64,000 nt of DNA from Marinifilum caeruleilacunae (GTDB lineage: Bacteria; Bacteroidota; Bacteroidia; Bacteroidales; Marinifilaceae), in NCBI RefSeq assembly GCF_013141825.1, contig NZ_RZNH01000014.1:45999-109998 (forward strand). The letters run 5' to 3'. Under the pieces are notes generated by a model. It was not told the DNA's origin. It did no database searches and saw only the letters and a list, made by a program, of their open reading frames with translations. Numbering within the stretch: the stretch's first letter is position 1; every line of letters begins with the position of its first letter. Shown here piece by piece: positions 1-64,000 of this stretch. Position numbers and translations under genes: made by a program.

Positions 1-456
1 AAGACCAATAATTTCTGAAATGGCCTTATCATTAATTACACCCATAATGGTCGTACCAACGCCTTTTGCATGAGCCGCCAAACAGAAAGTCTGACAGGCA
101 ATACCTGCATCAAACACTTCCCAAGAGTTTGCACTTCCATCGTAATTAAACTCACCATCTTCCAACTCAAGCTTTTCAATTTTACCACTCTTTCCTTTCA
201 CAAAACTCAGGATCGCAACATTTTTGGCATTCGCAAGCGTTCCAATATTATACACAAAGTCATTTACGCCATCGTGCTTTAATTTGGCAATCGCTTCAGG
301 ATCATTTACCATAGTGTATCGCGCTACCTGATAATTGCCCCAGGAAGGTGCCCAGCGAGCATGCGAAATAATCTCTTTCATCGTTTCCTGATCAACAATC
401 TCATCCTTAAATTTCCTTACGCTTCTGCGCTCTTCAATCATTTTTATTGCGTCCAT
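1..456 (-). CDS. Nitroreductase family protein (3' end outside window)
   Basis: This is an FMN-dependent nitroreductase-fold oxidoreductase. Enzymes of this family reduce nitro groups, quinones or flavins with NAD(P)H in the cytoplasm. The visible 152 residues open with MDAIKMIEERRSVRKF, the usual nitroreductase FMN-phosphate-binding start (RRSVRxF). They continue with HARWAPSWGNYQ (the APSxxNxQ segment) and a late segment around AAHAKGVGTTIMGV typical of the family. The C-terminal part runs off the left edge, so the gene is partial. The start is the ATG at 456. An AraC-type operator and a -7 box lie 56-136 bp upstream. It is a paralogue in kind, not closely in sequence, of the nitroreductase at 7116-7787. 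The natural substrate cannot be told from sequence. Confidence 0.9.
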   Translation of the reverse strand, partial: MDAIKMIEERRSVRKFKDEIVDQETMKEIISHARWAPSWGNYQVARYTMVNDPEAIAKLKHDGVNDFVYNIGTLANAKNVAILSFVKGKSGKIEKLELEDGEFNYDGSANSWEVFDAGIACQTFCLAAHAKGVGTTIMGVINDKAISEIIGL

Positions 457-511
457 TTCGTTCTGTTTTTTATATGATTTGGAATTGATAATTTCTAAAA
501 GCTTTACCCAC

Positions 512-592
512 CAAAGCTAGCCTGTAATCTTGATTAAGCTATTGTAGGTCCAGGGGTTAAAATTGTACGATTATTGGATGTACTTAGATAGA
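512..592 (-). promoter_or_regulatory. Operator-promoter module 1 (AraC-type regulon) for the nitroreductase
   Basis: Read on the minus strand: a distal TACAATTT half-site (560-567), a proximal CTACAATA half-site (540-547) exactly 21 bp away start to start, then 20 bp, then a TAGCTTTG -7 box (512-519). No TTTG -33 box is present, and the proximal half-site sits where it should be. The same arrangement recurs at 1501, 5373, 6829 and 7874. The distal part overlaps the 3' end of the radical SAM gene. Confidence 0.65.
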
Positions 593-1459
593 ATGACGCA
601 ATGGCACGCTATCCAAAACAAGATCATCTGTATCGGAAATTACATAGTCTACACGATCGATGGCCGATTGTTTGTCTTTTGGAAGCTGAGCATCAAAACT
701 AACAGTATTGATAATGTGGATTCCCATATAATAGGTAGGCACATCTACCAGTTCCAAAGTTTTCTTTTGTTCTTCCAAAACCTCACGTTCTGTAGCCAGT
801 TCAAAATTGCCTTCGGCGATATCTTTTGCCAACTTCGTACCTTCGTTCGGACTTAAAGTGGTTGGAACAATTCCCAATGGTTTGACTGTATTAATCAATT
901 TTGCATTGGCTTCTGCATTTTCAATTCCTCTTCCTTTACCAGCTGCTCCAAACATAAATCCATAAAAGAAAGTAATGCCTGCCCTATTTAAACGTTCCAA
1001 TTGCTCATAGGCATCTTGTAAAGAAGCACCTTTATTCAGATAATCAAGCGCATCTTCCAATCCTGTTTCAACACCAACCCACAAATCGCCAATTCCCAAT
1101 TTGGCCAAGTCAGCCAGTTCCTCATCTGTTTTGCCCATGATATTATTAATGGATGCATACATGGTAATAATCTCAACCTCGGGCAGGTATTTGTGAATCA
1201 TTTCGGCTACCGCTTTTAAGCGTCTCCCCGAGAGCACAAAGGCATCACCATTCACCAAAAATACTCGTTTCACCTTCGGATATTTCTCCTGGGCTTCCTG
1301 CAAATCCTTTTCGACCTGCTCCATTTTATCGACCGAGAATTTTACATCTCGATACATGGTACAAAATGTACATTTGTTATGAGCACAACCTACGGTTACC
1401 TGAAGTAGTAAAGTATTCGCCTCGTATGGAGGTCTGTAAACTGGTCCTGTGTAATTCAT
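584..1459 (-). CDS. Radical SAM protein of unknown function
   Basis: A 291-residue radical SAM enzyme, a cytoplasmic [4Fe-4S]/SAM-dependent radical generator. The cluster motif is GCAHNKCTFC near residues 24-33. Its spacing is CX4CX2C rather than the common CX3CX2C, a variant I associate with a subset of Elp3/MiaB/NifB-type radical SAM proteins. Downstream segments such as FLVNGDAFVLSGRRLKAVAEMI, ITMYASINNIMGKTDEEL and DLWVGVETGLEDALDYLNKG (SAM-binding E and the barrel strands) fit the TIM-barrel core. There is no recognisable accessory domain. The gene is single, with an AraC-type operator module upstream (1501-1580), and is convergent with nothing. The substrate is unknown, and a coproporphyrinogen oxidase role is not supported. 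Confidence 0.88.
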   Translation of the reverse strand: MNYTGPVYRPPYEANTLLLQVTVGCAHNKCTFCTMYRDVKFSVDKMEQVEKDLQEAQEKYPKVKRVFLVNGDAFVLSGRRLKAVAEMIHKYLPEVEIITMYASINNIMGKTDEELADLAKLGIGDLWVGVETGLEDALDYLNKGASLQDAYEQLERLNRAGITFFYGFMFGAAGKGRGIENAEANAKLINTVKPLGIVPTTLSPNEGTKLAKDIAEGNFELATEREVLEEQKKTLELVDVPTYYMGIHIINTVSFDAQLPKDKQSAIDRVDYVISDTDDLVLDSVPLRHSI

Positions 1460-1500
1460 TTTCTTACAATTTTATTCACGCTATTCATTCATTTACAATA

Positions 1501-1580
1501 CAAAGTTAGAAAGCTCAAGCTCAGGCTTACTGTAAGAAAATTGGATAGAATTGTATCTTTAATGGCTTAAAGAGCAATAT
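1501..1580 (-). promoter_or_regulatory. Operator-promoter module 2 (AraC-type regulon) for the radical SAM gene
   Basis: On the minus strand: distal TACAATTC half-site (1548-1555), proximal TTACAGTA (1528-1535) 21 bp away, 19 bp spacer, then a TAACTTTG -7 box (1501-1508). It lies in the 407-bp gap between the radical SAM gene and the divergent araC-type gene. No -33 TTTG box is visible. Confidence 0.65.
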
Positions 1581-1763
1581 AACTTTCAACTTAGCGATTT
1601 TTCACCCCAAAAATGCTTACACATCGCACTTTACAACCTAAACAACCAATAATTATACAATCTAAAATCAGAAAGGATTCCTCCCAATGCTTTTTCATTA
1701 TCAACTTATGGGAACAGTATTTTGTTATGATAGAACTCGAATTATTGGTACCACAAAAGGAAT

Positions 1764-1796
1764 AAATTGTACAAATATTGGTTTTTGCTACAAATC
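1764..1796. promoter_or_regulatory. Possible autoregulatory site upstream of the AraC-type gene
   Basis: A 33-bp stretch beginning AAATTGTACAAATATTGG and ending in CTACAAATC matches the distal part of the five minus-strand modules (same AATTGTA, same TTGG at the same distance, same TACAA end). It lies about 80-110 bp upstream of the AraC-type start. The TACAA repeats are 19 bp apart here, and I found no TAnnTTTG box in register. It could be a repressing or autoregulatory site. Confidence 0.4.
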
Positions 1797-1875
1797 AGCC
1801 CCTTTAAGCTTTTGTTAACACTCTTTTCTGCCTCATATTACGTATATTGCGTTCAAACAAACCAATTTGAATACA

Positions 1876-2739
1876 ATGCATACAGAAAGAGCAAACAAAT
1901 TATTCGAAATACATATTGAAGAATTATCGACCTGGGGAAAGCGCCCGCACAAGCACAATTTTTTTGAGATCGTGTATGTAGAAAAAGGTTCTGGCTACCA
2001 ATGTATCAACAATCATGAATTTCAATATCATGAAGGGAATATTTTCCTGCTTCCTCCACTCGATTGTCATTCTTTTAAAATTGAAGAAGAGTCGCGCTTT
2101 TATTTTATTCGCTTTACCGATCATTACTTCCTGAAGAACGATGGCCTTACCAATTACAAAGATTGGTTCGACAAGGTTGCCTATATTTTAGCCAATTACA
2201 ATAAAGTACCAGGCGATATTATTACCACAACACGCGAAAGAAATTTTATCATCGACAATATCAAATCTATCTACCAGGAGTATTTATCGGCCGATAGCTA
2301 TTCCGATTCTATTATTGCAGGATCTATTGCCTCCATACTAAATGTTCTGGCCCGAAGTATCGAGAAGAGATATGTTGACCAGGCCAATGAAATCGATAAT
2401 CGTTTTGGTGAGATTTTGAGGTATATCAACACCAATATTTTTGATGGTGAAAAGCTGAGAGTACCAAAACTGGCCGATAAATTTGGCATTTCAAAATCCT
2501 ATTTTTCAGAATATTTTAAGAAACAAGCCGGAATTAGTTTGGCCGATTACATTATCAAATCCAAACTGAGAATTGTGGAGACCAAAGTGCTGCACACCGA
2601 CCTGTCATTAAAAGAAATTGCCTACCAGTTGAATTTTACCGATAGCAGTCACCTGTCGAGATCTTTCAAGAAAATTTATGGTATGACTGTGAAAGAGTTT
2701 AAAAACGGAGGTCATACCCAGTGTGCTCCCCAAATTTAA
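1876..2739 (+). CDS. AraC family transcriptional regulator
   Basis: A 287-residue AraC/XylS-type regulator. The N-terminal half is a cupin-like effector-binding or dimerisation domain ([16 protein letters not shown], then [16 protein letters not shown]). The C-terminal about 100 residues carry the double helix-turn-helix: [22 protein letters not shown] for HTH1, then [27 protein letters not shown] for HTH2, closed by the usual T(V)KEF. I chose the ATG at 1876. A TTG three codons upstream (1867) is also in frame. It is followed after 6 bp by the MarR-type gene, so the two are probably cotranscribed. The shared TACAAT-type operator modules of the flanking genes, spaced 21 bp like those of AraC-family activators, make it the likely activator of the 0-8 kb cluster. 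That link is inference. Confidence 0.92.
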
Positions 2740-2745
2740 TTCAAG

Positions 2746-3171
2746 ATGAACGAATCAATACATCCCGATGGCTGCCTATACTTTGCGGCAAACTCACTCG
2801 CACGCCATTTGAACAACCTGGCCGAAAATGCATTTAAATTTACTTGCATTACTCCTGCCTATGCTTTTGTAATGCTCGAAATTTTGAAAGATCCAGGATT
2901 AGGACAGAACGAACTTGCCAGGCGGGTAAATGTAAAAGCCTCTACCATGACTCGATTTGTAGATAAGCTCATCGAAAAACAATTGATTAAGCGTACAACC
3001 GAAGGCAGAAGTGTAAAGATTTTCCCAACAAAAGAAGGTGAAGATTTTAAGCCAATTATCGAGCAGGCGCTCACTATTTTACATGATTCTTACTGCGACT
3101 TGCTTGGTAAAGATCTTGCCATGAACATGACAGATCAACTTCAGGACATCAACCATATCCTTGAAAAATAA
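2746..3171 (+). CDS. MarR family transcriptional regulator
   Basis: A 141-residue winged-helix protein of the MarR type. The DNA-binding region is seen in LKDPGLGQNELARRVNVKASTMTRFVDKLIEKQLIKRTTEGRSVKIFPTKEG, which contains the recognition helix (KASTMTRFVDKL) and the wing (RTTEGRSVKIFPT). Members usually repress stress or detoxification genes and release DNA on binding phenolics or on cysteine oxidation. Two cysteines (C10, C34) lie in the N-terminal dimerisation part and could be redox-sensitive, but that is speculation. The 6-bp gap to the AraC-type gene implies a two-regulator operon. No palindromic MarR box was obvious in the neighbourhood. Confidence 0.9.
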   Translation: MNESIHPDGCLYFAANSLARHLNNLAENAFKFTCITPAYAFVMLEILKDPGLGQNELARRVNVKASTMTRFVDKLIEKQLIKRTTEGRSVKIFPTKEGEDFKPIIEQALTILHDSYCDLLGKDLAMNMTDQLQDINHILEK

Positions 3172-3200
3172 GTCGTTCAGAAGCTAAAGATCTATATAAA

Positions 3201-4007
3201 TTACACCAAAACAAGCTTATTGTGAGCCAGTAACCATCTTTTGGTCACTGTGTCCAGCTCTTCATTTTTAATCGAAACCTGGTAGTCCAGATCACTGATG
3301 ATTTCGTTTGAAAACCGAAGTGAGTCCAATAAGCGAAGTTGATCTTCAGAAAACAAATGTTTCCGATCCTCCCGAAGTAAAAGCACTGCCCTATCGACAG
3401 GTCCCAAAAGTCCTTTGGGATCTTTCAACTCCCGGATGTTATACAGATGCTGCAAAAAATTCGGCTTCCATAAAGGAACTACAACCCACTCCTTATTTGC
3501 GAAGGCCCGCTCCATAGCAGTATAACAACACTCCTCGGTTCCTGTAAAAAAACGATATCCTGTTTTACTTAAGCCATACAAATTCATGATTTTCACGGAT
3601 GATCGGCTAATTCCAGCTCCAGGGCAAACCCCCTGAATGGCTGGCCTCATTTTTTCAGCGACATTTTTTTTGTGAAGATCCGCAATTTCAGACACCTCTT
3701 CTTCAGGCACATAATCTGGCACCGCCCAAATTGAGTAAGGTTCATAAAATAAACCCAACTCCAGAATGGACACATCCTTTTCTAGCTCTGCTTTATATTT
3801 TCCATCGCTAAATGGCAGCCAGGCCGATGTTAACATATCAAGCTCACCATATCGAAGCTTGTCAAAGTTATCCTGATGTGGAGAGTACACTCGATTTACC
3901 TCGAAACCCATACTCCTCAACACATTGGTTAATAAAGACGCTGTTACCCTATGAAAAGAGAGATCCGTCACCCCTATTGTGATTAACTTATTATACCTTA
4001 GCCGCAT
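3201..4007 (-). CDS. OpuAC-like substrate-binding domain protein without signal peptide
   Basis: A 268-residue protein resembling the glycine betaine/proline betaine ABC transporter substrate-binding domain (OpuAC). Signs are the opening strand ITIGVTDLSFHRVTASLLTNVL, GELDMLTSAWLPFSDGKY, and the later PAIQGVCPGAGISRSSVKIMNLYGL and WVVVPLWKPNFL segments typical of the two lobes. It starts MRLRYNKLITIG, with no signal peptide and no lipobox, and no OpuA ATPase or permease lies nearby. An AAGGAAA ribosome site precedes the ATG. It is the last gene of a probable minus-strand unit behind the SDR (gap 40 bp). A cytoplasmic ligand-sensing or sequestering role is possible. Transport is unlikely as it stands. 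Confidence 0.78.
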   Translation of the reverse strand: MRLRYNKLITIGVTDLSFHRVTASLLTNVLRSMGFEVNRVYSPHQDNFDKLRYGELDMLTSAWLPFSDGKYKAELEKDVSILELGLFYEPYSIWAVPDYVPEEEVSEIADLHKKNVAEKMRPAIQGVCPGAGISRSSVKIMNLYGLSKTGYRFFTGTEECCYTAMERAFANKEWVVVPLWKPNFLQHLYNIRELKDPKGLLGPVDRAVLLLREDRKHLFSEDQLRLLDSLRFSNEIISDLDYQVSIKNEELDTVTKRWLLAHNKLVLV

Positions 4008-4047
4008 GAGTCGATTTCCTTGTCTGTCCGTAGAGTTTTTATTGAAA

Positions 4048-4845
4048 TTATCCTATCATTTTTTGTGTCAATTCAATCAGGTCAGCAAGAATGACTTGGT
4101 CGTAAGCATCAGGATGAGCCATTGCAAACGAAGCTCTGTCATTATCGAAATACTTTCCAGATACATCAGAAAATTCATCAGATACACCCAAGGCAATTAA
4201 AATATCAGCTCCTTTTTCGGCAGGAGACCAATATTGACCATAGGCTTCGTTTGCCATTTTTGTATTCAACAAGGATCCTGGATTCACAGCAACAACCATC
4301 AATTCAGGCACTTCCCGGGCCATATAAAAACTCCACATTGTAAAAGCCAACTTACTTTGTGCATAAGCATCGCTTACGCCAATACTTTCCTCACCTTTTA
4401 AAGCTTCAAATGAGATAGATGACTGCGCTGCCGAGCTTAAATTCACTACTCTAGCTTGCTCTGATTTCTTCAATAATGGCAACAATTCGTTGGTAAACAA
4501 AACCTGTGCAAAATAATTTACTACGAATCTCAACTCTAAGCCATTTTTGTTATGCGATTCCGGACTATGAAATACGCCAGCATTATTAATTAATACATCA
4601 AGCTTTGATAGATCACTATTCACTTGCTGAGTCATCTGTTTTACCGCTTCAAGATCAGAAAAATCAGCTACAAAACCTTTCACACTCTTGTTTCCTGTTG
4701 CAGATATTATTTCAGATATCACTGCATCCAGCTTATTCTTATTTCTACCATGCAAATACACTTCATGACCATCCGCAGCCAGTTTTGTTGCAGTTAATTT
4801 TCCAATACCATCGGTACTTCCTGTTATTAAAATCGTCTTTTTCAT
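4048..4845 (-). CDS. Short-chain dehydrogenase/reductase
   Basis: A 265-residue classical SDR, an NAD(P)-dependent oxidoreductase with a Rossmann fold. It shows the cofactor motif TGSTDGIG (residues 8-15), an Arg at the position that favours NADPH (HGRNKNKL), NNAG (87-90), the catalytic Ser in VVNLSSAAQ (about 137-138) and Y161-x3-K165 (YAQSK). The substrate is unknown. The sequence resembles retinol dehydrogenase/WW-oxidoreductase-like SDRs more than FabG. It lies 22 bp downstream of the 153-residue gene and upstream of the OpuAC-like gene, so the three probably form one unit driven by the operator module at 5373-5453. Confidence 0.92.
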   Translation of the reverse strand: MKKTILITGSTDGIGKLTATKLAADGHEVYLHGRNKNKLDAVISEIISATGNKSVKGFVADFSDLEAVKQMTQQVNSDLSKLDVLINNAGVFHSPESHNKNGLELRFVVNYFAQVLFTNELLPLLKKSEQARVVNLSSAAQSSISFEALKGEESIGVSDAYAQSKLAFTMWSFYMAREVPELMVVAVNPGSLLNTKMANEAYGQYWSPAEKGADILIALGVSDEFSDVSGKYFDNDRASFAMAHPDAYDQVILADLIELTQKMIG

Positions 4846-4867
4846 GTCTATCTATTTTAAGCATTGT

Positions 4868-5329
4868 CTAAGCAATCTCTACTTTTTTGATTTTAAGCAC
4901 ATGCATTATGGCCCTCAAAATCATCAAAACAGTAAATTTTTCTTTTGTGAAATCAATTTGAATTACGGATGCCGGTACACCAGCAATCACATCAAAAAAT
5001 TTGTGGTTGACCTCCTCCACCTCGCCAAAGGATACAATTTCACCAGTCTTTTTATCAAAGATATCCTTCAGTAAGGAATGATAGAATAATACTTTTTGAT
5101 CATGCTGCAACAAGCACTCCTTGCCCATAACCAACTCTTCTACGTAATAAATCGAAATCTCAACTTCATCATCCTTAGGCAGATCACCTTTAAAAAAGCG
5201 ATCGCATACATATTTATAGCCAGCACCCAGGCTAAGCCTTTCTTTTTTGCCTCCATTTTGGAAGTCAAATATCAATTGATCCTCTTCCAGTTTAATTTCA
5301 TTTACAACTGAACTATTCGTACTTATCAT
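4868..5329 (-). CDS. Conserved-looking protein of unknown function, 153 aa
   Basis: I do not recognise this family. The protein is acidic and soluble with no signal peptide or membrane segment. It has a Lys-rich middle (FQNGGKKERLSLGAGYKYVCDRFFKGD), two Cys residues and a hydrophobic C-terminal segment (FTVLMILRAIMHVLKIKKVEIA) that looks amphipathic rather than transmembrane. It is the first gene of a likely three-gene unit with the SDR and the OpuAC-like protein, 44 bp downstream of the -7 box of operator module 3. Codon use matches the neighbours, so it is very probably a real gene. Confidence 0.75.
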   Translation of the reverse strand: MISTNSSVVNEIKLEEDQLIFDFQNGGKKERLSLGAGYKYVCDRFFKGDLPKDDEVEISIYYVEELVMGKECLLQHDQKVLFYHSLLKDIFDKKTGEIVSFGEVEEVNHKFFDVIAGVPASVIQIDFTKEKFTVLMILRAIMHVLKIKKVEIA

Positions 5330-5372
5330 CGCTCAAATTCTTTCTATTCCTTTTCCTCTGATAGGATATGCA

Positions 5373-5453
5373 CAAAATTACAGACATTAGAAGATACTAT
5401 TATTGTAAGCTAATCCCTTAAAATTGTATTTTAAAGGGTTAGAAATACAAATC
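5373..5453 (-). promoter_or_regulatory. Operator-promoter module 3 (AraC-type regulon)
   Basis: Minus strand: distal TACAATTT (5421-5428), proximal TTACAATA (5401-5408) 21 bp apart, 20-bp spacer, TAATTTTG -7 box (5373-5380). The distal site also lies in an inverted repeat, AATCCCTTAAAAT/ATTTTAAAGGGTT (5412-5440), that could terminate transcription of the SnoaL-like gene just upstream, although no T-run follows. Confidence 0.65.
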
Positions 5454-5454
5454 A

Positions 5455-5856
5455 TTAATCAATAAATGTTTCCTTAACGTGCAGGGTATCCATATATTCC
5501 TTTATCACACTGATCTTTCCATTGGTAAACTCAAAGAGGAAATGATATGGGTTATTATAGACTCTACCATTATTCAACACACCATAGGATTCATATTCAG
5601 CAGCCACTCGATTCCCTTCGGCGGTCCATGCAATTGGTTTCAAATGCAAACCTTTTGGAATAGCGCTTTTCACCATCACAATCAGTTCTGCAATTCCATC
5701 TTTGTCCATTGTTCCTGAAATTGGTAATTCTCCTTTCAACCCCATGGCTCTCCACTGCACATCATCATGCAAGAAAGATAAAGCCGCTTCTGCATCGGCA
5801 GCTGAAAACTTTTCAAAAAAGTCTATTACAACCTGTTTGTTATTCTCTTTTTTCAT
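5455..5856 (-). CDS. SnoaL-like / NTF2-like domain protein
   Basis: A 133-residue protein with the NTF2/ketosteroid-isomerase-like cone fold. The N-terminal helix NKQVVIDFFEKFSAADAEAALSFLHDDVQWRAMG and the C-terminal strands YNNPYHFLFEFTNGKISVIKEYMDTLHV are the family hallmarks. Such proteins act as isomerases, cyclases or ligand-binding proteins, and the reaction cannot be inferred here. It lies 62 bp downstream of the enoyl-CoA hydratase-like gene and is probably cotranscribed with it from module 4. No signal peptide is present. Confidence 0.85.
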   Translation of the reverse strand: MKKENNKQVVIDFFEKFSAADAEAALSFLHDDVQWRAMGLKGELPISGTMDKDGIAELIVMVKSAIPKGLHLKPIAWTAEGNRVAAEYESYGVLNNGRVYNNPYHFLFEFTNGKISVIKEYMDTLHVKETFID

Positions 5857-5918
5857 TACGAATCATTTTATTGGGATGCGATATCAAATCACATCCCAAA
5901 TTTTAATTTTTTTATTCC

Positions 5919-6764
5919 TTACTTAACATCTTGAATGCCCACAACCAAATCATTCCAGTTGTGCTGATTATTCATGTCGAACTGAGCACCATTTTCATCT
6001 GCGTAAGCAAATCGTTTAATTGCAGGAGTTTGGCTTGTAGCCTGGTACAATTGATATGCCTCTTCTTTTAGAGCTTCATGTATTGGCAAATCGATTGAGG
6101 CATGTACTGCACGTTTGGTAGCTTCAATTGATGCAGAAGGGAATTTCGATATTCTCTCTGCCAGCTCTTGTACAAAAGGGCCAATCTCATCAGCTTCAAA
6201 TGCTCTGTTTACCAAACCATAATTGGCTGCCTGATCGGCATCAATATCCCTTGCAGATAAGGTAATTTCCAAAGCTTTTCCCAATCCTGTTAAACGGGCC
6301 AAACGAGAAGCACCGCCACCACATGGCAAAATTCCCATACCTACTTCCATTTGCATGAATTTGGCTTTTCCGCGAACTGCAAAACGCATGTCCAAAGCCT
6401 GTGCAAATTCACTTCCTCCTCCACGGGCATAGCCTTCAATTTTAGCAATCGTTGCTTGTGGTAACTCACTAATACGCTGAAGTACTTTTTGAAGATATAG
6501 CAACTCTACTTCCTCTCTTGACACTACAACAGTTGACATTTCTTTTAGGAAATTGGTATCGGCGTGAGCAACAAAAATATCTGGATTCGCCGACTGGAAT
6601 ACCACAACTTTAATGGAACGATCGTTTTCCAACTCTTCTGCCAATGCATTTAAATCGTTCAACATTGGAATTCCTTGAATGTTTACCGGTGGATAATCAA
6701 AAGTTACCCATGCTTGTCCATCTTTAATCTCTACTTTAAAAGTTTCGTAACCTATTGTTTTCAT
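5919..6764 (-). CDS. Enoyl-CoA hydratase/isomerase family protein
   Basis: A 281-residue crotonase-fold protein. It has the CoA/oxyanion segments typical of the family: FVAHADTNFL, then IAKIEGYARGGGSEFAQALDMRFAV (GGGxEFA is the crotonase signature with an acidic residue) and MGILPCGGGASRLARLTGLGKALEITLSARDIDADQAANYGLVNRAF. The usual catalytic Glu of the second signature is replaced by a GGGAS context, so the hydratase activity may be altered. No fatty-acid oxidation partners (thiolase, acyl-CoA dehydrogenase) are nearby. Its neighbours point to a detoxification or redox unit. Operator module 4 lies 65-145 bp upstream. Confidence 0.88.
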   Translation of the reverse strand: MKTIGYETFKVEIKDGQAWVTFDYPPVNIQGIPMLNDLNALAEELENDRSIKVVVFQSANPDIFVAHADTNFLKEMSTVVVSREEVELLYLQKVLQRISELPQATIAKIEGYARGGGSEFAQALDMRFAVRGKAKFMQMEVGMGILPCGGGASRLARLTGLGKALEITLSARDIDADQAANYGLVNRAFEADEIGPFVQELAERISKFPSASIEATKRAVHASIDLPIHEALKEEAYQLYQATSQTPAIKRFAYADENGAQFDMNNQHNWNDLVVGIQDVK

Positions 6765-6828
6765 CTCTTTTTTATTTTCTGTTATACACTAATTTTAAAT
6801 CGCTTACACTCTTCGAAGATTGATAATA

Positions 6829-6909
6829 CAAATGTAGAGTATGAGAAACATAGAGGCACTGTACCAAAAGCAGCATGAATTGTATTTTTACTGGTTGCAT
6901 ATACAACTA
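6829..6909 (-). promoter_or_regulatory. Operator-promoter module 4 (AraC-type regulon)
   Basis: Minus strand: distal TACAATTC (6877-6884), proximal GTACAGTG (6857-6864) 21 bp apart, 20-bp spacer, TACATTTG -7 box (6829-6836), an exact TAnnTTTG match. The arm ATACAAC further out (6901-6907) makes the distal part an imperfect inverted repeat with GAATTGTAT. It drives the enoyl-CoA hydratase-like and SnoaL-like genes. Confidence 0.65.
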
Positions 6910-7050
6910 CCAAGTACAATACAGTCAAAATTCAACTTATTTCCTTTACAACCACCCATTTCACATCAAAAAAACCAATTTAAATACATTTTAATGATGA
7001 GTATTTCAATTTGTCTTTACATTTTCATTGCTGATAAAAAAAGGTGGCAC

Positions 7051-7085
7051 AAAAAAAAGCCTGTCAGCTCTAAAAGCTAACAGGC
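7051..7085 (-). terminator. Intrinsic terminator of the nitroreductase gene
   Basis: Inverted repeat GCCTGTTAGCT / AGCTGACAGGC (7059-7085) with a short loop, followed on the minus strand by eight T residues (7051-7058). It lies 31 bp after the nitroreductase stop codon. Confidence 0.85.
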
Positions 7086-7115
7086 CATAAACAATAAAAC
7101 CAAACAGTCAGGATT

Positions 7116-7787
7116 TTATCTAAGCCATTCAACAACTTCTTCCATTGGGAAACGAGATTGTGGAAATGGAGAATCCTCCTTTTTGTAACCAAATGCTACC
7201 ATAGCAGCAACTCCAAGCTTATGGGTATCAACAACACCTTCTTCAGCTAAAATTGCTTCTACTTTTGCTCGGTCAAATCCTTCAATCGGACAAGAGTCAA
7301 TTCCAATTTGAGCCGCTGCAGTCATCATATTTGCGAATGGCAAATACACTTGTTTACATGCCCAATCGAAAATCTTACGATCATCGGTCAAATCAAATTC
7401 ATTCTCCATAAAATTTTTGAAGAAATCATTTTTCATCTGTTCGATATCCGCCGGCAACTTATCAACCACTTGCGATTTGTATTTTAGGTAATCCGAGCCC
7501 ACTCTCATTTCATCGCCTTTGCGAGCCAATAATATTACAAAGTGACTTGCCGAAGCCAGTTGCTTTTGTGCACCCCAACTTGGTTCCGATAATTTCTCGC
7601 GTAAATCACTATTTTGTACCACAACAAATTTCCATGGCTCCCATCCAAACGAACTTGGAGAGCGTCTTCCTACTTCAAGAATAAATTCAAAATCTTCATC
7701 TTTAATTTTTTGTTCTGGTTCGAACTCTTTAATGGCACGGCGATATGCATGTGCTTTTAAAATTTCTTCTTTTTTTGCTTGCATCAT
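7116..7787 (-). CDS. NAD(P)H-dependent nitroreductase family oxidoreductase
   Basis: A 223-residue NfsB/NfnB-type nitroreductase, a cytoplasmic FMN enzyme reducing nitro compounds, quinones or similar electrophiles. It shows AYRRAIKEFEPEQKI (FMN phosphate contact), GRRSPSSFGWEPWKFVVVQN (the SPSSxxxQPW-like segment with Glu in place of Gln), QVYLPFANMMTAAAQIGIDSCPIEGFD (the family's CPIEGF segment) and the C-terminal VAAMVAFGYKKED. The length is normal. It forms a single-gene unit bounded by the terminator at 7051 and the operator module at 7874. The start is the first of two adjacent ATGs. Confidence 0.93.
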   Translation of the reverse strand: MMQAKKEEILKAHAYRRAIKEFEPEQKIKDEDFEFILEVGRRSPSSFGWEPWKFVVVQNSDLREKLSEPSWGAQKQLASASHFVILLARKGDEMRVGSDYLKYKSQVVDKLPADIEQMKNDFFKNFMENEFDLTDDRKIFDWACKQVYLPFANMMTAAAQIGIDSCPIEGFDRAKVEAILAEEGVVDTHKLGVAAMVAFGYKKEDSPFPQSRFPMEEVVEWLR

Positions 7788-7873
7788 TTTATATTTTTCA
7801 ATTATATCTTGTTTTTATTATAATCAGGCATTACTCACTTGCGTGATGTGGATACTGCTAAATCCCGACAATA

Positions 7874-7954
7874 CAAAACTATATAATCGGTAATGTCGGA
7901 TTGTTGTAATCAAATCGTATAGAATTGTATTCATAAAGGTTGTACATACAATCG
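7874..7954 (-). promoter_or_regulatory. Operator-promoter module 5 (AraC-type regulon)
   Basis: Minus strand: distal TACAATTC (7922-7929), proximal TTACAACA (7902-7909) 21 bp apart, 20-bp spacer, TAGTTTTG -7 box (7874-7881). The outer arm ATACAAT (7946-7952) completes an inverted repeat with ATTGTAT. It is the best-conserved copy of the module. Confidence 0.68.
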
Positions 7955-7988
7955 TATTTTGCTTCAAAATCCCTTAAATAACTGATTA

Positions 7989-8135
7989 CTACAAAAATAT
8001 GTGATCACCCCAGATGAGAATTATAGCAATGATCAGGAAAAAGATCATTACAAAATAACAGCCAAACTTAGTTGCCTGCGGTGGTCGCGGACGAAAATCC
8101 GTCAGGTCGCATTTTTTAAAATTTTGTCGTACCAT
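7989..8135 (-). CDS. Small single-pass membrane protein
   Basis: A 48-residue protein (from the ATG at 8135). It has a short basic and proline-containing N-terminus (DFRPRPPQATK) and one C-terminal hydrophobic segment, FGCYFVMIFFLIIAIILIW, which is clearly transmembrane. A TTG in frame at 8180 would give 63 residues and overlap the upstream lipoprotein gene by 20 bp. I prefer the ATG because it is preceded by a GAGAAAC purine stretch. It is translationally close to the lipoprotein gene and probably in the same unit. The family is not recognised. Confidence 0.5.
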   Translation of the reverse strand: MVRQNFKKCDLTDFRPRPPQATKFGCYFVMIFFLIIAIILIWGDHIFL

Positions 8136-8160
8136 TTGTTTCTCGAAGCGTACAAGGATA

Positions 8161-8694
8161 CTATTCCTCGATAATTTCAATCTTTTCTGCCAAAATACTT
8201 ACCACTCGCACATAATCCTTGCCCGACTTCTGCATTTTATCTCGTAAACTCTTCACTTCGGCAGCCGATAAACTATCTGCAACACCCGTTTCCTGTTTGC
8301 GTTTTACCCAATCTTTATCCAGACATGGAGTATGATCGATATGGCATAAAAGGGTCTTTTCTCTTGCGATCTCATCAACAAAAGCTCTTTCAATTTTTTC
8401 ACACTCTACTCTGCCTGTTAACTTTAGCTTTTTATGCTTGAGTTTGGCATTAAATTGCACCAGGATATTGTCCGGCACCACTTTCACAATAGAACCATTG
8501 GCTGATTTAAGCTTTAGTTTCTTTTCCTCTGCTCCACAAAAATGAACGGCTAATCCTTCTGTTTCAATCCGCTTGCCTTCAAAATATTCCACATCCTCAA
8601 TCAATTGGTCCAATGCAACAACATCCACTTTCTCTTCTTTGCAAGATAAGAGTCCCAATATTATTATTGGAATCAGGAAAAAACGCTTATTCAT
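8161..8694 (-). CDS. Lipoprotein of unknown function, OB-fold-like
   Basis: A 177-residue lipoprotein. The signal peptide MNKRFFLIPIIILGLLSC ends in the lipobox LLSC (Cys18), so it is probably tethered to the inner or outer membrane. The body (EDVEYFEGKRIETEGLAVHFCGAEEKKLKLKSANGSIVKVVP) looks like an OB-fold nucleic-acid- or ligand-binding barrel of the kind found in several small Bacteroidota lipoproteins. There are several Cys/His residues (HFCG, LLCHIDHTPC) that might bind metal. It follows the putative metallopeptidase gene after only 2 bp, implying coexpression. Function unknown. Confidence 0.78.
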   Translation of the reverse strand: MNKRFFLIPIIILGLLSCKEEKVDVVALDQLIEDVEYFEGKRIETEGLAVHFCGAEEKKLKLKSANGSIVKVVPDNILVQFNAKLKHKKLKLTGRVECEKIERAFVDEIAREKTLLCHIDHTPCLDKDWVKRKQETGVADSLSAAEVKSLRDKMQKSGKDYVRVVSILAEKIEIIEE

Positions 8695-8696
8695 CT

Positions 8697-9515
8697 TTAT
8701 TTATTTTTAAAGTTTTCGACATACGATTTGGGTATAAATGCAATATTCGCCCTAATTTCTTCCCGATAGGTTAGCAATTCGGGAAACTGATAGAAAAAGG
8801 AAATTTTTTGATTTTTGATATCGCTTTTTAATGGCTGATCCGAAAGCACAAAAAAGGTCCAGGATTCTGCAATATCTTCTTCAGGGCTTTCTGCGGCATA
8901 ATCTGTTACAAACTCATCTGAATGGTCCAGGTAAAACTGGTACAACCTGTCAGCCAATTTTTCCTGATTTCTTTTCTCACAAATTCTGTCCCATTGTCGT
9001 AAAAGTTTTCCTTCCCAGAATTCCTCCACAAATAAATTCAGGTAACTCCCTTTAATGGCATAACCTTCATCCGTTAAATATCCCCGGTCAGGATCTTGTA
9101 TTTCATCATCGCTCAATTCAATTTGCATCGAGTTTAAGCTAAGCAAGTGCCCAAATTCATGTATTAATGTGTGGGTATAGTCCAGAATTTCTATGGAATC
9201 CCTGCTAAAGATGTTCATATCGGCAGTATCTAAATCTACCTGCCAGAAATCAACTGTTTCATCCATCTGATTCATTCCTCCCAAATCCTCATTTCTACCA
9301 TCCGAGAACAATCGTAAAGACACTACATATTTCTTTAGCAAATCATTGGGTAAGATTGAACAAACTGCCTCCCAATATTGAAAGCCCAGTGTATCGATTT
9401 TTGAATTGGGGCTTTCAATCCTTCCATTTTCTATCTTCCAAACACCAACCTGCTGGGCATTCACCATTTGCAAAAGACAAGGCCATATGGCAATCAGGAA
9501 TAGGATTTTTTTCAT
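8697..9515 (-). CDS. Secreted putative zinc metallopeptidase-like protein
   Basis: A 272-residue protein with a cleavable signal peptide (to about residue 20, VNA-QQ). Residues 119-123 are HEFGH within YTHTLIHEFGHLLSLNS, an HExxH zinc motif that matches gluzincin/metzincin-type peptidases. A third ligand is not obvious. The rest is acidic and not recognised. It is probably periplasmic or exported. It sits directly upstream of the OB-fold-like lipoprotein (2-bp gap) and 21 bp after the HD-domain gene, so all three may be one transcript. Confidence 0.72.
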   Translation of the reverse strand: MKKILFLIAIWPCLLQMVNAQQVGVWKIENGRIESPNSKIDTLGFQYWEAVCSILPNDLLKKYVVSLRLFSDGRNEDLGGMNQMDETVDFWQVDLDTADMNIFSRDSIEILDYTHTLIHEFGHLLSLNSMQIELSDDEIQDPDRGYLTDEGYAIKGSYLNLFVEEFWEGKLLRQWDRICEKRNQEKLADRLYQFYLDHSDEFVTDYAAESPEEDIAESWTFFVLSDQPLKSDIKNQKISFFYQFPELLTYREEIRANIAFIPKSYVENFKNK

Positions 9516-9536
9516 TTAAACGAGTTTTTAATGTGG

Positions 9537-10073
9537 TCACTTTAGGTAAACCTGATAATCTTCAATTTTTTGTTCCAATCTCCGATGTAAGTACTCATTT
9601 TTATCAAATAGCTCCTCACAAATCATTAGCGCTTCCTTTCTGTAGGCCAACATCTTATCCTTGGTCCAATGCCCAGGTGGTTCCTGGAGGTTGGTAATTC
9701 GATCGGCCAATTTCACCATTCCCACCTCCTTCTCTAACTGATTAATGCGATTCAAACTATCCATCATTTGCTCTTGCTTCGTCGAAAGCTGTTCATTTTT
9801 AGTTAATGCCAGCACTCCTTTTGCAACACGATCGCCAAAAGCTTCGCTAAGTTCTTCCAGTTTCGTATCGGTATCCTCCAGTGTATCATGCAATATGGCG
9901 AGCTGCACTGCAAAATCAAGATCAAAGGTATTGGCTGCAGCATAAGCCATTAAAATTTCCATGGCTACATTGGAAATATGCAGCAAGTAGTTTGAGTTAG
10001 TTCCCGGAACTTGCTGGTTCTTATGCTTTTCTCCAGCAAATTTTATTGCTTTCTGATAGATCTCCTGTGTCAT
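9537..10073 (-). CDS. HD-domain phosphohydrolase (MESH1/SpoT hydrolase-like)
   Basis: A 178-residue stand-alone HD-domain protein resembling the ppGpp hydrolase half of RelA/SpoT and the small MESH1/SAH hydrolases. Metal ligands are visible: H32 (LLHISNVAMEI), H62-D63 (LHDTLEDTDT) with the ED pair at 66-67, and D124 in VKLADRITNL. No synthetase, TGS or ACT domain is present. The likely reaction is removal of the 3' pyrophosphate of (p)ppGpp or a related nucleotide (Mn2+-dependent), which is family knowledge not shown here. It is the first gene of the short minus-strand unit ending at 7989. Confidence 0.85.
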   Translation of the reverse strand: MTQEIYQKAIKFAGEKHKNQQVPGTNSNYLLHISNVAMEILMAYAAANTFDLDFAVQLAILHDTLEDTDTKLEELSEAFGDRVAKGVLALTKNEQLSTKQEQMMDSLNRINQLEKEVGMVKLADRITNLQEPPGHWTKDKMLAYRKEALMICEELFDKNEYLHRRLEQKIEDYQVYLK

Positions 10074-10341
10074 GCGCTCTGTTTTAGTTGATAATTTTTA
10101 CTGCCCACCATGATGAACAAACGAAACAACAACATTCATTATGTTTTGGATGTGAATTTATAAACAATAAATTTTAATCAAAAAATTTTTATCAGAATTG
10201 AGCATCCGAATTTAAAATGTTCACGCAACCTCTTTCACTTTACAGCATCATTAGAATAAATGCCGGATAAACAACAAGAGCAAAACGTATTTAGGTACTA
10301 TTTTTGTTGTTTTTAGGCCAATAACTCTAAATACTGATGTG

Positions 10342-10923
10342 ATGAAGAAATGGATTTTTATTTTATTGTTGGGATTATTTACGGGTTGTTTGGATGATAA
10401 TGATAACGAAATCATTTATCACACACACGACAACAGTGTTGTTTTATTACAGGTAAATTATACCGATTATGTGTTTGAAGGTGGAATTGAGTTGTTCCTG
10501 CATTCGGAATTTAACGATGCAGATACCATTCCCATTAGCGTTGATTATGTACCTCCTGGAGATTTTGGAAGTATTGCATTGTACTACGAACCAATAGAAG
10601 AGTTGATTTTTGAAGGTACCATTGTATGGTCAGGATCTGGTAAGAGATCTTTCCCGGATAGAATTTACCACCCAAATAACTTCTTGTATCTGGATGAAGA
10701 AATTGAAAAACCTGAAGATGAAAGGTTTCAAATCATATTTCCTGAAGAAGGAGTTGAGTATCCTTTAGATTCGATTTGGAATTCGATCAACGAGCTTTCC
10801 ATTGTATCACGATATCTGGAAGGTGGCAAAAAAATTGGAGTTTTTCGTTATACGCCAAGTGTCGGAATTGGTGATCCGAATGAATGGAATTGGTATGTGA
10901 TTATGAACACAATACCAGACTAA
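10342..10923 (+). CDS. Lipoprotein of unknown function
   Basis: A 193-residue lipoprotein: MKKWIFILLLGLFTGC with the Cys in the lipobox FTGC, followed by an acidic stretch (LDDNDNEI) compatible with the Bacteroidota outer-membrane lipoprotein export signal. The mature part is acidic, beta-rich and rich in aromatic residues. No domain is recognised. The ATG at 10342 is preferred over the GTG at 10339. It is a single gene with its own terminator just downstream. A TATTTTTG -7-like box lies at 10299-10306. Confidence 0.72.
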   Translation: MKKWIFILLLGLFTGCLDDNDNEIIYHTHDNSVVLLQVNYTDYVFEGGIELFLHSEFNDADTIPISVDYVPPGDFGSIALYYEPIEELIFEGTIVWSGSGKRSFPDRIYHPNNFLYLDEEIEKPEDERFQIIFPEEGVEYPLDSIWNSINELSIVSRYLEGGKKIGVFRYTPSVGIGDPNEWNWYVIMNTIPD

Positions 10924-10939
10924 CCACTAACTATGAATG

Positions 10940-10973
10940 AAAGGAGATGAGTACTTCACTTGTCTCCTTTTTA
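10940..10973 (+). terminator. Intrinsic terminator after the lipoprotein gene
   Basis: AAAGGAGA (10940-10947) pairs with TCTCCTTT (10963-10970), which runs into a short T-tract. Confidence 0.7.
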
Positions 10974-11106
10974 CATTTCCAGTTCGGCGCAAAAAAAGGC
11001 GCAAAATCTCGCGCCCGTAATTTCATATTTCAACACCAGTAAAGCAGTTTACACACAGTAAAATAATCATTATTACAGATCACTCTTTACTGATAACTGT
11101 TCAACG

Positions 11107-11889
11107 TTATTTAACTGTTTTCTTCATAATTGCAATATAAGACCAGTTCAGGTCTCTCAACTTCATCGCTTCTTCGATTTCACGTTGCGTGTCAGCATCC
11201 ACATTAAACACCTCGTTTCTGCCATAAGCATCGAAATAGTGAAGGTAACCATCGAACATGTCAAAGGTCATGTGAGTCATTCTTACATTGCTTCCCGAAG
11301 GCATCAGCACTCGCGTTAAGCTCCAATGGCTCATCGTTTTTGCATCTACCCTTTTCTGATGAATTGGCAGGAATAATTCTGTTTCAGCTTTTTCATACTC
11401 ATCAAATTTGCCTTCTGCAGCTTCCATAAAATTCATTCTCATTACCGTTCCAACATCCATTTTAAAATCATCTTCGGTAGCAACAACAACCTTCATAAAC
11501 ACTCTTTTACTGAGTTCACGAGATTTCACCGTCTCTTTCAGCTCTGCCTTTAAATCCTCGTCAGACATTTCAGGGTAAGCCTTTTTAGCAGCAGCAAAGG
11601 TATCTCCATTTGCCATCGCCTTTACCGGATCATCATAGATGGTAACTGTAAGGTACTGATAACCTTGTTCACTACCACCAGGCTTTAGAGACCATAAATC
11701 CCAACCCAATATTTCTCCACTTTTTAATCTTTCTTCGTGAATCTTTTCAAAAAAAGTTTCGGTTTCCCAATAATCCAGCTCCATATCGTCTGAAACCTTC
11801 ATAAAATCGAAAACCAGAAATCTCTCCTGCTGAGCCATGCCAACACTGCATAACAAAGCAAACGTAACCAATAGCAATATTTTTCTCAT
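11107..11889 (-). CDS. Secreted protein of unknown function, 260 aa
   Basis: A signal peptide (MRKILLLVTFALLCSVGMAQ) precedes a 240-residue acidic soluble protein, so it is probably periplasmic. The two halves look internally related. QERFLVFDFMKVSDD...YWETETFFEKIHEERLKSG in the first half and GTVMRMNFMEAAEGKFDEYEKAETELFLPIHQKRVD in the second both suggest a ferredoxin-like alpha/beta barrel (dimeric alpha-beta barrel/NIPSNAP-like) duplicated in one chain. That is inference. No catalytic residues can be named. It is a single gene, divergent from the glycogen branching enzyme gene. Confidence 0.7.
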   Translation of the reverse strand: MRKILLLVTFALLCSVGMAQQERFLVFDFMKVSDDMELDYWETETFFEKIHEERLKSGEILGWDLWSLKPGGSEQGYQYLTVTIYDDPVKAMANGDTFAAAKKAYPEMSDEDLKAELKETVKSRELSKRVFMKVVVATEDDFKMDVGTVMRMNFMEAAEGKFDEYEKAETELFLPIHQKRVDAKTMSHWSLTRVLMPSGSNVRMTHMTFDMFDGYLHYFDAYGRNEVFNVDADTQREIEEAMKLRDLNWSYIAIMKKTVK

Positions 11890-12183
11890 TTCAGCAAGTA
11901 TTTAGTGAATAATACTTAAGTTACAGCTTTTTCTTCCGGGAAACAATTCCATTTTGGTAAACCCCGTAAATTATCAGAGTAAGCAAAAATTCTTTCTCTT
12001 TATTATCCATATCAGACGAAATATTCTTGATCTGGAAAGATTGCCATCAAATGAAAAGGTTTGCGCTCGTAAAGTCTTGATATTTCGCAAAAACTTGACC
12101 TAAAATTCAAATGGAGATTGCATATAAATTGTATCTTTAAAAGTGTTTCACACCTTCGAATATTCAATCCATAAGATTAGAAA

Positions 12184-14196
12184 ATGATCAATCAACCGGA
12201 AATTGTAAAAAGCGATCCTCAACTAAGGCCATTTCAATCGATAATCGAAAATCGATTGGGAAGAATGGTAGAAAAGTCTAATGAATTGTCAAAAACCAAT
12301 TTATCTGACTTTGCGAATGGATACCGCTATTATGGTTTACACCAAAACGAGGAAAATTGGATCTTTAGAGAATGGGCTCCCAATGCCACCAATATTTACC
12401 TTATTGGTGATTTCAATAACTGGAGAGAATCAAAAGAATATGAATTCGAGAAAATGGAAAATGGAAATTTCGAATTGATAATCGATAAAAGTAAAATTCC
12501 ATGTCAAGTCCTATACAAACTTTCGGTACATTGGGAAGGTGGACAAGGAGAAAGAATTCCTGTATGGACCAATCGCGTGGTTCAGGATGAAGAAACCAAA
12601 TTGTTTTCGGCCCAAATTTGGCAGACTGAAAGTGATTATAAGTGGAAAAATGATAAAAAGAGAACCAAAGTAGATAACCCGCTGGTTTACGAGGCTCATA
12701 TTGGCATGGCTACCGAAAAAGAAGCAGTTGGAACCTACAATGAATTCAGGGAATGGGTACTTCCCCGTATCAAGAAAGCAGGTTACAATGTAATTCAATT
12801 GATGGCCATACAAGAGCATCCTTACTATGGATCTTTCGGATATCATGTCTCCAGTCTGTTTGCCGCATCTTCTCGTTTTGGAACACCGGAGGAACTCAAG
12901 CAATTGGTTGATGAAGCCCATGCCATGGATATTATGGTGATAATGGACCTTGTACATTCTCACGCCGTAAAAAATGAATTGGAAGGCCTTGGCCTATTCG
13001 ATGGTTCGCCTTACCAGTTTTTTCATACCGATGAAAGAAGAGAGCACAGCGCATGGGATTCTCTTTGCTACAATTATGGCAAAAACGAAGTAATTCACCT
13101 CCTCTTATCAAATATTAAATATTGGTTGGAAGAGTATCATTTCGATGGCTACAGGTTCGATGGTGTAACCAGTATGTTGTATAAAGATCATGGTTTATCG
13201 CGAGATTTTACCGGCTACGAAATGTACTTTGACGGCGAACAGGATGAAGATGCCATTTGCTACCTGGCTTTGGCAAACAAACTTATGAAGGAGGTCAATC
13301 CCAACTCTATCAGCATTGCAGAAGAGATGAGTGGTTACCCTGGATTGGCCAGTCCAATTGAAATGGGCGGCATTGGTTTCGATTTCCGCCTGGCCATGGG
13401 AACACCCGATTATTGGATCAAATTGATTAAGGAAAAGAACGATGAGGATTGGAACGTTGGGAACATCTTTTATGAATTATCAAATAAAAGAGAAGAAGAA
13501 CAAACCATTAGCTATGCAGAATCGCACGACCAGGCATTGGTTGGCGACAAAACCATCATTTTCCGTTTACTTGATAAGGAAATGTACTGGAACATGGACA
13601 AACAAAGCAGGAGTCTTGTGATTGATCGTGGAATTGCCTTGCACAAATTGATTCGACTGATGACTTTTTCCTGCGCCGGAAACGGATATTTGAACTTTAT
13701 GGGAAACGAATTTGGACATCCCGAATGGATCGATTTTCCAAGAGAAGGGAACGACTGGTCGTACAAACATGCACGCAGACAATGGAGCTTGTTGGATCAT
13801 CCAGACTTGAGGTTTGAGCATTTAAATGCCTTCGACAAAGCCATGATCGTTCTGCAGCATGATCAATCTTTCCTGTCGGATACAAGCATAGCCTGTCTTG
13901 CTGCAAATGAAGAAGACCAGGTTTTGGCAATTCAAAGAAAAGACCTGGTTTTTGTTTTCAATCTACACCCATCAGAATCTTATACCTTTTATGGAATTCC
14001 TGTAAAAGCTGGAAAATATGAGATCATATTAGATTCGGACGCTGAGGAATTTGGCGGTTTTAATCGAGTTGATAATCAACAACAATATTATTCAAAACCA
14101 GAAGTTCAATTATCGCAAAAACACAGGCTATACTTATACCTTCCCAGCAGAACAGCATTGGTTTTCAAGCACATTCCGCCCAAAAGTATTTTTTAA
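12184..14196 (+). CDS. glgB: 1,4-alpha-glucan branching enzyme, eukaryote-like GH13_8 type
   Basis: A 670-residue glycogen branching enzyme that makes alpha-1,6 branches by cutting and transferring alpha-1,4 chains. An N-terminal CBM48 (about 45-150: FREWAPNATNIYLIGDFNNW) precedes the GH13 barrel. The sequence follows the eukaryotic/GH13_8 subfamily closely: FDGYRFDGVTSMLY (nucleophile D326), SISIAEEMSG (acid E380), YAESHDQALVGDK (transition-state D449). The usual bacterial GlgB (GH13_9) signatures are absent. It is followed 3 bp later by a GH13 amylase. The other glycogen genes lie at 26.6-35.5 kb on the opposite strand. The cytoplasmic location fits the lack of a signal peptide. Confidence 0.93.
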   Translation: MINQPEIVKSDPQLRPFQSIIENRLGRMVEKSNELSKTNLSDFANGYRYYGLHQNEENWIFREWAPNATNIYLIGDFNNWRESKEYEFEKMENGNFELIIDKSKIPCQVLYKLSVHWEGGQGERIPVWTNRVVQDEETKLFSAQIWQTESDYKWKNDKKRTKVDNPLVYEAHIGMATEKEAVGTYNEFREWVLPRIKKAGYNVIQLMAIQEHPYYGSFGYHVSSLFAASSRFGTPEELKQLVDEAHAMDIMVIMDLVHSHAVKNELEGLGLFDGSPYQFFHTDERREHSAWDSLCYNYGKNEVIHLLLSNIKYWLEEYHFDGYRFDGVTSMLYKDHGLSRDFTGYEMYFDGEQDEDAICYLALANKLMKEVNPNSISIAEEMSGYPGLASPIEMGGIGFDFRLAMGTPDYWIKLIKEKNDEDWNVGNIFYELSNKREEEQTISYAESHDQALVGDKTIIFRLLDKEMYWNMDKQSRSLVIDRGIALHKLIRLMTFSCAGNGYLNFMGNEFGHPEWIDFPREGNDWSYKHARRQWSLLDHPDLRFEHLNAFDKAMIVLQHDQSFLSDTSIACLAANEEDQVLAIQRKDLVFVFNLHPSESYTFYGIPVKAGKYEIILDSDAEEFGGFNRVDNQQQYYSKPEVQLSQKHRLYLYLPSRTALVFKHIPPKSIF

Positions 14197-14199
14197 ATC

Positions 14200-15900
14200 A
14201 TGACAAAAGAGAAAATTATTATATACCAGTTATTGCCCAGGTTGTTTGGCAATAAAAACACAAATCTTGTTCTGAATGGTTCAAGAGTTGAGAATGGCAG
14301 CGGTAAATTCAGCGACATCACTCACAAAGCCCTTAGGGAGATAAAAAAAATGGGTGTCAACCACATTTGGTATACTGGTATTATTGAACATGCCATTGCC
14401 GAAGGATATCCTGAACATGGTATTTTAAAAGGAAACCCTTTGGTGATTAAAGGAAAAGCCGGTTCGCCCTACGCCATTGCAGATTACTATGATGTTAATC
14501 CCGATTTGTCAGACAATGTGAATGAGCGAATGGAGGAATTTCAGGAGCTGGTATCACGAACCCATCAAAATGGCATGAAAGCAATTATCGACTTTGTGCC
14601 CAACCATTTGGCCCGCGAGTACAAATCGGACAAAAATCCTAAAGGCACAAAAGATTTTGGTGAAGTGGATGATAAAAACAAGTCATTTTCTGCCACGAAC
14701 AATTACTACTATCTGCCAAATGAGGAGCTGAAATTACCACAGGAACTTCAAGATAAGTTCCCAAATCAGCAGTATACCGAAAATCCTGCCAAAGCAACGG
14801 GAAACGATCAATTTTCGGCCTATCCCAATTCTAACGACTGGTACGAAACCGTAAAACTTAATTATGGTATCGACTATCTGAATGGTCATGCCAAACATTT
14901 CGATCCCATTCCCGACACCTGGCATAAAATGAAAGACATTCTGCTCTATTGGGCACAAAAAGGAGTAGATGGCTTTCGTTGTGATATGGCAGAAATGGTT
15001 CCCGTAGAATTTTGGAATTGGGCAATTGGTGAACTAAAACATGAATTTCCTGATATCCTATTTATCGCCGAGGTATACAACCCTCAACTTTACGAAAGTT
15101 ATATCAGGCAAGGAAAGTTTGATTATTTGTACGATAAGGTAGGCTTGTACGATACTTTAAAAGCCGTAATTCGAAATGAACAGCCCGCCCGAAATATTTC
15201 AAATTGCTGGCAAGCCTTGAATGGCCTGGATCAACACATGCTTCGATTTTTAGAAAATCATGACGAACAACGTATTGCTTCACGCTTTTTCTCGGGAGAA
15301 ACACAAAAGGCAATTCCTGCCATGATGGTTTCAACCTGCCTGCACAAAGGTCCGGCAATGATTTATTTTGGACAGGAAGTTGGTGAACCGGCTGTTGGAG
15401 AATCAGGCTTTAGCGGCGACGATGGCAGAACTACCATTTTTGATTATTGGAACGTGCCTGAACACCAGAAATGGATGAATGGAGGTGCTTTCGACGAAGG
15501 CTTACTTTCTGCTTCACAAATTAATTTGAGAAAATCTTATGCCGAATTGTTGCAATTAGGACAAGAGCCTGCCATTAGCACAGGAGAATTCTATGATATC
15601 ATGTGGCAGAATACCAATATGAATTCGTTTAATTCCGACCGTATTTATGCATTTCTTCGCCATACAAAAAATCAAAAATTACTTATCATTTGTAATTTCG
15701 ATTCTCAAACTCAATTCCCTCATGTTGTTATTCCATCTCATGCATTGGAAGTTATGCAAATTCCAAGGCCAATTAAAATCTCCTTAACGGATAAACTAAG
15801 TTCATACGCCACAACAATTGGTACCGAAGAATTGATAAATCAAGGTGTAAAATTGGAAATAAGTGCTTACAATTCATTAATTTTAGAATTGAAGTACTAA
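14200..15900 (+). CDS. GH13 alpha-amylase family protein
   Basis: A 566-residue cytoplasmic GH13 glycoside hydrolase. The four family regions are seen: DFVPNH (131-136), GVDGFRCDMAEM with nucleophile D262, FIAEVYNP with acid E291, and FLENHDEQR with D355. A C-terminal beta domain begins at about residue 480. There is no signal peptide, so it acts on internal glycogen or imported maltodextrins rather than on external starch. The gene starts 3 bp after the branching enzyme, and translational coupling is likely. Specificity (alpha-amylase, maltogenic amylase or a transferase) cannot be decided from the motifs. Confidence 0.92.
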   Translation: MTKEKIIIYQLLPRLFGNKNTNLVLNGSRVENGSGKFSDITHKALREIKKMGVNHIWYTGIIEHAIAEGYPEHGILKGNPLVIKGKAGSPYAIADYYDVNPDLSDNVNERMEEFQELVSRTHQNGMKAIIDFVPNHLAREYKSDKNPKGTKDFGEVDDKNKSFSATNNYYYLPNEELKLPQELQDKFPNQQYTENPAKATGNDQFSAYPNSNDWYETVKLNYGIDYLNGHAKHFDPIPDTWHKMKDILLYWAQKGVDGFRCDMAEMVPVEFWNWAIGELKHEFPDILFIAEVYNPQLYESYIRQGKFDYLYDKVGLYDTLKAVIRNEQPARNISNCWQALNGLDQHMLRFLENHDEQRIASRFFSGETQKAIPAMMVSTCLHKGPAMIYFGQEVGEPAVGESGFSGDDGRTTIFDYWNVPEHQKWMNGGAFDEGLLSASQINLRKSYAELLQLGQEPAISTGEFYDIMWQNTNMNSFNSDRIYAFLRHTKNQKLLIICNFDSQTQFPHVVIPSHALEVMQIPRPIKISLTDKLSSYATTIGTEELINQGVKLEISAYNSLILELKY

Positions 15901-15912
15901 AACCCAAACAAC

Positions 15913-16401
15913 ATGAAAACCTTACATTGGAAAAAAGGCCTGTTTAGCTGTACCTACAAAATCTATTCGGGCAATGAACAAATAGGATCGCTTTGCAACA
16001 GAAGTTTCTCAAAAAACAGTGAAGCCGAAATGAATGGTAAGAAATACACTTTTCGAACCAAAGGTTTTTTTAAGCAATCAACCGAAGTGTATACTGAATC
16101 TGGCGAGCTTGTAGGCGAAATTCAGTACAACTCCTGGATGACCAAGGCTCAAATCAGCCTGAATTCTAAATATTACTATTGGAAATACAATACCATGTGG
16201 AATACCAAATGGATTATGGAAGGTGAAGACCAAACTCAAATTAAGTCATGTACCAATTCTTTTAGTGGTGATATTGATACCAATACCGATAATGAATTGG
16301 CAATTCTTTCGGGATTGTATGTTACCAATTACTATATGCAAATGACCGTAGCGGTTATGGTGGCTGTATTTATTCCAATTTTTACAAGTACGATGCAGTA
16401 A
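15913..16401 (+). CDS. Protein of unknown function with C-terminal membrane segment
   Basis: A 162-residue protein, 12 bp after the amylase and probably in its operon. Residues about 1-120 are beta-rich (IGSLCNRSFSKNSEAEMNGKKYTFRTKGFFKQSTEVYTESGELVGEI) and somewhat recall the LURP-one/tubby-like barrel in the repeated G-xx-x-G-E hairpins. This resemblance is weak. A single hydrophobic segment, YYMQMTVAVMVAVFIPIFTS, ends the protein. No signal peptide. The role is unknown. Confidence 0.68.
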   Translation: MKTLHWKKGLFSCTYKIYSGNEQIGSLCNRSFSKNSEAEMNGKKYTFRTKGFFKQSTEVYTESGELVGEIQYNSWMTKAQISLNSKYYYWKYNTMWNTKWIMEGEDQTQIKSCTNSFSGDIDTNTDNELAILSGLYVTNYYMQMTVAVMVAVFIPIFTSTMQ

Positions 16402-16848
16402 TCTTGAATTAAAACCTCAGGAATTAAAGGAAATCTTGAATTAAGCACACTTTAAAATTACAAAATAGGAGAACACAACGGTCAAAACTCAGTTCTCCTC
16501 TATATTCTTACGCCCTTTTAAGCACTCCTTTTCAGGTTTCAATTCTTATCTTTATTGATTATAAACAACGAGTCACTCCTACTTCTAAATATAGGCTGTT
16601 CAACAGGATACTATGAAATACAATCACCACTGCATTTTATTATCATTTCATTTTTAGATACTTATACGAACACTACTTATTATCCAACGATACAATTGTT
16701 AAGGTTTGTTAAAACATTAGGTTAAGATGTTAATTTTTTAATTTTACTTAAATTTTCCACTAATATTTTAGTTACATTTAAAGTGATTTTGATTATTAAC
16801 ATGAGGGGACAGATTGAAGAAGGGACGAAAAAAGACTACTAAACCATT
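16402..16848. other. 447-bp intergenic region
   Basis: AT-rich. A 13-bp direct repeat AATCTTGAATTAA occurs at 16400-16412 and 16432-16444. An inverted repeat AGGAGAAC/GTTCTCCT (16467-16474/16492-16499) may end the glycogen transcript although no T-run follows. The 3' part presumably holds the efflux-operon promoter, but no box matches the TTTG/TAnnTTTG consensus fully. A 13-codon ATG frame (16801-16842) is in frame with the adaptor gene but stopped by TAA seven bases before its TTG start. Confidence 0.5.
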
Positions 16849-18072
16849 TTGAGAACTGTTCAAATCTTAAATCAGATTGCATGTATTTGCATCATTGTGT
16901 TGTTTATTTCATGCAATTCTTCTAATTCTGATGATTTTTTTACCTACAAAGTAAATCGATCGCCTTTTACCGAAAAAGTTCAAATTACTGGTGAGCTTGA
17001 GCCCATTAAAACACTTACGGTTTACTGCCCCAACCTTAGAAGTGATGCTATTATTTCCTATTTGGTTCCCAATGGAACTGTTGTAAAAAAAGGTGATATC
17101 ATCTGCAAGCTACAGTGTTACCAGTTAGATAATCAATACAATATTAAACAGAGAGAATTGGAAATCCAGAATGCCGAACTCTTAAAAATACAGGCAAACC
17201 AAAACCTTCAACTTCAACTGCTGCAAGCCCAACAACAAAACATTGAAGCTTCCACAGCTATTAAAATGCTCGATACCATACAGGAGAAGTTCATAAGTCC
17301 AGCCCAAAAGAAATTATTAAAACTAGAATTACAAAAGGCTCAAGTTGAATTGAATCAGATCAAAAGTAAAATTGGAAGCTTACAAAAAATCAACAAATCA
17401 GAAATTAACAGTCAAAGGCTTAAAATCAAACAAGCCGAAATGCAATTGACAAGTTCGAAGCAGCTGATGGACCAATTAACAATTAAAGCCTCATCGGATG
17501 GAATTGCCCTAAGAGCCAGGCGCTATGGCGATGGTCCTTTTCTTGTGGAAGGAGATGCTGTTTGGAGAAGAAAACCAATTGTTAAAATCTCAAACAATTC
17601 GGAGTTCTTGGTAAAATTTAAACTTCCCGAAGGTGTATACAAAGCGATTAACAAAGATAACCCTATTACTGGAGTGATCAGTTCCATTCCCAAATCTAAA
17701 TTGAGTGGAAAAATTAGTCAGAAAGCTCCTGTAGGCAAACCCATTTCAAAAGAATCGAAAGTAAAAGTATTTGATGTAAGTGCCACAATTGATAGTATAA
17801 ACATGACTCCCAAACCGGGATTAACTGTGATTTGTGATGTTTTTACCCAAAAAATGGACAGTGCTCTAGCTGTACCACTGGTTGCCATTCATAAAAGCGA
17901 TTCTTCTCAGTATGTCTACACAAAACGCAAAAACAAATTCGTAAAAAGAGAGATCAAAATATCGTACAAAAGCGCCTCTTTGGCAGTGATTGAAGCAGGC
18001 ATAAAAGAAGGTGATGTTATTTCCTTACACAAACCTGATAACAGGTCCATAACATCAACCGAAAAATTATAA
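16849..18072 (+). CDS. Efflux adaptor lipoprotein (HlyD/MacA family), first of three
   Basis: A 407-residue periplasmic adaptor that would link the MacB-type permease to the TolC-type channel. The signal peptide ends in the lipobox FISC (about Cys23). The core has the lipoyl/barrel-sandwich half (VKKGDIICKLQ), a long coiled-coil hairpin (about 100-215) and the returning lipoyl half (LTIKASSDGIALRARRYGDG), then beta-barrel domains (KPGLTVICDVFT). The only in-frame start is TTG at 16849, since a TAA closes the frame seven bases upstream. No good ribosome site is visible. It heads a six-gene operon. It differs from its two neighbours in sequence, so this is not a recent duplication. Confidence 0.9.
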   Translation: MRTVQILNQIACICIIVLFISCNSSNSDDFFTYKVNRSPFTEKVQITGELEPIKTLTVYCPNLRSDAIISYLVPNGTVVKKGDIICKLQCYQLDNQYNIKQRELEIQNAELLKIQANQNLQLQLLQAQQQNIEASTAIKMLDTIQEKFISPAQKKLLKLELQKAQVELNQIKSKIGSLQKINKSEINSQRLKIKQAEMQLTSSKQLMDQLTIKASSDGIALRARRYGDGPFLVEGDAVWRRKPIVKISNNSEFLVKFKLPEGVYKAINKDNPITGVISSIPKSKLSGKISQKAPVGKPISKESKVKVFDVSATIDSINMTPKPGLTVICDVFTQKMDSALAVPLVAIHKSDSSQYVYTKRKNKFVKREIKISYKSASLAVIEAGIKEGDVISLHKPDNRSITSTEKL

Positions 18073-18100
18073 ACTAAACCAAACAGTACTTTTTTTTACT

Positions 18101-19312
18101 ATGAACAAGTATTTATTCCCCTTACTCTTGTTTATTGTCGCTTGTGGCAATAAACACAATCCTGATATTGGATTGTACACCGTTAAAAAAGGTGATTTAC
18201 AAATTATGCTTTCGGAAGAAGGTGAACTTAAGGCAACCCATTCAATTAACATTTCCTCTCCTAATGTATCGTGGAGGTATGGCAATCTTAAAATAGTAAA
18301 CATTGTTGATGATGGAACAGAAGTATTCAAAGGTGACACAGTAATTACCTTTGATCCTTCAGAAGTGGGCAAAGCAATCGAAGAATCGAAAAACGAGTTG
18401 GAAATTGCCAAAGCAGAATTGGAAAAATTGAAAGCCCAACACAGTTCAAAACTAGCGGAATTGGAATCCAATTTAAAGGTATCTACCCTATCGCATGAAA
18501 TATCGAAAATCAATTTTGAATTGGCCGAGTTTGAAGCTGAAGTAACCAAAAAAGAGATTGAGCTGAAACTCGAAAAGGCAAAAATATCGCTTGGCAAAGC
18601 CAATAATGAGATCGAGAACACAAAAAAAATGCAAAATGAGGAACTGCAACAATCTCTGCTTAAAATTGAGCAGCTAAAAACAAAACTAGATGAAGGCGAA
18701 AAAGCCCTTAAAAGTCTTACCGTAATTAGTCCTGCAAATGGTATAGCCATACTAACCAAGAATTTTAGAACCAATAACAAATGGCAAATTGGTGATCAAA
18801 CCTGGTCGGGAAACCCGATGATTACCTTACCTGATTTGAGTGAAATTATGGCAAAAGTACAAATCAACGAAATTGATATTTCAAAGATATTGCCCGATCA
18901 GTATGTTGAGATACGCTTAGATGCCTATACCGACACCACTTTTAAGGCGAAAGTGAATAAAATTGCCAATTTGGCTGAGAACAAAGACAACAAGACCAAG
19001 ATTAAAGTTTTCCCGGTCGAAGCATTAATTGAAGGAAGATCAGCGAAACTTTTACCAGGAATGACTGTGAGTTGTAACATCCATATCAGTAAAATAAATG
19101 ATAAAATATTAATCCCTACCGATGCCCTGTTTTCTAAAACAAACCAACACTGGGTATACCTTAAAAAAGGGAGTTCCTTTATCCGTAAAGATATAGAACT
19201 GGGTGCCTCTAACAACGATTATGTGATTGTGGAAAAAGGTTTAAATGCAAAAGACATTATCGCATTAAGCAATCCATTTCCAGAAGAAGAAGAATCCCAA
19301 AAAGAATCATAA
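18101..19312 (+). CDS. Efflux adaptor lipoprotein (HlyD/MacA family), second of three
   Basis: A 403-residue adaptor with lipobox VACG (about Cys16). It carries a long coiled coil (about residues 95-210, rich in Glu/Lys heptads) between the two lipoyl-like halves (VFKGDTVITFDPSE and LTVISPANGIAILTKN). The membrane-proximal barrel ends in LLPGMTVSCNIHI. It is the paralogue of the genes at 16849 and 19324, starting 28 bp after the first. It probably forms part of a tripartite pump or lipid/peptide export machine with the ABC proteins downstream. Confidence 0.91.
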   Translation: MNKYLFPLLLFIVACGNKHNPDIGLYTVKKGDLQIMLSEEGELKATHSINISSPNVSWRYGNLKIVNIVDDGTEVFKGDTVITFDPSEVGKAIEESKNELEIAKAELEKLKAQHSSKLAELESNLKVSTLSHEISKINFELAEFEAEVTKKEIELKLEKAKISLGKANNEIENTKKMQNEELQQSLLKIEQLKTKLDEGEKALKSLTVISPANGIAILTKNFRTNNKWQIGDQTWSGNPMITLPDLSEIMAKVQINEIDISKILPDQYVEIRLDAYTDTTFKAKVNKIANLAENKDNKTKIKVFPVEALIEGRSAKLLPGMTVSCNIHISKINDKILIPTDALFSKTNQHWVYLKKGSSFIRKDIELGASNNDYVIVEKGLNAKDIIALSNPFPEEEESQKES

Positions 19313-19323
19313 AACTTAACAGG

Positions 19324-20523
19324 ATGAAAATCATTATCAAATGTCTTTTTGTGAGTATCCTTTTTTGGTCGTGCAGCAAAGAAGGCAAAAAGAATATTCA
19401 CAATCTACAAAATGGTGCGTACACCGCATCCATTAGTGAATCAGGCGAATTACAAGCCATGAACTCACGAGCTCTTAATTTGCCATCCATTGGTTTTAGA
19501 TATGGTTGGGAATTTAAACTGATTCATCTTGTTGAGAATGGCAGGATTGTTAAACAGGGCGATGTGATCGCAAAATTTGACCAGTCGTCGGTGAAAAAAG
19601 TAATCATCGAGTTGAAAACCAAACTTGAACTGGAGCAAGCCAACTACAATAAAACCAAAGTAAGCAACGAAATTGAACTTAGAAAACTAGAAACCGCTTT
19701 AGAAGAAGAAGAGGCCAACTTTGATCTTAAAAAGCTTGAAATTGAAAAGTTCAAATTCGAATCTAAACAAAAACTAAGGGTAAAAGAACTTGAGTTCGAA
19801 CAAGTAAAACTAAAATTAGCAGAAGCAAAAAAAAGAATAAAATTACAGGGAATCATTAGCTCCAACGAATTAAAAATTCAGGAATTAAAAGTAAAACAGA
19901 TTCAGAATGATATCGAAAATGCTTATGCCGCATTGGAAAAACTTACCGTTACAAGTCCGATTAATGGTATTGTTCAAATTAAAAACAACAGAAGAACCAA
20001 ACTGAAATTCAAGGTTGGAGATGAACTTTACCTTGGCCAATCATTTGCTTTGGTTCCCGACCTAAAGAAAATGAAGGTTTTAACCAAAATCAACGAATTG
20101 GATTTTAAAAAGATTCAAGAAGGCCAGAAGGTAAAAGTTCGTTTGGATGCTCTCCCATCTGTTAGTTTTCATGGCAAAGTGAAATATTTGGGAAAATTAA
20201 GCAAAGCAAAGGAAGCGGAAAGTAGAATTAAAGTGTTCGACTGTGAAATTGAGGTAGATGAAGCCGATCCGAGGTTAAAACCAGGCATGACAGTAAGCTC
20301 AGAAATTTACTATGCTGATTATAAAAATGCTGATTACGTAAGCAATGATTGCATTTATACTACAAATGGTAAATCCTATGTTTACATCTGGGAGAATAAC
20401 GAACCTACCATGTACCCTGTAAACGTAAAAGCAGTAAATAGTCAGTTTAGTTTGGTAGAAACCAAGTTAAAGCATGGTCAAAAACTCATTCCCATTCAAG
20501 AAATTTCTAAGCTTAAAAGTTAA
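19324..20523 (+). CDS. Efflux adaptor lipoprotein (HlyD/MacA family), third of three
   Basis: A 399-residue adaptor, lipobox FWSC (about Cys17). It is most similar to the second adaptor in layout: the pre-hairpin segment RYGWEFKLIHLVENGRIVKQGDVIAKFD, a coiled coil of about 120 residues, then LTVTSPINGIVQIKNNRRTK and RLKPGMTVSSEIYY. It starts 11 bp after the second adaptor. Three adaptors in one operon with one permease suggests a mixed adaptor ring or alternative assemblies, which is inference. Confidence 0.91.
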   Translation: MKIIIKCLFVSILFWSCSKEGKKNIHNLQNGAYTASISESGELQAMNSRALNLPSIGFRYGWEFKLIHLVENGRIVKQGDVIAKFDQSSVKKVIIELKTKLELEQANYNKTKVSNEIELRKLETALEEEEANFDLKKLEIEKFKFESKQKLRVKELEFEQVKLKLAEAKKRIKLQGIISSNELKIQELKVKQIQNDIENAYAALEKLTVTSPINGIVQIKNNRRTKLKFKVGDELYLGQSFALVPDLKKMKVLTKINELDFKKIQEGQKVKVRLDALPSVSFHGKVKYLGKLSKAKEAESRIKVFDCEIEVDEADPRLKPGMTVSSEIYYADYKNADYVSNDCIYTTNGKSYVYIWENNEPTMYPVNVKAVNSQFSLVETKLKHGQKLIPIQEISKLKS

Positions 20524-20534
20524 TTCATATCAAT

Positions 20535-21773
20535 ATGCAAATAGAAGAAAATATACGGGTTGCTTTTAACGGGCTCGTAGAGCACAAGGTGAGATCATTT
20601 TTAACCATGCTGGGGATCATTTTTGGTGTAGCCTCGGTAATTGCAATGCTTTCGATCGGTGAAGGTGCAAAGCGCGAAGCCATTAAGAAATACCAGCAGT
20701 TGGGTGTCAACAATATCATTGTAAGAGATAAAGACTTATCCGATCAGGAGCTGGAAAATGTGAGAGCAAAATTCTCCAACGGTTTGTCTTTAAAAGATGT
20801 TGAATCCATCCGAAATATTGTACCACAAATTGATAAAATTTCTCCACAGGCAGAAAAAGCAAGCGAGGTAAAATATGAAGACAAATCGCTAAAAGCCAAT
20901 TTAATTGGCGTTACCCCTGAATATGATGAAATTTTGAATTACAAAATGGAATCGGGCAGTTTCATCAATAATGATCAATACCAACGACAACTAAAAGTGT
21001 GTGTGATTGGTTCCGAGGTTGCCAGCAAATTTTTCAAGCTTGGAGATCCAATAGGACAAAGTATAAAAATTGATGATCAATGGTTGGAGGTAATTGGCGT
21101 TTTGCAAAGCAAAGCTCTATTTACCGAAACTGTAGGAGAGCTAGCTTCAAGAGATTTAAATTCCGACATTTATGTTCCTCTTTCTACATTTCATGGAAGG
21201 TTCGATAAAGAAAAGCAACTTGCCAGTGAGTTGAAACAAATCACCATTAAAGTGGAAGATTCCAAGAACATCTCCAAAGCAGCCAAATTGATAGAAAATA
21301 TTGTGAGCAGGCATCATTTCGACAATGATGATTTTAGCATTATCATTCCTGTTGAGCTTTTAAAACAGGAAGAGAAAGAACGTAGGATTTACAATATTTT
21401 ATTGGGATCAATTGCTGCCATATCCTTATTGGTTGGTGGAATTGGCATTATGAATATTATGCTGGCAACAGTTATGGAACGAACCCGCGAAATTGGGATT
21501 AGAAGAGCCATTGGAGCCAAAAGAGATGCCATTCTTTCGCAGTTTATTACAGAATCTTTAACACTAAGTATTACAGGTGGGATAATTGGAGTACTCTTAG
21601 GTCTCAGTCTATCAATAAGCATCAGCTTTTTCACCGAAATTACAACTAGCGTAACACTTTATTCTGTACTGATTGCCTTTCTGTTCTCGGTAATCGTAGG
21701 TGTAACTTTTGGATACCTGCCGGCTAAAAAAGCAGCCAACCTTCGCCCAATTGAATCGATACGTTACGAATAA
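20535..21773 (+). CDS. MacB-type ABC transporter permease (FtsX domain)
   Basis: A 412-residue inner-membrane permease. An N-terminal transmembrane helix after [32 protein letters not shown] is followed by the large periplasmic MacB_PCD domain (about 50-275). The FtsX domain follows, with three helices ([42 protein letters not shown], then two C-terminal helices), ending [17 protein letters not shown]. This is the ATPase-less half of MacB, as usual in Bacteroidota. The ATPase is the next gene. The pump is a mechanotransmission type acting on periplasmic substrates such as peptides, macrolides or lipids. Confidence 0.94.
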
Positions 21774-21783
21774 AACTTTTACT

Positions 21784-22506
21784 ATGCTGATAGAAATAAA
21801 AGACCTCAGAAAAAAATACATCATGGGAGATATTGAAGTTGAAGCTTTAAGAGGAGTCAACCTCAATATACAACAAAATGAATTTGTATCGATTATGGGA
21901 CCGTCGGGTTCAGGAAAATCAACCTTAATGAATATTCTGGGTTGCCTGGATAATCCTAGTTCTGGTCAATACATCTTCGACTCGGTAGATGTTTCATTGC
22001 TGAACGATGATGAATTATCTGAAATTCGAAATCAGAAAATTGGGTTCATCTTTCAAACCTTTAACCTTTTGCCAAAATTAAGCGCATTGCAAAATGTTGA
22101 GTTGCCTTTAATTTATGCAGGTTACGACAAGCATGAAAGACGCGAGATTGCTCGTGAAGCTCTGGATAAAATGGGGCTTTCGAGCAGAGCCGATCACAAA
22201 CCCAATGAACTTTCGGGCGGACAAAGACAAAGAGTTGCCATTGCCAGGGCGCTGGCAACTAAACCTGGAATTATTCTTGCCGATGAGCCTACCGGTAACC
22301 TGGATTCGAAAACAGGAAACGAAATTATGGCCTTGTTTCGTGAGCTCAACGAAGAGGGAAATACAATTATCCTGATTACCCATGAACCCGAGATTGCAGA
22401 ATATGCCGACCGCGCCATAATTATTAAAGACGGATTAATTATATCTGATAAACCAACAAGCGGAAATACTGCAGAAGTCTTAAGTGAGAACAGTCTAACA
22501 TCCTAA
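21784..22506 (+). CDS. ABC transporter ATP-binding protein (MacB/LolD type)
   Basis: A 240-residue ATPase with Walker [10 protein letters not shown] (39-47), Q-loop [10 protein letters not shown], signature [15 protein letters not shown], Walker [15 protein letters not shown] and H-loop ITHEP. The TGNLDSKTG extension is typical of the LolD/MacB/FtsE subfamily. The ATG at 21784 was chosen because it starts the domain exactly ([12 protein letters not shown]) and lies 10 bp after the permease stop. Upstream in-frame codons overlap the permease gene and are not homologous. Confidence 0.95.
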
Positions 22507-22524
22507 CCCACAAAAAATAACAGA

Positions 22525-24012
22525 ATGAGATTTTTATACAAATACTTGATTATATTATTTTTAACACCTTTTGGCCTGAATGCACAAACCATTCATACCC
22601 TTGATTTGGAATCGAGCATTAATATAGCCAAAGAGAAAAGCTACAGCATTCGTATGCTGAGCGAAAGCTTAAAGGGTGCCGAACACAATTTACACGCAGC
22701 AACCAGTTCGTTTAAAACACACATTACAATGGATATGGAGTTGCCAAATTATTCAGAGCGAATTACCTCATATCAGGATACAATTGGTTTGACCTATTTT
22801 TCTGACAAACAACTCTCCTATTCGGGAAATTTAAGGATTAACCAACCCTTACCAACCGATGGTAGTTTATTCATCCAATCAGGATTATTCAATACGGATG
22901 ACTACGATCAGGATGAAAAGATTCTACAGCTTACAACACGTCTTGGCTTTACCCAGCCCATTCAATCTCTTTACATGTACAATGAAATAAAATCGGAGTA
23001 CGAAAAGGCCAAAACCAATTACGAGTTAACAGGAAAAAGGCTAAAAAGAAACGAATTGGACATCATTTTCCAGGTGAGCAGAACATTTTACGATTTGCAT
23101 GCCTCCAAGGAAAGAATGAAAATTGCCAAAAAATCGCTTGATCGCCAGAAAGATGCTTATCAAATTGCAGAAAACAAATTTAAGGCAGGCCTTATTCGAG
23201 AGGTAGAGGCCTTGCAAATGGAGGTTGATTTGGGTGAGGCAAGAAACACTTACGATTTATCATTGGTAAGTTATGAATCGCAGCTAAATCTATTCAAACA
23301 AACATTGGGTTTGTCCTTAAAAGATAGTATTGTTTTGGTGAGCGATTTTGCGTACACTCCTATACAGGTAGATATTGATCAGGCGGTTAAAATGGGCCTG
23401 GACAACAGAATGGAACTAAAAGAAAAGCAGCTTGAACTGAAATTGGCAGAGCTCGACATCAAAAGGGTAAAATCATACGGAGCATTATCTGGTAATATTA
23501 ATGCCTATTATGATTTTATTGGAATCGATCGAAATCATATCGATGCTTCTTTAAAAAGTGCCATTAAAAACTCATGGAATGACCTTAAAGACAGACCGGG
23601 AAACTTTGGTGTTTCACTGCAGTTAAGAATCCCGATTTTAGATTGGGGAGAAAACAAGGCACGTGTAAAGGCTGCCCAAACCAGAATCAATCAGAATTTG
23701 ATTGAAATAGAGGAAGAGACCATGGATATTGAACGAGAAATTATAAGTACGGTAAACAATCTTCACAGTAGCCTAAGAAGACTTCAATTGTTAGAGCAAA
23801 ATGTGAAGGTTGCAGAGAAAAGCTTTGCCATTTCCCAATCAAGATTTGCAAATGGCGACATTGACACACAAGCACTTGCTCTCGACAGAGAAAGACTTGA
23901 CAATTCGCACGTCTCTCACCTTGAAGCTTACATTAGCTATAAAATGAATCTTGCTGATTTAATGAGAAAAACCTTTTTCGATTTTGAAAAAGGAATGGCA
24001 GTTAGTCAATAA
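22525..24012 (+). CDS. TolC family outer membrane efflux protein
   Basis: A 495-residue outer membrane factor: signal peptide (to about NAQT), then the two structural repeats of TolC with long helices (EYEKAKTNYELTGKRLKRNELDIIFQVSRTFYDLHASKERMKIAKKSL...) and porin-strand segments. The C-terminal repeat ends SRFANGDIDTQALALDRERLDNSHVSHLEAYISYKMNLADLMRKT. It is the last gene of the six-gene efflux operon and supplies the exit duct. The operon terminator lies inside the end of the opposing psd gene. Confidence 0.93.
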   Translation: MRFLYKYLIILFLTPFGLNAQTIHTLDLESSINIAKEKSYSIRMLSESLKGAEHNLHAATSSFKTHITMDMELPNYSERITSYQDTIGLTYFSDKQLSYSGNLRINQPLPTDGSLFIQSGLFNTDDYDQDEKILQLTTRLGFTQPIQSLYMYNEIKSEYEKAKTNYELTGKRLKRNELDIIFQVSRTFYDLHASKERMKIAKKSLDRQKDAYQIAENKFKAGLIREVEALQMEVDLGEARNTYDLSLVSYESQLNLFKQTLGLSLKDSIVLVSDFAYTPIQVDIDQAVKMGLDNRMELKEKQLELKLAELDIKRVKSYGALSGNINAYYDFIGIDRNHIDASLKSAIKNSWNDLKDRPGNFGVSLQLRIPILDWGENKARVKAAQTRINQNLIEIEEETMDIEREIISTVNNLHSSLRRLQLLEQNVKVAEKSFAISQSRFANGDIDTQALALDRERLDNSHVSHLEAYISYKMNLADLMRKTFFDFEKGMAVSQ

Positions 24013-24033
24013 CAAACGGACAATTATTGGATT

Positions 24034-24915
24034 TTAATGGGCGATACTCTCGCCCATTTTTATTGAGGTTTCGTAGCCCTTTTGAGTGTTTTCTGTAAGA
24101 TCTTTATCAAACTTTACCTTTCCCTTTTCGAAGAATAAAACCACTGTCGAACCGCCAAAGGCAAAGTATCCTTTTTCGCTTCCCTTTTTCACAAATGAAT
24201 CGTTCTCATAGGTCTGAAGAATACTCCCTACCATGGTAGCACCAACCTCAGAAATCAGGATATCGCCATATTCCTCAGTCTCCAGTATACTGTAGGTTCT
24301 TTGATTCTGGCAAAAAATCTCCAAGCTTTTCTTCAGGGCTAAGGGTGAAACAGAAAAATACTTCCCCTTAATTTTTTTCGATTTCGAAATTTTTCCGCTT
24401 GCCGGAAAATGAAATCTATGATAGTCAGCCGGAGCCAATCGAACGATCAACATCGCCCCATCAGCATATTTATCTGCCAGCTTCTTACTCTTCAAAAAAC
24501 TTCTCACAGAAAATTCCGATCCCTTTATGAAGAATGAATCAACTTCGTTGATATTTGGGAAAGCCAATAATTTACCATCGGCTGGAGAAACAACTGCCTC
24601 TCCAATCGGACGCTGAGTTTCCTGTATTTTACGGTAGAAAAAATCGTTAAAATGTCGATAAGATTTGCTATCTGTCTCGTGGTAAATGGAAAGATCAATC
24701 CCATTTTTTCGAACAAATCGTTTAATTTGCCCTTTGGAAAGGCGGCTATTCATAAATCGGCCACCCACAGCCGAAACCACCTTTCTTTTTACCAGTACAT
24801 GCAAAGATGCTTTGCCAAAGAAAGAACCATAAAGCCATTTAAGCATACCCTCACCGGGAACAACTTCTTTTTTTACTTCACCACTCTCTCTTTCAATGTA
24901 TTTAATGTACTCCAT
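24034..24915 (-). CDS. psd: Phosphatidylserine decarboxylase
   Basis: A 293-residue proenzyme converting phosphatidylserine to phosphatidylethanolamine at the inner membrane. The self-cleavage site is GGST with Ser256, the future pyruvoyl residue (FAFGGSTVVLFF). The D-H-S triad is D113 (VSPADGK), H166 (ADYHRFHFP) and S256. The N-terminal half matches the long phosphatidylserine decarboxylase type that includes the RHFNDFFYRKI segment. It is a single gene, convergent with the efflux operon. No phosphatidylserine synthase lies next to it here, although the two are often linked. Confidence 0.95.
   Translation of the reverse strand: MEYIKYIERESGEVKKEVVPGEGMLKWLYGSFFGKASLHVLVKRKVVSAVGGRFMNSRLSKGQIKRFVRKNGIDLSIYHETDSKSYRHFNDFFYRKIQETQRPIGEAVVSPADGKLLAFPNINEVDSFFIKGSEFSVRSFLKSKKLADKYADGAMLIVRLAPADYHRFHFPASGKISKSKKIKGKYFSVSPLALKKSLEIFCQNQRTYSILETEEYGDILISEVGATMVGSILQTYENDSFVKKGSEKGYFAFGGSTVVLFFEKGKVKFDKDLTENTQKGYETSIKMGESIAH
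24036..24061. terminator. Terminator shared by the TolC gene and psd, inside the psd coding end
   Basis: AATGGGCGA (24036-24044) pairs with TCGCCCATT (24050-24058) and runs into a T-run for the plus strand. The same bases encode the last residues (MGESIAH) and stop of psd on the minus strand, so the hairpin is coding on one strand and a terminator on the other. Confidence 0.8.
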
Positions 24916-25111
24916 AAAACGATTTGGGATTTTACAAGCTACAAATTTAGTAGTATTTAGAGAATTATCATCAATTTCGCGAGCTCTTTTGGGACTTTTA
25001 TCATAGAAATCTATTCACTCACCATCCTTGTAAATTCAAATTCAAATTCAACATACTTTATTATCTTTAGTTTTTATACGATTTAATAGTGCATTTGAAA
25101 ATCAGGTTAAC

Positions 25112-25648
25112 ATGTCTAATTCAATCCCAACATTCGAAACCAACAGACTGATTATCCGTGAGATGAAATCTAAAGACGTAGATATTATCTATAGCTTCAA
25201 CTCTTCGGAATCTTGTTTAAAATACATTGTTCGAGAAGTTTTTCGATCTAAAATTGAAGCGATTGATAAATTAAATTTCTTTTTGGATGGCCATAAAAAA
25301 GAGACCGCATATTGGTGGGTGTTTACTTTAAAAGATACTTGTGAAGATATTGGTTATGGTGGTTTATTTGATATTTCGGATGAACATAGCAGGGCAGAAA
25401 TTGGTTACGGAATCTTGCAAAAACACTGGAATAAAGGATATATGTCAGAGATTATCGATGAAATCCTTGAATTTGGAAAATCATCATTATCATTACATAA
25501 AATTTATGCTTACATTTTAGATGGAAACCACGCATCAATAAAACTATTGGAAAATCGTGGCTTCGAGAAAGAGGCACATCTAAAGGAGCATTCATATACC
25601 AATGGGAAATATTGGGACGAAACAATTTACAGTTTAATTAACAAGTAA
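25112..25648 (+). CDS. GNAT acetyltransferase, RimJ/RimL-like
   Basis: A 178-residue GCN5-related N-acetyltransferase. TNRLIIREMKSKDVDIIYSF is the usual start of the RimJ/RimL group. The acetyl-CoA motif A is in RAEIGYGILQKHWNKGYMSEIIDEILEFG, and motif B in LHKIYAYILDGNHASIKLLENRGFEKEAHLKEH. The substrate (a ribosomal protein N-terminus or a small molecule) is unknown. It is 15 bp upstream of the MtfA-like gene and likely cotranscribed. Confidence 0.92.
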   Translation: MSNSIPTFETNRLIIREMKSKDVDIIYSFNSSESCLKYIVREVFRSKIEAIDKLNFFLDGHKKETAYWWVFTLKDTCEDIGYGGLFDISDEHSRAEIGYGILQKHWNKGYMSEIIDEILEFGKSSLSLHKIYAYILDGNHASIKLLENRGFEKEAHLKEHSYTNGKYWDETIYSLINK

Positions 25649-25663
25649 GAATATTATTTTTTC

Positions 25664-26542
25664 ATGAAGTACATTGCGATTCTCTCTATAGGTATACTTG
25701 CCTATCTTTTGTTTAAAAAATTATGGTCGAAGAAAGACTGGAAATCTCCAAAGAAAAATTTCCCTTCCAATTGGAGGAACATCCTGGTTCAAAAAGTTAG
25801 TTTCTACAATAGCCTAAACACCGAAGAAAAAACAAGATTTGAATATAAGGTTCAGGAGTTTTTATTGAACTGTAGAATTACAGGAATACATACCGAAGTT
25901 GATGATACAGACAGGATTCTGGTAGCAGCAAGTGCCATTATTCCGGTTTTTGAGTTTCCCAATTGGAAATATACCAACCTGTTTGAAGTGCTACTCTACC
26001 CAAATAGTTTTAACGATAAATTCGAAACAAATGGTGATGATGCCAGAATATTAGGAATGGTTGGCACCGGTTATATGGAGGGTAAAATGATTCTTTCGAA
26101 ACCTGCTTTACTTCATGGTTTTTCGAATGAATCGGATAAAAAAAACACGGCAATTCATGAGTTTGTGCACCTAATTGATAAGATGGATGGCACTGTAGAT
26201 GGCCTTCCTTCTATCTTAATGGAAAAACAGTATTCCATTCCGTGGCTGGATCTAATCAGTCGAAAAATTGAAGAAATCTACGAAGAAAAGTCAGATATCA
26301 ATCCTTATGGAGCAACCAATAAGGCTGAATTTTTTGCTGTAATAAGCGAGTACTTTTTCGAAAGACCAAAACTTTTAGCAAGTGCACACCCGGAACTATA
26401 TCAATTGCTTGAAGAGATTTTCAACCAAAACATGTCGCAGAGAAAACTGTTAAGAGCCAAACAAAGCATCGGCAGAAACAGCCCTTGTCCTTGTGGAAGC
26501 GGATTAAAGTTTAAAAAGTGTTGTGGAAAATCACACTATTAA
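25664..26542 (+). CDS. MtfA-like zinc peptidase with C-terminal SEC-C motif
   Basis: A 292-residue protein with an N-terminal transmembrane helix (YIAILSIGILAYLLFKKLW), then an MtfA (DgsA anti-repressor) peptidase domain. The zinc ligands are H165 and H169 with catalytic E166 (HEFVH), and a downstream Glu in KAEFFAVISEYFFERP (about E222) completes the gluzincin pattern. The last 20 residues form a SEC-C zinc motif (RNSPCPCGSGLKFKKCCG). E. coli MtfA is cytosolic and links to glucose uptake control through Mlc. The membrane anchor and SEC-C tail are additions here. It has a terminator directly downstream. Confidence 0.9.
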   Translation: MKYIAILSIGILAYLLFKKLWSKKDWKSPKKNFPSNWRNILVQKVSFYNSLNTEEKTRFEYKVQEFLLNCRITGIHTEVDDTDRILVAASAIIPVFEFPNWKYTNLFEVLLYPNSFNDKFETNGDDARILGMVGTGYMEGKMILSKPALLHGFSNESDKKNTAIHEFVHLIDKMDGTVDGLPSILMEKQYSIPWLDLISRKIEEIYEEKSDINPYGATNKAEFFAVISEYFFERPKLLASAHPELYQLLEEIFNQNMSQRKLLRAKQSIGRNSPCPCGSGLKFKKCCGKSHY

Positions 26543-26552
26543 ATAATCATAC

Positions 26553-26590
26553 AAAAAAGCTTGACTCCTAAGGAATCAAGCTTTCTTTCT
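26553..26590. terminator. Bidirectional intrinsic terminator
   Basis: AAGCTTGACTCCT / AGGAATCAAGCTT (26557-26583) is a nearly perfect hairpin flanked by A6 on the left and a CTTTCTTT tract on the right. It serves the MtfA-like gene on plus and the glycogen operon on minus. Confidence 0.85.
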
Positions 26591-26602
26591 ATATCAGCAT
26601 TC

Positions 26603-29600
26603 TTAAATCCATTTTACGTAGTTGAAATCCTGACGGTGAGGCAGATTTGGATTACATGCATACATTCTTAGTCCAAAATCGAAAACCCCTGGATCATTCA
26701 AATCAAGATCCAAATGGTAAAAGCAAAGTGTATCTACTTTTCTTACCTTTTGCAATCTTTCTGTGCGTATTGGTCCGGCTGCTTTCCCTTCTGTTGAGGT
26801 ACGTATCACCAGTTCAACGCAAATTTCCTCATCCACAAGTTCCTTTAAATCAAGTGCCACTTCAACATGATATGATTGACCTGAAGAATACTTGTGTTTC
26901 GGAGTACTAGGAGCATCAACTGAAACCACATCGATCTGATCCCAGCCTGCCAGAATTTTTTGTTTCCAGGCAGCCGTTGCTTTCGCATCTTCATAATTAG
27001 CTTCTCTTAATTTCTTTACACGATTAAAAAGCGGCATGTAAAAACGCTCTTTGTAATCATCCATCATACGTTTGGTTGTATAATCGGGAGCAATTTCAGA
27101 AATACAATTCTTGATGTATTTTACCCAATCTACAGGAATATTTTTCTCATCGCGTTTGTAGAAAAGTGGAATAATTTCATTCTCGAACATAGAGTAAATG
27201 GTTTGTGCATCAAGCTCATCCTGGAAGGCCTGATTTTCGTAGGTACGAGAATCGGTTAATGCCCAACCTGCACCTTCGCGATATCCTTCCAGCCACCAAC
27301 CATCAAGCACACTAAAGTTCATTACACCATTCATTACGGCTTTTTCTCCAGACGTTCCTGAAGCCTCGAGCGGTCGTGTTGGGGTATTCATCCAGATATC
27401 AACTCCTTTTACGAGGCGCTGTCCCAATTCCATATCGTAGTTCTCAAGGAATAGAATTTTCCCTACGAACTCCGGTCTTCTCGATACATCAACAATCAGC
27501 TTAATTAAATCCTGACCTGCCTTATCAGCAGGGTGGGCCTTACCAGCAAATATAAACTGAACCGGTTTTTCCGGATTGTTTAGAATCTTAGACAATCGGT
27601 CCAAATCGCTAAATAACAAATGAGCTCGTTTGTAGGTAGCGAATCGTCTTGCAAAACCTATTGTTAAGGCATTCTCATCAATAGAGTCAAGAATTTCAAC
27701 CAAACTTCTTGGATCTTCATACCTTCGAATCCAGTTCTTTTGGAATCTCTTTTTTGCGTAGTCGATTAGCTTCTTGCGCAATTTGTTCTTGATATCCCAA
27801 ACTCTATCGTCTGAGACCTCATGAATTTTCTTCCAATATTCCTTATTTGACAAGTCGCTTAAAAACCCTTCCTTAAACTCACTCTCGTAAAGTGTTCTCC
27901 ACTCTTTTGCTGTCCAAGTTGGATAATGAACACCATTGGTTACGTATCCAATGTGCAGTTCTTCAGGAAAATATCCCTGGTATAGCTCATTAAACATTTC
28001 CTGTGATATCTTACCATGAAGCATACTCACACCGTTCATTCCAACAGAAGTATTGGCTGCAAGATTACTCATTGAGAATTTTTCATTATGATCTTCCGGA
28101 TGAACACGTCCTAGAGCCAGAAACTGATCCCAACTTACCTTTAACTGCTCAGGTACATACGAAAGGTAATGCCTGATCATATCAGGAGCAAAGGTATCAT
28201 GACCCGCAGGAACCGGAGTGTGCGTTGTAAACAAAGATGATGCTCGTACAACTTCCATGGCTTCTTCAAATTCATAGCCTTCTGCTACCAGTTTTATCAA
28301 TCGCTCCACATTAATCAATGCGGCATGACCTTCGTTACAATGGTACAAATCGGCTTCAATTTTCAGGGCATCCAAGGTTTTGATCCCCCCCATTCCAAGC
28401 AGAATTTCCTGTTTAATTCGGTTCTCCCAATCGCCACCATACAATTGGTGTGTAAGCGCTCTGTCCTGCTCAGCATTCATTTCTGTATCGGTATCTAATA
28501 AATAGAGCGATATTCTACCCACTTCAACTTTCCAGATTTTTGCCACTACATTTCTACCTTCCAGCGAAAAAGAGATGCTTAGCGGTAAGCCAGCATTATC
28601 GCGAACCTGGGTAATTGGCAGTTGAGAAAATTTCTGAGAGTTTAATTCAACCAACTGCTCACCATTTAAAGATAGGCGCTGCGTAAAATATCCAAATCGA
28701 TACATAAAACCAATGGCAACCATATCTACCAAAGAATCACTCGCCTCTTTTAAATAGTCTCCAGCAAGAATTCCCAAACCTCCCGAGTAAATTTTTAAAT
28801 TATCACTTAAACCATACTCCATAGAGAAGTAGGCAATTTTTGGACTTCCCTCTTCTGGTTTTTCCGACATGTAATCTTTAAAATCCTGGTACACTTTTTT
28901 GTAGTTAGCCAGAAATTCTTTGTCTGCCGCCAGCTCTTGCATTCTCGATCCTGGAACTTGCTTCAGCAGTACAATTGGATTCTTTTTACAATTCACCCAA
29001 AGTTTCGGATCAATCGATTCAAACAAGTCAATTGCTTTGTAATTCCAACACCACCAAAGGTTTCGAGACAATTCTTCCAAGCCTTCCAGTTCGCTTGGCA
29101 AGTTCGACTCCACTATGAGTTTTCTCCAATGAATCTGATTGCTCTTTTTAACTTGAAGTTCTCTCCCTTTCTCCATCATTGTATTTGTATCTTTTTCCAT
29201 CTTGTTTTGAATAGCGATTTCGTAAGCTTTGTAATAATATCCAATAAAGTTTTTCCAGAGTGCCTTCTCTGCAATTAGCCTTGCATTGGCTTTGGCACTT
29301 CTTATTTCTTCTTCGGATTTGGCCGAAAACAAACGAATGTAATCTGCCATATTGTTTACGAGTTCTTCTGTGTTCGAATCGTTTCGTTCAATCACCTGAA
29401 CCCCTCCCTTATCTGCTTCGTTGATTTGTTGTACCCAGCGACCAAAACCAGCCAAACTTGTGGTGATGGTAGGAATACTAAATGCAACACTTTCCATTGG
29501 AGTATAGCCCCATGGTTCATAATAGGAAGGAAAGACCGACAAGTCCAATCCCATCAGCAAATCGTAATACGATCGATTAAATATCCCATCGGATCCGGTA

Positions 29601-30832
29601 AGGTAGGTTGGCACAAAAATTACTTTTACCTTTTCACCTGCAAAATTGGTAAAACCCAGGCTCTTGATTTTGTTCAGAATTGCATCATGATCAACATTTC
29701 CCAGGTAATGGGTTAGAAATGGAGTAACCAATGCCTCATTCTCCGAGCCATTATTCATGGCATCCTGTAAATCTTTTCGTGCTCCTCTCTGATCACCGGG
29801 AATTAAAAAGAAAGCCACAATTTCCCTTTTCTGATTCTTATCGTGATTGATCTCAGACAAAGAATCCAAAAATACGTCCAGGCCTTTGTTTTTGAACTCA
29901 TAACGTCCTCCGGTTCCTACAAATAGAGTGTTCTTTTGCAGTTCATATCCCAAAAGGGATTCTGCAACTTTCTTAAGCAATGCTCGCGATTCAATTGCTT
30001 TCGACTCTAATTGCAAACTAGCGGGTACAAAATCGTCTTCGAAACCATTGGGCATCACAACATCTACCACTCTGTTATGAAATTGCTTACACTCCCGGGC
30101 TGTTATTTCACTCACTGTACTTAAGCAGTCAGCTGCTTGTGCTGCTTTCTTCTCCAATGAACATTTGGCTGTTACATTGTATTGGCGGGTTTTCTCAATG
30201 GAGTTAAACTGATATAAATTATCATACAAAGGCTCATAGTTACTCGCCAACACACGACCAAGCATGGTAGCGTGAGTGGTAAAAATAGTTGCTATTTCAG
30301 GCGCTTTATCCTTTAAGTATAAACAGCCGGCACCAGTCATCCATTCGTGAAACTGTGCCACAGCGTGATTTGATTCTGCCAAATTCGATTTTACGAAATT
30401 CTCGATTGTTTTCCCCGCAGCATAACCAAACATCGTTGGTTCATGATAATCCTTATCTCCATAAAGTGACTCTAAGCCATAAAGTTCCCAGAATCTCGCA
30501 TAAATGGCATCCTTCTTTTGTAAAAAAGGTTTAAAATCGATCAATATTACCACTGGTTTTCCTGGAATTTTCCATCTACCGATACGAATAGGCAAGCCTT
30601 GTAATATGGCTTTATCTTTCCATTTGGAAAACAGGTTTTCATCTTCCTCAAATTCTTTCTCCCGATGTTCCTGGTTTCCAAAATCAGGGCCGATATAAAT
30701 GATATTGTCTTCAAACTTTTCTTTCAAAGACAATGCCTTGGTTGAAACAACCGTATGAATACCCCCAACTTTGTTACAAACCTCCCAGCTCACTTCAAAA
30801 ATAAAATCAGGAGTGACTTTAATATGATTCAT
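26603..30832 (-). CDS. Fused GT3 glycogen synthase and alpha-glucan phosphorylase
   Basis: A 1409-residue two-domain enzyme. Residues about 10-560 are a GT3 glycogen synthase of the eukaryotic kind: FIFEVSWEVCNKVGGIHTVVSTKA at the start, AQFHEWMTGAGCLYLKDKAPEIATIFTTHATMLGR in the middle and PSYYEPWGYTPMESVAFSIPTITT near the catalytic end. Residues about 575-1409 are a GT35-type short alpha-glucan phosphorylase: LSRNLWWCWNY, IAYFSMEYGLSDNLKIYSGGLG, and PTRPLEASGTSGEKAVMNG with the pyridoxal phosphate Lys. So chain synthesis and phosphorolysis lie on one chain. The ATG at 30832 is chosen over a TTG at 30838. It is last in the operon debranching enzyme-GT4-GH57-this gene. No frameshift or stop is seen at the junction. 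Confidence 0.94.
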   Translation of the reverse strand: MNHIKVTPDFIFEVSWEVCNKVGGIHTVVSTKALSLKEKFEDNIIYIGPDFGNQEHREKEFEEDENLFSKWKDKAILQGLPIRIGRWKIPGKPVVILIDFKPFLQKKDAIYARFWELYGLESLYGDKDYHEPTMFGYAAGKTIENFVKSNLAESNHAVAQFHEWMTGAGCLYLKDKAPEIATIFTTHATMLGRVLASNYEPLYDNLYQFNSIEKTRQYNVTAKCSLEKKAAQAADCLSTVSEITARECKQFHNRVVDVVMPNGFEDDFVPASLQLESKAIESRALLKKVAESLLGYELQKNTLFVGTGGRYEFKNKGLDVFLDSLSEINHDKNQKREIVAFFLIPGDQRGARKDLQDAMNNGSENEALVTPFLTHYLGNVDHDAILNKIKSLGFTNFAGEKVKVIFVPTYLTGSDGIFNRSYYDLLMGLDLSVFPSYYEPWGYTPMESVAFSIPTITTSLAGFGRWVQQINEADKGGVQVIERNDSNTEELVNNMADYIRLFSAKSEEEIRSAKANARLIAEKALWKNFIGYYYKAYEIAIQNKMEKDTNTMMEKGRELQVKKSNQIHWRKLIVESNLPSELEGLEELSRNLWWCWNYKAIDLFESIDPKLWVNCKKNPIVLLKQVPGSRMQELAADKEFLANYKKVYQDFKDYMSEKPEEGSPKIAYFSMEYGLSDNLKIYSGGLGILAGDYLKEASDSLVDMVAIGFMYRFGYFTQRLSLNGEQLVELNSQKFSQLPITQVRDNAGLPLSISFSLEGRNVVAKIWKVEVGRISLYLLDTDTEMNAEQDRALTHQLYGGDWENRIKQEILLGMGGIKTLDALKIEADLYHCNEGHAALINVERLIKLVAEGYEFEEAMEVVRASSLFTTHTPVPAGHDTFAPDMIRHYLSYVPEQLKVSWDQFLALGRVHPEDHNEKFSMSNLAANTSVGMNGVSMLHGKISQEMFNELYQGYFPEELHIGYVTNGVHYPTWTAKEWRTLYESEFKEGFLSDLSNKEYWKKIHEVSDDRVWDIKNKLRKKLIDYAKKRFQKNWIRRYEDPRSLVEILDSIDENALTIGFARRFATYKRAHLLFSDLDRLSKILNNPEKPVQFIFAGKAHPADKAGQDLIKLIVDVSRRPEFVGKILFLENYDMELGQRLVKGVDIWMNTPTRPLEASGTSGEKAVMNGVMNFSVLDGWWLEGYREGAGWALTDSRTYENQAFQDELDAQTIYSMFENEIIPLFYKRDEKNIPVDWVKYIKNCISEIAPDYTTKRMMDDYKERFYMPLFNRVKKLREANYEDAKATAAWKQKILAGWDQIDVVSVDAPSTPKHKYSSGQSYHVEVALDLKELVDEEICVELVIRTSTEGKAAGPIRTERLQKVRKVDTLCFYHLDLDLNDPGVFDFGLRMYACNPNLPHRQDFNYVKWI

Positions 30833-30917
30833 ACGCAATTAATTTATTGATTATGCTAATTATTCTTAATCTTCAATCCATTAGGCTAAATACTAAAAAA
30901 ATCCTATAAAGTGAATG

Positions 30918-30948
30918 GCAGGAGAATGCTAGCCTATCATTCTCCTGC
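30918..30948. repeat. Intercistronic inverted repeat in the glycogen operon
   Basis: GCAGGAGAATG (30918-30928) and CATTCTCCTGC (30938-30948), 11-bp perfect arms with a 9-nt loop, lie between the GH57 gene and the synthase-phosphorylase gene. No T-run follows on the minus strand, so it could stabilise, process or partly attenuate the transcript. Confidence 0.65.
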
Positions 30949-30960
30949 TTCAACATTATA

Positions 30961-32265
30961 TTATTCCGCTTTCTCGAATTGGGCCTTTAAATCGTCCAAT
31001 TCTTTCCTGTATTTCTCTATCAAAGCATCTTTCTCCGCAAGCTCAGCTTCCATCAAATCACTTTTATCAGCAAGAACATTTCTCATCTCTTTAATTCTTA
31101 ACTGAAAGTCACTCAATACATTCATATAATTGATAAAGGCATCATATGGTGAGTCGTACGGATTAAAATACGAGTGAACATCGCCATCAGAGAAGAATTT
31201 TGTACACATGTAATAAAAATGGTCACTTGCCTGAAGATATCTCCAATCCTTTAACAATCTCTCATCTTTTAAGGCAAGAACATCATCTCTTAATTCATAC
31301 AATTTATTGAAAGCCTCATCTTGCAGGTTGTTCCCCAACCAGGCCGACAAATCTCTCTCCTCGTCAGCCCAGGAAATTGGATTTGGAACATGAGCCTGTG
31401 CTATTGGCTGATAGTTTGCTGCAAGTTCGGTTGGAGTTGCAAATTGATAATTCGACTTAAGAATAACCTCTTTTGGCAGGTTCTCAAGAAATTCGAAAAT
31501 ACCTGACTCCTTTTTCTGATGCTCACCAAAAGTCTCGTAATCCATGAAAATGTTAACAACATCTTCTTTTTCATCCTGATCGTTCAACCATTCTACAAAC
31601 TTAGTAGTGGTTAGTGGCCATTCTTTCCATCCTTCGGCCGAGAACCTAAAGGCAATATCATCGCTCAATTTGTAGTTGCGCAACAAAACTTTCAATTTCG
31701 GATTGATGGCATTACAATACAAATAATTCGGACTCTTCCAACCTAAAATGTGCTTTGCACCTTCGGTTAAAATTCCTTTGTATCCCATTTCAGAAACCAT
31801 CTCTCCAATTCCATCGGAATATACCAGCTCTGTGTTCCTAAAAGTTGTTGGTCGCACACCAAACAAAGCTTCAATTCTATCACTATGCTCTTGCACCTGG
31901 CTCACAAACTCATCCTTATTCTTTAAGGATGCCAGCGAATGCGAATAAGTTTCAGCCAAAAACTCCACATCACCTGTTTTAGCCAGTTCTTTGAAACTAT
32001 CCAATACTTCCGGAGCATATTGTTCAAACTGATCGATGGCAATACCGGTAATGGAGAATGCGACTTTAAACTTGCCCTTGTTCTCCAAGAGTAAATCCAG
32101 CAAAATTTTATTGGCAGGAAGATAGCATTCATCCGAGATCTTTCGCATAATCGACTCATTGGTATAATCATCGTAATAGTAATGATTGTTACCAATATCG
32201 AAGAATCTGTATCTTCTTAAACGCAGTGGTTGATGTACCTGAAAATATAAACAAATTGATTTCAT
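30961..32265 (-). CDS. GH57 family glycoside hydrolase
   Basis: A 434-residue cytoplasmic GH57 protein (alpha-amylase/4-alpha-glucanotransferase/branching-type family). It starts MKSICLYFQVHQPLRLRRYRFF, the conserved GH57 opening with HQP. AFSITGIAIDQFEQYAPEVLDSF, EFLAETYSHSL and RNTELVYSD (regions 2 and 3) and FMDYETFGEHQKKESGIFEFLENLP (region 4 with the DYETFGEH signature) follow. A C-terminal coiled coil (about 395-430) is seen. I chose the ATG at 32265, 4 bp after the GT4 stop. It sits between GT4 and the GT3-phosphorylase in a glycogen operon, so it probably trims or transfers alpha-1,4-glucan. Exact activity unknown. Confidence 0.93.
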   Translation of the reverse strand: MKSICLYFQVHQPLRLRRYRFFDIGNNHYYYDDYTNESIMRKISDECYLPANKILLDLLLENKGKFKVAFSITGIAIDQFEQYAPEVLDSFKELAKTGDVEFLAETYSHSLASLKNKDEFVSQVQEHSDRIEALFGVRPTTFRNTELVYSDGIGEMVSEMGYKGILTEGAKHILGWKSPNYLYCNAINPKLKVLLRNYKLSDDIAFRFSAEGWKEWPLTTTKFVEWLNDQDEKEDVVNIFMDYETFGEHQKKESGIFEFLENLPKEVILKSNYQFATPTELAANYQPIAQAHVPNPISWADEERDLSAWLGNNLQDEAFNKLYELRDDVLALKDERLLKDWRYLQASDHFYYMCTKFFSDGDVHSYFNPYDSPYDAFINYMNVLSDFQLRIKEMRNVLADKSDLMEAELAEKDALIEKYRKELDDLKAQFEKAE

Positions 32266-32269
32266 GATC

Positions 32270-33583
32270 TTAATTTTGGTTAGTTTGTTCAACAAATGAT
32301 TCAATAGTAGAATTGTAAACGTCGTATACATTTAAAGCAGCATTGGCCCACTTTAAACTATCAACTTCCTCTTTCCCTTTCTCTTTAAATTCATTCGAAA
32401 GAGAATCATAACGAATGATACCATAAATTGCATCAGCCATAGCATCAATATCCCAATAGTCAACTTTTATGGCATGTGTTAATATTTCCGATACACCCGA
32501 TTGCTTAGAAATAATTGTGGGAACATTAGATTGCATTGCTTCCAATGGCGAAATTCCGAATGGCTCCGAAACCGATGGCATCACATAAACATCACTCATT
32601 TTTAGCATATTGAACACATCATCACCTTTCAAAAATCCTGTAAAGTGAAATTTATCTGCAATTCCCAACTGAGCAGCTCGTGTTACCATTTTTTCAAGCA
32701 TATCTCCACTTCCTGCCATTACAAATCGAACATTACTGGTTCTTTTTAAAACCTGGTAAGCAGCTTCTACAAAGTATTCAGGACCTTTCTGCATGGTAAT
32801 TCTTCCAAGAAAGGTTACCACCTTTTCCTTTACCCCTTTCTTTATGGCCTGTTTTTCTTCAAAGCTCACTGGTTCAACGGCATTGTATACCGTAACCACT
32901 TTATCAGGATCTTGCCCGTATTTTTCAATCACAATATTACGCGTCAGGTTACTTACTGCAATAATTTTATCGGCAGCATCCATCCCCATTTTTTCTATTT
33001 CGAATACTTTCGGATTTACACTTCCTCCACTTCGGTCGAAATCTGTGGCATGCACATGAATCACCAAAGGCTTACCCGAAACCTCTTTTGCAGCAATTCC
33101 AGCCGGATAGCACAACCAATCGTGAGCATGAATCACATCGTGATCATGATCCATGCTAATGGTAGATGCTACATAAGCGTATTTGTATATCTCTTCGATC
33201 AGGTTGGCTCCATATTTACCACTGAACTCAAGCTTTCCTTCTTTATCCACCTTGAAAAACTTATTCTTTCCATACACATCTCTGCTCGAAAATGTGTAGT
33301 ATTCATCAGGATCGTTATAAGGCACCAATTGCGAATCAACTTCTAAATAGGTATGCTTCGATTTAAATTTTTCAACATGAGTTTGCACCTGGTTAATGGT
33401 AACACCATTGGCTCCAACCAATTGCATTTTACTCTGATCTTCATCACCATAGGCTTTTGGCACAACGAAAACAATATCTAAATCTTCTACTTTCGACAAT
33501 CCTTTGGTTAATCCGTAACAGGCAGTTCCCAAACCACCTGATATATGAGGAGGAAACTCCCATCCAAACATTAGAACTCTCAT
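32270..33583 (-). CDS. GT4 glycosyltransferase, glycogen-type
   Basis: A 437-residue GT-B glycosyltransferase of family GT4. MRVLMFGWEFPPHISGGLGTACYGLTKGL is the sugar-nucleotide-synthase-like N-terminal loop shared with glycogen/starch synthases and related GT4. The C-terminal donor site is seen in VVTFLGRITMQKGPEYFVEA and VMPSVSEPFGISPLEAMQSNVPTIIS (EPFG-xxxxE signature). The ATG at 33583 is chosen over an in-frame TTG at 33589. It lies 7 bp after the debranching enzyme. The role (glucan elongation, priming or a maltose-phosphate-type step) cannot be fixed from sequence. Confidence 0.93.
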   Translation of the reverse strand: MRVLMFGWEFPPHISGGLGTACYGLTKGLSKVEDLDIVFVVPKAYGDEDQSKMQLVGANGVTINQVQTHVEKFKSKHTYLEVDSQLVPYNDPDEYYTFSSRDVYGKNKFFKVDKEGKLEFSGKYGANLIEEIYKYAYVASTISMDHDHDVIHAHDWLCYPAGIAAKEVSGKPLVIHVHATDFDRSGGSVNPKVFEIEKMGMDAADKIIAVSNLTRNIVIEKYGQDPDKVVTVYNAVEPVSFEEKQAIKKGVKEKVVTFLGRITMQKGPEYFVEAAYQVLKRTSNVRFVMAGSGDMLEKMVTRAAQLGIADKFHFTGFLKGDDVFNMLKMSDVYVMPSVSEPFGISPLEAMQSNVPTIISKQSGVSEILTHAIKVDYWDIDAMADAIYGIIRYDSLSNEFKEKGKEEVDSLKWANAALNVYDVYNSTIESFVEQTNQN

Positions 33584-33590
33584 ACTCAAA

Positions 33591-35525
33591 CTATTTAAAA
33601 GATGATTGGTTTAACATTTTACTCACTCTAATTATTTCTGCCACACTTAAGGCGTAAGATGTAGCTTCGTTTGGCTTATGTGGCGGATTGCCATCGTAAA
33701 TCTCCGAAATAGATCCTAAGCCATGCTCATGTAGGCAATATTCGAAACCTTGCAGGTAACGTTGAATGGTTGATTCTCCTCCTGCTTTGTAAAGATTTAG
33801 ATATGCATCAGCAAAATGTCCAAATAACCAGGGGAAAACTGAACCATAGTGAAAGGCACAATTTCTATCCTGCTCATTTCCTTTAAATACTCCGATATAT
33901 TCGGGATGATTAGGCGAAAGAGTTCTTAATCCTCGTGGGGTAAGCAAATCTCTTTCAATAATGTCTAAAATCGATTTTTTCTGTTCATTACTTAAACAGG
34001 AATATGGCAATGAAACAGCAAACAACTGATTCGGACGAATGGCCCAACTCTTATGATTATCGTCCACATAATCGGCCAGGTATTTTCTTTCCTCTCCCCA
34101 AAAAACTTCAACAAAAGCTTCTTTTAAGCTCTCAGGAATCTCTTTCCACTCCTCAATGAATTTTTTGTCTCCAGCCTCTACCGCCAGTTCCAAAGCAAAG
34201 CACACTGCATTGTACCACAACGCATTTAGCTCCACAACGTATCCCATTCTCCGATTCAGGAAATTGCCATTGTTTTGTACATTCATCCAGGTTACCCCTT
34301 GGGTAATGGTCCATAACAAACCATTGTCGTGCATTTTAATGGAAAGTCTCGATCCAAATTTGTAATGATTAAAGATCTCTTTAATCTTCCTGCCATAATC
34401 CTTCCACAGTTTGCCTTTATCTGCACCAAAATCTGCATACTGCTGCAAGGTCCACATAAACCACAATGGCACATCTACAGAATCTTTACCTGCATTTTTC
34501 TCATTATCGCCGGAAAAGCGATAGAGGATTTTATCGTAAGCCGTATTCAATACCTCCAGGAAGGTCTTCTCATCTTTGCGCGCCAATGTTAGACCCGGAA
34601 GTGCCAGATAGGTATTTCGCTCACTTGTGCTAAACCAAGGAAATCCGTTAATAATGGAGGTTTCCTTTCCCTTGCGGGATATAAATTGTTCTGCCGAGTT
34701 CTCAAGACAATGCTCAAAACTGTCTCTTCTCACCCTTTTCTTCACCTCTTTATCGAATTGTTTGGCAATGGACTTTGGATTGATCTCCTCAGTACCGGCA
34801 GAAAAAACGATTGGTTCCCCTTTTTTGATTTTCATTTCGAAATATCCAGGCACATAAAGATCTTCGTGACAGGCATAGCCTCTCTTTTTCTCCTCTTTGT
34901 ATTCCACATTATAATACCAGTCTGGTACATGAACAAATTCCGATGCTTCCGAAGTCTGCATATACAAATGTGGGAATCCATCATACAATCGCAATCCTAT
35001 CCCGTTATCAACAATTGATGCACGTGTATTTGCATTTAAATTTGCTTTGGTTAATGCATGAATGTTTCGAAAAGCAAGAAATGGCTGAAATCGAATGCTT
35101 GTAGGCGAATTCGCCTCCACTAAAGTATATCGAAGCAATACTCTTTGTTCTTTTTCTACAAGCAAAAACTCTTTCTTTAGCACAATACCTCCTACTCTGT
35201 AGGTGATGGCTGGAATTGGATCCATCCCATACTCACGAACATACTTATGACCTTTGGGGCTGTATTCACCAGGGAATTTATGAATTCCCAAGTTAAACGG
35301 AGCTCCATGTTGGATCAATGTCTCATCCAAACTGGAAAGCAAGACATGATTTTCACCTCCAAAATTTTCTATCGGACAGATTAATAGTCCGTGATACTTA
35401 CGGGTGTTACAATTGATAATTGTTGAACTGGCGAAAGAGCCTGCACGATTCGTACGGATAAACTCTTTCTTTAGAGAATACTCGGTATTTACAAGCCGAG
35501 CCTTGTCAAACTTAAGGTAGTCCAT
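33591..35525 (-). CDS. Glycogen debranching enzyme (amylo-alpha-1,6-glucosidase)
   Basis: A 644-residue debranching enzyme. The N-terminal domain (about 1-270) has KKEFIRTNRAGSFASSTIINCNTRKYHGLLICP, the usual glycogen debranching N-terminal signature of bacteria and archaea. The C-terminal (alpha/alpha)6 barrel (about 280-640) carries PWFSTSERNTYLALPGLTLARKD, VDVPLWFMWTLQQYADF, and RPNQLFAVSLPYSCL to RNCAFHYGSVFPWLFGHFADAYL. This is the GH133-type amylo-1,6-glucosidase domain without the transferase half. The start is the ATG at 35525, not the TTG at 35531. First gene of the operon. Confidence 0.93.
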   Translation of the reverse strand: MDYLKFDKARLVNTEYSLKKEFIRTNRAGSFASSTIINCNTRKYHGLLICPIENFGGENHVLLSSLDETLIQHGAPFNLGIHKFPGEYSPKGHKYVREYGMDPIPAITYRVGGIVLKKEFLLVEKEQRVLLRYTLVEANSPTSIRFQPFLAFRNIHALTKANLNANTRASIVDNGIGLRLYDGFPHLYMQTSEASEFVHVPDWYYNVEYKEEKKRGYACHEDLYVPGYFEMKIKKGEPIVFSAGTEEINPKSIAKQFDKEVKKRVRRDSFEHCLENSAEQFISRKGKETSIINGFPWFSTSERNTYLALPGLTLARKDEKTFLEVLNTAYDKILYRFSGDNEKNAGKDSVDVPLWFMWTLQQYADFGADKGKLWKDYGRKIKEIFNHYKFGSRLSIKMHDNGLLWTITQGVTWMNVQNNGNFLNRRMGYVVELNALWYNAVCFALELAVEAGDKKFIEEWKEIPESLKEAFVEVFWGEERKYLADYVDDNHKSWAIRPNQLFAVSLPYSCLSNEQKKSILDIIERDLLTPRGLRTLSPNHPEYIGVFKGNEQDRNCAFHYGSVFPWLFGHFADAYLNLYKAGGESTIQRYLQGFEYCLHEHGLGSISEIYDGNPPHKPNEATSYALSVAEIIRVSKMLNQSSFK

Positions 35526-35901
35526 GCGCAAACGATTTTGGGTTTAATTTATAAATGGTTAGACCAATAGTCTTATCATAAAAATCACTTGTTTTTTGAT
35601 TAAAGTTATTAATATTTTTCTGAATGTTAGCAGCATACAGACCCCTTCAATATTATTTTTTTGTGAATTTTTTGTAGCCTTAAAAAATAATTAACATATT
35701 TATTTTTTAGAAATATCCCTTGCAATCGTTGTAATTGAAAAAAAAGTATATTTACATCGTTTTCAGTGGAATTTTTTAAAAAAAATCAGAAAAACATTTG
35801 GACAAAAATTTTTTAAAGATTTCATTTCAAAAAAGTTAAGATTATTAAAGAAAGATTTCATTAAATAAGAATTTGTACTGATTTTCTTAAACAATTCGCA
35901 T
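35526..35901. other. 376-bp divergent intergenic region
   Basis: Very AT-rich region between the glycogen operon (minus) and the symporter (plus), so it should hold both promoters. A TATATTTA sequence close to the -7 consensus occurs upstream of the symporter, but no clean TTTG partner was found. No ORF, repeat or hairpin stands out. Confidence 0.5.
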
Positions 35902-37365
35902 ATGAATCAATTGCAACAAATCTCGATTACCCTTCTGATTATATATTTTACTGTGATCATGTTTATCGTTTTACGATCGAAAGCAAGTAAAAATACCGAA
36001 GATTATTTCCTGGCTGGCAGACAGTTGCCATTTTGGGCATTAGCCATTACATTTATAGCATCATGGTGGGGAGGCGGATCATCCATCGATTTGGTAGATC
36101 ATGCGTTCAATAAAGGTTTGTCTTCTTTTTGGATTTATGGTATGCCCGTTCTTTTTTCTACTTTTTTAATGTATTTGTTCTCGAAAGCCATCCGTAAAGT
36201 AGGAACCATTACCCAACCACAGATTATGGAAATGCGCTACAACAAAACAGTGGCTCTTTTATTGTCCATTCTCATTCTAATTTTTATGATTCTGGGGGTT
36301 GCAACACAGGCTGTTGTAATTGGCAATTTCTTTCAATCGTTTTTCGATATCGACTATACACTGGCCGCATTAACAGGAACTACTATTGTTGTGCTCTATT
36401 CATTCTTTGGAGGTTTTAAGGGAGTCGTTGTCACAGATATCATTCAGTTTGTGTTCCTCTTAATGGCAGCCATCGTGCTTTTCCTTTTTGCTTATCATCA
36501 CTCGGGTGGATTTGAAAAAGTTCAGGAAATCGCCATGAGCAGCAACAAACCAGAGTTTTTCTCCTTCTTCCATAACTTATCGAACAATTTTGTGTTCATA
36601 ATTACCTTTGGATGTTCGTGGATGATACAGGCCAATATCTGGCAAAGAATTTCGGCAGCCAAACAACCCGGCGATGCAAAAAAAATGATGGGATTGGCTT
36701 TCATCGTTTTTATACCCCTTTATTTAATGGTAACATTAACGGGTATGTTAAGTCTGGGAATATACGAAGCGGTTCCCGAAGGTGGAATTGTTCCGGCTAT
36801 GATTCAGGATTATATGCCCATAGGATTGGCAGCCTTACTTTTTGTTGGATTGTGCTCTGCCATCATGTCAACCATGGATTCGATGATTAACACAGGCGCC
36901 CTGGTACTAGGTGTTGATGTTTTTAAAAACCGGTTTAAGCCAACAGCTAAAAACAATGAAATGGTCTGGGTAGGAAAAATTGCCACCTTAATCATCGCTG
37001 TGCTTGGATTGTTAATCGCAATTGAAATTCGTTCAATCCTAAAAATCACCTGGATTGGATCCGATTTCCTTGCTACAGGTGCCTTTGTACCTTTGGTACT
37101 GGCATTTATTTGGAAAAAAGGAAATTCTATAGCTGCTACCCTTTCCATTGTATTTGGTTTGATATTTTCCACCTATAATTTATTAATTGCATTGGGTGTA
37201 AAATTACCTAGTGCATGGGAAATTGCATCGGTTCAGCAGGCCGCCTATGGCATGATCGGATCTGCTTTAATTTTTACAGTGGTGAGTATTGTGAGTAAAA
37301 CTGATCAGAAAAAAGCTGAAAACTTTATAGAAAAGGCAGGAATGCTTGGGAAAGAAGAAGCATAG
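35902..37365 (+). CDS. Sodium:solute symporter family transporter
   Basis: A 487-residue inner-membrane protein of the SSS family, about 13 transmembrane helices. It shows the family start (RSKASKNTEDYFLAGRQLPFWALAITFIASWWGGGSSIDLVDHAF) and, in the middle, DIIQFVFLLMAAIVLFLF and MIQANIWQRISAAKQPGDAKK, the signature region around R-xxxA-K. Na+-coupled uptake of sugars, carboxylates or similar solutes is the family function. The solute is unknown. Its position beside glycogen genes hints at a sugar but is not evidence. The ATG at 35902 has no alternative. The DUF192 gene follows 47 bp later. Confidence 0.93.
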   Translation: MNQLQQISITLLIIYFTVIMFIVLRSKASKNTEDYFLAGRQLPFWALAITFIASWWGGGSSIDLVDHAFNKGLSSFWIYGMPVLFSTFLMYLFSKAIRKVGTITQPQIMEMRYNKTVALLLSILILIFMILGVATQAVVIGNFFQSFFDIDYTLAALTGTTIVVLYSFFGGFKGVVVTDIIQFVFLLMAAIVLFLFAYHHSGGFEKVQEIAMSSNKPEFFSFFHNLSNNFVFIITFGCSWMIQANIWQRISAAKQPGDAKKMMGLAFIVFIPLYLMVTLTGMLSLGIYEAVPEGGIVPAMIQDYMPIGLAALLFVGLCSAIMSTMDSMINTGALVLGVDVFKNRFKPTAKNNEMVWVGKIATLIIAVLGLLIAIEIRSILKITWIGSDFLATGAFVPLVLAFIWKKGNSIAATLSIVFGLIFSTYNLLIALGVKLPSAWEIASVQQAAYGMIGSALIFTVVSIVSKTDQKKAENFIEKAGMLGKEEA

Positions 37366-37412
37366 AGAATTCTATCGGCAACATTTAAAATTGTAAAAAG
37401 AACTTACACAAT

Positions 37413-37985
37413 ATGAAAAAGGCAAATCAAAACAAATCAAAAAGTAAAAAGAAGAGAAGCAAATCAAAAAAAAGAAACATTTCCTGGATTCAGATCGTGG
37501 CCCTCATCACAATTGGGACAGCTCTTGTATTTTTGGCAGTAAAGCCTAATTTTTCCAGTCGCTCCGGAAAATCAGTAAATAAAAGAATTGAAATTCCTTT
37601 CAAAAAAGAAGGTGAACTTTCATTCCTTAGCAAACAAAATCAGGAAAAGATTAAAACCATCGATATTGAGATTGCCGAAGGACAAGCGGAAACGGCTTCA
37701 GGCCTTATGTACCGATACTCCATGAGCAACGAGCAAGGAATGTTATTCATTATGGAGGTAGAACAAGCACAAAACTTCTGGATGAAAGAGACCTATATCT
37801 CTCTGGATATCATATTTGTGAACAGTGATTTTGAAATTGTAAGGATTCACAAACATGCTCCTGCACTTTCCGAACAGAATATTCCTTCCATTAAAAAAGC
37901 AAAATATGTGCTTGAGGTAAATGCAGGCTTTTGCGACAAATTTGGCATTAGCGAAGGTGATTTGATTCGTTACGAAAGACAGTAA
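37413..37985 (+). CDS. DUF192 domain protein
   Basis: A 190-residue protein. A very basic N-terminus (KKANQNKSKSKKKRSKSKKR) precedes a transmembrane helix (ISWIQIVALITIGTALVFLAV). The DUF192 domain (about 75-190) follows: IDIEIAEGQAETASGLMYRYSMSNEQGMLFIMEVEQAQNFWMKETYISLDIIFVNSDFEIVRI, ending VLEVNAGFCDKFGISEGDLIRYE. The family is small, conserved in bacteria and archaea, function unsettled. The domain faces the periplasm. A long hairpin downstream probably terminates the transcript. Confidence 0.9.
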   Translation: MKKANQNKSKSKKKRSKSKKRNISWIQIVALITIGTALVFLAVKPNFSSRSGKSVNKRIEIPFKKEGELSFLSKQNQEKIKTIDIEIAEGQAETASGLMYRYSMSNEQGMLFIMEVEQAQNFWMKETYISLDIIFVNSDFEIVRIHKHAPALSEQNIPSIKKAKYVLEVNAGFCDKFGISEGDLIRYERQ

Positions 37986-38294
37986 GAATATACTTATTGA
38001 TGGATTCAATCCGTGTTTACTGAGCTTCATCCAGATGAAGTTCTGCAACACGGATTATTTTCATCAGACCTCATGTCCTACCAATTTACAGCCAGATATT
38101 TTTGACATTTTTCACACTTTGCTGGCAATCTAAACATTTGCCAAAAGCCATTCAATTTGCGCCAAACATAGATTAATATTATCAGCTTACATTCTTGAGC
38201 CCTATAATCTATTTTAGAAAAATACATAGCATGTAAGATGTACTACCAATTAATTCTTATATTTGTCTGAACCTTTAACTCAACAAATCATAAG
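37986..38294. other. 309-bp intergenic region with nested hairpin terminator and promoter
   Basis: AATCCGTGTT/AACACGGATT (38008-38017/38047-38056) encloses a second stem CTTCATC/GATGAAG (38025-38040) and is followed by TATTTTC, so it is probably the terminator of the symporter-DUF192 unit. A TATATTTG -7 box (38258-38265) upstream of the peptidase gene matches TAnnTTTG, but no TTTG -33 box is at the right distance. Confidence 0.6.
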
Positions 38295-39152
38295 ATGAAA
38301 CATTTTCTATTACTTCTGACCCTATTTTTAAGCCTTAATACCTTAGGGCAATACATTGATGATGTACCTTATTTTTTCCAGTACAACAACAGTACAAATC
38401 CTGGTGGAAGCTGTCAAAATACATGTATGGCCATGTTGCTTAAATATTATGGTGTAGAAGACATCACTCCCGACCTAATCAGCAAACAATATGGCACCAA
38501 AAAAGCGCAAACGGTAGAGGGATTCGAAGCCATGTTTAATAATCTTGCCGGTAAATACAGTCTGGGTGTAAAAGATTCTGGTACTACATCTGGTTCTGTT
38601 GCTAAAATTAAAAGCCTGCTTGATGATGGTTTTCCTGTGGTAGCACATGCCTATTTTACTTCCTATGGTCATGTGGTATTAATTGTAGGTTACGACGACG
38701 ATTATTTCTATGTGAATGATCCGGCGGGCAGCTGGAACAAACAAGTTTGCGGTGGCGGTTATAGTGGCGATGGACCTACCGATGGGAAGTATGTGAAATA
38801 TCCTGTAAAGGAGATGGAAAAAGTGCTAACCAGTTCAACCTGTAGCACACAAGATGGAAAAGTTTGGCTCCATGCACTCTCAAATCACATTGTTACAGCA
38901 GTTGAGGATATCACAAATGGCGAATCTGAAGTTTATTTGAGTAACAATTCCGGTTCTATCGATATCAACAATTCTAGAAATATTGTACAAGTTAACCTTT
39001 ACGATAAAGTAGGCAGATGCTTACAGACTAAAGCAAATAAGGGCAATTCATTAATTCAACTGGCTACAAACCACCTTCCTGCCGATGTATACATTGTTAA
39101 AATGACCGATACAAAGAAACAGGTTCTTGTAAAAAAGATATTCAAGAATTAA
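38295..39152 (+). CDS. Secreted C39-like cysteine peptidase with T9SS sorting domain
   Basis: A 285-residue exported protein: signal peptide (to about GQ), then a C39-type papain-like domain (about 25-195) with the Cys in GGSCQNTCMAMLLKYYG (C44 probable nucleophile), H126 in SYGHVVLIVGYDDD and D142 in FYVNDPAG. The last about 75 residues (VEDITNGESEVYLSNNSGSIDINN to VLVKKIFKN) form a type IX secretion C-terminal sorting domain, which implies surface attachment or release. The catalytic Cys could be C40, but the QxxC context favours C44. It has a strong terminator 70 bp downstream. Substrate unknown. Confidence 0.88.
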   Translation: MKHFLLLLTLFLSLNTLGQYIDDVPYFFQYNNSTNPGGSCQNTCMAMLLKYYGVEDITPDLISKQYGTKKAQTVEGFEAMFNNLAGKYSLGVKDSGTTSGSVAKIKSLLDDGFPVVAHAYFTSYGHVVLIVGYDDDYFYVNDPAGSWNKQVCGGGYSGDGPTDGKYVKYPVKEMEKVLTSSTCSTQDGKVWLHALSNHIVTAVEDITNGESEVYLSNNSGSIDINNSRNIVQVNLYDKVGRCLQTKANKGNSLIQLATNHLPADVYIVKMTDTKKQVLVKKIFKN

Positions 39153-39220
39153 AATATTGCCTTAAGATTATATTAATCTGCAGACTAGCTCAACAACAAC
39201 TACAAACAAGGCAAAGTGTA

Positions 39221-39247
39221 AACCGGGCAAACTGCCTGGTTTTTTTT
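39221..39247 (+). terminator. Intrinsic terminator after the C39-like peptidase
   Basis: AACCGGGCA (39221-39229) pairs with TGCCTGGTT (39233-39241, one G-T pair), loop AAC, followed by a run of T residues (39240-39247). Confidence 0.9.
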
Positions 39248-39355
39248 CTGTTCAAATGAAATCCAAACTGATTTATTGAAAATCACAAATTAAAAAAATC
39301 AATTTTATTTTATGGAATTCCTGTTCTGATTGCATCCTTCAAGAAAACAAAAAAT

Positions 39356-41269
39356 ATGAGAACAATAAGTATTTTAATTTTCAGCCTGATTTTCAGCAAT
39401 CTATTCGCACAGGAAATTCCTGAACAAAAAGTTCAAACCGAAGTAAAAGAGGCCATCGTATTTCTGGATGGAGCACAGGTGCTCCGAAAGAAAAACGTTC
39501 AACTTACCAGAGGAAAAAGCCTGATCAAATTTGTAAACCTCTCTCCTTTTATCGATGCCAAAAGCATACAATTGAAAGCCAAGGGTGAATTGACAGTTCT
39601 ATCGGTAAATCATCAACTGAACCATTTGAGTAAATCAGAGAAATCGAAAGAATTGCAAAGCTTACAGGATAAACTGGACGCACTACGGACTACAATTGAA
39701 GTGGAAAAGGCCCATCTTTCTGTCCTGAAAGAAGAGTTGGACTTTTTAAAAGACAATCGCGATATTGGAGGTAAAAATGAACAGTTATCTTTAAGCAACC
39801 TGCAACAAACTGCCGATTACTACAGCAAAAAACTCACAAGCTTAAAGCTAAAACAGATCGAGAGAAAAAACACTTTACGAGATTTACACCAGGAACAAAT
39901 TGACCTTGAAAAACAGGTACGAAATGTAAGTAACGAGAAGGAATATCCTACTGGTGAGATTCTGGTAAAGGTAGATGCCAAGGCAAGTAAAGCATTCCCT
40001 ATGGAACTTTCATACCTGGTGAACAATGCCGGTTGGTTTCCCAGTTATGACATCAGATCGAGCAATGTGAATGAGCCTATTGAGCTTATTTATAAAGCCA
40101 ATGTAAGTCAAAATACACAAGTTGACTGGAAGAATGTAAAGCTTACTTTCTCATCGGCCGACCCAAATACATCGGGCGTAGCACCTCAACTCATTACCTA
40201 CTATTTGGATTATTACAGCAAACCACCTGTTTACCAAATGCAATCGAACAGCATTATTGGAACAGTTATTTCTGATGAGGATGGTTTGGGAATACCTGGT
40301 GTAAATGTGATCGTAAAAGGAACAAGTATTGGCACAGTTACAGATATCGATGGGAACTATTCCATTACCATTCCGAACAATGCCAGCGAATTGGTATACT
40401 CATTTGTTGGTATGAACACACAAACACTTCCTATTTCAGGATCACGAATGAATGTCAATCTTGAAACAGCTTCTCTTGGCTTAGATGAAGTGATTGTTAC
40501 TGGTTATTCATCTTCCGATAAGGATATGTTCGACGAAGAATATGCTCCTATTTTTGACGAGCTGCAAGGAAAAGTTGCAGGAGTATCTGTACAAAAAGCA
40601 CCAAAAGTCAAAAAGTATGAGATGAAAAGCATTCCAATTGCAGTAAACCAAGTGGAAAGTAAAACATCGGTAAGTTTTGAAATTCAAAGGCCCTACTCCA
40701 TAAAATCTGGCAATTCTAATTTTGCCATTAACATGTCGGAGTACGAAATACCCGCAATGTATGAATACTATTGTATCCCAAAAATAGACAAAAATGCATT
40801 CCTGTTGGCCAATATCACCAATTGGGAACAATACAACCTGCTTGATGGTGAAGCCAATGTTTTTTTCGAAGATACTTACATCGGGAAAAGTTTACTTGAC
40901 TTGAGACAAGCAGGCGACACACTGCAGGTTTCACTCGGAATTGATAAAAATATCAGTGTAAACAGGGAAAAAGTAAAAGATTTTTCGGCCAGTAAAATGT
41001 TGGCCAAAAAGAAGGAAGAGACCATTGCCTGGAAAACAACTATTAAAAACAACAAAAGTCAAAAAGTGAAATTAATTTTACTGGACCAGGTTCCTGTATC
41101 TTCACGTTCGGAAATTGAAATTAATATTCTGCACCTGAGTCAGGCAAAACATGATGGTGATAGTGGTGAAATAAAGTGGGAGTTTGAACTGAAACCAGGC
41201 GATAAAAAGGAAACAGAACTAAGGTATTCGGTAAAATATCCGAAATACCGAGACTTGGTAATTGAATAA
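39356..41269 (+). CDS. MuiA-like DUF4140/DUF4139 protein with SusC-like insert
   Basis: A 637-residue exported protein. The signal peptide (about 1-19) precedes an N-terminal DUF4140 beta domain (EAIVFLDGAQVLRKKNV, about 30-110) with a coiled coil (about 85-195) and a C-terminal DUF4139 domain. Together these make the mucoidy inhibitor A family. An about 120-residue insert (298-418) interrupts DUF4139. It starts like a carboxypeptidase-regulatory-like domain (GTVISDEDGLGIPGVNVIVKG to DGNYSITIP) and runs into DEVIVTGY and GKVAGVSV, which copy the TonB-box and plug start of SusC-type receptors. The insert probably contributes binding or tethering, which is inference. Function of the family is poorly known. 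Confidence 0.88.
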   Translation: MRTISILIFSLIFSNLFAQEIPEQKVQTEVKEAIVFLDGAQVLRKKNVQLTRGKSLIKFVNLSPFIDAKSIQLKAKGELTVLSVNHQLNHLSKSEKSKELQSLQDKLDALRTTIEVEKAHLSVLKEELDFLKDNRDIGGKNEQLSLSNLQQTADYYSKKLTSLKLKQIERKNTLRDLHQEQIDLEKQVRNVSNEKEYPTGEILVKVDAKASKAFPMELSYLVNNAGWFPSYDIRSSNVNEPIELIYKANVSQNTQVDWKNVKLTFSSADPNTSGVAPQLITYYLDYYSKPPVYQMQSNSIIGTVISDEDGLGIPGVNVIVKGTSIGTVTDIDGNYSITIPNNASELVYSFVGMNTQTLPISGSRMNVNLETASLGLDEVIVTGYSSSDKDMFDEEYAPIFDELQGKVAGVSVQKAPKVKKYEMKSIPIAVNQVESKTSVSFEIQRPYSIKSGNSNFAINMSEYEIPAMYEYYCIPKIDKNAFLLANITNWEQYNLLDGEANVFFEDTYIGKSLLDLRQAGDTLQVSLGIDKNISVNREKVKDFSASKMLAKKKEETIAWKTTIKNNKSQKVKLILLDQVPVSSRSEIEINILHLSQAKHDGDSGEIKWEFELKPGDKKETELRYSVKYPKYRDLVIE

Positions 41270-41402
41270 ACGGAACAAATCCAATTCCAAATAGATTCCG
41301 CAGGATTCCAATGTTTATTACAGCTGTTTATCTACAATCCAATTCTGGTTTATCTAAAAATAAACAACAAGCTATCGACATGGAACTCCTTCGGGATTTA
41401 TT

Positions 41403-41429
41403 AAAAAAACGACACTTAAATGGTGTCGT
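41403..41429 (-). terminator. Terminator of the small PspC-domain gene
   Basis: ACGACAC/GTGTCGT stem (41409-41415/41423-41429) with a 7-nt loop, followed on the minus strand by seven T residues. It lies 26 bp beyond the stop of the small minus-strand gene. Confidence 0.85.
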
Positions 41430-41454
41430 CATACATTCCAATTGCCAAATTATA

Positions 41455-41604
41455 TCAATTCGAAAACATTTTTACCAACCATAGAATAAGATACAAACCT
41501 ATTCCGGCACCAAAAACCAAAACCGATACAACAAATGCTACTCGAATAAAGGTAACGCTCCAGCCCAACTTTCCGCTGAGCCATTCTGATACTCCTAAAA
41601 TCAT
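41455..41604 (-). CDS. Small PspC-domain membrane protein, 49 aa
   Basis: A 49-residue protein starting MILGVSEWLSGKLGWSVTFI, the PspC domain N-terminus. One long hydrophobic helix (RVAFVVSVLVFGAGIGLYLILWLV) follows and it ends KMFSN. The family's GVxxWLxxxxGWxxxxIRxxFVxxxLxxGxGxxxYLIxW pattern is present. PspC-domain proteins act with the phage-shock stress response at the inner membrane. Stand-alone single-domain versions are common in Bacteroidota, and their role is not settled. It has its own terminator. Its gene is too short for most ORF cut-offs and is covered on the plus strand by a longer spurious frame. Confidence 0.85.
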   Translation of the reverse strand: MILGVSEWLSGKLGWSVTFIRVAFVVSVLVFGAGIGLYLILWLVKMFSN

Positions 41605-41791
41605 ATTCTAATTTTTATTGATGAGCCGTTAAGATACAATTTTTATTCAGACTAATTAACAAATCAAACATTTAAAAATTTCACAATCAACCCCCTAGAA
41701 TTGAACTTCCTTTTTTTGTAAATTGTACAAAACATTATATTATATAAATAACCGCACATCCAACATCCATCAATACACTAAACTAACAAAT

Positions 41792-42856
41792 ATGAAAAAC
41801 CTCCTATTCCTGATACTATTTCTTAGTATCAACATTGTATCATTTAGCCAAGCAAAAACAGACAAAGAAAAAGCCTACGAAAAAGCAAAAGAGGCCATTG
41901 CCATAATGGACCAGGGAAATTACGATGAGTCGATTCAACTTCTCGAAGAATCCTGGAAATTAGATCGAAGAAATTTCAACTACCCTTACGAAATTGGCTA
42001 TGCCTATATTTTAAAAAAGGACTATGCAACGGCCTGCGAATATTTTGAGTATGTGGTGAAAATGAATAAAATTAATGATCAGTGTTACCAAATGCTTGGC
42101 AATGCCTACTCAATGGCCGGAAAACCGAAAAAGGCAATTGCTGCTTATAATAAAGGCTTGGAACTTTTTCCAAATTCAGGAAGATTATACCTCGAGTTGG
42201 GAAATATGCAAGGCGATGATTTAAACCAAGCCATTAAATTTTACGAGAAAGGCGTAATGGCCGATCCAAATTTCTCCTCGAATTACTACTGGTTAACGAA
42301 ATTATTTTGTAGGTCGACAGAAGAAATGTGGGGCATGTTATATGGTGAGATGTTTATGAACATCGAACGAGGATCGAAACGAACCGAAGAAATCAGTAAA
42401 TTATTATTCGACACCTATAAAAGTGAGATACAATTTACTACAGACTCAACAATAATGGTGAGTTTTTGCAAAAATCATGAATTTCGTGCAGACAATATGA
42501 CTGGTAAATTACCATTTTCAATGATATACGAACCTGGATTAATGTTTGCCATAACAGTAACAGATTCCATCAACCTGGAATCATTGAATAAAATTCGATC
42601 GGAACATTGCATGTTTTATTTCGACAGGAAATTTGACCAGATGCATCCAAATCTTGTTTTCGATTGGCACAAATTTCTGATCGAAGATGATCTTTTCGAG
42701 TGTTACAACTATTGGTTGCTTATGAAAGGTGCCCCTGATGAATTCGATTCATGGTACAATCTTAACAGGGAAAAGTATGATGAGTTCATCAAGTGGTTTG
42801 CTGCAAATCCGCTGGAAATTGACGATTCGAACTGTTTTCACCGCTTAAAACATTAA
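41792..42856 (+). CDS. Secreted TPR-repeat protein
   Basis: A 354-residue protein with a signal peptide (to about FSQA) and three to four tetratricopeptide repeats in residues about 25-165 (AYEKAKEAIAIMDQGNYDESIQLLEESWKLD, YILKKDYATACEYFEYVVKMN, YSMAGKPKKAIAAYNKGLELFPN, then LNQAIKFYEKGVMADPN). The C-terminal half (about 170-354) is not recognised. It contains aromatic-rich segments and several Cys residues. The ATG at 41792 was chosen because it starts the signal peptide, and in-frame codons upstream lie in the leader. Probably periplasmic or outer-membrane-facing. Function unknown. Confidence 0.85.
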   Translation: MKNLLFLILFLSINIVSFSQAKTDKEKAYEKAKEAIAIMDQGNYDESIQLLEESWKLDRRNFNYPYEIGYAYILKKDYATACEYFEYVVKMNKINDQCYQMLGNAYSMAGKPKKAIAAYNKGLELFPNSGRLYLELGNMQGDDLNQAIKFYEKGVMADPNFSSNYYWLTKLFCRSTEEMWGMLYGEMFMNIERGSKRTEEISKLLFDTYKSEIQFTTDSTIMVSFCKNHEFRADNMTGKLPFSMIYEPGLMFAITVTDSINLESLNKIRSEHCMFYFDRKFDQMHPNLVFDWHKFLIEDDLFECYNYWLLMKGAPDEFDSWYNLNREKYDEFIKWFAANPLEIDDSNCFHRLKH

Positions 42857-43505
42857 TCTTCCACTCATTTTGAACGGCAAACAAAGGGTAACAAAGGGAA
42901 CAAAGAAAATGGAGAGCCGCCTAGCTCTCCATCCCAACTATTACTACTAAATTATTAAAGAATATGATAGAATGCCCATGCATCCGTATCGAGTATTTCC
43001 AATATTAACATACGGTTTAAAAAATCCATTTAAACCAAATAAGGAGCTCTCAAGCTAAAACAGAATTATAATCCTTTCAATCTGCCACTTCCACTCCTAT
43101 CCTATTTTAATTTAATGTATCCGGCCGGAACTCATTATTTAACTAAAAACATAACGAAGTTAGAAATTATTAATTACATAAAAAATTTTTTATGAACACT
43201 TTTTATCTAACTTCTCATTTTCTATGTTTAATTTTTGTTCTAAAGTCAAGTAATACGCCTATTTAACTGTTTTTATTTTTTATTGATATTTAAAACATTT
43301 TCTACTATTACAGTCTAAACTTTATATCAAACATGACTTAGATATTAAAATTGTTTTATGCATAGCGACATACAGATTTAATAAATCACAAACTTAATTA
43401 TCAATATTTAATTTATAATTGTTATTATTACACCTTCAAATAAAATTAACACATGTCTTATAATTGAAATTTAACTGAGCTAAGCCAGTAAAACAAATCA
43501 AAACC
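42857..43505. other. 649-bp gene-poor region
   Basis: AT-rich with no credible ORF. Near the left end are a short direct repeat (ACAAAGGG twice, then ACAAAG, 42883-42905) and an inverted repeat ATGGAGAGC/GCTCTCCAT (42909-42917/42924-42932) that may end the TPR gene transcript although no T-run follows it. A CCGGCCGG palindrome lies near 43122. The remaining 350 bp hold poly-AT tracts and presumably the promoter of the MORN/TonB-C gene. No consensus pair of boxes was found. Confidence 0.5.
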
Positions 43506-44744
43506 ATGTATGAAAAACTAACCAAAAACTATATTCTGCTACTGATAAGTTTGCTTAGTATGCATTCATTTCTCTTAGCTCAAACAGAATGTTCTGAAGT
43601 GATCAATGTAAATAGTGGTGGCAAAACAGCAGAAGTATTTTATGTTAGAAGTAATGATCCAGCAATCAAAGAAGGTCGATATATCTTCAAAAACAACAAT
43701 GTCATACAAATAAAGGGACATTATCAAAACAACTTGAAAGAAGGAGAATGGTTGTATCAACCAAATTCATCTTTAAAGATTATGGGTAATTATAAACATG
43801 ATAAGAAGGAAGGAAAATGGATTTATTCAAGAAATAAAACCTTAATCTCTGTTCTAACCTACTATAACGATTCATTAATTGGACCACAAACTGGTTATCA
43901 TGAAAATGGAAACATCCAGTCTGAAGAATATTACAGAAAAGGCAAACTACATGGCGAAGTAAAAACCTATTATGCTAGTGGAAATTTAAAAGAAATATCC
44001 ATATACAAGGATGGTAAATTACATGGAGAAAGTATTCACTATACTATAGAGGGCAGTCTAATTTCTAAACTGATGTACTCAAATGACACCCCCATTTCAT
44101 TAATGATTACGGAAGGATTAGATTCTCTATCCAACTTTTCAGGTAATCTAAAAAATGGTACGGGATGTTTAAAAACAATCAGTTGGACAAACAGCAAAGA
44201 ATGTGTTCTGTTGGAACGAAATTTTAAAGATTCCCTTTTGCATGGAAACATTATACGTTATTCTGTAGATGGCAAAAAAGTTTTCTCAGGTTCATATCAA
44301 AATGGATATATGAATGACAGATGGCTTTTTTATGATCATACTGGCAATTCAAACCGTTATAATATTTATAATGCTTTGGAACAACGAAAAATGGATCCTT
44401 TCGAACCTTTAAGCCATGACTACAATGAGAAAGCCATTAAACTTGAAGATCTTCCAAAATTTGGAAAATACAATCAGCAAGGATTCCAATACTTTATTGC
44501 AAAAGCAGTTAAATACCCTGTAAGCTGCATCAACAATGGAATTACAGGTAGAGTTTTAGTAAACTTTGAAATCAATCTCGAAGGAAAAGTTCAAAATGCA
44601 CAAGTTGTAAAGCCTGTGCACCCTCTACTCGATAAAGCCGCCATAAAAGCGGTGTTATCATCACCCTTGTGGACGCCAGCCTTTATAAATCAATTGCCCA
44701 AAAGAGTGAGTTACACTGTACCAATTAACTTTTATTTTATGTAA
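43506..44744 (+). CDS. MORN-repeat protein with C-terminal TonB domain
   Basis: A 412-residue protein. The signal peptide (about 1-26, LLLISLLSMHSFLLAQ) precedes at least five MORN_2/YwqK-type repeats in residues about 55-285 (KEGRYIFKNNNVIQIKGHYQNNLKEGEWLYQ, KHDKKEGKWIYS, ENGNIQSEEYYRKGKLHGEVKTYY, and so on). The TonB C-terminal domain (about 325-412, FIAKAVKYPVSCINNGITGRVLVNFEINLEGKVQNAQVVKPVHPLLDKAAIKAV) follows. This combination is common in Bacteroidota periplasmic proteins. It is not a classical TonB, as no N-terminal anchor with proline-rich spacer is present. A periplasmic role is inferred. Confidence 0.88.
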   Translation: MYEKLTKNYILLLISLLSMHSFLLAQTECSEVINVNSGGKTAEVFYVRSNDPAIKEGRYIFKNNNVIQIKGHYQNNLKEGEWLYQPNSSLKIMGNYKHDKKEGKWIYSRNKTLISVLTYYNDSLIGPQTGYHENGNIQSEEYYRKGKLHGEVKTYYASGNLKEISIYKDGKLHGESIHYTIEGSLISKLMYSNDTPISLMITEGLDSLSNFSGNLKNGTGCLKTISWTNSKECVLLERNFKDSLLHGNIIRYSVDGKKVFSGSYQNGYMNDRWLFYDHTGNSNRYNIYNALEQRKMDPFEPLSHDYNEKAIKLEDLPKFGKYNQQGFQYFIAKAVKYPVSCINNGITGRVLVNFEINLEGKVQNAQVVKPVHPLLDKAAIKAVLSSPLWTPAFINQLPKRVSYTVPINFYFM

Positions 44745-44894
44745 TTCAATTATTTTATTCTTATCAGCAATTATGCTTAAACGCAAAAAAGCCAGCAATC
44801 TATCGATAAAAACATTCAGCAAACCAATAACCACCTAATTACACGCACATTACACCATCTCCCCCATCATTTACAATTTTTTAACAAATCCTTT

Positions 44895-44930
44895 TTTGGA
44901 TAATTGATCACATGTGCATATATTTGCACA
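44895..44930 (+). promoter_or_regulatory. Promoter and overlapping operator of the ArsR-type gene
   Basis: TTTG (44895-44898), 20 bp, TATATTTG (44919-44926) is a full Bacteroidota-type promoter. The 18-bp near-palindrome TGTGCATATATTTGCACA (44913-44930) covers the -7 box, so a protein bound there would block initiation. Related palindromes lie at 45291, 45365 and 46005. Confidence 0.75.
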
Positions 44931-44947
44931 CATAAAACATTTAAGCG

Positions 44948-45274
44948 ATGCCAGAAAAGTTATACGTAGGAATTGATCAAACTATCAATTCAAAATTCTT
45001 TATCACCTTTTTCGATCCTGTTCGTTTCGAATTGGTAAACTTTCTGTCTAGCTACGAATGGTTGAATATTGGAGAAATAGCTGAACACTTTCCCCAGGAT
45101 AGATCGGTAATTTCGCGCCACTTGGATCAAATGTATCAGCAAAACATTCTGATTAAAGAGAAAAGATCGAAGTTTATTTATTATCAGTTGAATTGCGAGT
45201 ACATCACAAAAATGTTTGAGAATACTTCTTCAGAACTAAGAAAATTAATGGATACATGTACATCTAACGAATAA
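44948..45274 (+). CDS. ArsR-type winged-helix transcriptional regulator
   Basis: A 108-residue winged-helix protein. The HTH is in FDPVRFELVNFLSSYEWLNIGEIAEHFPQDRSVISRHLDQMYQQNILIKEKRSKFIYYQL, the ArsR layout with S-xISRHL as recognition helix and the wing RSKFIYYQ. No classical metal-binding CxC motif is present in helix 3. A Cys in NCEY and one in DTCTSNE at the C-terminus could sense thiol or electrophile stress, but that is speculation. The palindrome over its own -7 box indicates autorepression. The same site upstream of the two flavodoxin-like reductases makes it the likely repressor of the following cluster. Confidence 0.87.
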   Translation: MPEKLYVGIDQTINSKFFITFFDPVRFELVNFLSSYEWLNIGEIAEHFPQDRSVISRHLDQMYQQNILIKEKRSKFIYYQLNCEYITKMFENTSSELRKLMDTCTSNE

Positions 45275-45290
45275 AAAATTTACCATAACA

Positions 45291-45308
45291 TATGCATATC
45301 TGTGCATG
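45291..45308 (+). promoter_or_regulatory. Weaker operator copy after the ArsR-type gene
   Basis: TATGCATATCTGTGCATG shares 13 of 18 positions with the site at 44913 and has a TATCTGTG -7-like box in the same register. It lies upstream of the first reductase together with the stronger site at 45365. Confidence 0.45.
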
Positions 45309-45364
45309 CAAGCACGATAAATACGAGATAAATCAAAATCAATACATATTATTTTAAACTTTTA

Positions 45365-45382
45365 TGTGCATAAATGCGCACA
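45365..45382 (+). promoter_or_regulatory. Operator copy before the first reductase
   Basis: TGTGCATAAATGCGCACA matches the 44913 operator at 15 of 18 positions and ends 14 bp before the ATG at 45397. Its position overlaps a longer in-frame start at 45364, which supports the downstream start. Confidence 0.65.
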
Positions 45383-45396
45383 CTAACACGAAGAAT

Positions 45397-45978
45397 ATGA
45401 AAATTTTTGCAATACTGGGTAGTCCCAACAAAAAAGGAAGCACAGCTCATTTATTAGAGAATTATTTAAAAGGAGTTAGAGAAACTCATCCCGAAGCCAA
45501 AATACAAGAAATATTCCTACAAAATCAGAATATCGGTTATTGCAAAGGTTGTCAGGCTTGTAAAACCGGAAAGAGCAATCGCTGTGTATTTAAAGATGAT
45601 ATTTACAATTTATATCAAGACTTTGAAGAAGCTGATGTTTTCGTAATTGCATCCCCTATTTATTGGTACGATGTAAGTGCACAAACCAAGACCTTTATCG
45701 ATAGGCTTTATGGCTCAGATTTTAACAATATGCACCCCAATAAGCAAGTTGTTCTATTATCTAGTTATGCTGGAAAAACTATTGAAGAAGCTGGAATTGA
45801 GAGTGCCATTTCCGTTATTAAACGAATCGCAGACTTCTTTGGAGCTAAGTTTGAGCAAAAATACCTGGTTGGTACTTCGAGCAAAGAGTACTACGACTCA
45901 CCTGTGAAGCATAATAAGACAGCTTTGAACGAAGCTTATGAATTGGGCAAGCAATTAAGATTGGAAGTAACAAAATAG
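45397..45978 (+). CDS. Flavodoxin-fold reductase with iron-sulfur flavoprotein motif (first)
   Basis: A 193-residue NADPH-dependent FMN reductase-fold protein. ILGSPNKKGSTAHLLENYL is the FMN phosphate loop. YCKGCQACKTGKSNRCVFKDD gives C-x2-C-x2-C-x7-C, the compact cluster-binding pattern of iron-sulfur flavoproteins (Isf). VIASPIYWYDVSAQTKTFIDRLYG follows as in that family. Such enzymes move electrons from ferredoxin or NAD(P)H to O2, H2O2 or quinones. ATG at 45397 is chosen because it starts the fold and keeps the operator in non-coding DNA. It belongs to the ArsR-type cluster. Confidence 0.88.
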   Translation: MKIFAILGSPNKKGSTAHLLENYLKGVRETHPEAKIQEIFLQNQNIGYCKGCQACKTGKSNRCVFKDDIYNLYQDFEEADVFVIASPIYWYDVSAQTKTFIDRLYGSDFNNMHPNKQVVLLSSYAGKTIEEAGIESAISVIKRIADFFGAKFEQKYLVGTSSKEYYDSPVKHNKTALNEAYELGKQLRLEVTK

Positions 45979-46004
45979 TTTTATCGAAATCTTTTATCAA
46001 CTTA

Positions 46005-46022
46005 CATGCATAGATGTGCATA
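46005..46022 (+). promoter_or_regulatory. Operator copy before the second reductase
   Basis: CATGCATAGATGTGCATA shares 13 of 18 positions with the 44913 operator, has a TAGATGTG -7-like box in the same register as the other copies, and ends 14 bp before the ATG at 46037. Confidence 0.5.
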
Positions 46023-46036
46023 TCAACATTAAAAAT

Positions 46037-46618
46037 ATGAAAATTTTAAACATTATTGGAAGTCCGAGAAAGAAAGGAACAAGTGCGAGAATTGCACAGT
46101 CTTTTGTTGAAACTTCGCAAGAAAACGGGGCCAGTGTAAAATCCTATTATTTGAATGGAATAAACTACAGAGGTTGCCAGGGCTGTGAGGCTTGTCATTC
46201 AAAACTAGACAAATGTGTTCTGAAAGATGATTTAGAGGAGGTATTGGATGCAATGCGTGAAGCAGATATTATCGTGTTTTCGAGCCCGGTTTATTACGGA
46301 GATACAACAGGCCAATTCAAATCTTTCCTGGATAGAACATGGTCGCATGTTGAAGTGAATTATGAGAATGAAAATCCATATACAAGTCGATTACCGGAAG
46401 GCAAAAAGGCTGTCCTGATCCTGAGTCAGGGCGATGTTGAAGAAAAACATCTTGATATAGTAGAGAGATTTCAGTTTTTCATGAATTTATATGGTTTGGA
46501 ACTTCATGTAATTCGTGCAACAGGATTAATCACTGGTGCAGCAAATGCAGATGTTACTGCATACGAAGAAGAAGCCAATATGTTGGCGAACCAGTTGACA
46601 CAGGAGCTGGTGAGTTAA
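46037..46618 (+). CDS. Flavodoxin-fold reductase with iron-sulfur flavoprotein motif (second)
   Basis: A 193-residue paralogue of the gene at 45397. FMN loop IIGSPRKKGTSARIAQSFVE, then the cysteine motif GCQGCEACHSKLDKCVLKDD (C-x2-C-x2-C-x6-C), then VFSSPVYYGDTTGQFKSFLDRTW. It probably binds FMN and a [4Fe-4S] cluster. The start was chosen as for its paralogue, since an earlier in-frame ATG at 46016 lies inside the operator. The dehalogenase gene follows after 38 bp with no operator between, so the last three genes are probably one transcript. Confidence 0.88.
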   Translation: MKILNIIGSPRKKGTSARIAQSFVETSQENGASVKSYYLNGINYRGCQGCEACHSKLDKCVLKDDLEEVLDAMREADIIVFSSPVYYGDTTGQFKSFLDRTWSHVEVNYENENPYTSRLPEGKKAVLILSQGDVEEKHLDIVERFQFFMNLYGLELHVIRATGLITGAANADVTAYEEEANMLANQLTQELVS

Positions 46619-46653
46619 GAACCTTACAAATCAATAACTAAAAATAAGGATGA

Positions 46654-47565
<912 letters not shown>

Positions 47566-47573
47566 GTTTAGAA

Positions 47574-48176
47574 ATGAAAATTTTACATTTAGTATTTCAC
47601 CCAGATTTAAAAGCATCAAGAGTAAATCGAACCTGGAAAGAACAATTGGAGCAAAGCGGAAAAATATACACTTCGAGAGACATGTACTCCGAATATCCTG
47701 ACTTTCAAATTGATGTTGAAAAAGAACAAAAACTATTGCAAGAACACGACAGAATCGTCTTGCAATTCCCAATGTATTGGTGGTCGGTAACACCTCTTTT
47801 GAAAAAATGGTTTGATGATGTACTTCAGTATCAATTTGCTTATGGTAGCAAGGGAGACAAGCTGAGTGGCAAGGATTTGCAAATCATCTGTTCAGTTGGC
47901 GGACAGGCTAAAAACTACAATGGATTTCATATGTTTGCCAGCGTGCCTGAATTAATGAAACCCTTGCAGCTAACTGCAAACCTGGCTAAAATGAATTATG
48001 CACAACCGCTTTATATGTTCAATGCTGATGCTTGCGCAGATGAAGAAGTTAAAAAATTTGGAGAAAAATGGGTCGAACTGATTGATGATTCAAGAAGAGC
48101 CGATGGCCTTAAATATACCAACGAAAAAATACACGAAGACTTAATTGATGTATATCAACAATTAGGAATGGATTAA
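47574..48176 (+). CDS. NAD(P)H-dependent quinone oxidoreductase-like flavoprotein
   Basis: A 200-residue flavodoxin-like fold protein of the KefF/MdaB/YwrO quinone reductase group. HLVFHPDLKASRVNRTW is the FMN/FAD pyrophosphate loop. DRIVLQFPMYWWSVTPLLKKWFDDVLQYQFAYGSKG is the hallmark segment of the family, and QIICSVGGQAKNYNG follows. It likely performs two-electron reduction of quinones or other electrophiles, avoiding radical formation. It starts 8 bp after the dehalogenase stop and ends the ArsR-type cluster. A terminator follows. Confidence 0.9.
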   Translation: MKILHLVFHPDLKASRVNRTWKEQLEQSGKIYTSRDMYSEYPDFQIDVEKEQKLLQEHDRIVLQFPMYWWSVTPLLKKWFDDVLQYQFAYGSKGDKLSGKDLQIICSVGGQAKNYNGFHMFASVPELMKPLQLTANLAKMNYAQPLYMFNADACADEEVKKFGEKWVELIDDSRRADGLKYTNEKIHEDLIDVYQQLGMD

Positions 48177-48229
48177 GTCTATTGGAAAATAAACTGCACG
48201 AGTATTCTCGTGAAGTAGCGATTAATAGT

Positions 48230-48258
48230 AAAAGCCAAGGCATAAGCCTGGCTTTTTT
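48230..48258. terminator. Intrinsic terminator between the reductase cluster and trpA
   Basis: AAAAGCCA (48230-48237) pairs with TGGCTTTT (48249-48256), with an inner GGC/GCC pair and T6 on plus, and it is A-rich on the left so it can serve the converging trp operon too. A second perfect hairpin, CACGAG-TATT-CTCGTG, is at 48197-48212 but lacks a T-run. Confidence 0.88.
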
Positions 48259-48290
48259 AGCAATATGATACAAAGCTAGTGCGCAGCACA

Positions 48291-49040
48291 CTAACTTAAA
48301 GATCCAATAAATTCATTCGCTTGTCCCTTCTCCAATGCCTTGATAAAGGCAGTTCCAATAATTGCCCCATTAGAGAAGCTGGCAGCATGTTGAAAACTTG
48401 CTTTATCATGAATTCCAAAACCAATTAGAGATGGAATTTCCAGTGCAGCAATTTTCCTGAAATACTCCTCACGTTCTTTGCTTGCCTGTAGTGCTCCTCC
48501 TGTTGTGGCAGCACTCGAAACCATGTACAAGAATCCGCTCGCAGCTTTTTCTATAATGCTTAAACGCTTATCGGTAGTTTGTGGTGTAACCAGCAGCACA
48601 TTGTGAACACCTGCAGCTTCAAATTTGCTTTGGTAATCTTCTGTGTACTCTTCCAGAGGCAAGTCGGGTAAAATCACACCATCAATCCCTGTCTTTTTGC
48701 ATTCATCCAGAAAGGCATCTACGCCAAACTTGTACACCGTATTCCAATATCCCATCAAAATCAAAGGCATTGTAATACTTTTACGTGCATCGCGCAATTG
48801 ATTAAACAAGAGTTGTAAACTCATGCCATTGTCAAGCGCTTGTTTGGCCGCACTTTGAATTACGGGTCCATCGGCCAGCGGATCGGAAAATGGAATCCCA
48901 ATCTCCACCAAATCAACACCTTTATCCTGCAACATTTGTAAAGTAGGAAGTGTATCCCCTAATTTAGGATATCCGGCAGGAAAATAAATTGACAAAATAT
49001 CCTTTTGTTTATTTTGAAATAATTGATCAATTCTGTTCAT
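48291..49040 (-). CDS. trpA: Tryptophan synthase alpha subunit
   Basis: A 249-residue TIM barrel cleaving indole-3-glycerol phosphate to indole, which passes to TrpB. LVEIGIPFSDPLADGPVIQSAA holds the catalytic Glu (EIG) and the loop-2 Asp. GYWNTVYKFGVDAFLDECKKTGIDGVILPDLPLEE and VSSAATTGGA, IGFGIHDKASFQ complete the family. The normal partner TrpB is encoded upstream, fused to TrpF. Last gene of the minus-strand trp operon (91-bp gap). Confidence 0.96.
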   Translation of the reverse strand: MNRIDQLFQNKQKDILSIYFPAGYPKLGDTLPTLQMLQDKGVDLVEIGIPFSDPLADGPVIQSAAKQALDNGMSLQLLFNQLRDARKSITMPLILMGYWNTVYKFGVDAFLDECKKTGIDGVILPDLPLEEYTEDYQSKFEAAGVHNVLLVTPQTTDKRLSIIEKAASGFLYMVSSAATTGGALQASKEREEYFRKIAALEIPSLIGFGIHDKASFQHAASFSNGAIIGTAFIKALEKGQANEFIGSLS

Positions 49041-49131
49041 CGGTAATAGTTAATGGTTAATGATTGGTGATTGATGACTGAAGTGTAGAAAACTGTTATT
49101 CTATGCTCATTAATCCCAAATCATTAATAAT

Positions 49132-50943
49132 TTAAGCAAAGTGTTTCATGTACGTCTCCATATCCTTATCGCCACGCCCCGAAAGATTAATCACCACAAC
49201 ATCATCTTTTTTAAACTGCATTTTTTCCAATACAGCCAGTGCATGCGATGATTCAAGCGCGGGAATGATCCCTTCCGATTCGGCCAGCACTTTTGCCGCA
49301 TTCAAAGCTTCCTGATCGGTAGCCGAAAGAAAGTCTGCCCTTCCCGACACGGCCAGGTGTGCATGCAAAGGCCCAACTCCCGGGTAATCCAATCCTGCCG
49401 AAATAGAGTATGGTTCGGTAATTTGTCCATCCTCATCTTGCATCAGCATGGTTTTACTTCCGTGGATAAAGCCGATATCACCAATGGTAATGGTTGCAGC
49501 TGTTTCTCCACTATCAACACCCAAACCTGAAGCTTCTACTGCCACCAGTTTTACTTTTCTTTCGTTCAAGTAATGATAAAATGCTCCGGCAGCATTGCTT
49601 CCGCCACCTACACAAGCAATTACATAATCCGGATTCGGATTTCCAGTCTCTTTTTCCAACTGTTCACGAATTTCTTCCGAAATAATCGATTGTAAGCGGG
49701 TTACCAAATCGGGGTAAGGATGTGGACCAACCACCGATCCGATCAGGTAGAAGGATTCAGGATTGGCAATCCAGTCGCGAATGGCTTCGTTGGTAGCATC
49801 TTTCAAAGTTTGATTGCCCGAAATTGCAGGAATTACCTTGGCGCCTAACATCTTCATTCGAGCCACATTGGGTGCTTGTCTTTCCACATCCAATGCGCCC
49901 ATATACACCACGCATTCCAGGTCGAACAAAGCACAAACCGTGGCAGTGGCAACTCCATGTTGTCCAGCTCCTGTTTCAGCAATAATTCGTTTTTTACCCA
50001 TGTATTTGGCCAATAAAATCTGCCCAATGGTATTGTTGATTTTATGTGCCCCGGTATGGGTTAAATCTTCTCTTTTCAGGTAGATATTGGTTCCATATCG
50101 CCTGGAAAGGTTCCCTGCTTTGGTCAATGGAGTTGGTCTTCCAACATAGTTATCTAACAGGCGGGCATAATCTTTCCTAAACTGCTCCGACCCAAGAATT
50201 TTCAGGTAGTTTTCTTGCAATTCATCAACATTCTTACGCAAAAGTTCCGGAATATAAGCTCCTCCAAACTCTCCGTAATACCCTCTTTGGTCTACAGCAA
50301 ATTTATCCTTCTTCATACTTTCCAATTCCAATTTATTCAGGAAGATCTCCAGCTGGTCTGCATTTTTCTTTGCAGGTTGCAATTCAAAGCCCGAGTTTAA
50401 ATCCAATGCATACAAACATTCATGCGTAAATTGTTTGATTTGTTCGGCATCCTGAGCTCCAATTCCCCCACTCAAAAAAAATGGAGTTGTTCCTTTGTAC
50501 TTTTCCAACACCTTCCAGTTAAATTTTCTGCCGCTTCCTCCGTAGTTTTCTGTTTTGGTATCGAAAAGAAAGAAGTCACATACATTTTCATACTCCTTCA
50601 AGCTCTGAAATTGAAAGCTTTCATTCATCTGAAAAGCCTTAACCAACTCAAAACCTGCATCTTTTACTTTTCGACAATATTCTGTAGATTCACCACCATG
50701 CAACTGAATAACATCCAGTTGATATTTCTCTCCTTTTTCCAGAAGAGATTGCAATTCCTCATTCACAAAAACCCCCACTTTACGGGTGCTTTCAGGAAAC
50801 ATTGCAGGAATGGCCGGATCGAACTCTTCTCCTACATATCTTGGTGATTTTGGATAGAAGATAAATCCTGCATAATCAAGTGGTAGCTGCACCAACTCTT
50901 TAATGTTCTTGCTATATTTTAATCCACAAAGCTTGATCTTCAT
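49132..50943 (-). CDS. trpFB: Fused phosphoribosylanthranilate isomerase-tryptophan synthase beta
   Basis: A 603-residue bifunctional protein. Residues 1 to about 205 are TrpF ([16 protein letters not shown] at the N-terminus with the catalytic Cys, [24 protein letters not shown]), which isomerises phosphoribosylanthranilate. Residues about 210-603 are TrpB ([35 protein letters not shown] with the pyridoxal phosphate Lys, [15 protein letters not shown], and GVGPLHAHL). The TrpB part is 394 residues from Met210, which is a normal stand-alone length. A GGAAAG ribosome-like site lies just before the Met210 codon (ATG at 50316), so separate TrpB might also be made. The frame is open across the junction, so this is not a sequencing gap. 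Confidence 0.95.
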
Positions 50944-50972
50944 TATTTTGGTTATTTAAGAGATAATAGTTA

Positions 50973-51767
50973 TTACATGATTTCCTTAATGAACTCCCGA
51001 CAAGCATCTCCCGGAGAACTTTGTTTCATAAAATATTCCCCCATCAGGAATGCCTGAAATCCTTTGTCTCTCATTTCTTTAACAATACCTGAGCTACTTA
51101 AACCACTCTCCGCAACGCGAATCATATCTTCAGGCAATTTTCCAGCTAGCTGTATCGATTTATCTGTATCCACGGCAAAAGTTTTTAGGTTTCGATTGTT
51201 GATTCCCACCAAATCCACAAATTTATTGACATGCTGTAATTCCGATTCATCATGAAGTTCAAGCAATACCTCCATGCCCAATTCTTTTGCAAGAAATGCA
51301 AAATCTTTGCAGCGCTGAGGAGTTAAAATGGCTGCAATTAGCAAAACCACATCGGCACCCATGGCTTTCGATTGATAAATCTGGTATGGATCTACAATAA
51401 ACTCTTTTCGCAAGAGAGGAATCTGCAAGGTCTTTCTGGCTGTTTCAAAGTCTTCGCTTTTTGCACCAAAAAAACTTTCATCAGTAAGCACTGAAACCAT
51501 TGAGGCACCGGCTTTCTGGTACTTTCCAACCACTTCATTCGGTTTTGCAGTTCCATTAATTACACCCTTAGAAGGAGACTGGCGCTTGAATTCAGCAATA
51601 ACCCCAGAAGCTCCTGCCTTGCGAATCGATTCCTTGGCAGAGTAACACTTGCGCTTAAAATTCTTCTCGCTCATCACCTGGTAAATAGGCTGTTTCATTT
51701 TCTGAACGGCAACCTCAGCCAGTTTTTTCTGAACAATTCGATCTAATATATTTTGTTTCGCACTCAT
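50973..51767 (-). CDS. trpC: Indole-3-glycerol phosphate synthase
   Basis: A 264-residue TIM barrel closing the indole ring of carboxyphenylaminodeoxyribulose phosphate. The N-terminal helix region (MSAKQNILDRIVQKKLAEVAVQK) precedes VIAEFKRQSPSKG (catalytic Lys), SVLTDESFFGAK, LLRKEFIVDPYQIYQSKAMGADVVLLI (second catalytic Lys), LVGINNRNLKTF and RVAESGLSS. It is monofunctional, unlike the TrpC-TrpF fusion of enterics. The stop lies 3 bp before the trpD stop side, and translational coupling with trpD is likely. Confidence 0.96.
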   Translation of the reverse strand: MSAKQNILDRIVQKKLAEVAVQKMKQPIYQVMSEKNFKRKCYSAKESIRKAGASGVIAEFKRQSPSKGVINGTAKPNEVVGKYQKAGASMVSVLTDESFFGAKSEDFETARKTLQIPLLRKEFIVDPYQIYQSKAMGADVVLLIAAILTPQRCKDFAFLAKELGMEVLLELHDESELQHVNKFVDLVGINNRNLKTFAVDTDKSIQLAGKLPEDMIRVAESGLSSSGIVKEMRDKGFQAFLMGEYFMKQSSPGDACREFIKEIM

Positions 51768-51770
51768 TTT

Positions 51771-52757
51771 CTAATTCGTTAATTTCTTCAACACCTCGTA
51801 TGCCTTGCCCGATTCCAAAGACTCAACCGCCCTTGCAATGGCATCTCCCCTGCTTATTTCAGGACGCAAACAATGAATGGCCAAACCTGCATTCCTGGTC
51901 ACTACGGCATTCTGAGCATCTGTTCCCTCTCCTTTCAGGATATCGGTAAAAATCCTCGCTGCCTGCTCCACATTTTCACCTCCATGCAATTCGGTTGGAT
52001 CTAATTTTCTATGACCAAAATCATCTGGTTCAAGAAGTTCTTCCATCCCATTTCCAATCAATTTCACCTTATCGGTTAAAGAAACCTCATCGTAACCATC
52101 AACACCATGAATAATGGTATATTTCGAATCGGTTTGCTGCAACAAATACTGGTACAAACGTGCCAATTCCAGGTCGAACACTCCTACAATCTGATGCTTT
52201 GGTCTCGATGGATTCACCAGCGGACCTAACATGTTAAAAAAGGTTCTTACACCCAAGTTACGACGAATTGGCGCAATATTCTTCATGGCAGGATTGAATA
52301 AAGGAGCATGCAAAAAGCAAATCCCTGCTCTGTCTAAATCCCTTTTCAAATCTTCCTCCTTGCTTTTGAATTCGTACCCCAAATGCTCAATTACATTGGA
52401 CGATCCACAGAAAGAAGAAACTCCGTAATTTCCATGTTTGGTAACCATTTCTCTGGCTCCCGCTACTACGAATGATGCCAGGGTTGAAATGTTAAAAGTG
52501 TTTTTGCCATCACCACCTGTTCCACACAAATCAACGCCATTGTATTCCGATAAATCAACAGGTATTCCCAACTCGAGTAGTGCTTCTCGAAAACCGGTCA
52601 ACTCATCAACAGTAATGCTACGCATCATGAATACAGTTAGAAAGGAGGTAATTTGAAATTCGTTAAAATCCCCTTTGGTAATCTGAATCAGCACCTCCCT
52701 GGCTTCATCTCTTTTAAGGCTTTTGTGTTCGAACAGGTGTTGTAATATGTTTTTCAT
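51771..52757 (-). CDS. trpD: Anthranilate phosphoribosyltransferase
   Basis: A 328-residue enzyme attaching phosphoribose to anthranilate. VDLCGTGGDGKNTFNIST is the PRPP loop, VTKHGNYGVSSFCGSSNVIEHLGYE and IGPIRR-like NIAPIRRNLGVRTFFNMLGPLVNPSRP follow, as in the family. The N-terminal helical domain (HLFEHKSLKRDEAREVLIQITKGDFNEFQITSFLTVF) is normal. It is not fused to the glutamine amidotransferase, which is separate here (trpG). It lies between trpG (98-bp gap with hairpin) and trpC. Confidence 0.96.
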   Translation of the reverse strand: MKNILQHLFEHKSLKRDEAREVLIQITKGDFNEFQITSFLTVFMMRSITVDELTGFREALLELGIPVDLSEYNGVDLCGTGGDGKNTFNISTLASFVVAGAREMVTKHGNYGVSSFCGSSNVIEHLGYEFKSKEEDLKRDLDRAGICFLHAPLFNPAMKNIAPIRRNLGVRTFFNMLGPLVNPSRPKHQIVGVFDLELARLYQYLLQQTDSKYTIIHGVDGYDEVSLTDKVKLIGNGMEELLEPDDFGHRKLDPTELHGGENVEQAARIFTDILKGEGTDAQNAVVTRNAGLAIHCLRPEISRGDAIARAVESLESGKAYEVLKKLTN

Positions 52758-52813
52758 TTGTTTTAATTTTCTTGATTTTTTATAAAAGAATCAGTTTTAA
52801 TCTTTTCAAGTTT

Positions 52814-52844
52814 CAAGCTCAAGGCTAACACAAACTTGAGCTTG
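52814..52844. repeat. Intercistronic inverted repeat between trpG and trpD
   Basis: CAAGCTCAAG (52814-52823) and CTTGAGCTTG (52835-52844), 10-bp perfect arms with an 11-nt loop. No T-run follows, so it is more likely to affect RNA stability than to terminate. Confidence 0.6.
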
Positions 52845-52855
52845 CAAGAGACAAC

Positions 52856-53425
52856 TTAATTCTTCAACCAATTCTCAATCATTTTCATTCCATTAGGAGT
52901 TAAAACCGATTCAGGATGAAACTGAACTCCTTCCACATCATATTCTTTGTGGCGAATTCCCATGATAGCACCTTCCGAATCGCGGCAAGTAATCTCCAGA
53001 CAGTCGGGCAAATCCTGCTCCATTACATTCCATGAATGATATCTCCCTGCCTGAAATTCCTTTTCAATTCCCTCAAGAACTCCACCTGTGCTTTCTGTTC
53101 TATAGACCGATGTTGCCACACCATGGTACACTTTATTCAGGTTTTCGATGCTACCGCCAAAAACCTCGGCAATAGCCTGCTCTCCAAGACAAACTCCCAG
53201 AATAGATTTTGTAGCTGCATACTCTTTAATCAGGTCTTTTAAAATGCCCGCCTCATCAGGAATTCCTGGTCCCGGCGACAAAAGAATTTTATCGTATTTG
53301 GCTACTTCTTCAATTTCTATTTCACGGTTACGAAACACTTCCACATCAGTAGCTCCAAGCTTTCGCAGATATTCCACCAAATTGTAGGTGAACGAATCGT
53401 AATTATCCAATACCAATATTTTCAT
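52856..53425 (-). CDS. trpG: Anthranilate synthase glutamine amidotransferase subunit
   Basis: A 189-residue class I glutamine amidotransferase that supplies ammonia to TrpE. DNYDSFTYNLVEYLRKLG is the family start, LLSPGPGIPDEAGI the oxyanion region, ILGVCLGEQAIAEVFGG the nucleophile elbow (Cys about 79) and VQFHPESVLT the His/Glu pair. It overlaps nothing and starts 3 bp after trpE, so it is coupled to it. It might also serve p-aminobenzoate synthesis, as is common when only one copy exists, which cannot be judged here. Confidence 0.95.
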   Translation of the reverse strand: MKILVLDNYDSFTYNLVEYLRKLGATDVEVFRNREIEIEEVAKYDKILLSPGPGIPDEAGILKDLIKEYAATKSILGVCLGEQAIAEVFGGSIENLNKVYHGVATSVYRTESTGGVLEGIEKEFQAGRYHSWNVMEQDLPDCLEITCRDSEGAIMGIRHKEYDVEGVQFHPESVLTPNGMKMIENWLKN

Positions 53426-53428
53426 CTC

Positions 53429-54829
53429 TTAAATATTTTGAGCCAATTCCATTGCTTTACGCAAAGCTGCCAGCTTGTTACTAACCTCGTTTAATTCACT
53501 CTCTTCGCTCGATTTTTCCACCACTCCTGCTCCGGCCTGGTAATACAATTTGTTGTTTTTACTTAAGAAGCTTCGAATCATGATGGCCTGGTTTACTTCA
53601 CCATTAAACCCAAGAGCACCAATGCAACCACCATAAAATCCACGAGCCGTTGGTTCATATTCATCAATCAGTTGCATGGCTCGATATTTTGGTGCCCCCG
53701 ATAAGGTTCCTGCGGGAAAAGTATCTCCCATCAATTGGAAAGGGTTATAATCTTCGGGTAATTCTCCAGATACTTTCGATACCAAGTGAATAACATGAGA
53801 GAAATACTGCACTTCTCTAAAGGTTTCTACCTTGATATTTTGTGCATCGCGGCTTAAATCGTTTCGAGCCAGATCCACCAACATCACATGTTCGCTCTGC
53901 TCTTTTTCATCATTAAGAAGCTCTTCTGCTAAGGCTGCATCTTTTATCGAATCACCAGTTCGTCTGAAAGTTCCAGCTATTGGATGGATGTATGCTTTCT
54001 TGTTCTTGATTTCGATTTGAGCCTCTGGCGAGGACCCCATAATTCGGTACGAACCATAATCGAAATAAAACAAATAAGGTGATGGATTTATAGATCGAAG
54101 TGCTCGATACAAGTTAAAATCATCACCTTTATAATCATGCGAAAACTGTCTTGACAAAACAATCTGAAAAACATCACCTCTTCTGCAATGCTGTTTCCCT
54201 TTACTTACCATATCCATATAAGCCTTGTCATCCATATTCGATTGCTCCTGCCCTTCCAAAGCAAAAGTAAAAGCTGGCAAAGTTCTGTTTCTCAACAAAT
54301 CAGAAACCTCACGAATTCTGGATTCATTTCCATTCTCAACCAACTCAATAATTTTCAAGGTATTGTTGAAGTGGTTTACCTCTATAATGAAACGGTACAA
54401 CGAATATCTCATCTGTGGAATTCCGGATTGCTTTTTCTCTGTATTAAAATCCAGATCTTCGAAAAAAGGAACGGCGTCGTAAGCAGTATATCCGAAAAGG
54501 GCGTTGGCTTTGGTAACACTCTCTTTATCTTCTAAATCGAATTGATTAACAAAAGCTTTTAAGCGTTCCGAAACAAATCGTTTGCCCTTTCCCCTTGCAT
54601 CAATGACTTGTTTGTTGCCAAAAACCTCTTCTATTAAATCTCCATTTTTCAATTGAATGCTTGCAATGGGTTCCAATGCAATAAATGAACTGGCATTTTC
54701 CGGACTGTGATAATCCGAACTTTCCAATAAAATCGCACCAGGAAAACGATCTCGAAGTTTTAGATACATGCTTACCGGGGTGATTACATCGGCAAGTAGT
54801 TCTTTTTTCAGGTATTTAAATTTTATCAT
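53429..54829 (-). CDS. trpE: Anthranilate synthase component I
   Basis: A 466-residue chorismate-using enzyme making anthranilate with TrpG. The N-terminal regulatory segment contains LLESSDYHSPENASSFI, the LLES motif that binds feedback Trp. The catalytic half shows RRGDVFQIVLSRQFSHDY, SPEAQIEIKNKKAYIHPIAGTFRRTGD, EHVMLVDLARNDL and TFPAGTLSGAPKYRAMQLIDEYEPTARGFYGGCIG. First gene of the trp operon, with a leader peptide and attenuator immediately upstream. Confidence 0.97.
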   Translation of the reverse strand: MIKFKYLKKELLADVITPVSMYLKLRDRFPGAILLESSDYHSPENASSFIALEPIASIQLKNGDLIEEVFGNKQVIDARGKGKRFVSERLKAFVNQFDLEDKESVTKANALFGYTAYDAVPFFEDLDFNTEKKQSGIPQMRYSLYRFIIEVNHFNNTLKIIELVENGNESRIREVSDLLRNRTLPAFTFALEGQEQSNMDDKAYMDMVSKGKQHCRRGDVFQIVLSRQFSHDYKGDDFNLYRALRSINPSPYLFYFDYGSYRIMGSSPEAQIEIKNKKAYIHPIAGTFRRTGDSIKDAALAEELLNDEKEQSEHVMLVDLARNDLSRDAQNIKVETFREVQYFSHVIHLVSKVSGELPEDYNPFQLMGDTFPAGTLSGAPKYRAMQLIDEYEPTARGFYGGCIGALGFNGEVNQAIMIRSFLSKNNKLYYQAGAGVVEKSSEESELNEVSNKLAALRKAMELAQNI

Positions 54830-54856
54830 GACTAATAGTTGTTTTTCGAGTTAGGT

Positions 54857-54894
54857 AAAAAAAAAGCGGCCTACTGAGTTTCAGTAGGCCGCTT
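54857..54894 (-). terminator. trp attenuator terminator
   Basis: On the minus strand AAGCGGCCTACTGA (from 54894) pairs with TCAGTAGGCCGCTT (to 54864), a 14-bp stem with a 3-nt loop, followed by T9 (54857-54865). It lies between the Trp-rich leader peptide and trpE, 28 bp before trpE. A matching antiterminator arm was not found by eye. Confidence 0.9.
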
Positions 54895-54920
54895 GCTTTA
54901 TCTTTTCTTTTCGTTTGATT

Positions 54921-55007
54921 TTAGCACATAGGGAGGACACTTCCGCTCATGGTATTTGAGAGATTACAGTTGTGCCACCACCAATATTTGCTATTCAATC
55001 CGAACAT
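54921..55007 (-). CDS. trpL: trp leader peptide
   Basis: A 28-codon frame starting MFGLNSKYWWWHNCN and ending VLPMC, with three consecutive UGG codons at residues 9-11. It begins 22 bp downstream of a consensus -7 box and ends 27 bp before the terminator stem. Ribosome stalling at the Trp codons when charged tRNA-Trp is scarce would be expected to prevent terminator formation, as in classical attenuation. A purine-rich stretch precedes the ATG. The Rfam Bacteroid-trp motif, from memory, describes leaders of this sort. Confidence 0.88.
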   Translation of the reverse strand: MFGLNSKYWWWHNCNLSNTMSGSVLPMC

Positions 55008-55028
55008 TTTTTTCTGTTTTTGTCTTTA

Positions 55029-55061
55029 CAAATCTAAAGAATAATTTTTTCAAATTCCAAA
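55029..55061 (-). promoter_or_regulatory. trp operon promoter
   Basis: On the minus strand TTTG (55061-55058), 21 bp, TAGATTTG (55036-55029) is a full match to the Bacteroidota housekeeping promoter consensus. The expected start lies near 55022, about 15 nt before the leader ATG at 55007. Confidence 0.75.
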
Positions 55062-55386
55062 TGTGTTTCTTTGGTTTCATCCTGATTTTTAACCCTACAA
55101 AGTTCTGTACGGCCCATAAACATTGCACTTTAAAGCGAATGTATATTTTTTGTTAATTTTTAAAATTCAGATATCGTATCAGAAATAATTTCAAAACACC
55201 CCTATTTAAATGGGTCAAATTTTAATAAAGTACACTTTCTCTATTCTTACCCCCATTATCAAACAAGCAATAAAGAAAAATTTAATTTTCATTAAAAAGT
55301 CCTGAAAGACCTGTTTTTGCAGGTAAAAGAGGAAGTCAACTTTACTTTCTCAAACGTTAACATTTCATTAAGTAAAGCAATTTAAA
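55062..55386. other. Region between the divergent trp and aro promoters
   Basis: About 325 bp, AT-rich, without a credible ORF. A 13-bp direct repeat TTTGCAGGTAAAA occurs at 55316-55328 and 55387-55399. The second copy contains the TTTG -33 box of the aro promoter. A small hairpin ACCTG-TTTTTG-CAGGT (55309-55324) covers the first copy. This could be a regulator site, and nothing else stands out. Confidence 0.45.
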
Positions 55387-55417
55387 TTTGCAGGTAAAAA
55401 ATTAATTCATACATTTG
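55387..55417 (+). promoter_or_regulatory. Aromatic operon promoter
   Basis: TTTG (55387-55390), 19 bp, TACATTTG (55410-55417) fully matches the TTTG-N19-21-TAnnTTTG consensus. The expected start near 55424 leaves about 20 nt before the first leader ATG. Confidence 0.78.
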
Positions 55418-55443
55418 AATCAGAATTAACGCACAAAACAGCG

Positions 55444-55512
55444 ATGAAAACAGTATCTACATACATTTCTAACTATTTTTATTTTTGGTTTTACTTTTAT
55501 CCAACAAGATAA
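55444..55512 (+). CDS. Aromatic leader peptide 1
   Basis: A 22-codon frame, MKTVSTYISN followed by YFYFWFYFY and PTR, with four Phe, five Tyr and one Trp codons. The stop codon is directly followed by the antiterminator arm GGGCAAGA. It is the sensor of the first of two tandem attenuators upstream of the aromatic operon. Ribosome stalling in the Phe/Tyr run would let the arm pair downstream and prevent termination. Codon order is not conserved with leader 2, so the composition rather than the sequence is shared. Confidence 0.88.
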   Translation: MKTVSTYISNYFYFWFYFYPTR

Positions 55513-55585
55513 GGGCAAGAATTGATATGTAGTAATACGAAGAATATAAATCAAAGGTCTTGCCCAACAGGTAAGACCTTTTTTT
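55513..55585 (+). terminator. Aromatic attenuator 1: antiterminator arm and terminator
   Basis: Terminator: AAAGGTCTT (55553-55561) pairs with AAGACCTTT (55573-55581), loop 11 nt, T7 tract to 55585. Antiterminator: GGGCAAGA (55513-55520) is a perfect 8-bp complement of TCTTGCCC (55558-55565), which overlaps the terminator 5' arm. Pairing extends with TTGAT (55522-55526) and ATCAA (55550-55554). A weak competing stem CTTTTAT/ATAAGGG lies at the leader end. Confidence 0.88.
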
Positions 55586-55601
55586 ATGCATAATTTGAAC
55601 T

Positions 55602-55685
55602 ATGAGTAACAGAGCATTTACATACCGATTTTATTTTTATTATTTCTGGTTTAACACAAATCGGGCGGGATGCCTTATACCATAA
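55602..55685 (+). CDS. Aromatic leader peptide 2
   Basis: A 27-codon frame starting MSNRAFTYR, then FYFYYFWF, then NTNRAGCLIP, with five Phe, four Tyr and one Trp codons. It begins 17 bp after the first terminator. The antiterminator arm overlaps the NRAG codons just after the aromatic run, so a ribosome stalled at the run would free it while one reaching the stop would cover it. Second sensor of the tandem attenuator. Confidence 0.86.
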   Translation: MSNRAFTYRFYFYYFWFNTNRAGCLIP

Positions 55686-55737
55686 CTCAAGTAAAAAGTA
55701 TAAAAGATCCTGCCCGAAAAGAGCAGGATTTTTTTTT
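55661..55737 (+). terminator. Aromatic attenuator 2: antiterminator arm and terminator
   Basis: Terminator: ATCCTGC (55707-55713) pairs with GCAGGAT (55723-55729) and is followed by T9 to 55737. Antiterminator: TCGGGCGGGAT (55661-55671) pairs over 11 bp (one G-U) with ATCCTGCCCGA (55707-55717), extended by TTATAC/GTATAA (55675-55680/55698-55703). The first aminotransferase codon follows 38 bp later. Confidence 0.88.
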
Positions 55738-55775
55738 GAATAAGACCAAAACCAAATTTTTAACAAACAATAGAA

Positions 55776-56939
55776 ATGATTCAACCAGCAAACAGAACCC
55801 AAGTAATTAAAGAGTACTACTTCTCGGTAAAACTGAAGGAGATTGCACGCTTGAACGAGGGTGAAGTAAAAGTTTTAAACCTAGGAATCGGAGATCCGGA
55901 TATGACTCCATCGGAAGATACCTGGAACTCTTTAAAAGAAGCCTGTATACATCCAAAAAGTCATGGATACCAGAGCTACCAGGGAATTCCTGCCCTACGC
56001 CAGGGCTTTTCGAAATGGTATAAAACTTATTTTGATGTAGATATCAATCCTGATAATGAGGTTCTTCCACTTATGGGTTCTAAGGAAGGGATCATGATTA
56101 CCTCTTTGGCTTACCTGAATGAAGGTGACGAGGTTTTAATTCCAGACCCATCCTACCCAACCTATAAGTCGGTAACTAATTTACTGGGAGGTAAAATCAT
56201 TTCATATCCGCTTTGCGAAGAGCACAACTGGCAACCAGATCTTGATGAATTGGAAAAAAGAGATCTATCGAAGGTAAAAATCATGTGGATCAATTATCCA
56301 CACATGCCAACAGGAGCAAGAGCAAGCAAAGATTTACTGGAAAGAATTGTGGCATTTGGACGAAAACACAACATCCTAATTGTGAACGACAATCCTTACA
56401 GCTTTATTCTGAATGATCAGCCAATGAGCATTATGAATATTGAAGGAGCCAAAGATTGTTGCCTGGAATTGAACTCACTGAGTAAATCGCACAATATGCC
56501 AGGTTGGAGAGTGGGAATGATCTGCGGAAGCAAGGAACTTCTTGAGCCGGTTTTAAAGGTGAAAACCAATATGGATTCGGGCATGTTTTACCCGGTACAA
56601 CAGGCTGCTATTAAAGCCTTAAGCCATGATAAAAGCTGGTACGATTCTATTAATCAGGTGTACAAAAACAGAAGAGAGCTTGTGTTTTCTTTAATGAAAT
56701 TGATCAATTGTAAGCCTAGTGCCGACCAGAGTGGAATGTTTGTTTGGGCATCCATTCCTGATCAGTATAAAGATTGCTACGAGTTGAGCGATGAGATTTT
56801 AAAACAAGCAAAGGTATTTATTACTCCAGGTGGCATTTTTGGAGAACAAGGAAAAAGATACATCAGAATTTCTTTATGCAGTAGTGAATCTGTAATTAAT
56901 GAGGCAATTCAACGTATCGAAAAATCAAGAAAAAATTAA
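55776..56939 (+). CDS. Pyridoxal phosphate-dependent aminotransferase, aromatic pathway
   Basis: A 387-residue class I aminotransferase. It shows VLNLGIGDPDMTPSEDTWNSL, LPLMGSKEGIMITSLAYLN, MWINYPHMPTGA, NDNPYSFI and the Schiff-base Lys in ELNSLSKSHNMPGWRVGM. The first gene of the aromatic operon, behind two Phe/Tyr-type attenuators, it most probably transaminates phenylpyruvate and hydroxyphenylpyruvate (TyrB-type role). Similarity to LL-diaminopimelate aminotransferases means that activity is not excluded. No prephenate dehydratase was found, so this gene and tyrA cover the last tyrosine steps. Confidence 0.9.
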   Translation: MIQPANRTQVIKEYYFSVKLKEIARLNEGEVKVLNLGIGDPDMTPSEDTWNSLKEACIHPKSHGYQSYQGIPALRQGFSKWYKTYFDVDINPDNEVLPLMGSKEGIMITSLAYLNEGDEVLIPDPSYPTYKSVTNLLGGKIISYPLCEEHNWQPDLDELEKRDLSKVKIMWINYPHMPTGARASKDLLERIVAFGRKHNILIVNDNPYSFILNDQPMSIMNIEGAKDCCLELNSLSKSHNMPGWRVGMICGSKELLEPVLKVKTNMDSGMFYPVQQAAIKALSHDKSWYDSINQVYKNRRELVFSLMKLINCKPSADQSGMFVWASIPDQYKDCYELSDEILKQAKVFITPGGIFGEQGKRYIRISLCSSESVINEAIQRIEKSRKN

Positions 56940-56943
56940 GAAA

Positions 56944-57840
56944 ATGATAGTTTCAGTTATAGGATTAGGATTAATTGGTGGATCGATTGCTTTGGATCTG
57001 AAGCAACGTGGTTTTGCCGATAAGGTGATAGGCGTTGACAATAATCCAATGCATGCTCACCAGGCAAAGAAAATAGGCCTTGCAGATGAAATTCAGGATT
57101 TAAGAACTGCAGTTGAATCGTCGCATGTGGTGATTCTTGCCATTCCGGTAAGCGCCTGTTTGAGAGCTTTACCCGAAATCATGGACATGGTCGACCAGCA
57201 AGTTGTAACCGACTTAGGATCAACCAAAGAGCAGTTGATTGAATGCATTGCAAATCATCCAAAACGAAAGCAATATGTTCCTGCCCATCCTATGGCGGGT
57301 ACCGAGTTTTCTGGTCCTAAAGCGGCACATTCGGGCTTATTTGATGGCAAGTGTTCGATCATATGTAATCCTGAGGATTCCGATAAAGATGCCGTTAACA
57401 TGATTAGCGACATGTTCCATACACTGCAAATGCGATGTGTATACATGGATGCCGAAGTTCACGACAGACAAACTGCATATGTTTCTCACCTTTCTCACAT
57501 TAGTGCATTCGCTTTGTCACTTACCGTACTTCATAAAGAGAAAAAGGACAAGCACATTTTTGAACTGGCAAGTGGTGGTTTCGACTCAACAGTTCGATTG
57601 GCAAAAAGTTCGGCTGAAATGTGGACCCCTATTTTTCACCAGAACAAAAAGAACATCGGGAAAGTGCTTCAAAAGTATATCGATACCCTTCAGCAATTTA
57701 AAGATCGGATTGAGAATAACGATTTAGGAGGAGTTGACGATTTGATAAACGAAGCCAATGACATTAGCAGGGTCTTAGATGAAAAAGAACGAAACGAGGC
57801 TGAAACCATCAAGAATGCTAAAAAAATAAGAAGAGCATAA
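56944..57840 (+). CDS. tyrA: Prephenate dehydrogenase
   Basis: A 298-residue NAD(P)-dependent enzyme making hydroxyphenylpyruvate. The Rossmann motif VSVIGLGLIGGSIALDLKQRG starts right after Met1. The family blocks VTDLGSTKEQLIE, YVPAHPMAGTEFSGPKAAHSGLFDGK (substrate His and Gly-rich loop) and HDRQTAYVSHLSHISAFAL follow. No ACT or chorismate mutase domain is present. The start is ATG at 56944, 4 bp after the aminotransferase stop, rather than a longer in-frame extension overlapping it. Tyrosine branch of the operon. Confidence 0.94.
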   Translation: MIVSVIGLGLIGGSIALDLKQRGFADKVIGVDNNPMHAHQAKKIGLADEIQDLRTAVESSHVVILAIPVSACLRALPEIMDMVDQQVVTDLGSTKEQLIECIANHPKRKQYVPAHPMAGTEFSGPKAAHSGLFDGKCSIICNPEDSDKDAVNMISDMFHTLQMRCVYMDAEVHDRQTAYVSHLSHISAFALSLTVLHKEKKDKHIFELASGGFDSTVRLAKSSAEMWTPIFHQNKKNIGKVLQKYIDTLQQFKDRIENNDLGGVDDLINEANDISRVLDEKERNEAETIKNAKKIRRA

Positions 57841-57916
57841 AAAGTCAAGAGACAAATATCATAAGAAATAAACCAAATTTTTAATCACTCGAAAAAAGAG
57901 TTAATATCAAAATAGC

Positions 57917-59005
57917 ATGAGCAAAAAAATTGAAATAGCAGACCTTAGCAGTTGGCCAATAGAAAATGTTGACAGACCATTAATTATTGGCGGACCATGT
58001 AGTGCAGAAACTGAAGAACAGGTGTTGGAAACAGCCAAAGGAATTAAAGCGGCCGGAATTCCGATTTTCCGTGCAGGAATTTGGAAGCCCAGAACCCGTC
58101 CGAACAGTTTCGAAGGCATTGGTGCGCAAGGCTTAATCTGGTTGCAAAAAGTAAAAGCCGAAACAGGAATGCTAACGGCTACCGAGGTTGCCAACGGCAA
58201 ACATGTTGAATTGGCACTAGGCGCTGGTGTAGATATTCTTTGGATTGGTGCCAGAACCACTGTAAACCCTTTTGCCGTTCAGGAAATTGCTGACGCTTTG
58301 CGCGGAAAAGACATTCCTGTCTTGGTAAAAAATCCTATTAATCCTGATTTGGAACTGTGGATTGGTGCAATTGAGCGATTAAGCGCTGTTGGCATTACCA
58401 AACTTGCTGCCATTCACCGTGGATTCTCAACTTACCAAAAACTGAAATACAGAAACGATCCACAATGGCAAATTCCGATTGAACTGAAAAGAAGACTTCC
58501 AAATTTGCCAATATTCTGTGACCCTAGCCATATTACCGGCGACAGAAATTTATTGGATGAAGTTACCCAGAAAGCCATGGACCTGAACTACGAAGGTTTG
58601 ATTGTTGAATCGCATTGCAAGCCCGAAGAAGCATGGAGTGATGCAAAACAACAGCTAACTCCTAAGTCACTTGAAGAACTTTTAGCTAACTTAGTACTTC
58701 GTGATCCGGAAGCAGACAACGAAGTAATCAATAATACACTGGGTGAATTGAGACACCTGATTGATGATTTCGACCAGAAACTTCTTGAATTACTGGAAAA
58801 TAGAATGCAGGTTGCCAAAACAATCGGACATTACAAGAAAGAAAATAACATCACTGTATTACAGAATAAACGTTGGGGACAGATTCTTGAAAAAAGCCTT
58901 GAAAACGGGAAGAAAAAAGGATTCAGCGAACAATTCATCAATAACTTGTTCAAAGCAATTCACCAGGAATCTATCAACCAGCAGGAAGATATCATGAATT
59001 CGTAA
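57917..59005 (+). CDS. Fused DAHP synthase-chorismate mutase
   Basis: A 362-residue bifunctional enzyme. Residues about 1-265 form a type I-beta 3-deoxy-7-phosphoheptulonate synthase (GGPCSAETEEQVLETAKGIKAAGI, FRAGIWKPRTRPNSFEGIGAQG, FCDPSHITGDRNLLDEV), the entry of the shikimate pathway. Residues about 270-362 form an AroQ-type chorismate mutase (LGELRHLIDDFDQKLLELLENRMQVAKTIGHYKKEN, NITVLQNKRWGQILEKS). A fused mutase can serve as the feedback sensor for chorismate or prephenate. Such fusions are usual in Bacteroidota. It follows tyrA after 76 bp. Confidence 0.95.
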   Translation: MSKKIEIADLSSWPIENVDRPLIIGGPCSAETEEQVLETAKGIKAAGIPIFRAGIWKPRTRPNSFEGIGAQGLIWLQKVKAETGMLTATEVANGKHVELALGAGVDILWIGARTTVNPFAVQEIADALRGKDIPVLVKNPINPDLELWIGAIERLSAVGITKLAAIHRGFSTYQKLKYRNDPQWQIPIELKRRLPNLPIFCDPSHITGDRNLLDEVTQKAMDLNYEGLIVESHCKPEEAWSDAKQQLTPKSLEELLANLVLRDPEADNEVINNTLGELRHLIDDFDQKLLELLENRMQVAKTIGHYKKENNITVLQNKRWGQILEKSLENGKKKGFSEQFINNLFKAIHQESINQQEDIMNS

Positions 59006-59026
59006 ACCGAGATATAAGATTGAGGG

Positions 59027-59056
59027 TATGAGAAATTAAGCAAGCAATTTCTCATA
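59027..59056. repeat. Intercistronic inverted repeat before aroB
   Basis: TATGAGAAATT (59027-59037) and AATTTCTCATA (59046-59056), 11-bp perfect arms with an 8-nt loop, without a T-run. It lies in the 84-bp gap between the DAHP synthase-mutase gene and aroB. Confidence 0.65.
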
Positions 59057-59089
59057 TCTGTCAACTTTCATCTAACATCTATTTAAAGA

Positions 59090-60133
59090 ATGAAAAGCAT
59101 ACACATCGAAAATCAGAACAGCACAATTTTAATTGGTGAATCTTATCTTAACATTCAAAAATACCTGCCTGAAAAAAAGTGCTTTTTAATTTGCGATGAA
59201 AACATCTACGCCCATTACAAAAGTTTTGTCGATGACTTTGACCACATTATAATTGGCTGTGGTGAAGAGATCAAAACCTGGTCATCAGTTGCAAAAATCG
59301 TTGAAAAACTACTGGCTGGTGGTGCCGATAGAAACAGTTACCTCCTTGGAATGGGAGGCGGATTAGTTTGCGATGTAACAGGATTTGTAGCATCTGTTTT
59401 CATGAGAGGCCTAGACTTTGGTTTCATTTCTACTTCCCTGCTCTCGCAGGTTGATGCCAGCGTTGGTGGCAAAAATGGAATCAATTTCGGCAAACTTAAA
59501 AATATGATTGGGGTTTTTAACCCACCCCAATTTGTGATTTGCGATCCGCAACTTTTAAGAACATTGCCTGAGCGCGAAATCAGAAGTGGATTTGGAGAGG
59601 TAATTAAACATGCTTTCATTAAGGATAAAGATCTCTTCGAATTTTTGAAAGAGAATAAAGATGCACTTTTAAACCTGGATGCCGCACTTATGGAAGATCT
59701 GATTTACAGAGCAGTATCCATCAAAACAGAAGTAGTAAACAAAGATCCTTTTGAAAAAGGTGAACGCAAGAAATTGAATTTTGGACACACCATTGGACAT
59801 GCCATCGAGAACAATTCCGATTTAACACATGGCGAGGCGGTATCAGTTGGTATGGCACTAGCCACAAGACTTTCAGAGGAAATGAGTGGATTGAGTTCCG
59901 ATCAAAGTTATGAGGTGATTAGTCTTCTCAGAATGTATAAACTGCCTGTTGATCATGAAGTTCCGGCAGAAACAATCAATAATTTTCTGATTAAAGACAA
60001 GAAAAAGAATCGTTCATCTATCGACTTTATCCTATTAAACAGCATTGGAGAAGCTAGTATTAAAGCTATTCCAATTGAAGATTTAAAAAGCAAAGTGATT
60101 CGCCTTTGCAAAGACCCAAAACCAATACAATAA
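59090..60133 (+). CDS. aroB: 3-dehydroquinate synthase
   Basis: A 347-residue NAD-dependent lyase making 3-dehydroquinate from DAHP. MGGGLVCDVTGFVASVFMRGLDFGFISTSLLSQVDASVGGKNGINF is the cofactor and catalytic region, SGFGEVIKHAFIKD the zinc Glu part, and LNFGHTIGHAIEN with HGEAVSVGMALA the zinc His region. Normal length for the family. Directly precedes aroA (9-bp gap). Confidence 0.96.
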   Translation: MKSIHIENQNSTILIGESYLNIQKYLPEKKCFLICDENIYAHYKSFVDDFDHIIIGCGEEIKTWSSVAKIVEKLLAGGADRNSYLLGMGGGLVCDVTGFVASVFMRGLDFGFISTSLLSQVDASVGGKNGINFGKLKNMIGVFNPPQFVICDPQLLRTLPEREIRSGFGEVIKHAFIKDKDLFEFLKENKDALLNLDAALMEDLIYRAVSIKTEVVNKDPFEKGERKKLNFGHTIGHAIENNSDLTHGEAVSVGMALATRLSEEMSGLSSDQSYEVISLLRMYKLPVDHEVPAETINNFLIKDKKKNRSSIDFILLNSIGEASIKAIPIEDLKSKVIRLCKDPKPIQ

Positions 60134-60142
60134 GACAAAAGC

Positions 60143-61420
60143 ATGAGAGTCAGGATACAAAATTCAAATATAAAAGGGAAATTAACTCCTCCCAGCTCTA
60201 AAAGCATGATGCAAAGAGCATTGGCAGCTGCTGCCTTGGCAAAAGGTGAAACAAGTATCTTAAATCCATGTAGATGCGACGATGCCTCGGCAGCTACAGA
60301 TATCATACAAAAAATGGGTGCCGATGTCATGGATTTGGGACACAAAATAATTGTGAAAGGCAATCATTTGAAAGCTGCACAATCGGTAATGGTAGGAGAA
60401 TCAGGATTATCCTTAAGAATGTTCTCTCCTATTTTGGCCTTGAATCCTGAACCGGTAAGCATTAATGGTCGTGGAAGTATTCTTAAACGCCCTGTGCACA
60501 ATATTCTTGAAGGATTGGAAGCCCTGGGAATTAAATGCAAAAATCCTGGCAAAGGTGTTTTGCCCATACAATTGCAGGGTGCTTATAAAAATAACACTGC
60601 CGTAATTAATGGAGCACTTGGCTCGCAATTTCTTACCGGACTTTTAATGGCCCTGCCATGTCGAAAGCAAGATACAATTCTGGAAGTAACAAATCTTAAG
60701 AGCATTCCTTATATCAATATGACCATTGATTTACTGAAAGATTTTGGGATTGAAATCAGTCATGAAAACTACAAACGCTTTATAATTAAAGGAAATCAGC
60801 AATACAAAGCAACAGAATACGCCGTTGAATCCGATTGGAGTTCGGCAGCACCACTTTTGGTAGCCGGAGCATTAAAAGGAAAGCTTACGCTTGAAAATTT
60901 AAATCCGTATTCGTACCAGGCCGACATTGCTATTCTTGATGCCTTGAAAAAGTGTGGTGCAAGCCTGCACTGGAAAGAGAACAGTCTAACAGTAGAGAAA
61001 AAAGCACTGAATGCCTTTGAATTTGATGCTACACATTGTCCCGATCTTTTCCCGCCATTGGTTGCTTTGGCCGTTCATTGCAATGGCGATACCCGAATTA
61101 AAGGAGTACACCGATTGGAACACAAAGAAAGCAACAGGGGAATTGTTCTTCAGAAAGAATTTGGGAAACTTGCTGTTCCTATCCGCATAGAAGGTGATGA
61201 AATGGTGATTCCTGGAGGAAGGTTAAAAGGTGGTATTTCTAACAGCAATAACGATCATAGAATTGCCATGGCTTTGGCTGTTGCCGGATTGAATTCCAAA
61301 TATGCAGTAGAAATTGGCGATCATGATTGTGTAGCAAAATCATATCCCGATTTTTTCAAGGATTTGAGAAAAATTGGCGGTGGCATTGCAGAATTCTATT
61401 TCAAAAGTCAATTTGTTTAA
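60143..61420 (+). CDS. aroA: 3-phosphoshikimate 1-carboxyvinyltransferase
   Basis: A 425-residue EPSP synthase, the sixth shikimate step. GKLTPPSSKSMMQRALAAAALAKG is the phosphoshikimate-binding start. ESGLSLRMFSPILAL with the modified GxSGTxxR-like region, VEKKALNAFEFDATHCPDLFPPLVALAV (catalytic Asp) and NSNNDHRIAMALAVAG follow. The ESGLSLRMFSP segment replaces the usual NSGTTMRL, as is common in Bacteroidota. No fused partner domain. Confidence 0.94.
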   Translation: MRVRIQNSNIKGKLTPPSSKSMMQRALAAAALAKGETSILNPCRCDDASAATDIIQKMGADVMDLGHKIIVKGNHLKAAQSVMVGESGLSLRMFSPILALNPEPVSINGRGSILKRPVHNILEGLEALGIKCKNPGKGVLPIQLQGAYKNNTAVINGALGSQFLTGLLMALPCRKQDTILEVTNLKSIPYINMTIDLLKDFGIEISHENYKRFIIKGNQQYKATEYAVESDWSSAAPLLVAGALKGKLTLENLNPYSYQADIAILDALKKCGASLHWKENSLTVEKKALNAFEFDATHCPDLFPPLVALAVHCNGDTRIKGVHRLEHKESNRGIVLQKEFGKLAVPIRIEGDEMVIPGGRLKGGISNSNNDHRIAMALAVAGLNSKYAVEIGDHDCVAKSYPDFFKDLRKIGGGIAEFYFKSQFV

Positions 61421-61432
61421 AAATCAAGATTC

Positions 61433-61864
61433 ATGATTATAGTAAGTTCCTGTCTGGCAGGTATAAATTGCAGGTACGATGGCAATAACAACCTTGTGCC
61501 TGAAATCAAAGAATTGGTTTTAGCGGGAAAAGCGATTCCCTTATGTCCCGAAGAGTTGGGAGGATTGGAAACGCCCCGAACCTCTTGCGAGATTGTAAGG
61601 AAGGGAAATCAGATTTTTGTAATAAGCAAGGAACAATTGGACTGCACTGCACAATTCGAACTTGGAGCCCAAAAAGTAGCCGAAATTGCCAAAACACTAA
61701 ACTGCAAACAAGCCATTTTAAAAGCCAATAGTCCATCATGTGGATATGGAATAATTTACGATGGTAGTTTCACAGGCAAAAAGATAGAAGGAAATGGGCT
61801 TACTGCCGATAAACTGGCAAAACAAGGAGTTCAAATTAAAAACGAAATAAACTATAAAGAATAA
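61433..61864 (+). CDS. DUF523 protein
   Basis: A 143-residue protein of the DUF523 family: IIVSSCLAGINCRYDGNNNL start, IPLCPEELGGLETPRTSCEIV, ILKANSPSCGYGIIYDGSFTGKKIEGNGLTADKLAKQG. The conserved Cys residues (C7, C13, a late SPSCG) suggest metal or cluster binding, but the biochemical function is not established. It lies between aroA and a GNAT gene inside the aromatic operon, with 12- and 16-bp gaps, so it is cotranscribed with shikimate genes without an obvious pathway link. Confidence 0.9.
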   Translation: MIIVSSCLAGINCRYDGNNNLVPEIKELVLAGKAIPLCPEELGGLETPRTSCEIVRKGNQIFVISKEQLDCTAQFELGAQKVAEIAKTLNCKQAILKANSPSCGYGIIYDGSFTGKKIEGNGLTADKLAKQGVQIKNEINYKE

Positions 61865-61880
61865 AACAAAACACTAAGCG

Positions 61881-62429
61881 ATGAAAATCGAATCGTCTAT
61901 ACACACCAATAAATCCGGCAAAAAAATCACATTACGTAAAGCAAATAGCTCTGATGCTCATTCGCTGAGAAAGTGCATTCTTTCGTACATAAATGGAGTC
62001 ACCATTCCGTTTACCAGGAAGGAATTTGAAAAATCGGATGCAGAAATTGAGCTTTGGATCAATGAGCTAAACAATTCGCAAAACAGCCTATTACTGATTG
62101 CTGAATATGAGGGTGAAATTATTGGCAATATCGATGTTAGTTCGAGCGGAAGAAGCATGCTGAAACACACCGGATATATTGGCATGGGCGTTCATGAAGA
62201 TTGGCAAAATTGTGGTGTTGGTTCTCTTTTATTTCAGAAAATGATAGATTATTACGAAAGAAATCGTGAAATCGAAATGTTATGGTTGCAAGTATTTGGA
62301 ACAAACCTGGCCGGTTTACACATGTACCACAAATTTGGTTTTGAAGAAAAGGGTCGACAAGAAAAATTCATAAAAATGCATGATGGCAAGTATATAGACA
62401 ATGTTATTATGACAAAAACATTAATTTAG
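61881..62429 (+). CDS. GNAT acetyltransferase
   Basis: A 182-residue GCN5-type N-acetyltransferase. ITLRKANSSDAHSLRKCILSY start, then the acetyl-CoA motif A in GYIGMGVHEDWQNCGVGSLLFQKMIDYYERN, and the motif B region MLWLQVFGTNLAGLHMYHKFGFEEKGRQEKFIKMHDGKY. The acceptor is unknown. It is placed between DUF523 and aroC in the aromatic operon. No signal peptide. Confidence 0.91.
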   Translation: MKIESSIHTNKSGKKITLRKANSSDAHSLRKCILSYINGVTIPFTRKEFEKSDAEIELWINELNNSQNSLLLIAEYEGEIIGNIDVSSSGRSMLKHTGYIGMGVHEDWQNCGVGSLLFQKMIDYYERNREIEMLWLQVFGTNLAGLHMYHKFGFEEKGRQEKFIKMHDGKYIDNVIMTKTLI

Positions 62430-62455
62430 AGCACACAAGATTAACAGCATAAAAT

Positions 62456-63436
62456 ATGAACAATTTCGGAAGAATATTCAGATTAAGCATATTTGGTGAA
62501 TCGCATGGAAAAGGAGTTGGAATAACCATTGACGGTTGTCCCGCAGGAATTCCGCTAACCGAAGAAGATTTAATGCAGGATTTAGGTCGCAGAAAATCTG
62601 GCGCCCGAGGAACCACTCCCCGAATAGAGAAAGATTTACCAGCCATTTTAAGTGGAACATTCGAGGGAAAAACAACCGGAGCTCCTTTAATTATCCTGTT
62701 CAGAAACAAAAACACCCAATCGAAAGACTACAGCAATTTATTGGATAGTCCTCGTCCCGGTCATGCCGATTTTGTGGCACAACATAAATTTGGCAAGAAC
62801 AATGACTATACTGGTGGCGGTCACTTTTCGGGTAGAATTACCCTGGGAATTGTAGCAGCCGGTGTGGTGGCGAAAAAAATATTGGGAGATGTTAACATCG
62901 ATGCGAAACTTACCGAAATAGGTGGCAGAACCGATTTTGATGCTGCCATTGAAGAGGCGCTGCTTGAACATGATTCTATTGGTGGAATTGTGGAATGTAA
63001 AGCAAACAATCTTCCTATCGGATATGGAGAACCATTTTTCGATTCGGTTGAATCTATGATCTCCCATTTGATTTTTGCCATTCCTGCAACCAAGGGAATT
63101 GAATTTGGTTCGGGTTTCGAAGCGGCAAAAATGAAAGGATCGGAGCACAACGATAATTTTATCGATGAAAATGGAAAAACAGAAACCAACCACGCAGGTG
63201 GCATTAACGGTGGAATTACCAATGGAAACGAATTGGTTTTTCGTGTAGCCATAAAGCCAACTTCATCAATTGGGAAAGTTCAAAACACCATGAATTTTGC
63301 CAAAGGAAAGGTTGAAGAATTACTGATAGAAGGTCGCCACGATGCCTGTATTGCACTTCGTATTCCGGTTATTATTGAAGCCGCTGCTGCCATTGCATTG
63401 GCAGATTTAAAACTGATAGATCAAGCAAGAAGATAA
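62456..63436 (+). CDS. aroC: Chorismate synthase
   Basis: A 326-residue FMN-dependent chorismate synthase, the last shikimate step. GRIFRLSIFGESHGKGVGITIDGCPAGIPL and SGARGTTPRIEKDLPAILSGTFEGKTTGAPL cover the active-site start. RPGHADFVAQHKFGKNNDYTGGGHFSGRITLGIVAAGVVAKKIL and NHAGGINGGITNGNELVFRVAIKPTSSI follow. It is about 30 residues shorter than the E. coli enzyme, mainly because the middle region after VVAKKIL is compact. All signature segments are present. Ends the operon, followed by a terminator. Confidence 0.95.
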   Translation: MNNFGRIFRLSIFGESHGKGVGITIDGCPAGIPLTEEDLMQDLGRRKSGARGTTPRIEKDLPAILSGTFEGKTTGAPLIILFRNKNTQSKDYSNLLDSPRPGHADFVAQHKFGKNNDYTGGGHFSGRITLGIVAAGVVAKKILGDVNIDAKLTEIGGRTDFDAAIEEALLEHDSIGGIVECKANNLPIGYGEPFFDSVESMISHLIFAIPATKGIEFGSGFEAAKMKGSEHNDNFIDENGKTETNHAGGINGGITNGNELVFRVAIKPTSSIGKVQNTMNFAKGKVEELLIEGRHDACIALRIPVIIEAAAAIALADLKLIDQARR

Positions 63437-63479
63437 TAGGTCGCTGCATGTTATATTCAGACCTATGTTTCAATCAATG

Positions 63480-63510
63480 AAAAGAGATGCCATTTGGTGT
63501 CTCTTTTTTT
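63480..63510 (+). terminator. Terminator after aroC
   Basis: AAAGAGA (63481-63487) pairs with TCTCTTT (63500-63506), with an inner CCA/TGG pair, followed by a T-run. Confidence 0.85.
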
Positions 63511-64000
63511 ATTGAATAGATCGCGTATTTAGGATGCTAGCAATTTGTACAAGTGAGAGGTTCTTTCCTATATCTATACTATTCTGATACGTATCCCCAT
63601 AAGCTTGAGACCTAAGTTTTTATATTTTTATTATATATTATTATTGTTTTTCATATATATCATATATTATTTAGATATATATTATTGTTTTTTTTAATAT
63701 ATATCTAATTACTAAAAAGATGAAATCTTTAGGCTTACAAATAGTTATAAGAGTTAAGATCAGACCGTATCTGAATTCACACCTTCCGTTGCAATAAATT
63801 CCCAGAACAAATCGACAGAAACAAGTGCAAGGACTTAATCCATTGCCATAACCCCAGGCCGACAGTCGCTACTCTCCTTTGGCCTGGGCTAGAATAAGAT
63901 TTGCCTTTCAGGCAAAAACTGCAAAATAAAAGTTTGCACTGTTTAAGGGACATTCAATAATTGTAGCTGCCCTATTTGCATCAGGATAAATCGTGCCTGA
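63511..64000. other. Right-edge region: AT-rich tract and hairpins
   Basis: An extremely AT-rich tract (63617-63715) of TATATA-type low complexity is followed by a less AT-rich stretch with two inverted repeats: CCCAGGCC/GGCCTGGG (63853-63860/63881-63888) and TTTGCCT/AGGCAAA (63900-63906/63910-63916). On the minus strand a frame open from the right edge to a TGA at 63908-63910 gives 30 residues (ends NFYFAVFA). It may be the end of a gene outside the window or chance. I recognise nothing here. Confidence 0.4.

Follow-up and report, generated by a model that had tools for sequence, protein, structure and literature searches.

Two predicted leader-peptide attenuators in series before an aromatic operon in Marinifilum and its relatives

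The leader region and the operon behind it

In the window (the whole 64-kb stretch of DNA that was analysed), two attenuator units follow one another, head to tail, in the gap that separates an aromatic operon from a divergent trp operon. An earlier note on this DNA had described two aromatic-rich leader open reading frames (ORFs), two antiterminator arms and two terminators in series at this place, and all of them are present. The arms pair with the terminators as it had claimed, over 8 bp without mismatch in unit 1 and over 11 bp with one G-U in unit 2. The location before an aromatic operon was borne out by Pfam and NCBIfam models, which gave the order aminotransferase-tyrA-aroF/chorismate mutase-aroB-aroA-aroC. 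The features are:

55387..55417, + strand, likely promoter as read from the sequence: TTTG (55387-55390), 19 nt, then TACATTTG (55410-55417)
55444..55512, + strand, leader peptide 1: 22 codons, MKTVSTYISNYFYFWFYFYPTR, aromatic run YFYFWFYFY
55513..55520, + strand, antiterminator arm 1: GGGCAAGA, perfect 8-bp complement of TCTTGCCC (55558-55565)
55554..55585, + strand, intrinsic terminator 1: 11-bp stem 55554-55564 / 55570-55580, T tract ending at 55585
55602..55685, + strand, leader peptide 2: 27 codons, MSNRAFTYRFYFYYFWFNTNRAGCLIP, aromatic run FYFYYFWF
55661..55671, + strand, antiterminator arm 2: TCGGGCGGGAT, pairs with ATCCTGCCCGA (55707-55717) over 11 bp, one of them G-U
55675..55703, + strand, inner antiterminator helix of unit 2 in the predicted fold: TTATAC (55675-55680) with GTATAA (55698-55703)
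55707..55737, + strand, intrinsic terminator 2: stem 55707-55713 / 55723-55729, T tract to 55737
55776..56939, + strand, PLP aminotransferase, first operon gene: Pfam Aminotran_1_2, 5.2e-62
56899..57840, + strand, prephenate dehydrogenase (tyrA): NCBIfam NF006307 above cut-off
57917..59005, + strand, DAHP synthase fused to chorismate mutase (aroF-type): Pfam DAHP_synth_1 and CM_2
59090..60133, + strand, 3-dehydroquinate synthase (aroB): TIGR01357 above cut-off
60143..61420, + strand, EPSP synthase (aroA): TIGR01356 above cut-off
62456..63436, + strand, chorismate synthase (aroC): TIGR00033 above cut-off

The stop codon of leader 1 directly adjoins arm 1, and ORF 2 extends through its own arm, which lies inside it. 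Against 200 dinucleotide shuffles, the arm-terminator duplexes have p=0.010 (unit 1) and p=0.005 (unit 2). Among ORFs of 8-50 residues with an ATG or GTG start in the 64-kb window, leaders 1 and 2 are the only ones to reach at least seven F/Y/W residues in nine. The stretch upstream of leader 1 is likely a Bacteroidota-like promoter, judging from its letters; the promoter consensus of this phylum is TTTG-N19-TAnnTTTG. TACATTTG is unchanged in 18 of 19 aligned rows, that is, in all that reach the site (the row of locus L014 begins inside it).

The genes from the aminotransferase to aroC presumably form one transcript. Between aroA and aroC stand a 2-thiouracil-desulfurase-like gene (PF04463) and then a GNAT acetyltransferase gene. 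For the aminotransferase, none of the 25 best NCBIfam matches was above its cut-off. The operon has no pheA, and the genome's single match to the prephenate dehydratase family lies on another contig.

Several minor features were observed nearby and elsewhere in the genome. The divergent trp operon (minus strand, 54864-55007) is preceded by one Trp leader, MFGLNSKYWWWHNCNLSNTMSGSVLPMC (55007-54921), with a strong terminator behind it (54894-54864, minus strand); the best-pairing arm of this leader overlaps its Trp codons, unlike the arms of the aromatic units. Two copies of the string TTTGCAGGTAAAA, possibly a shared regulatory site, stand in the interval from the divergent trp genes to the aromatic genes (55316-55328 and 55387-55399), the second copy beginning at the likely promoter. 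A second DAHP synthase-chorismate mutase gene of the same genome (G000:C49:37519-38583) is 54% identical to the first, and the detector found no aromatic leader plus terminator in the stretch fetched around it.

Conservation and distribution

Conservation in relatives had been set beforehand as the test that could refute the tandem reading. The aminotransferase has a match at E<=1e-80 in 36 of 57 family genomes (its own included), of which the 19 that are at least 82% identical were taken as the closest genomes. Eighteen of the 19 also carry, some 2.1-2.4 kb further down that contig, an aroF with at least 87% identity to the one in the window; the exception is G031, whose 3.1-kb contig ends before that point. 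Both leaders and both terminators were found in all 19, the first terminator of L023 being read by eye. The layout also recurs in Ancylomarina (genus g2), which like Marinifilum belongs to the Marinifilaceae: tandem units precede pheA-aminotransferase-tyrA-aroF in 5/5 genomes, with leaders (e.g., MTVLNSYFWFYFYFIN and MNTSISYNYFFYFWFFYFRSDPRPYDII), arms and terminators whose sequences are unlike those of Marinifilum. With both units kept in relatives, two complete leader-peptide attenuators in tandem, as the earlier note had proposed, remain the best reading of the locus.

The predicted helices are also largely kept. Terminator 1 is paired in 100% of cells in relatives, with two pairs changed on both sides, and terminator 2 (stem to 55729) in 99.2%. 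The corresponding values are 95.1% for the arm 1 helix (18 distinct relatives), 87.4% for the arm 2 helix and 94.4% for the inner helix of unit 2. In the antiterminator helices of the 19 close relatives, no pair changed on both sides and the covariation score was not above that of shuffles. Since covariation in these 19 is uninformative for the antiterminators, arms were instead compared across genera for their pairing with their own and with other terminators (see below).

Outside the closest genomes, there are 17 more distant aminotransferase matches, and none of the 11 fetched (L027-L037) has a unit directly upstream. In the family's aroF regions, pheA precedes the aminotransferase wherever both were found. 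The 36 further family aroF loci comprise 15 with tandem units, six with a single unit and 15 with none. Where pheA, an aminotransferase or tyrA lies beside aroF (33 family loci: the 19 closest and 14 others), 30 loci are tandem and three single.

Two wider samples were surveyed in the same way. An aroF match was found in 107 of 119 genomes of the order sample, 105 of them outside the Marinifilaceae, with one per family. Eighty of these 105 loci were fetched and gave nine tandem, 34 single and 37 without a unit, the last count being an upper bound because contig ends leave little upstream DNA at some loci (e.g., L201, L278 and L294). In the 49 with linked pheA, aminotransferase or tyrA, nine were tandem, 34 single and six without a unit; these six include L201 and L278, which have little upstream DNA, and L222, whose TTG-started leader was left out. 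The survey counts require six aromatic residues in nine and exclude TTG starts, so that L230 is scored as single and L222 as none; at a looser threshold of five, L230 has two units and would be the tenth tandem locus of the order. In the phylum sample, 28 of 109 genomes (own included) have an aroF match, and the counts rest on these. The 27 other genomes (26 of the same class and one of another) provided 30 loci, second copies included, with two tandem, 20 single and eight without a unit; the 21 linked loci among them were two tandem, 19 single and none without. By the order and phylum counts, then, linked operons most often have a single Phe/Tyr leader; the tandem form recurs as a variant and is frequent in Marinifilaceae. 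The survey points to widespread Phe/Tyr attenuation across the Bacteroidota samples covered. One unit was entered by hand in each of eight loci where the detector missed it (L023, L199, L218, L220, L228, L272, L277 and L289), and for the 19 closest loci the gene content was entered manually as aminotransferase-tyrA-aroF.

A GTDB-wide pattern scan returned at least 118 stretches, ten of which show, around the match, two ORFs with an ATG start and no more than 50 residues each. Among the matches listed, eight of those ten belong to Marinifilum (4), Ancylomarina (3) and Labilibaculum (1). L130 (Elusimicrobia) and L154 (Allomuricauda), also among the matches listed, do not look like aromatic leaders. 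Matches in Pelagibacteraceae/Pelagibacterales were set aside, four loci having been inspected and found to lack a terminator and six being annotated without an aromatic gene.

Beyond what had been claimed earlier, the tandem layout is also found before pheA and ilvD of the same genome. The separate pheA (G000:C43, L194/L038) is preceded by tandem Phe-only leaders, MMNRNYTNQFFFFFSRSC and MRTIFFFSFFFSFFFFGDEKDRILMV, each with a terminator. G026 (L340) and all four of the other Marinifilum pheA loci that were fetched (L330, L333-L335) retain both units; only one is found in G041 (L326) and in four loci of the genus Labilibaculum (L336, L337, L342 and L344), and L341 has one leader with no terminator detected. 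The ilvD locus (G000:C29, L274) has tandem Ile/Val leaders, MPLSNVIIINVIIRVLLGHGTRLRMF and MLSFNVVIIVIIISIVIIKMRIREDVHTQ. Among the 30 family ilvD loci examined (34 genomes have ilvD), 20 are tandem, three have one unit and seven have none. The his and trp loci of the genome have single leaders, that of hisG (G000:C43, L273) being a His leader, MKFIALHHRHHHFTYQQVS, with a terminator. No tandem was found in the two homoserine-dehydrogenase-like loci examined. We lean towards the view that ribosome-mediated attenuators placed in series and reading one signal are a general device in Marinifilaceae, used at three or more biosynthetic loci (aromatic, pheA and ilvD). Transcription of each locus would then face two checkpoints with one input on a single nascent RNA, and expression would depend on two successive stalling decisions; the off state would be tighter and the response to tRNA charging steeper and cooperative-like, with no protein regulator involved.

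In tandem loci from several families, the aromatic run follows an Arg codon in 11/19 unit-2 leaders but in 2/19 unit-1 leaders; among single leaders this is so in 8/55. This bias suggests that unit 2 is a separate lineage and does not stem from repeated fresh copying of unit 1.

Geometry, folding and the proposed mechanism

Run on 1,186,165 bases of opposite strand as a control, the leader-plus-terminator detector reported one unit, compared with 105 for the sense strands of these fetched loci. In a set of 114 units, which includes close relatives, the arm-terminator duplex is stronger than in dinucleotide shuffles at p<=0.05 in 83 and at p<=0.01 in 41; the remaining 31 miss p<=0.05. Weak unit-1 arms occur in L015, L017 and L026 (p 0.19-0.23) and in L162-L164 and L166 (p 0.44-0.61). 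The arm starts a median of 11 nt past the last aromatic codon, at 9-14 nt past the run in 89/114 units and at 5-20 nt in 110/114, and its distance to the end of the ORF is variable (-41 to +5). This distance is about what a ribosome would cover beyond the last control codon when that codon occupies its A site.

Pairing of each arm with its own terminator and with all others was compared for 92 of 144 units, near-identical copies from the same genus having been dropped by a hand list. The own terminator is in the arm's best 10% of all terminators in 58 of these 92 representative units and in the best 5% in 46, with about nine and five expected by chance. The mean rank of the own terminator is 0.12 (0.5 expected), and the mean pairing energy is -13.7 kcal/mol, compared with -8.8 kcal/mol for the others. 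In swaps within a locus, the window's arm 2 shows good pairing with terminator 1 as well (-17.1 kcal/mol), and for each of L015, L019, L208, L244 and L296 the locus's own arm 2 pairs better with terminator 1 than with terminator 2; arm 2 is, however, made after terminator 1 has acted.

Switching by ribosome position was modelled by folding only. With the transcript cut just past the 5' half of the terminator and a ribosome masking part of it, the antiterminator is predicted as long as the A site is no further along than codon 20 (unit 1) or codon 17 (unit 2); just beyond these codons it is blocked, which puts the switch within about a codon of the end of the run. The predicted switch point shifted by at most one codon over five choices of footprint. 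When the full transcript was folded at equilibrium, the antiterminator was predicted only for early stalls, at codons 7-11 (unit 1) and 6-11 (unit 2) among the positions tried. In the model without a ribosome, the cut transcript folds as the antiterminator and the full transcript as the terminator. With a ribosome at the stop codon of ORF 2, arm 2 of the cut transcript would be free to pair again under three of the five footprint choices.

We favour, with a probability of roughly 0.85, the reading that transcription is attenuated twice in series along a single nascent RNA, each time by a ribosome-mediated leader-peptide switch. This reading is founded on the ORFs, arms, terminators, conservation and geometry found by sequence and comparison, and the way in which leader residues follow gene content (see below) also speaks for it. 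In each unit, a ribosome would translate a short ORF with Phe, Tyr and one Trp control codon. Should any of these charged tRNAs be scarce, the ribosome would stall within the run with its leading edge just before the free arm, which could then capture the 5' half of the terminator and let RNA polymerase read on. With charged tRNAs plentiful, the ribosome would pass the last aromatic codon and cover the arm, and the terminator would form. This scheme presumes that the leaders are translated, that tRNA charging is sensed and that the units act serially. Counting against it are the antiterminator helices without two-sided changes in the close relatives, the weak unit-1 arms, the full-transcript folds in which early stalls alone yield the antiterminator, the differing folds of cut and full transcript when no ribosome is present, and the position of arm 2 inside its own ORF, where it may pair again once the ribosome is at the stop. 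A polymerase reaching the operon would have passed two decisions, and the response to starvation would be steeper. Since both decisions would have to be passed, basal transcription would be about the product of two read-through probabilities; a steeper, multiplicative or sharpened response is accordingly what two units in series would be expected to give.

It is unlikely that only one unit works while the other is a decaying duplicate or a constitutive terminator that merely lowers expression. Some unit-1 arms do pair weakly, and single-unit loci are the commonest outside Marinifilaceae where the operon is linked. However, both ORFs and terminators are kept throughout the closest genomes, other genera have both units with different sequences, and close relatives keep tandem units at two further loci. 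It is very unlikely that each unit reads a different signal, for instance Phe in one and Tyr in the other, as a logic gate of the mgtCBR kind (see below): the F/Y/W make-up of the two leaders differs somewhat, and the arm adjoins the stop codon in unit 1 and lies inside the ORF in unit 2, yet Phe, Tyr and Trp all occur in both leaders in 19/19 closest genomes, and at the tandem pheA and ilvD loci the two units carry the same residue class.

A promoter of its own for unit 2, which would make two transcripts and no series, was rejected as highly improbable. A TAnTTTG-like string at 55591-55597 lends it a little support, but this string is not conserved in the alignment, and the spacer from terminator 1 to start codon 2 is only 18-21 nt long in the 18 of the 19 closest loci that were measured. 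Of the 22 other tandem loci measured, 19 have a spacer of 10-35 nt; the remaining three have a negative value because an earlier start codon had been picked by the detector. So short a spacer leaves little room for a promoter and leader. Scarcely credible, with nothing found in its favour, is a riboswitch, T-box or protein-bound leader in which the F/Y codons occur by chance, as no Rfam family matches at its gathering score and the sequence diverges while residue class and geometry stay. The serial attenuators favoured above have the parts of a leader-peptide attenuator, namely an ORF with control codons, an intrinsic terminator before the first gene and an arm competing for the 5' half of that terminator.

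Known systems and the signal

Leader-peptide attenuation is a textbook mechanism that is known mainly as a single switch. The enterobacterial pheA/pheST and trp attenuators combine an ORF of control codons with an antiterminator that competes with an intrinsic terminator, before genes for the same amino acid. The Marinifilum units have the same layout; the enterobacterial attenuators are single, whereas those of Marinifilum are two in series with F, Y and W together. Tandem T-boxes also place serial control elements on one leader RNA, as do tandem riboswitches. Riboswitches and T-boxes bind their ligand or tRNA directly and have no leader peptide, unlike the Marinifilum units.

The closest parallel in layout is with the Salmonella mgtCBR leader (mgtM, mgtP), in which a pair of attenuators is likewise combined with a pair of short ORFs (Lee and Groisman, 2012; PMC3641672). 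There, a single attenuator per specific signal is given as normal and the two-signal tandem is called singular. The mgtCBR attenuators read ATP and proline and act additively, whereas the Marinifilum units would by codon content read the same amino acids. Leader-peptide control of aromatic genes has likewise been predicted for F/Y upstream ORF candidates near shikimate genes in five genomes (PMC6429828) and for the Acholeplasma aroF motif uORFC-13-1 (PMC8632094); these organisms are not Bacteroidota, and the sections consulted contain no two complete units in series. In the literature searched, which included few subscription papers, neither a serial same-signal leader-peptide attenuator nor an account of Phe/Tyr attenuation in Bacteroidota was found. 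The serial same-signal arrangement is a new form of the known leader-peptide attenuation; it is real and conserved, and its function we infer. Conserved series at several loci would show that bacteria cascade attenuation for gain or tightness, and the arrangement allows a clean quantitative question, namely whether read-through is multiplicative.

An existing Rfam family had been named as a check on novelty, and the leader in the window has no match at the gathering score, the value on which the T-box assignment also failed; 14 further loci matched tRNAs only. The Phe_leader family (RF01859) scores 45.7 and 37.9 bits for the two units, below its gathering cut-off of 55. It has 33 matches at E<=1 in this genome, unit 2 being the best among the matches listed, and reaches its cut-off in 0/57 family genomes. 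With so many matches elsewhere and the cut-off never passed, the resemblance is weak evidence, and RF01859 was rejected as the family of these units.

As to the signal, the earlier note had named Phe and Tyr. Both stand in the leaders, but a Trp codon is also present in both leaders in 19/19 closest genomes. Trp lies in or beside the run in all 38 units of the 19 closest loci, and elsewhere in 18/36 units of the other family loci, 15/52 units of the order set and 10/24 units of the phylum set. Given this Trp codon in both leaders and an operon that leads to chorismate, all three of Phe, Tyr and Trp may be sensed.

The ratio of Phe to Tyr in the leaders tracks the presence of pheA in the operon. 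The mean F/(F+Y) is 0.95 in 11 leaders of pheA alone (picked by hand from eight loci) and 0.53-0.58 where the operon includes pheA. Where the fetched region lacks pheA, the means are 0.45, 0.19 and 0.35, a single phylum-set unit standing at 0.62. No pheA (PF00800) match was found in any of the six genomes of genus g3, four of which carry tandem leaders that are mainly Tyr. From these ratios and the g3 case, leader residues therefore tend to follow the products of the pathway.
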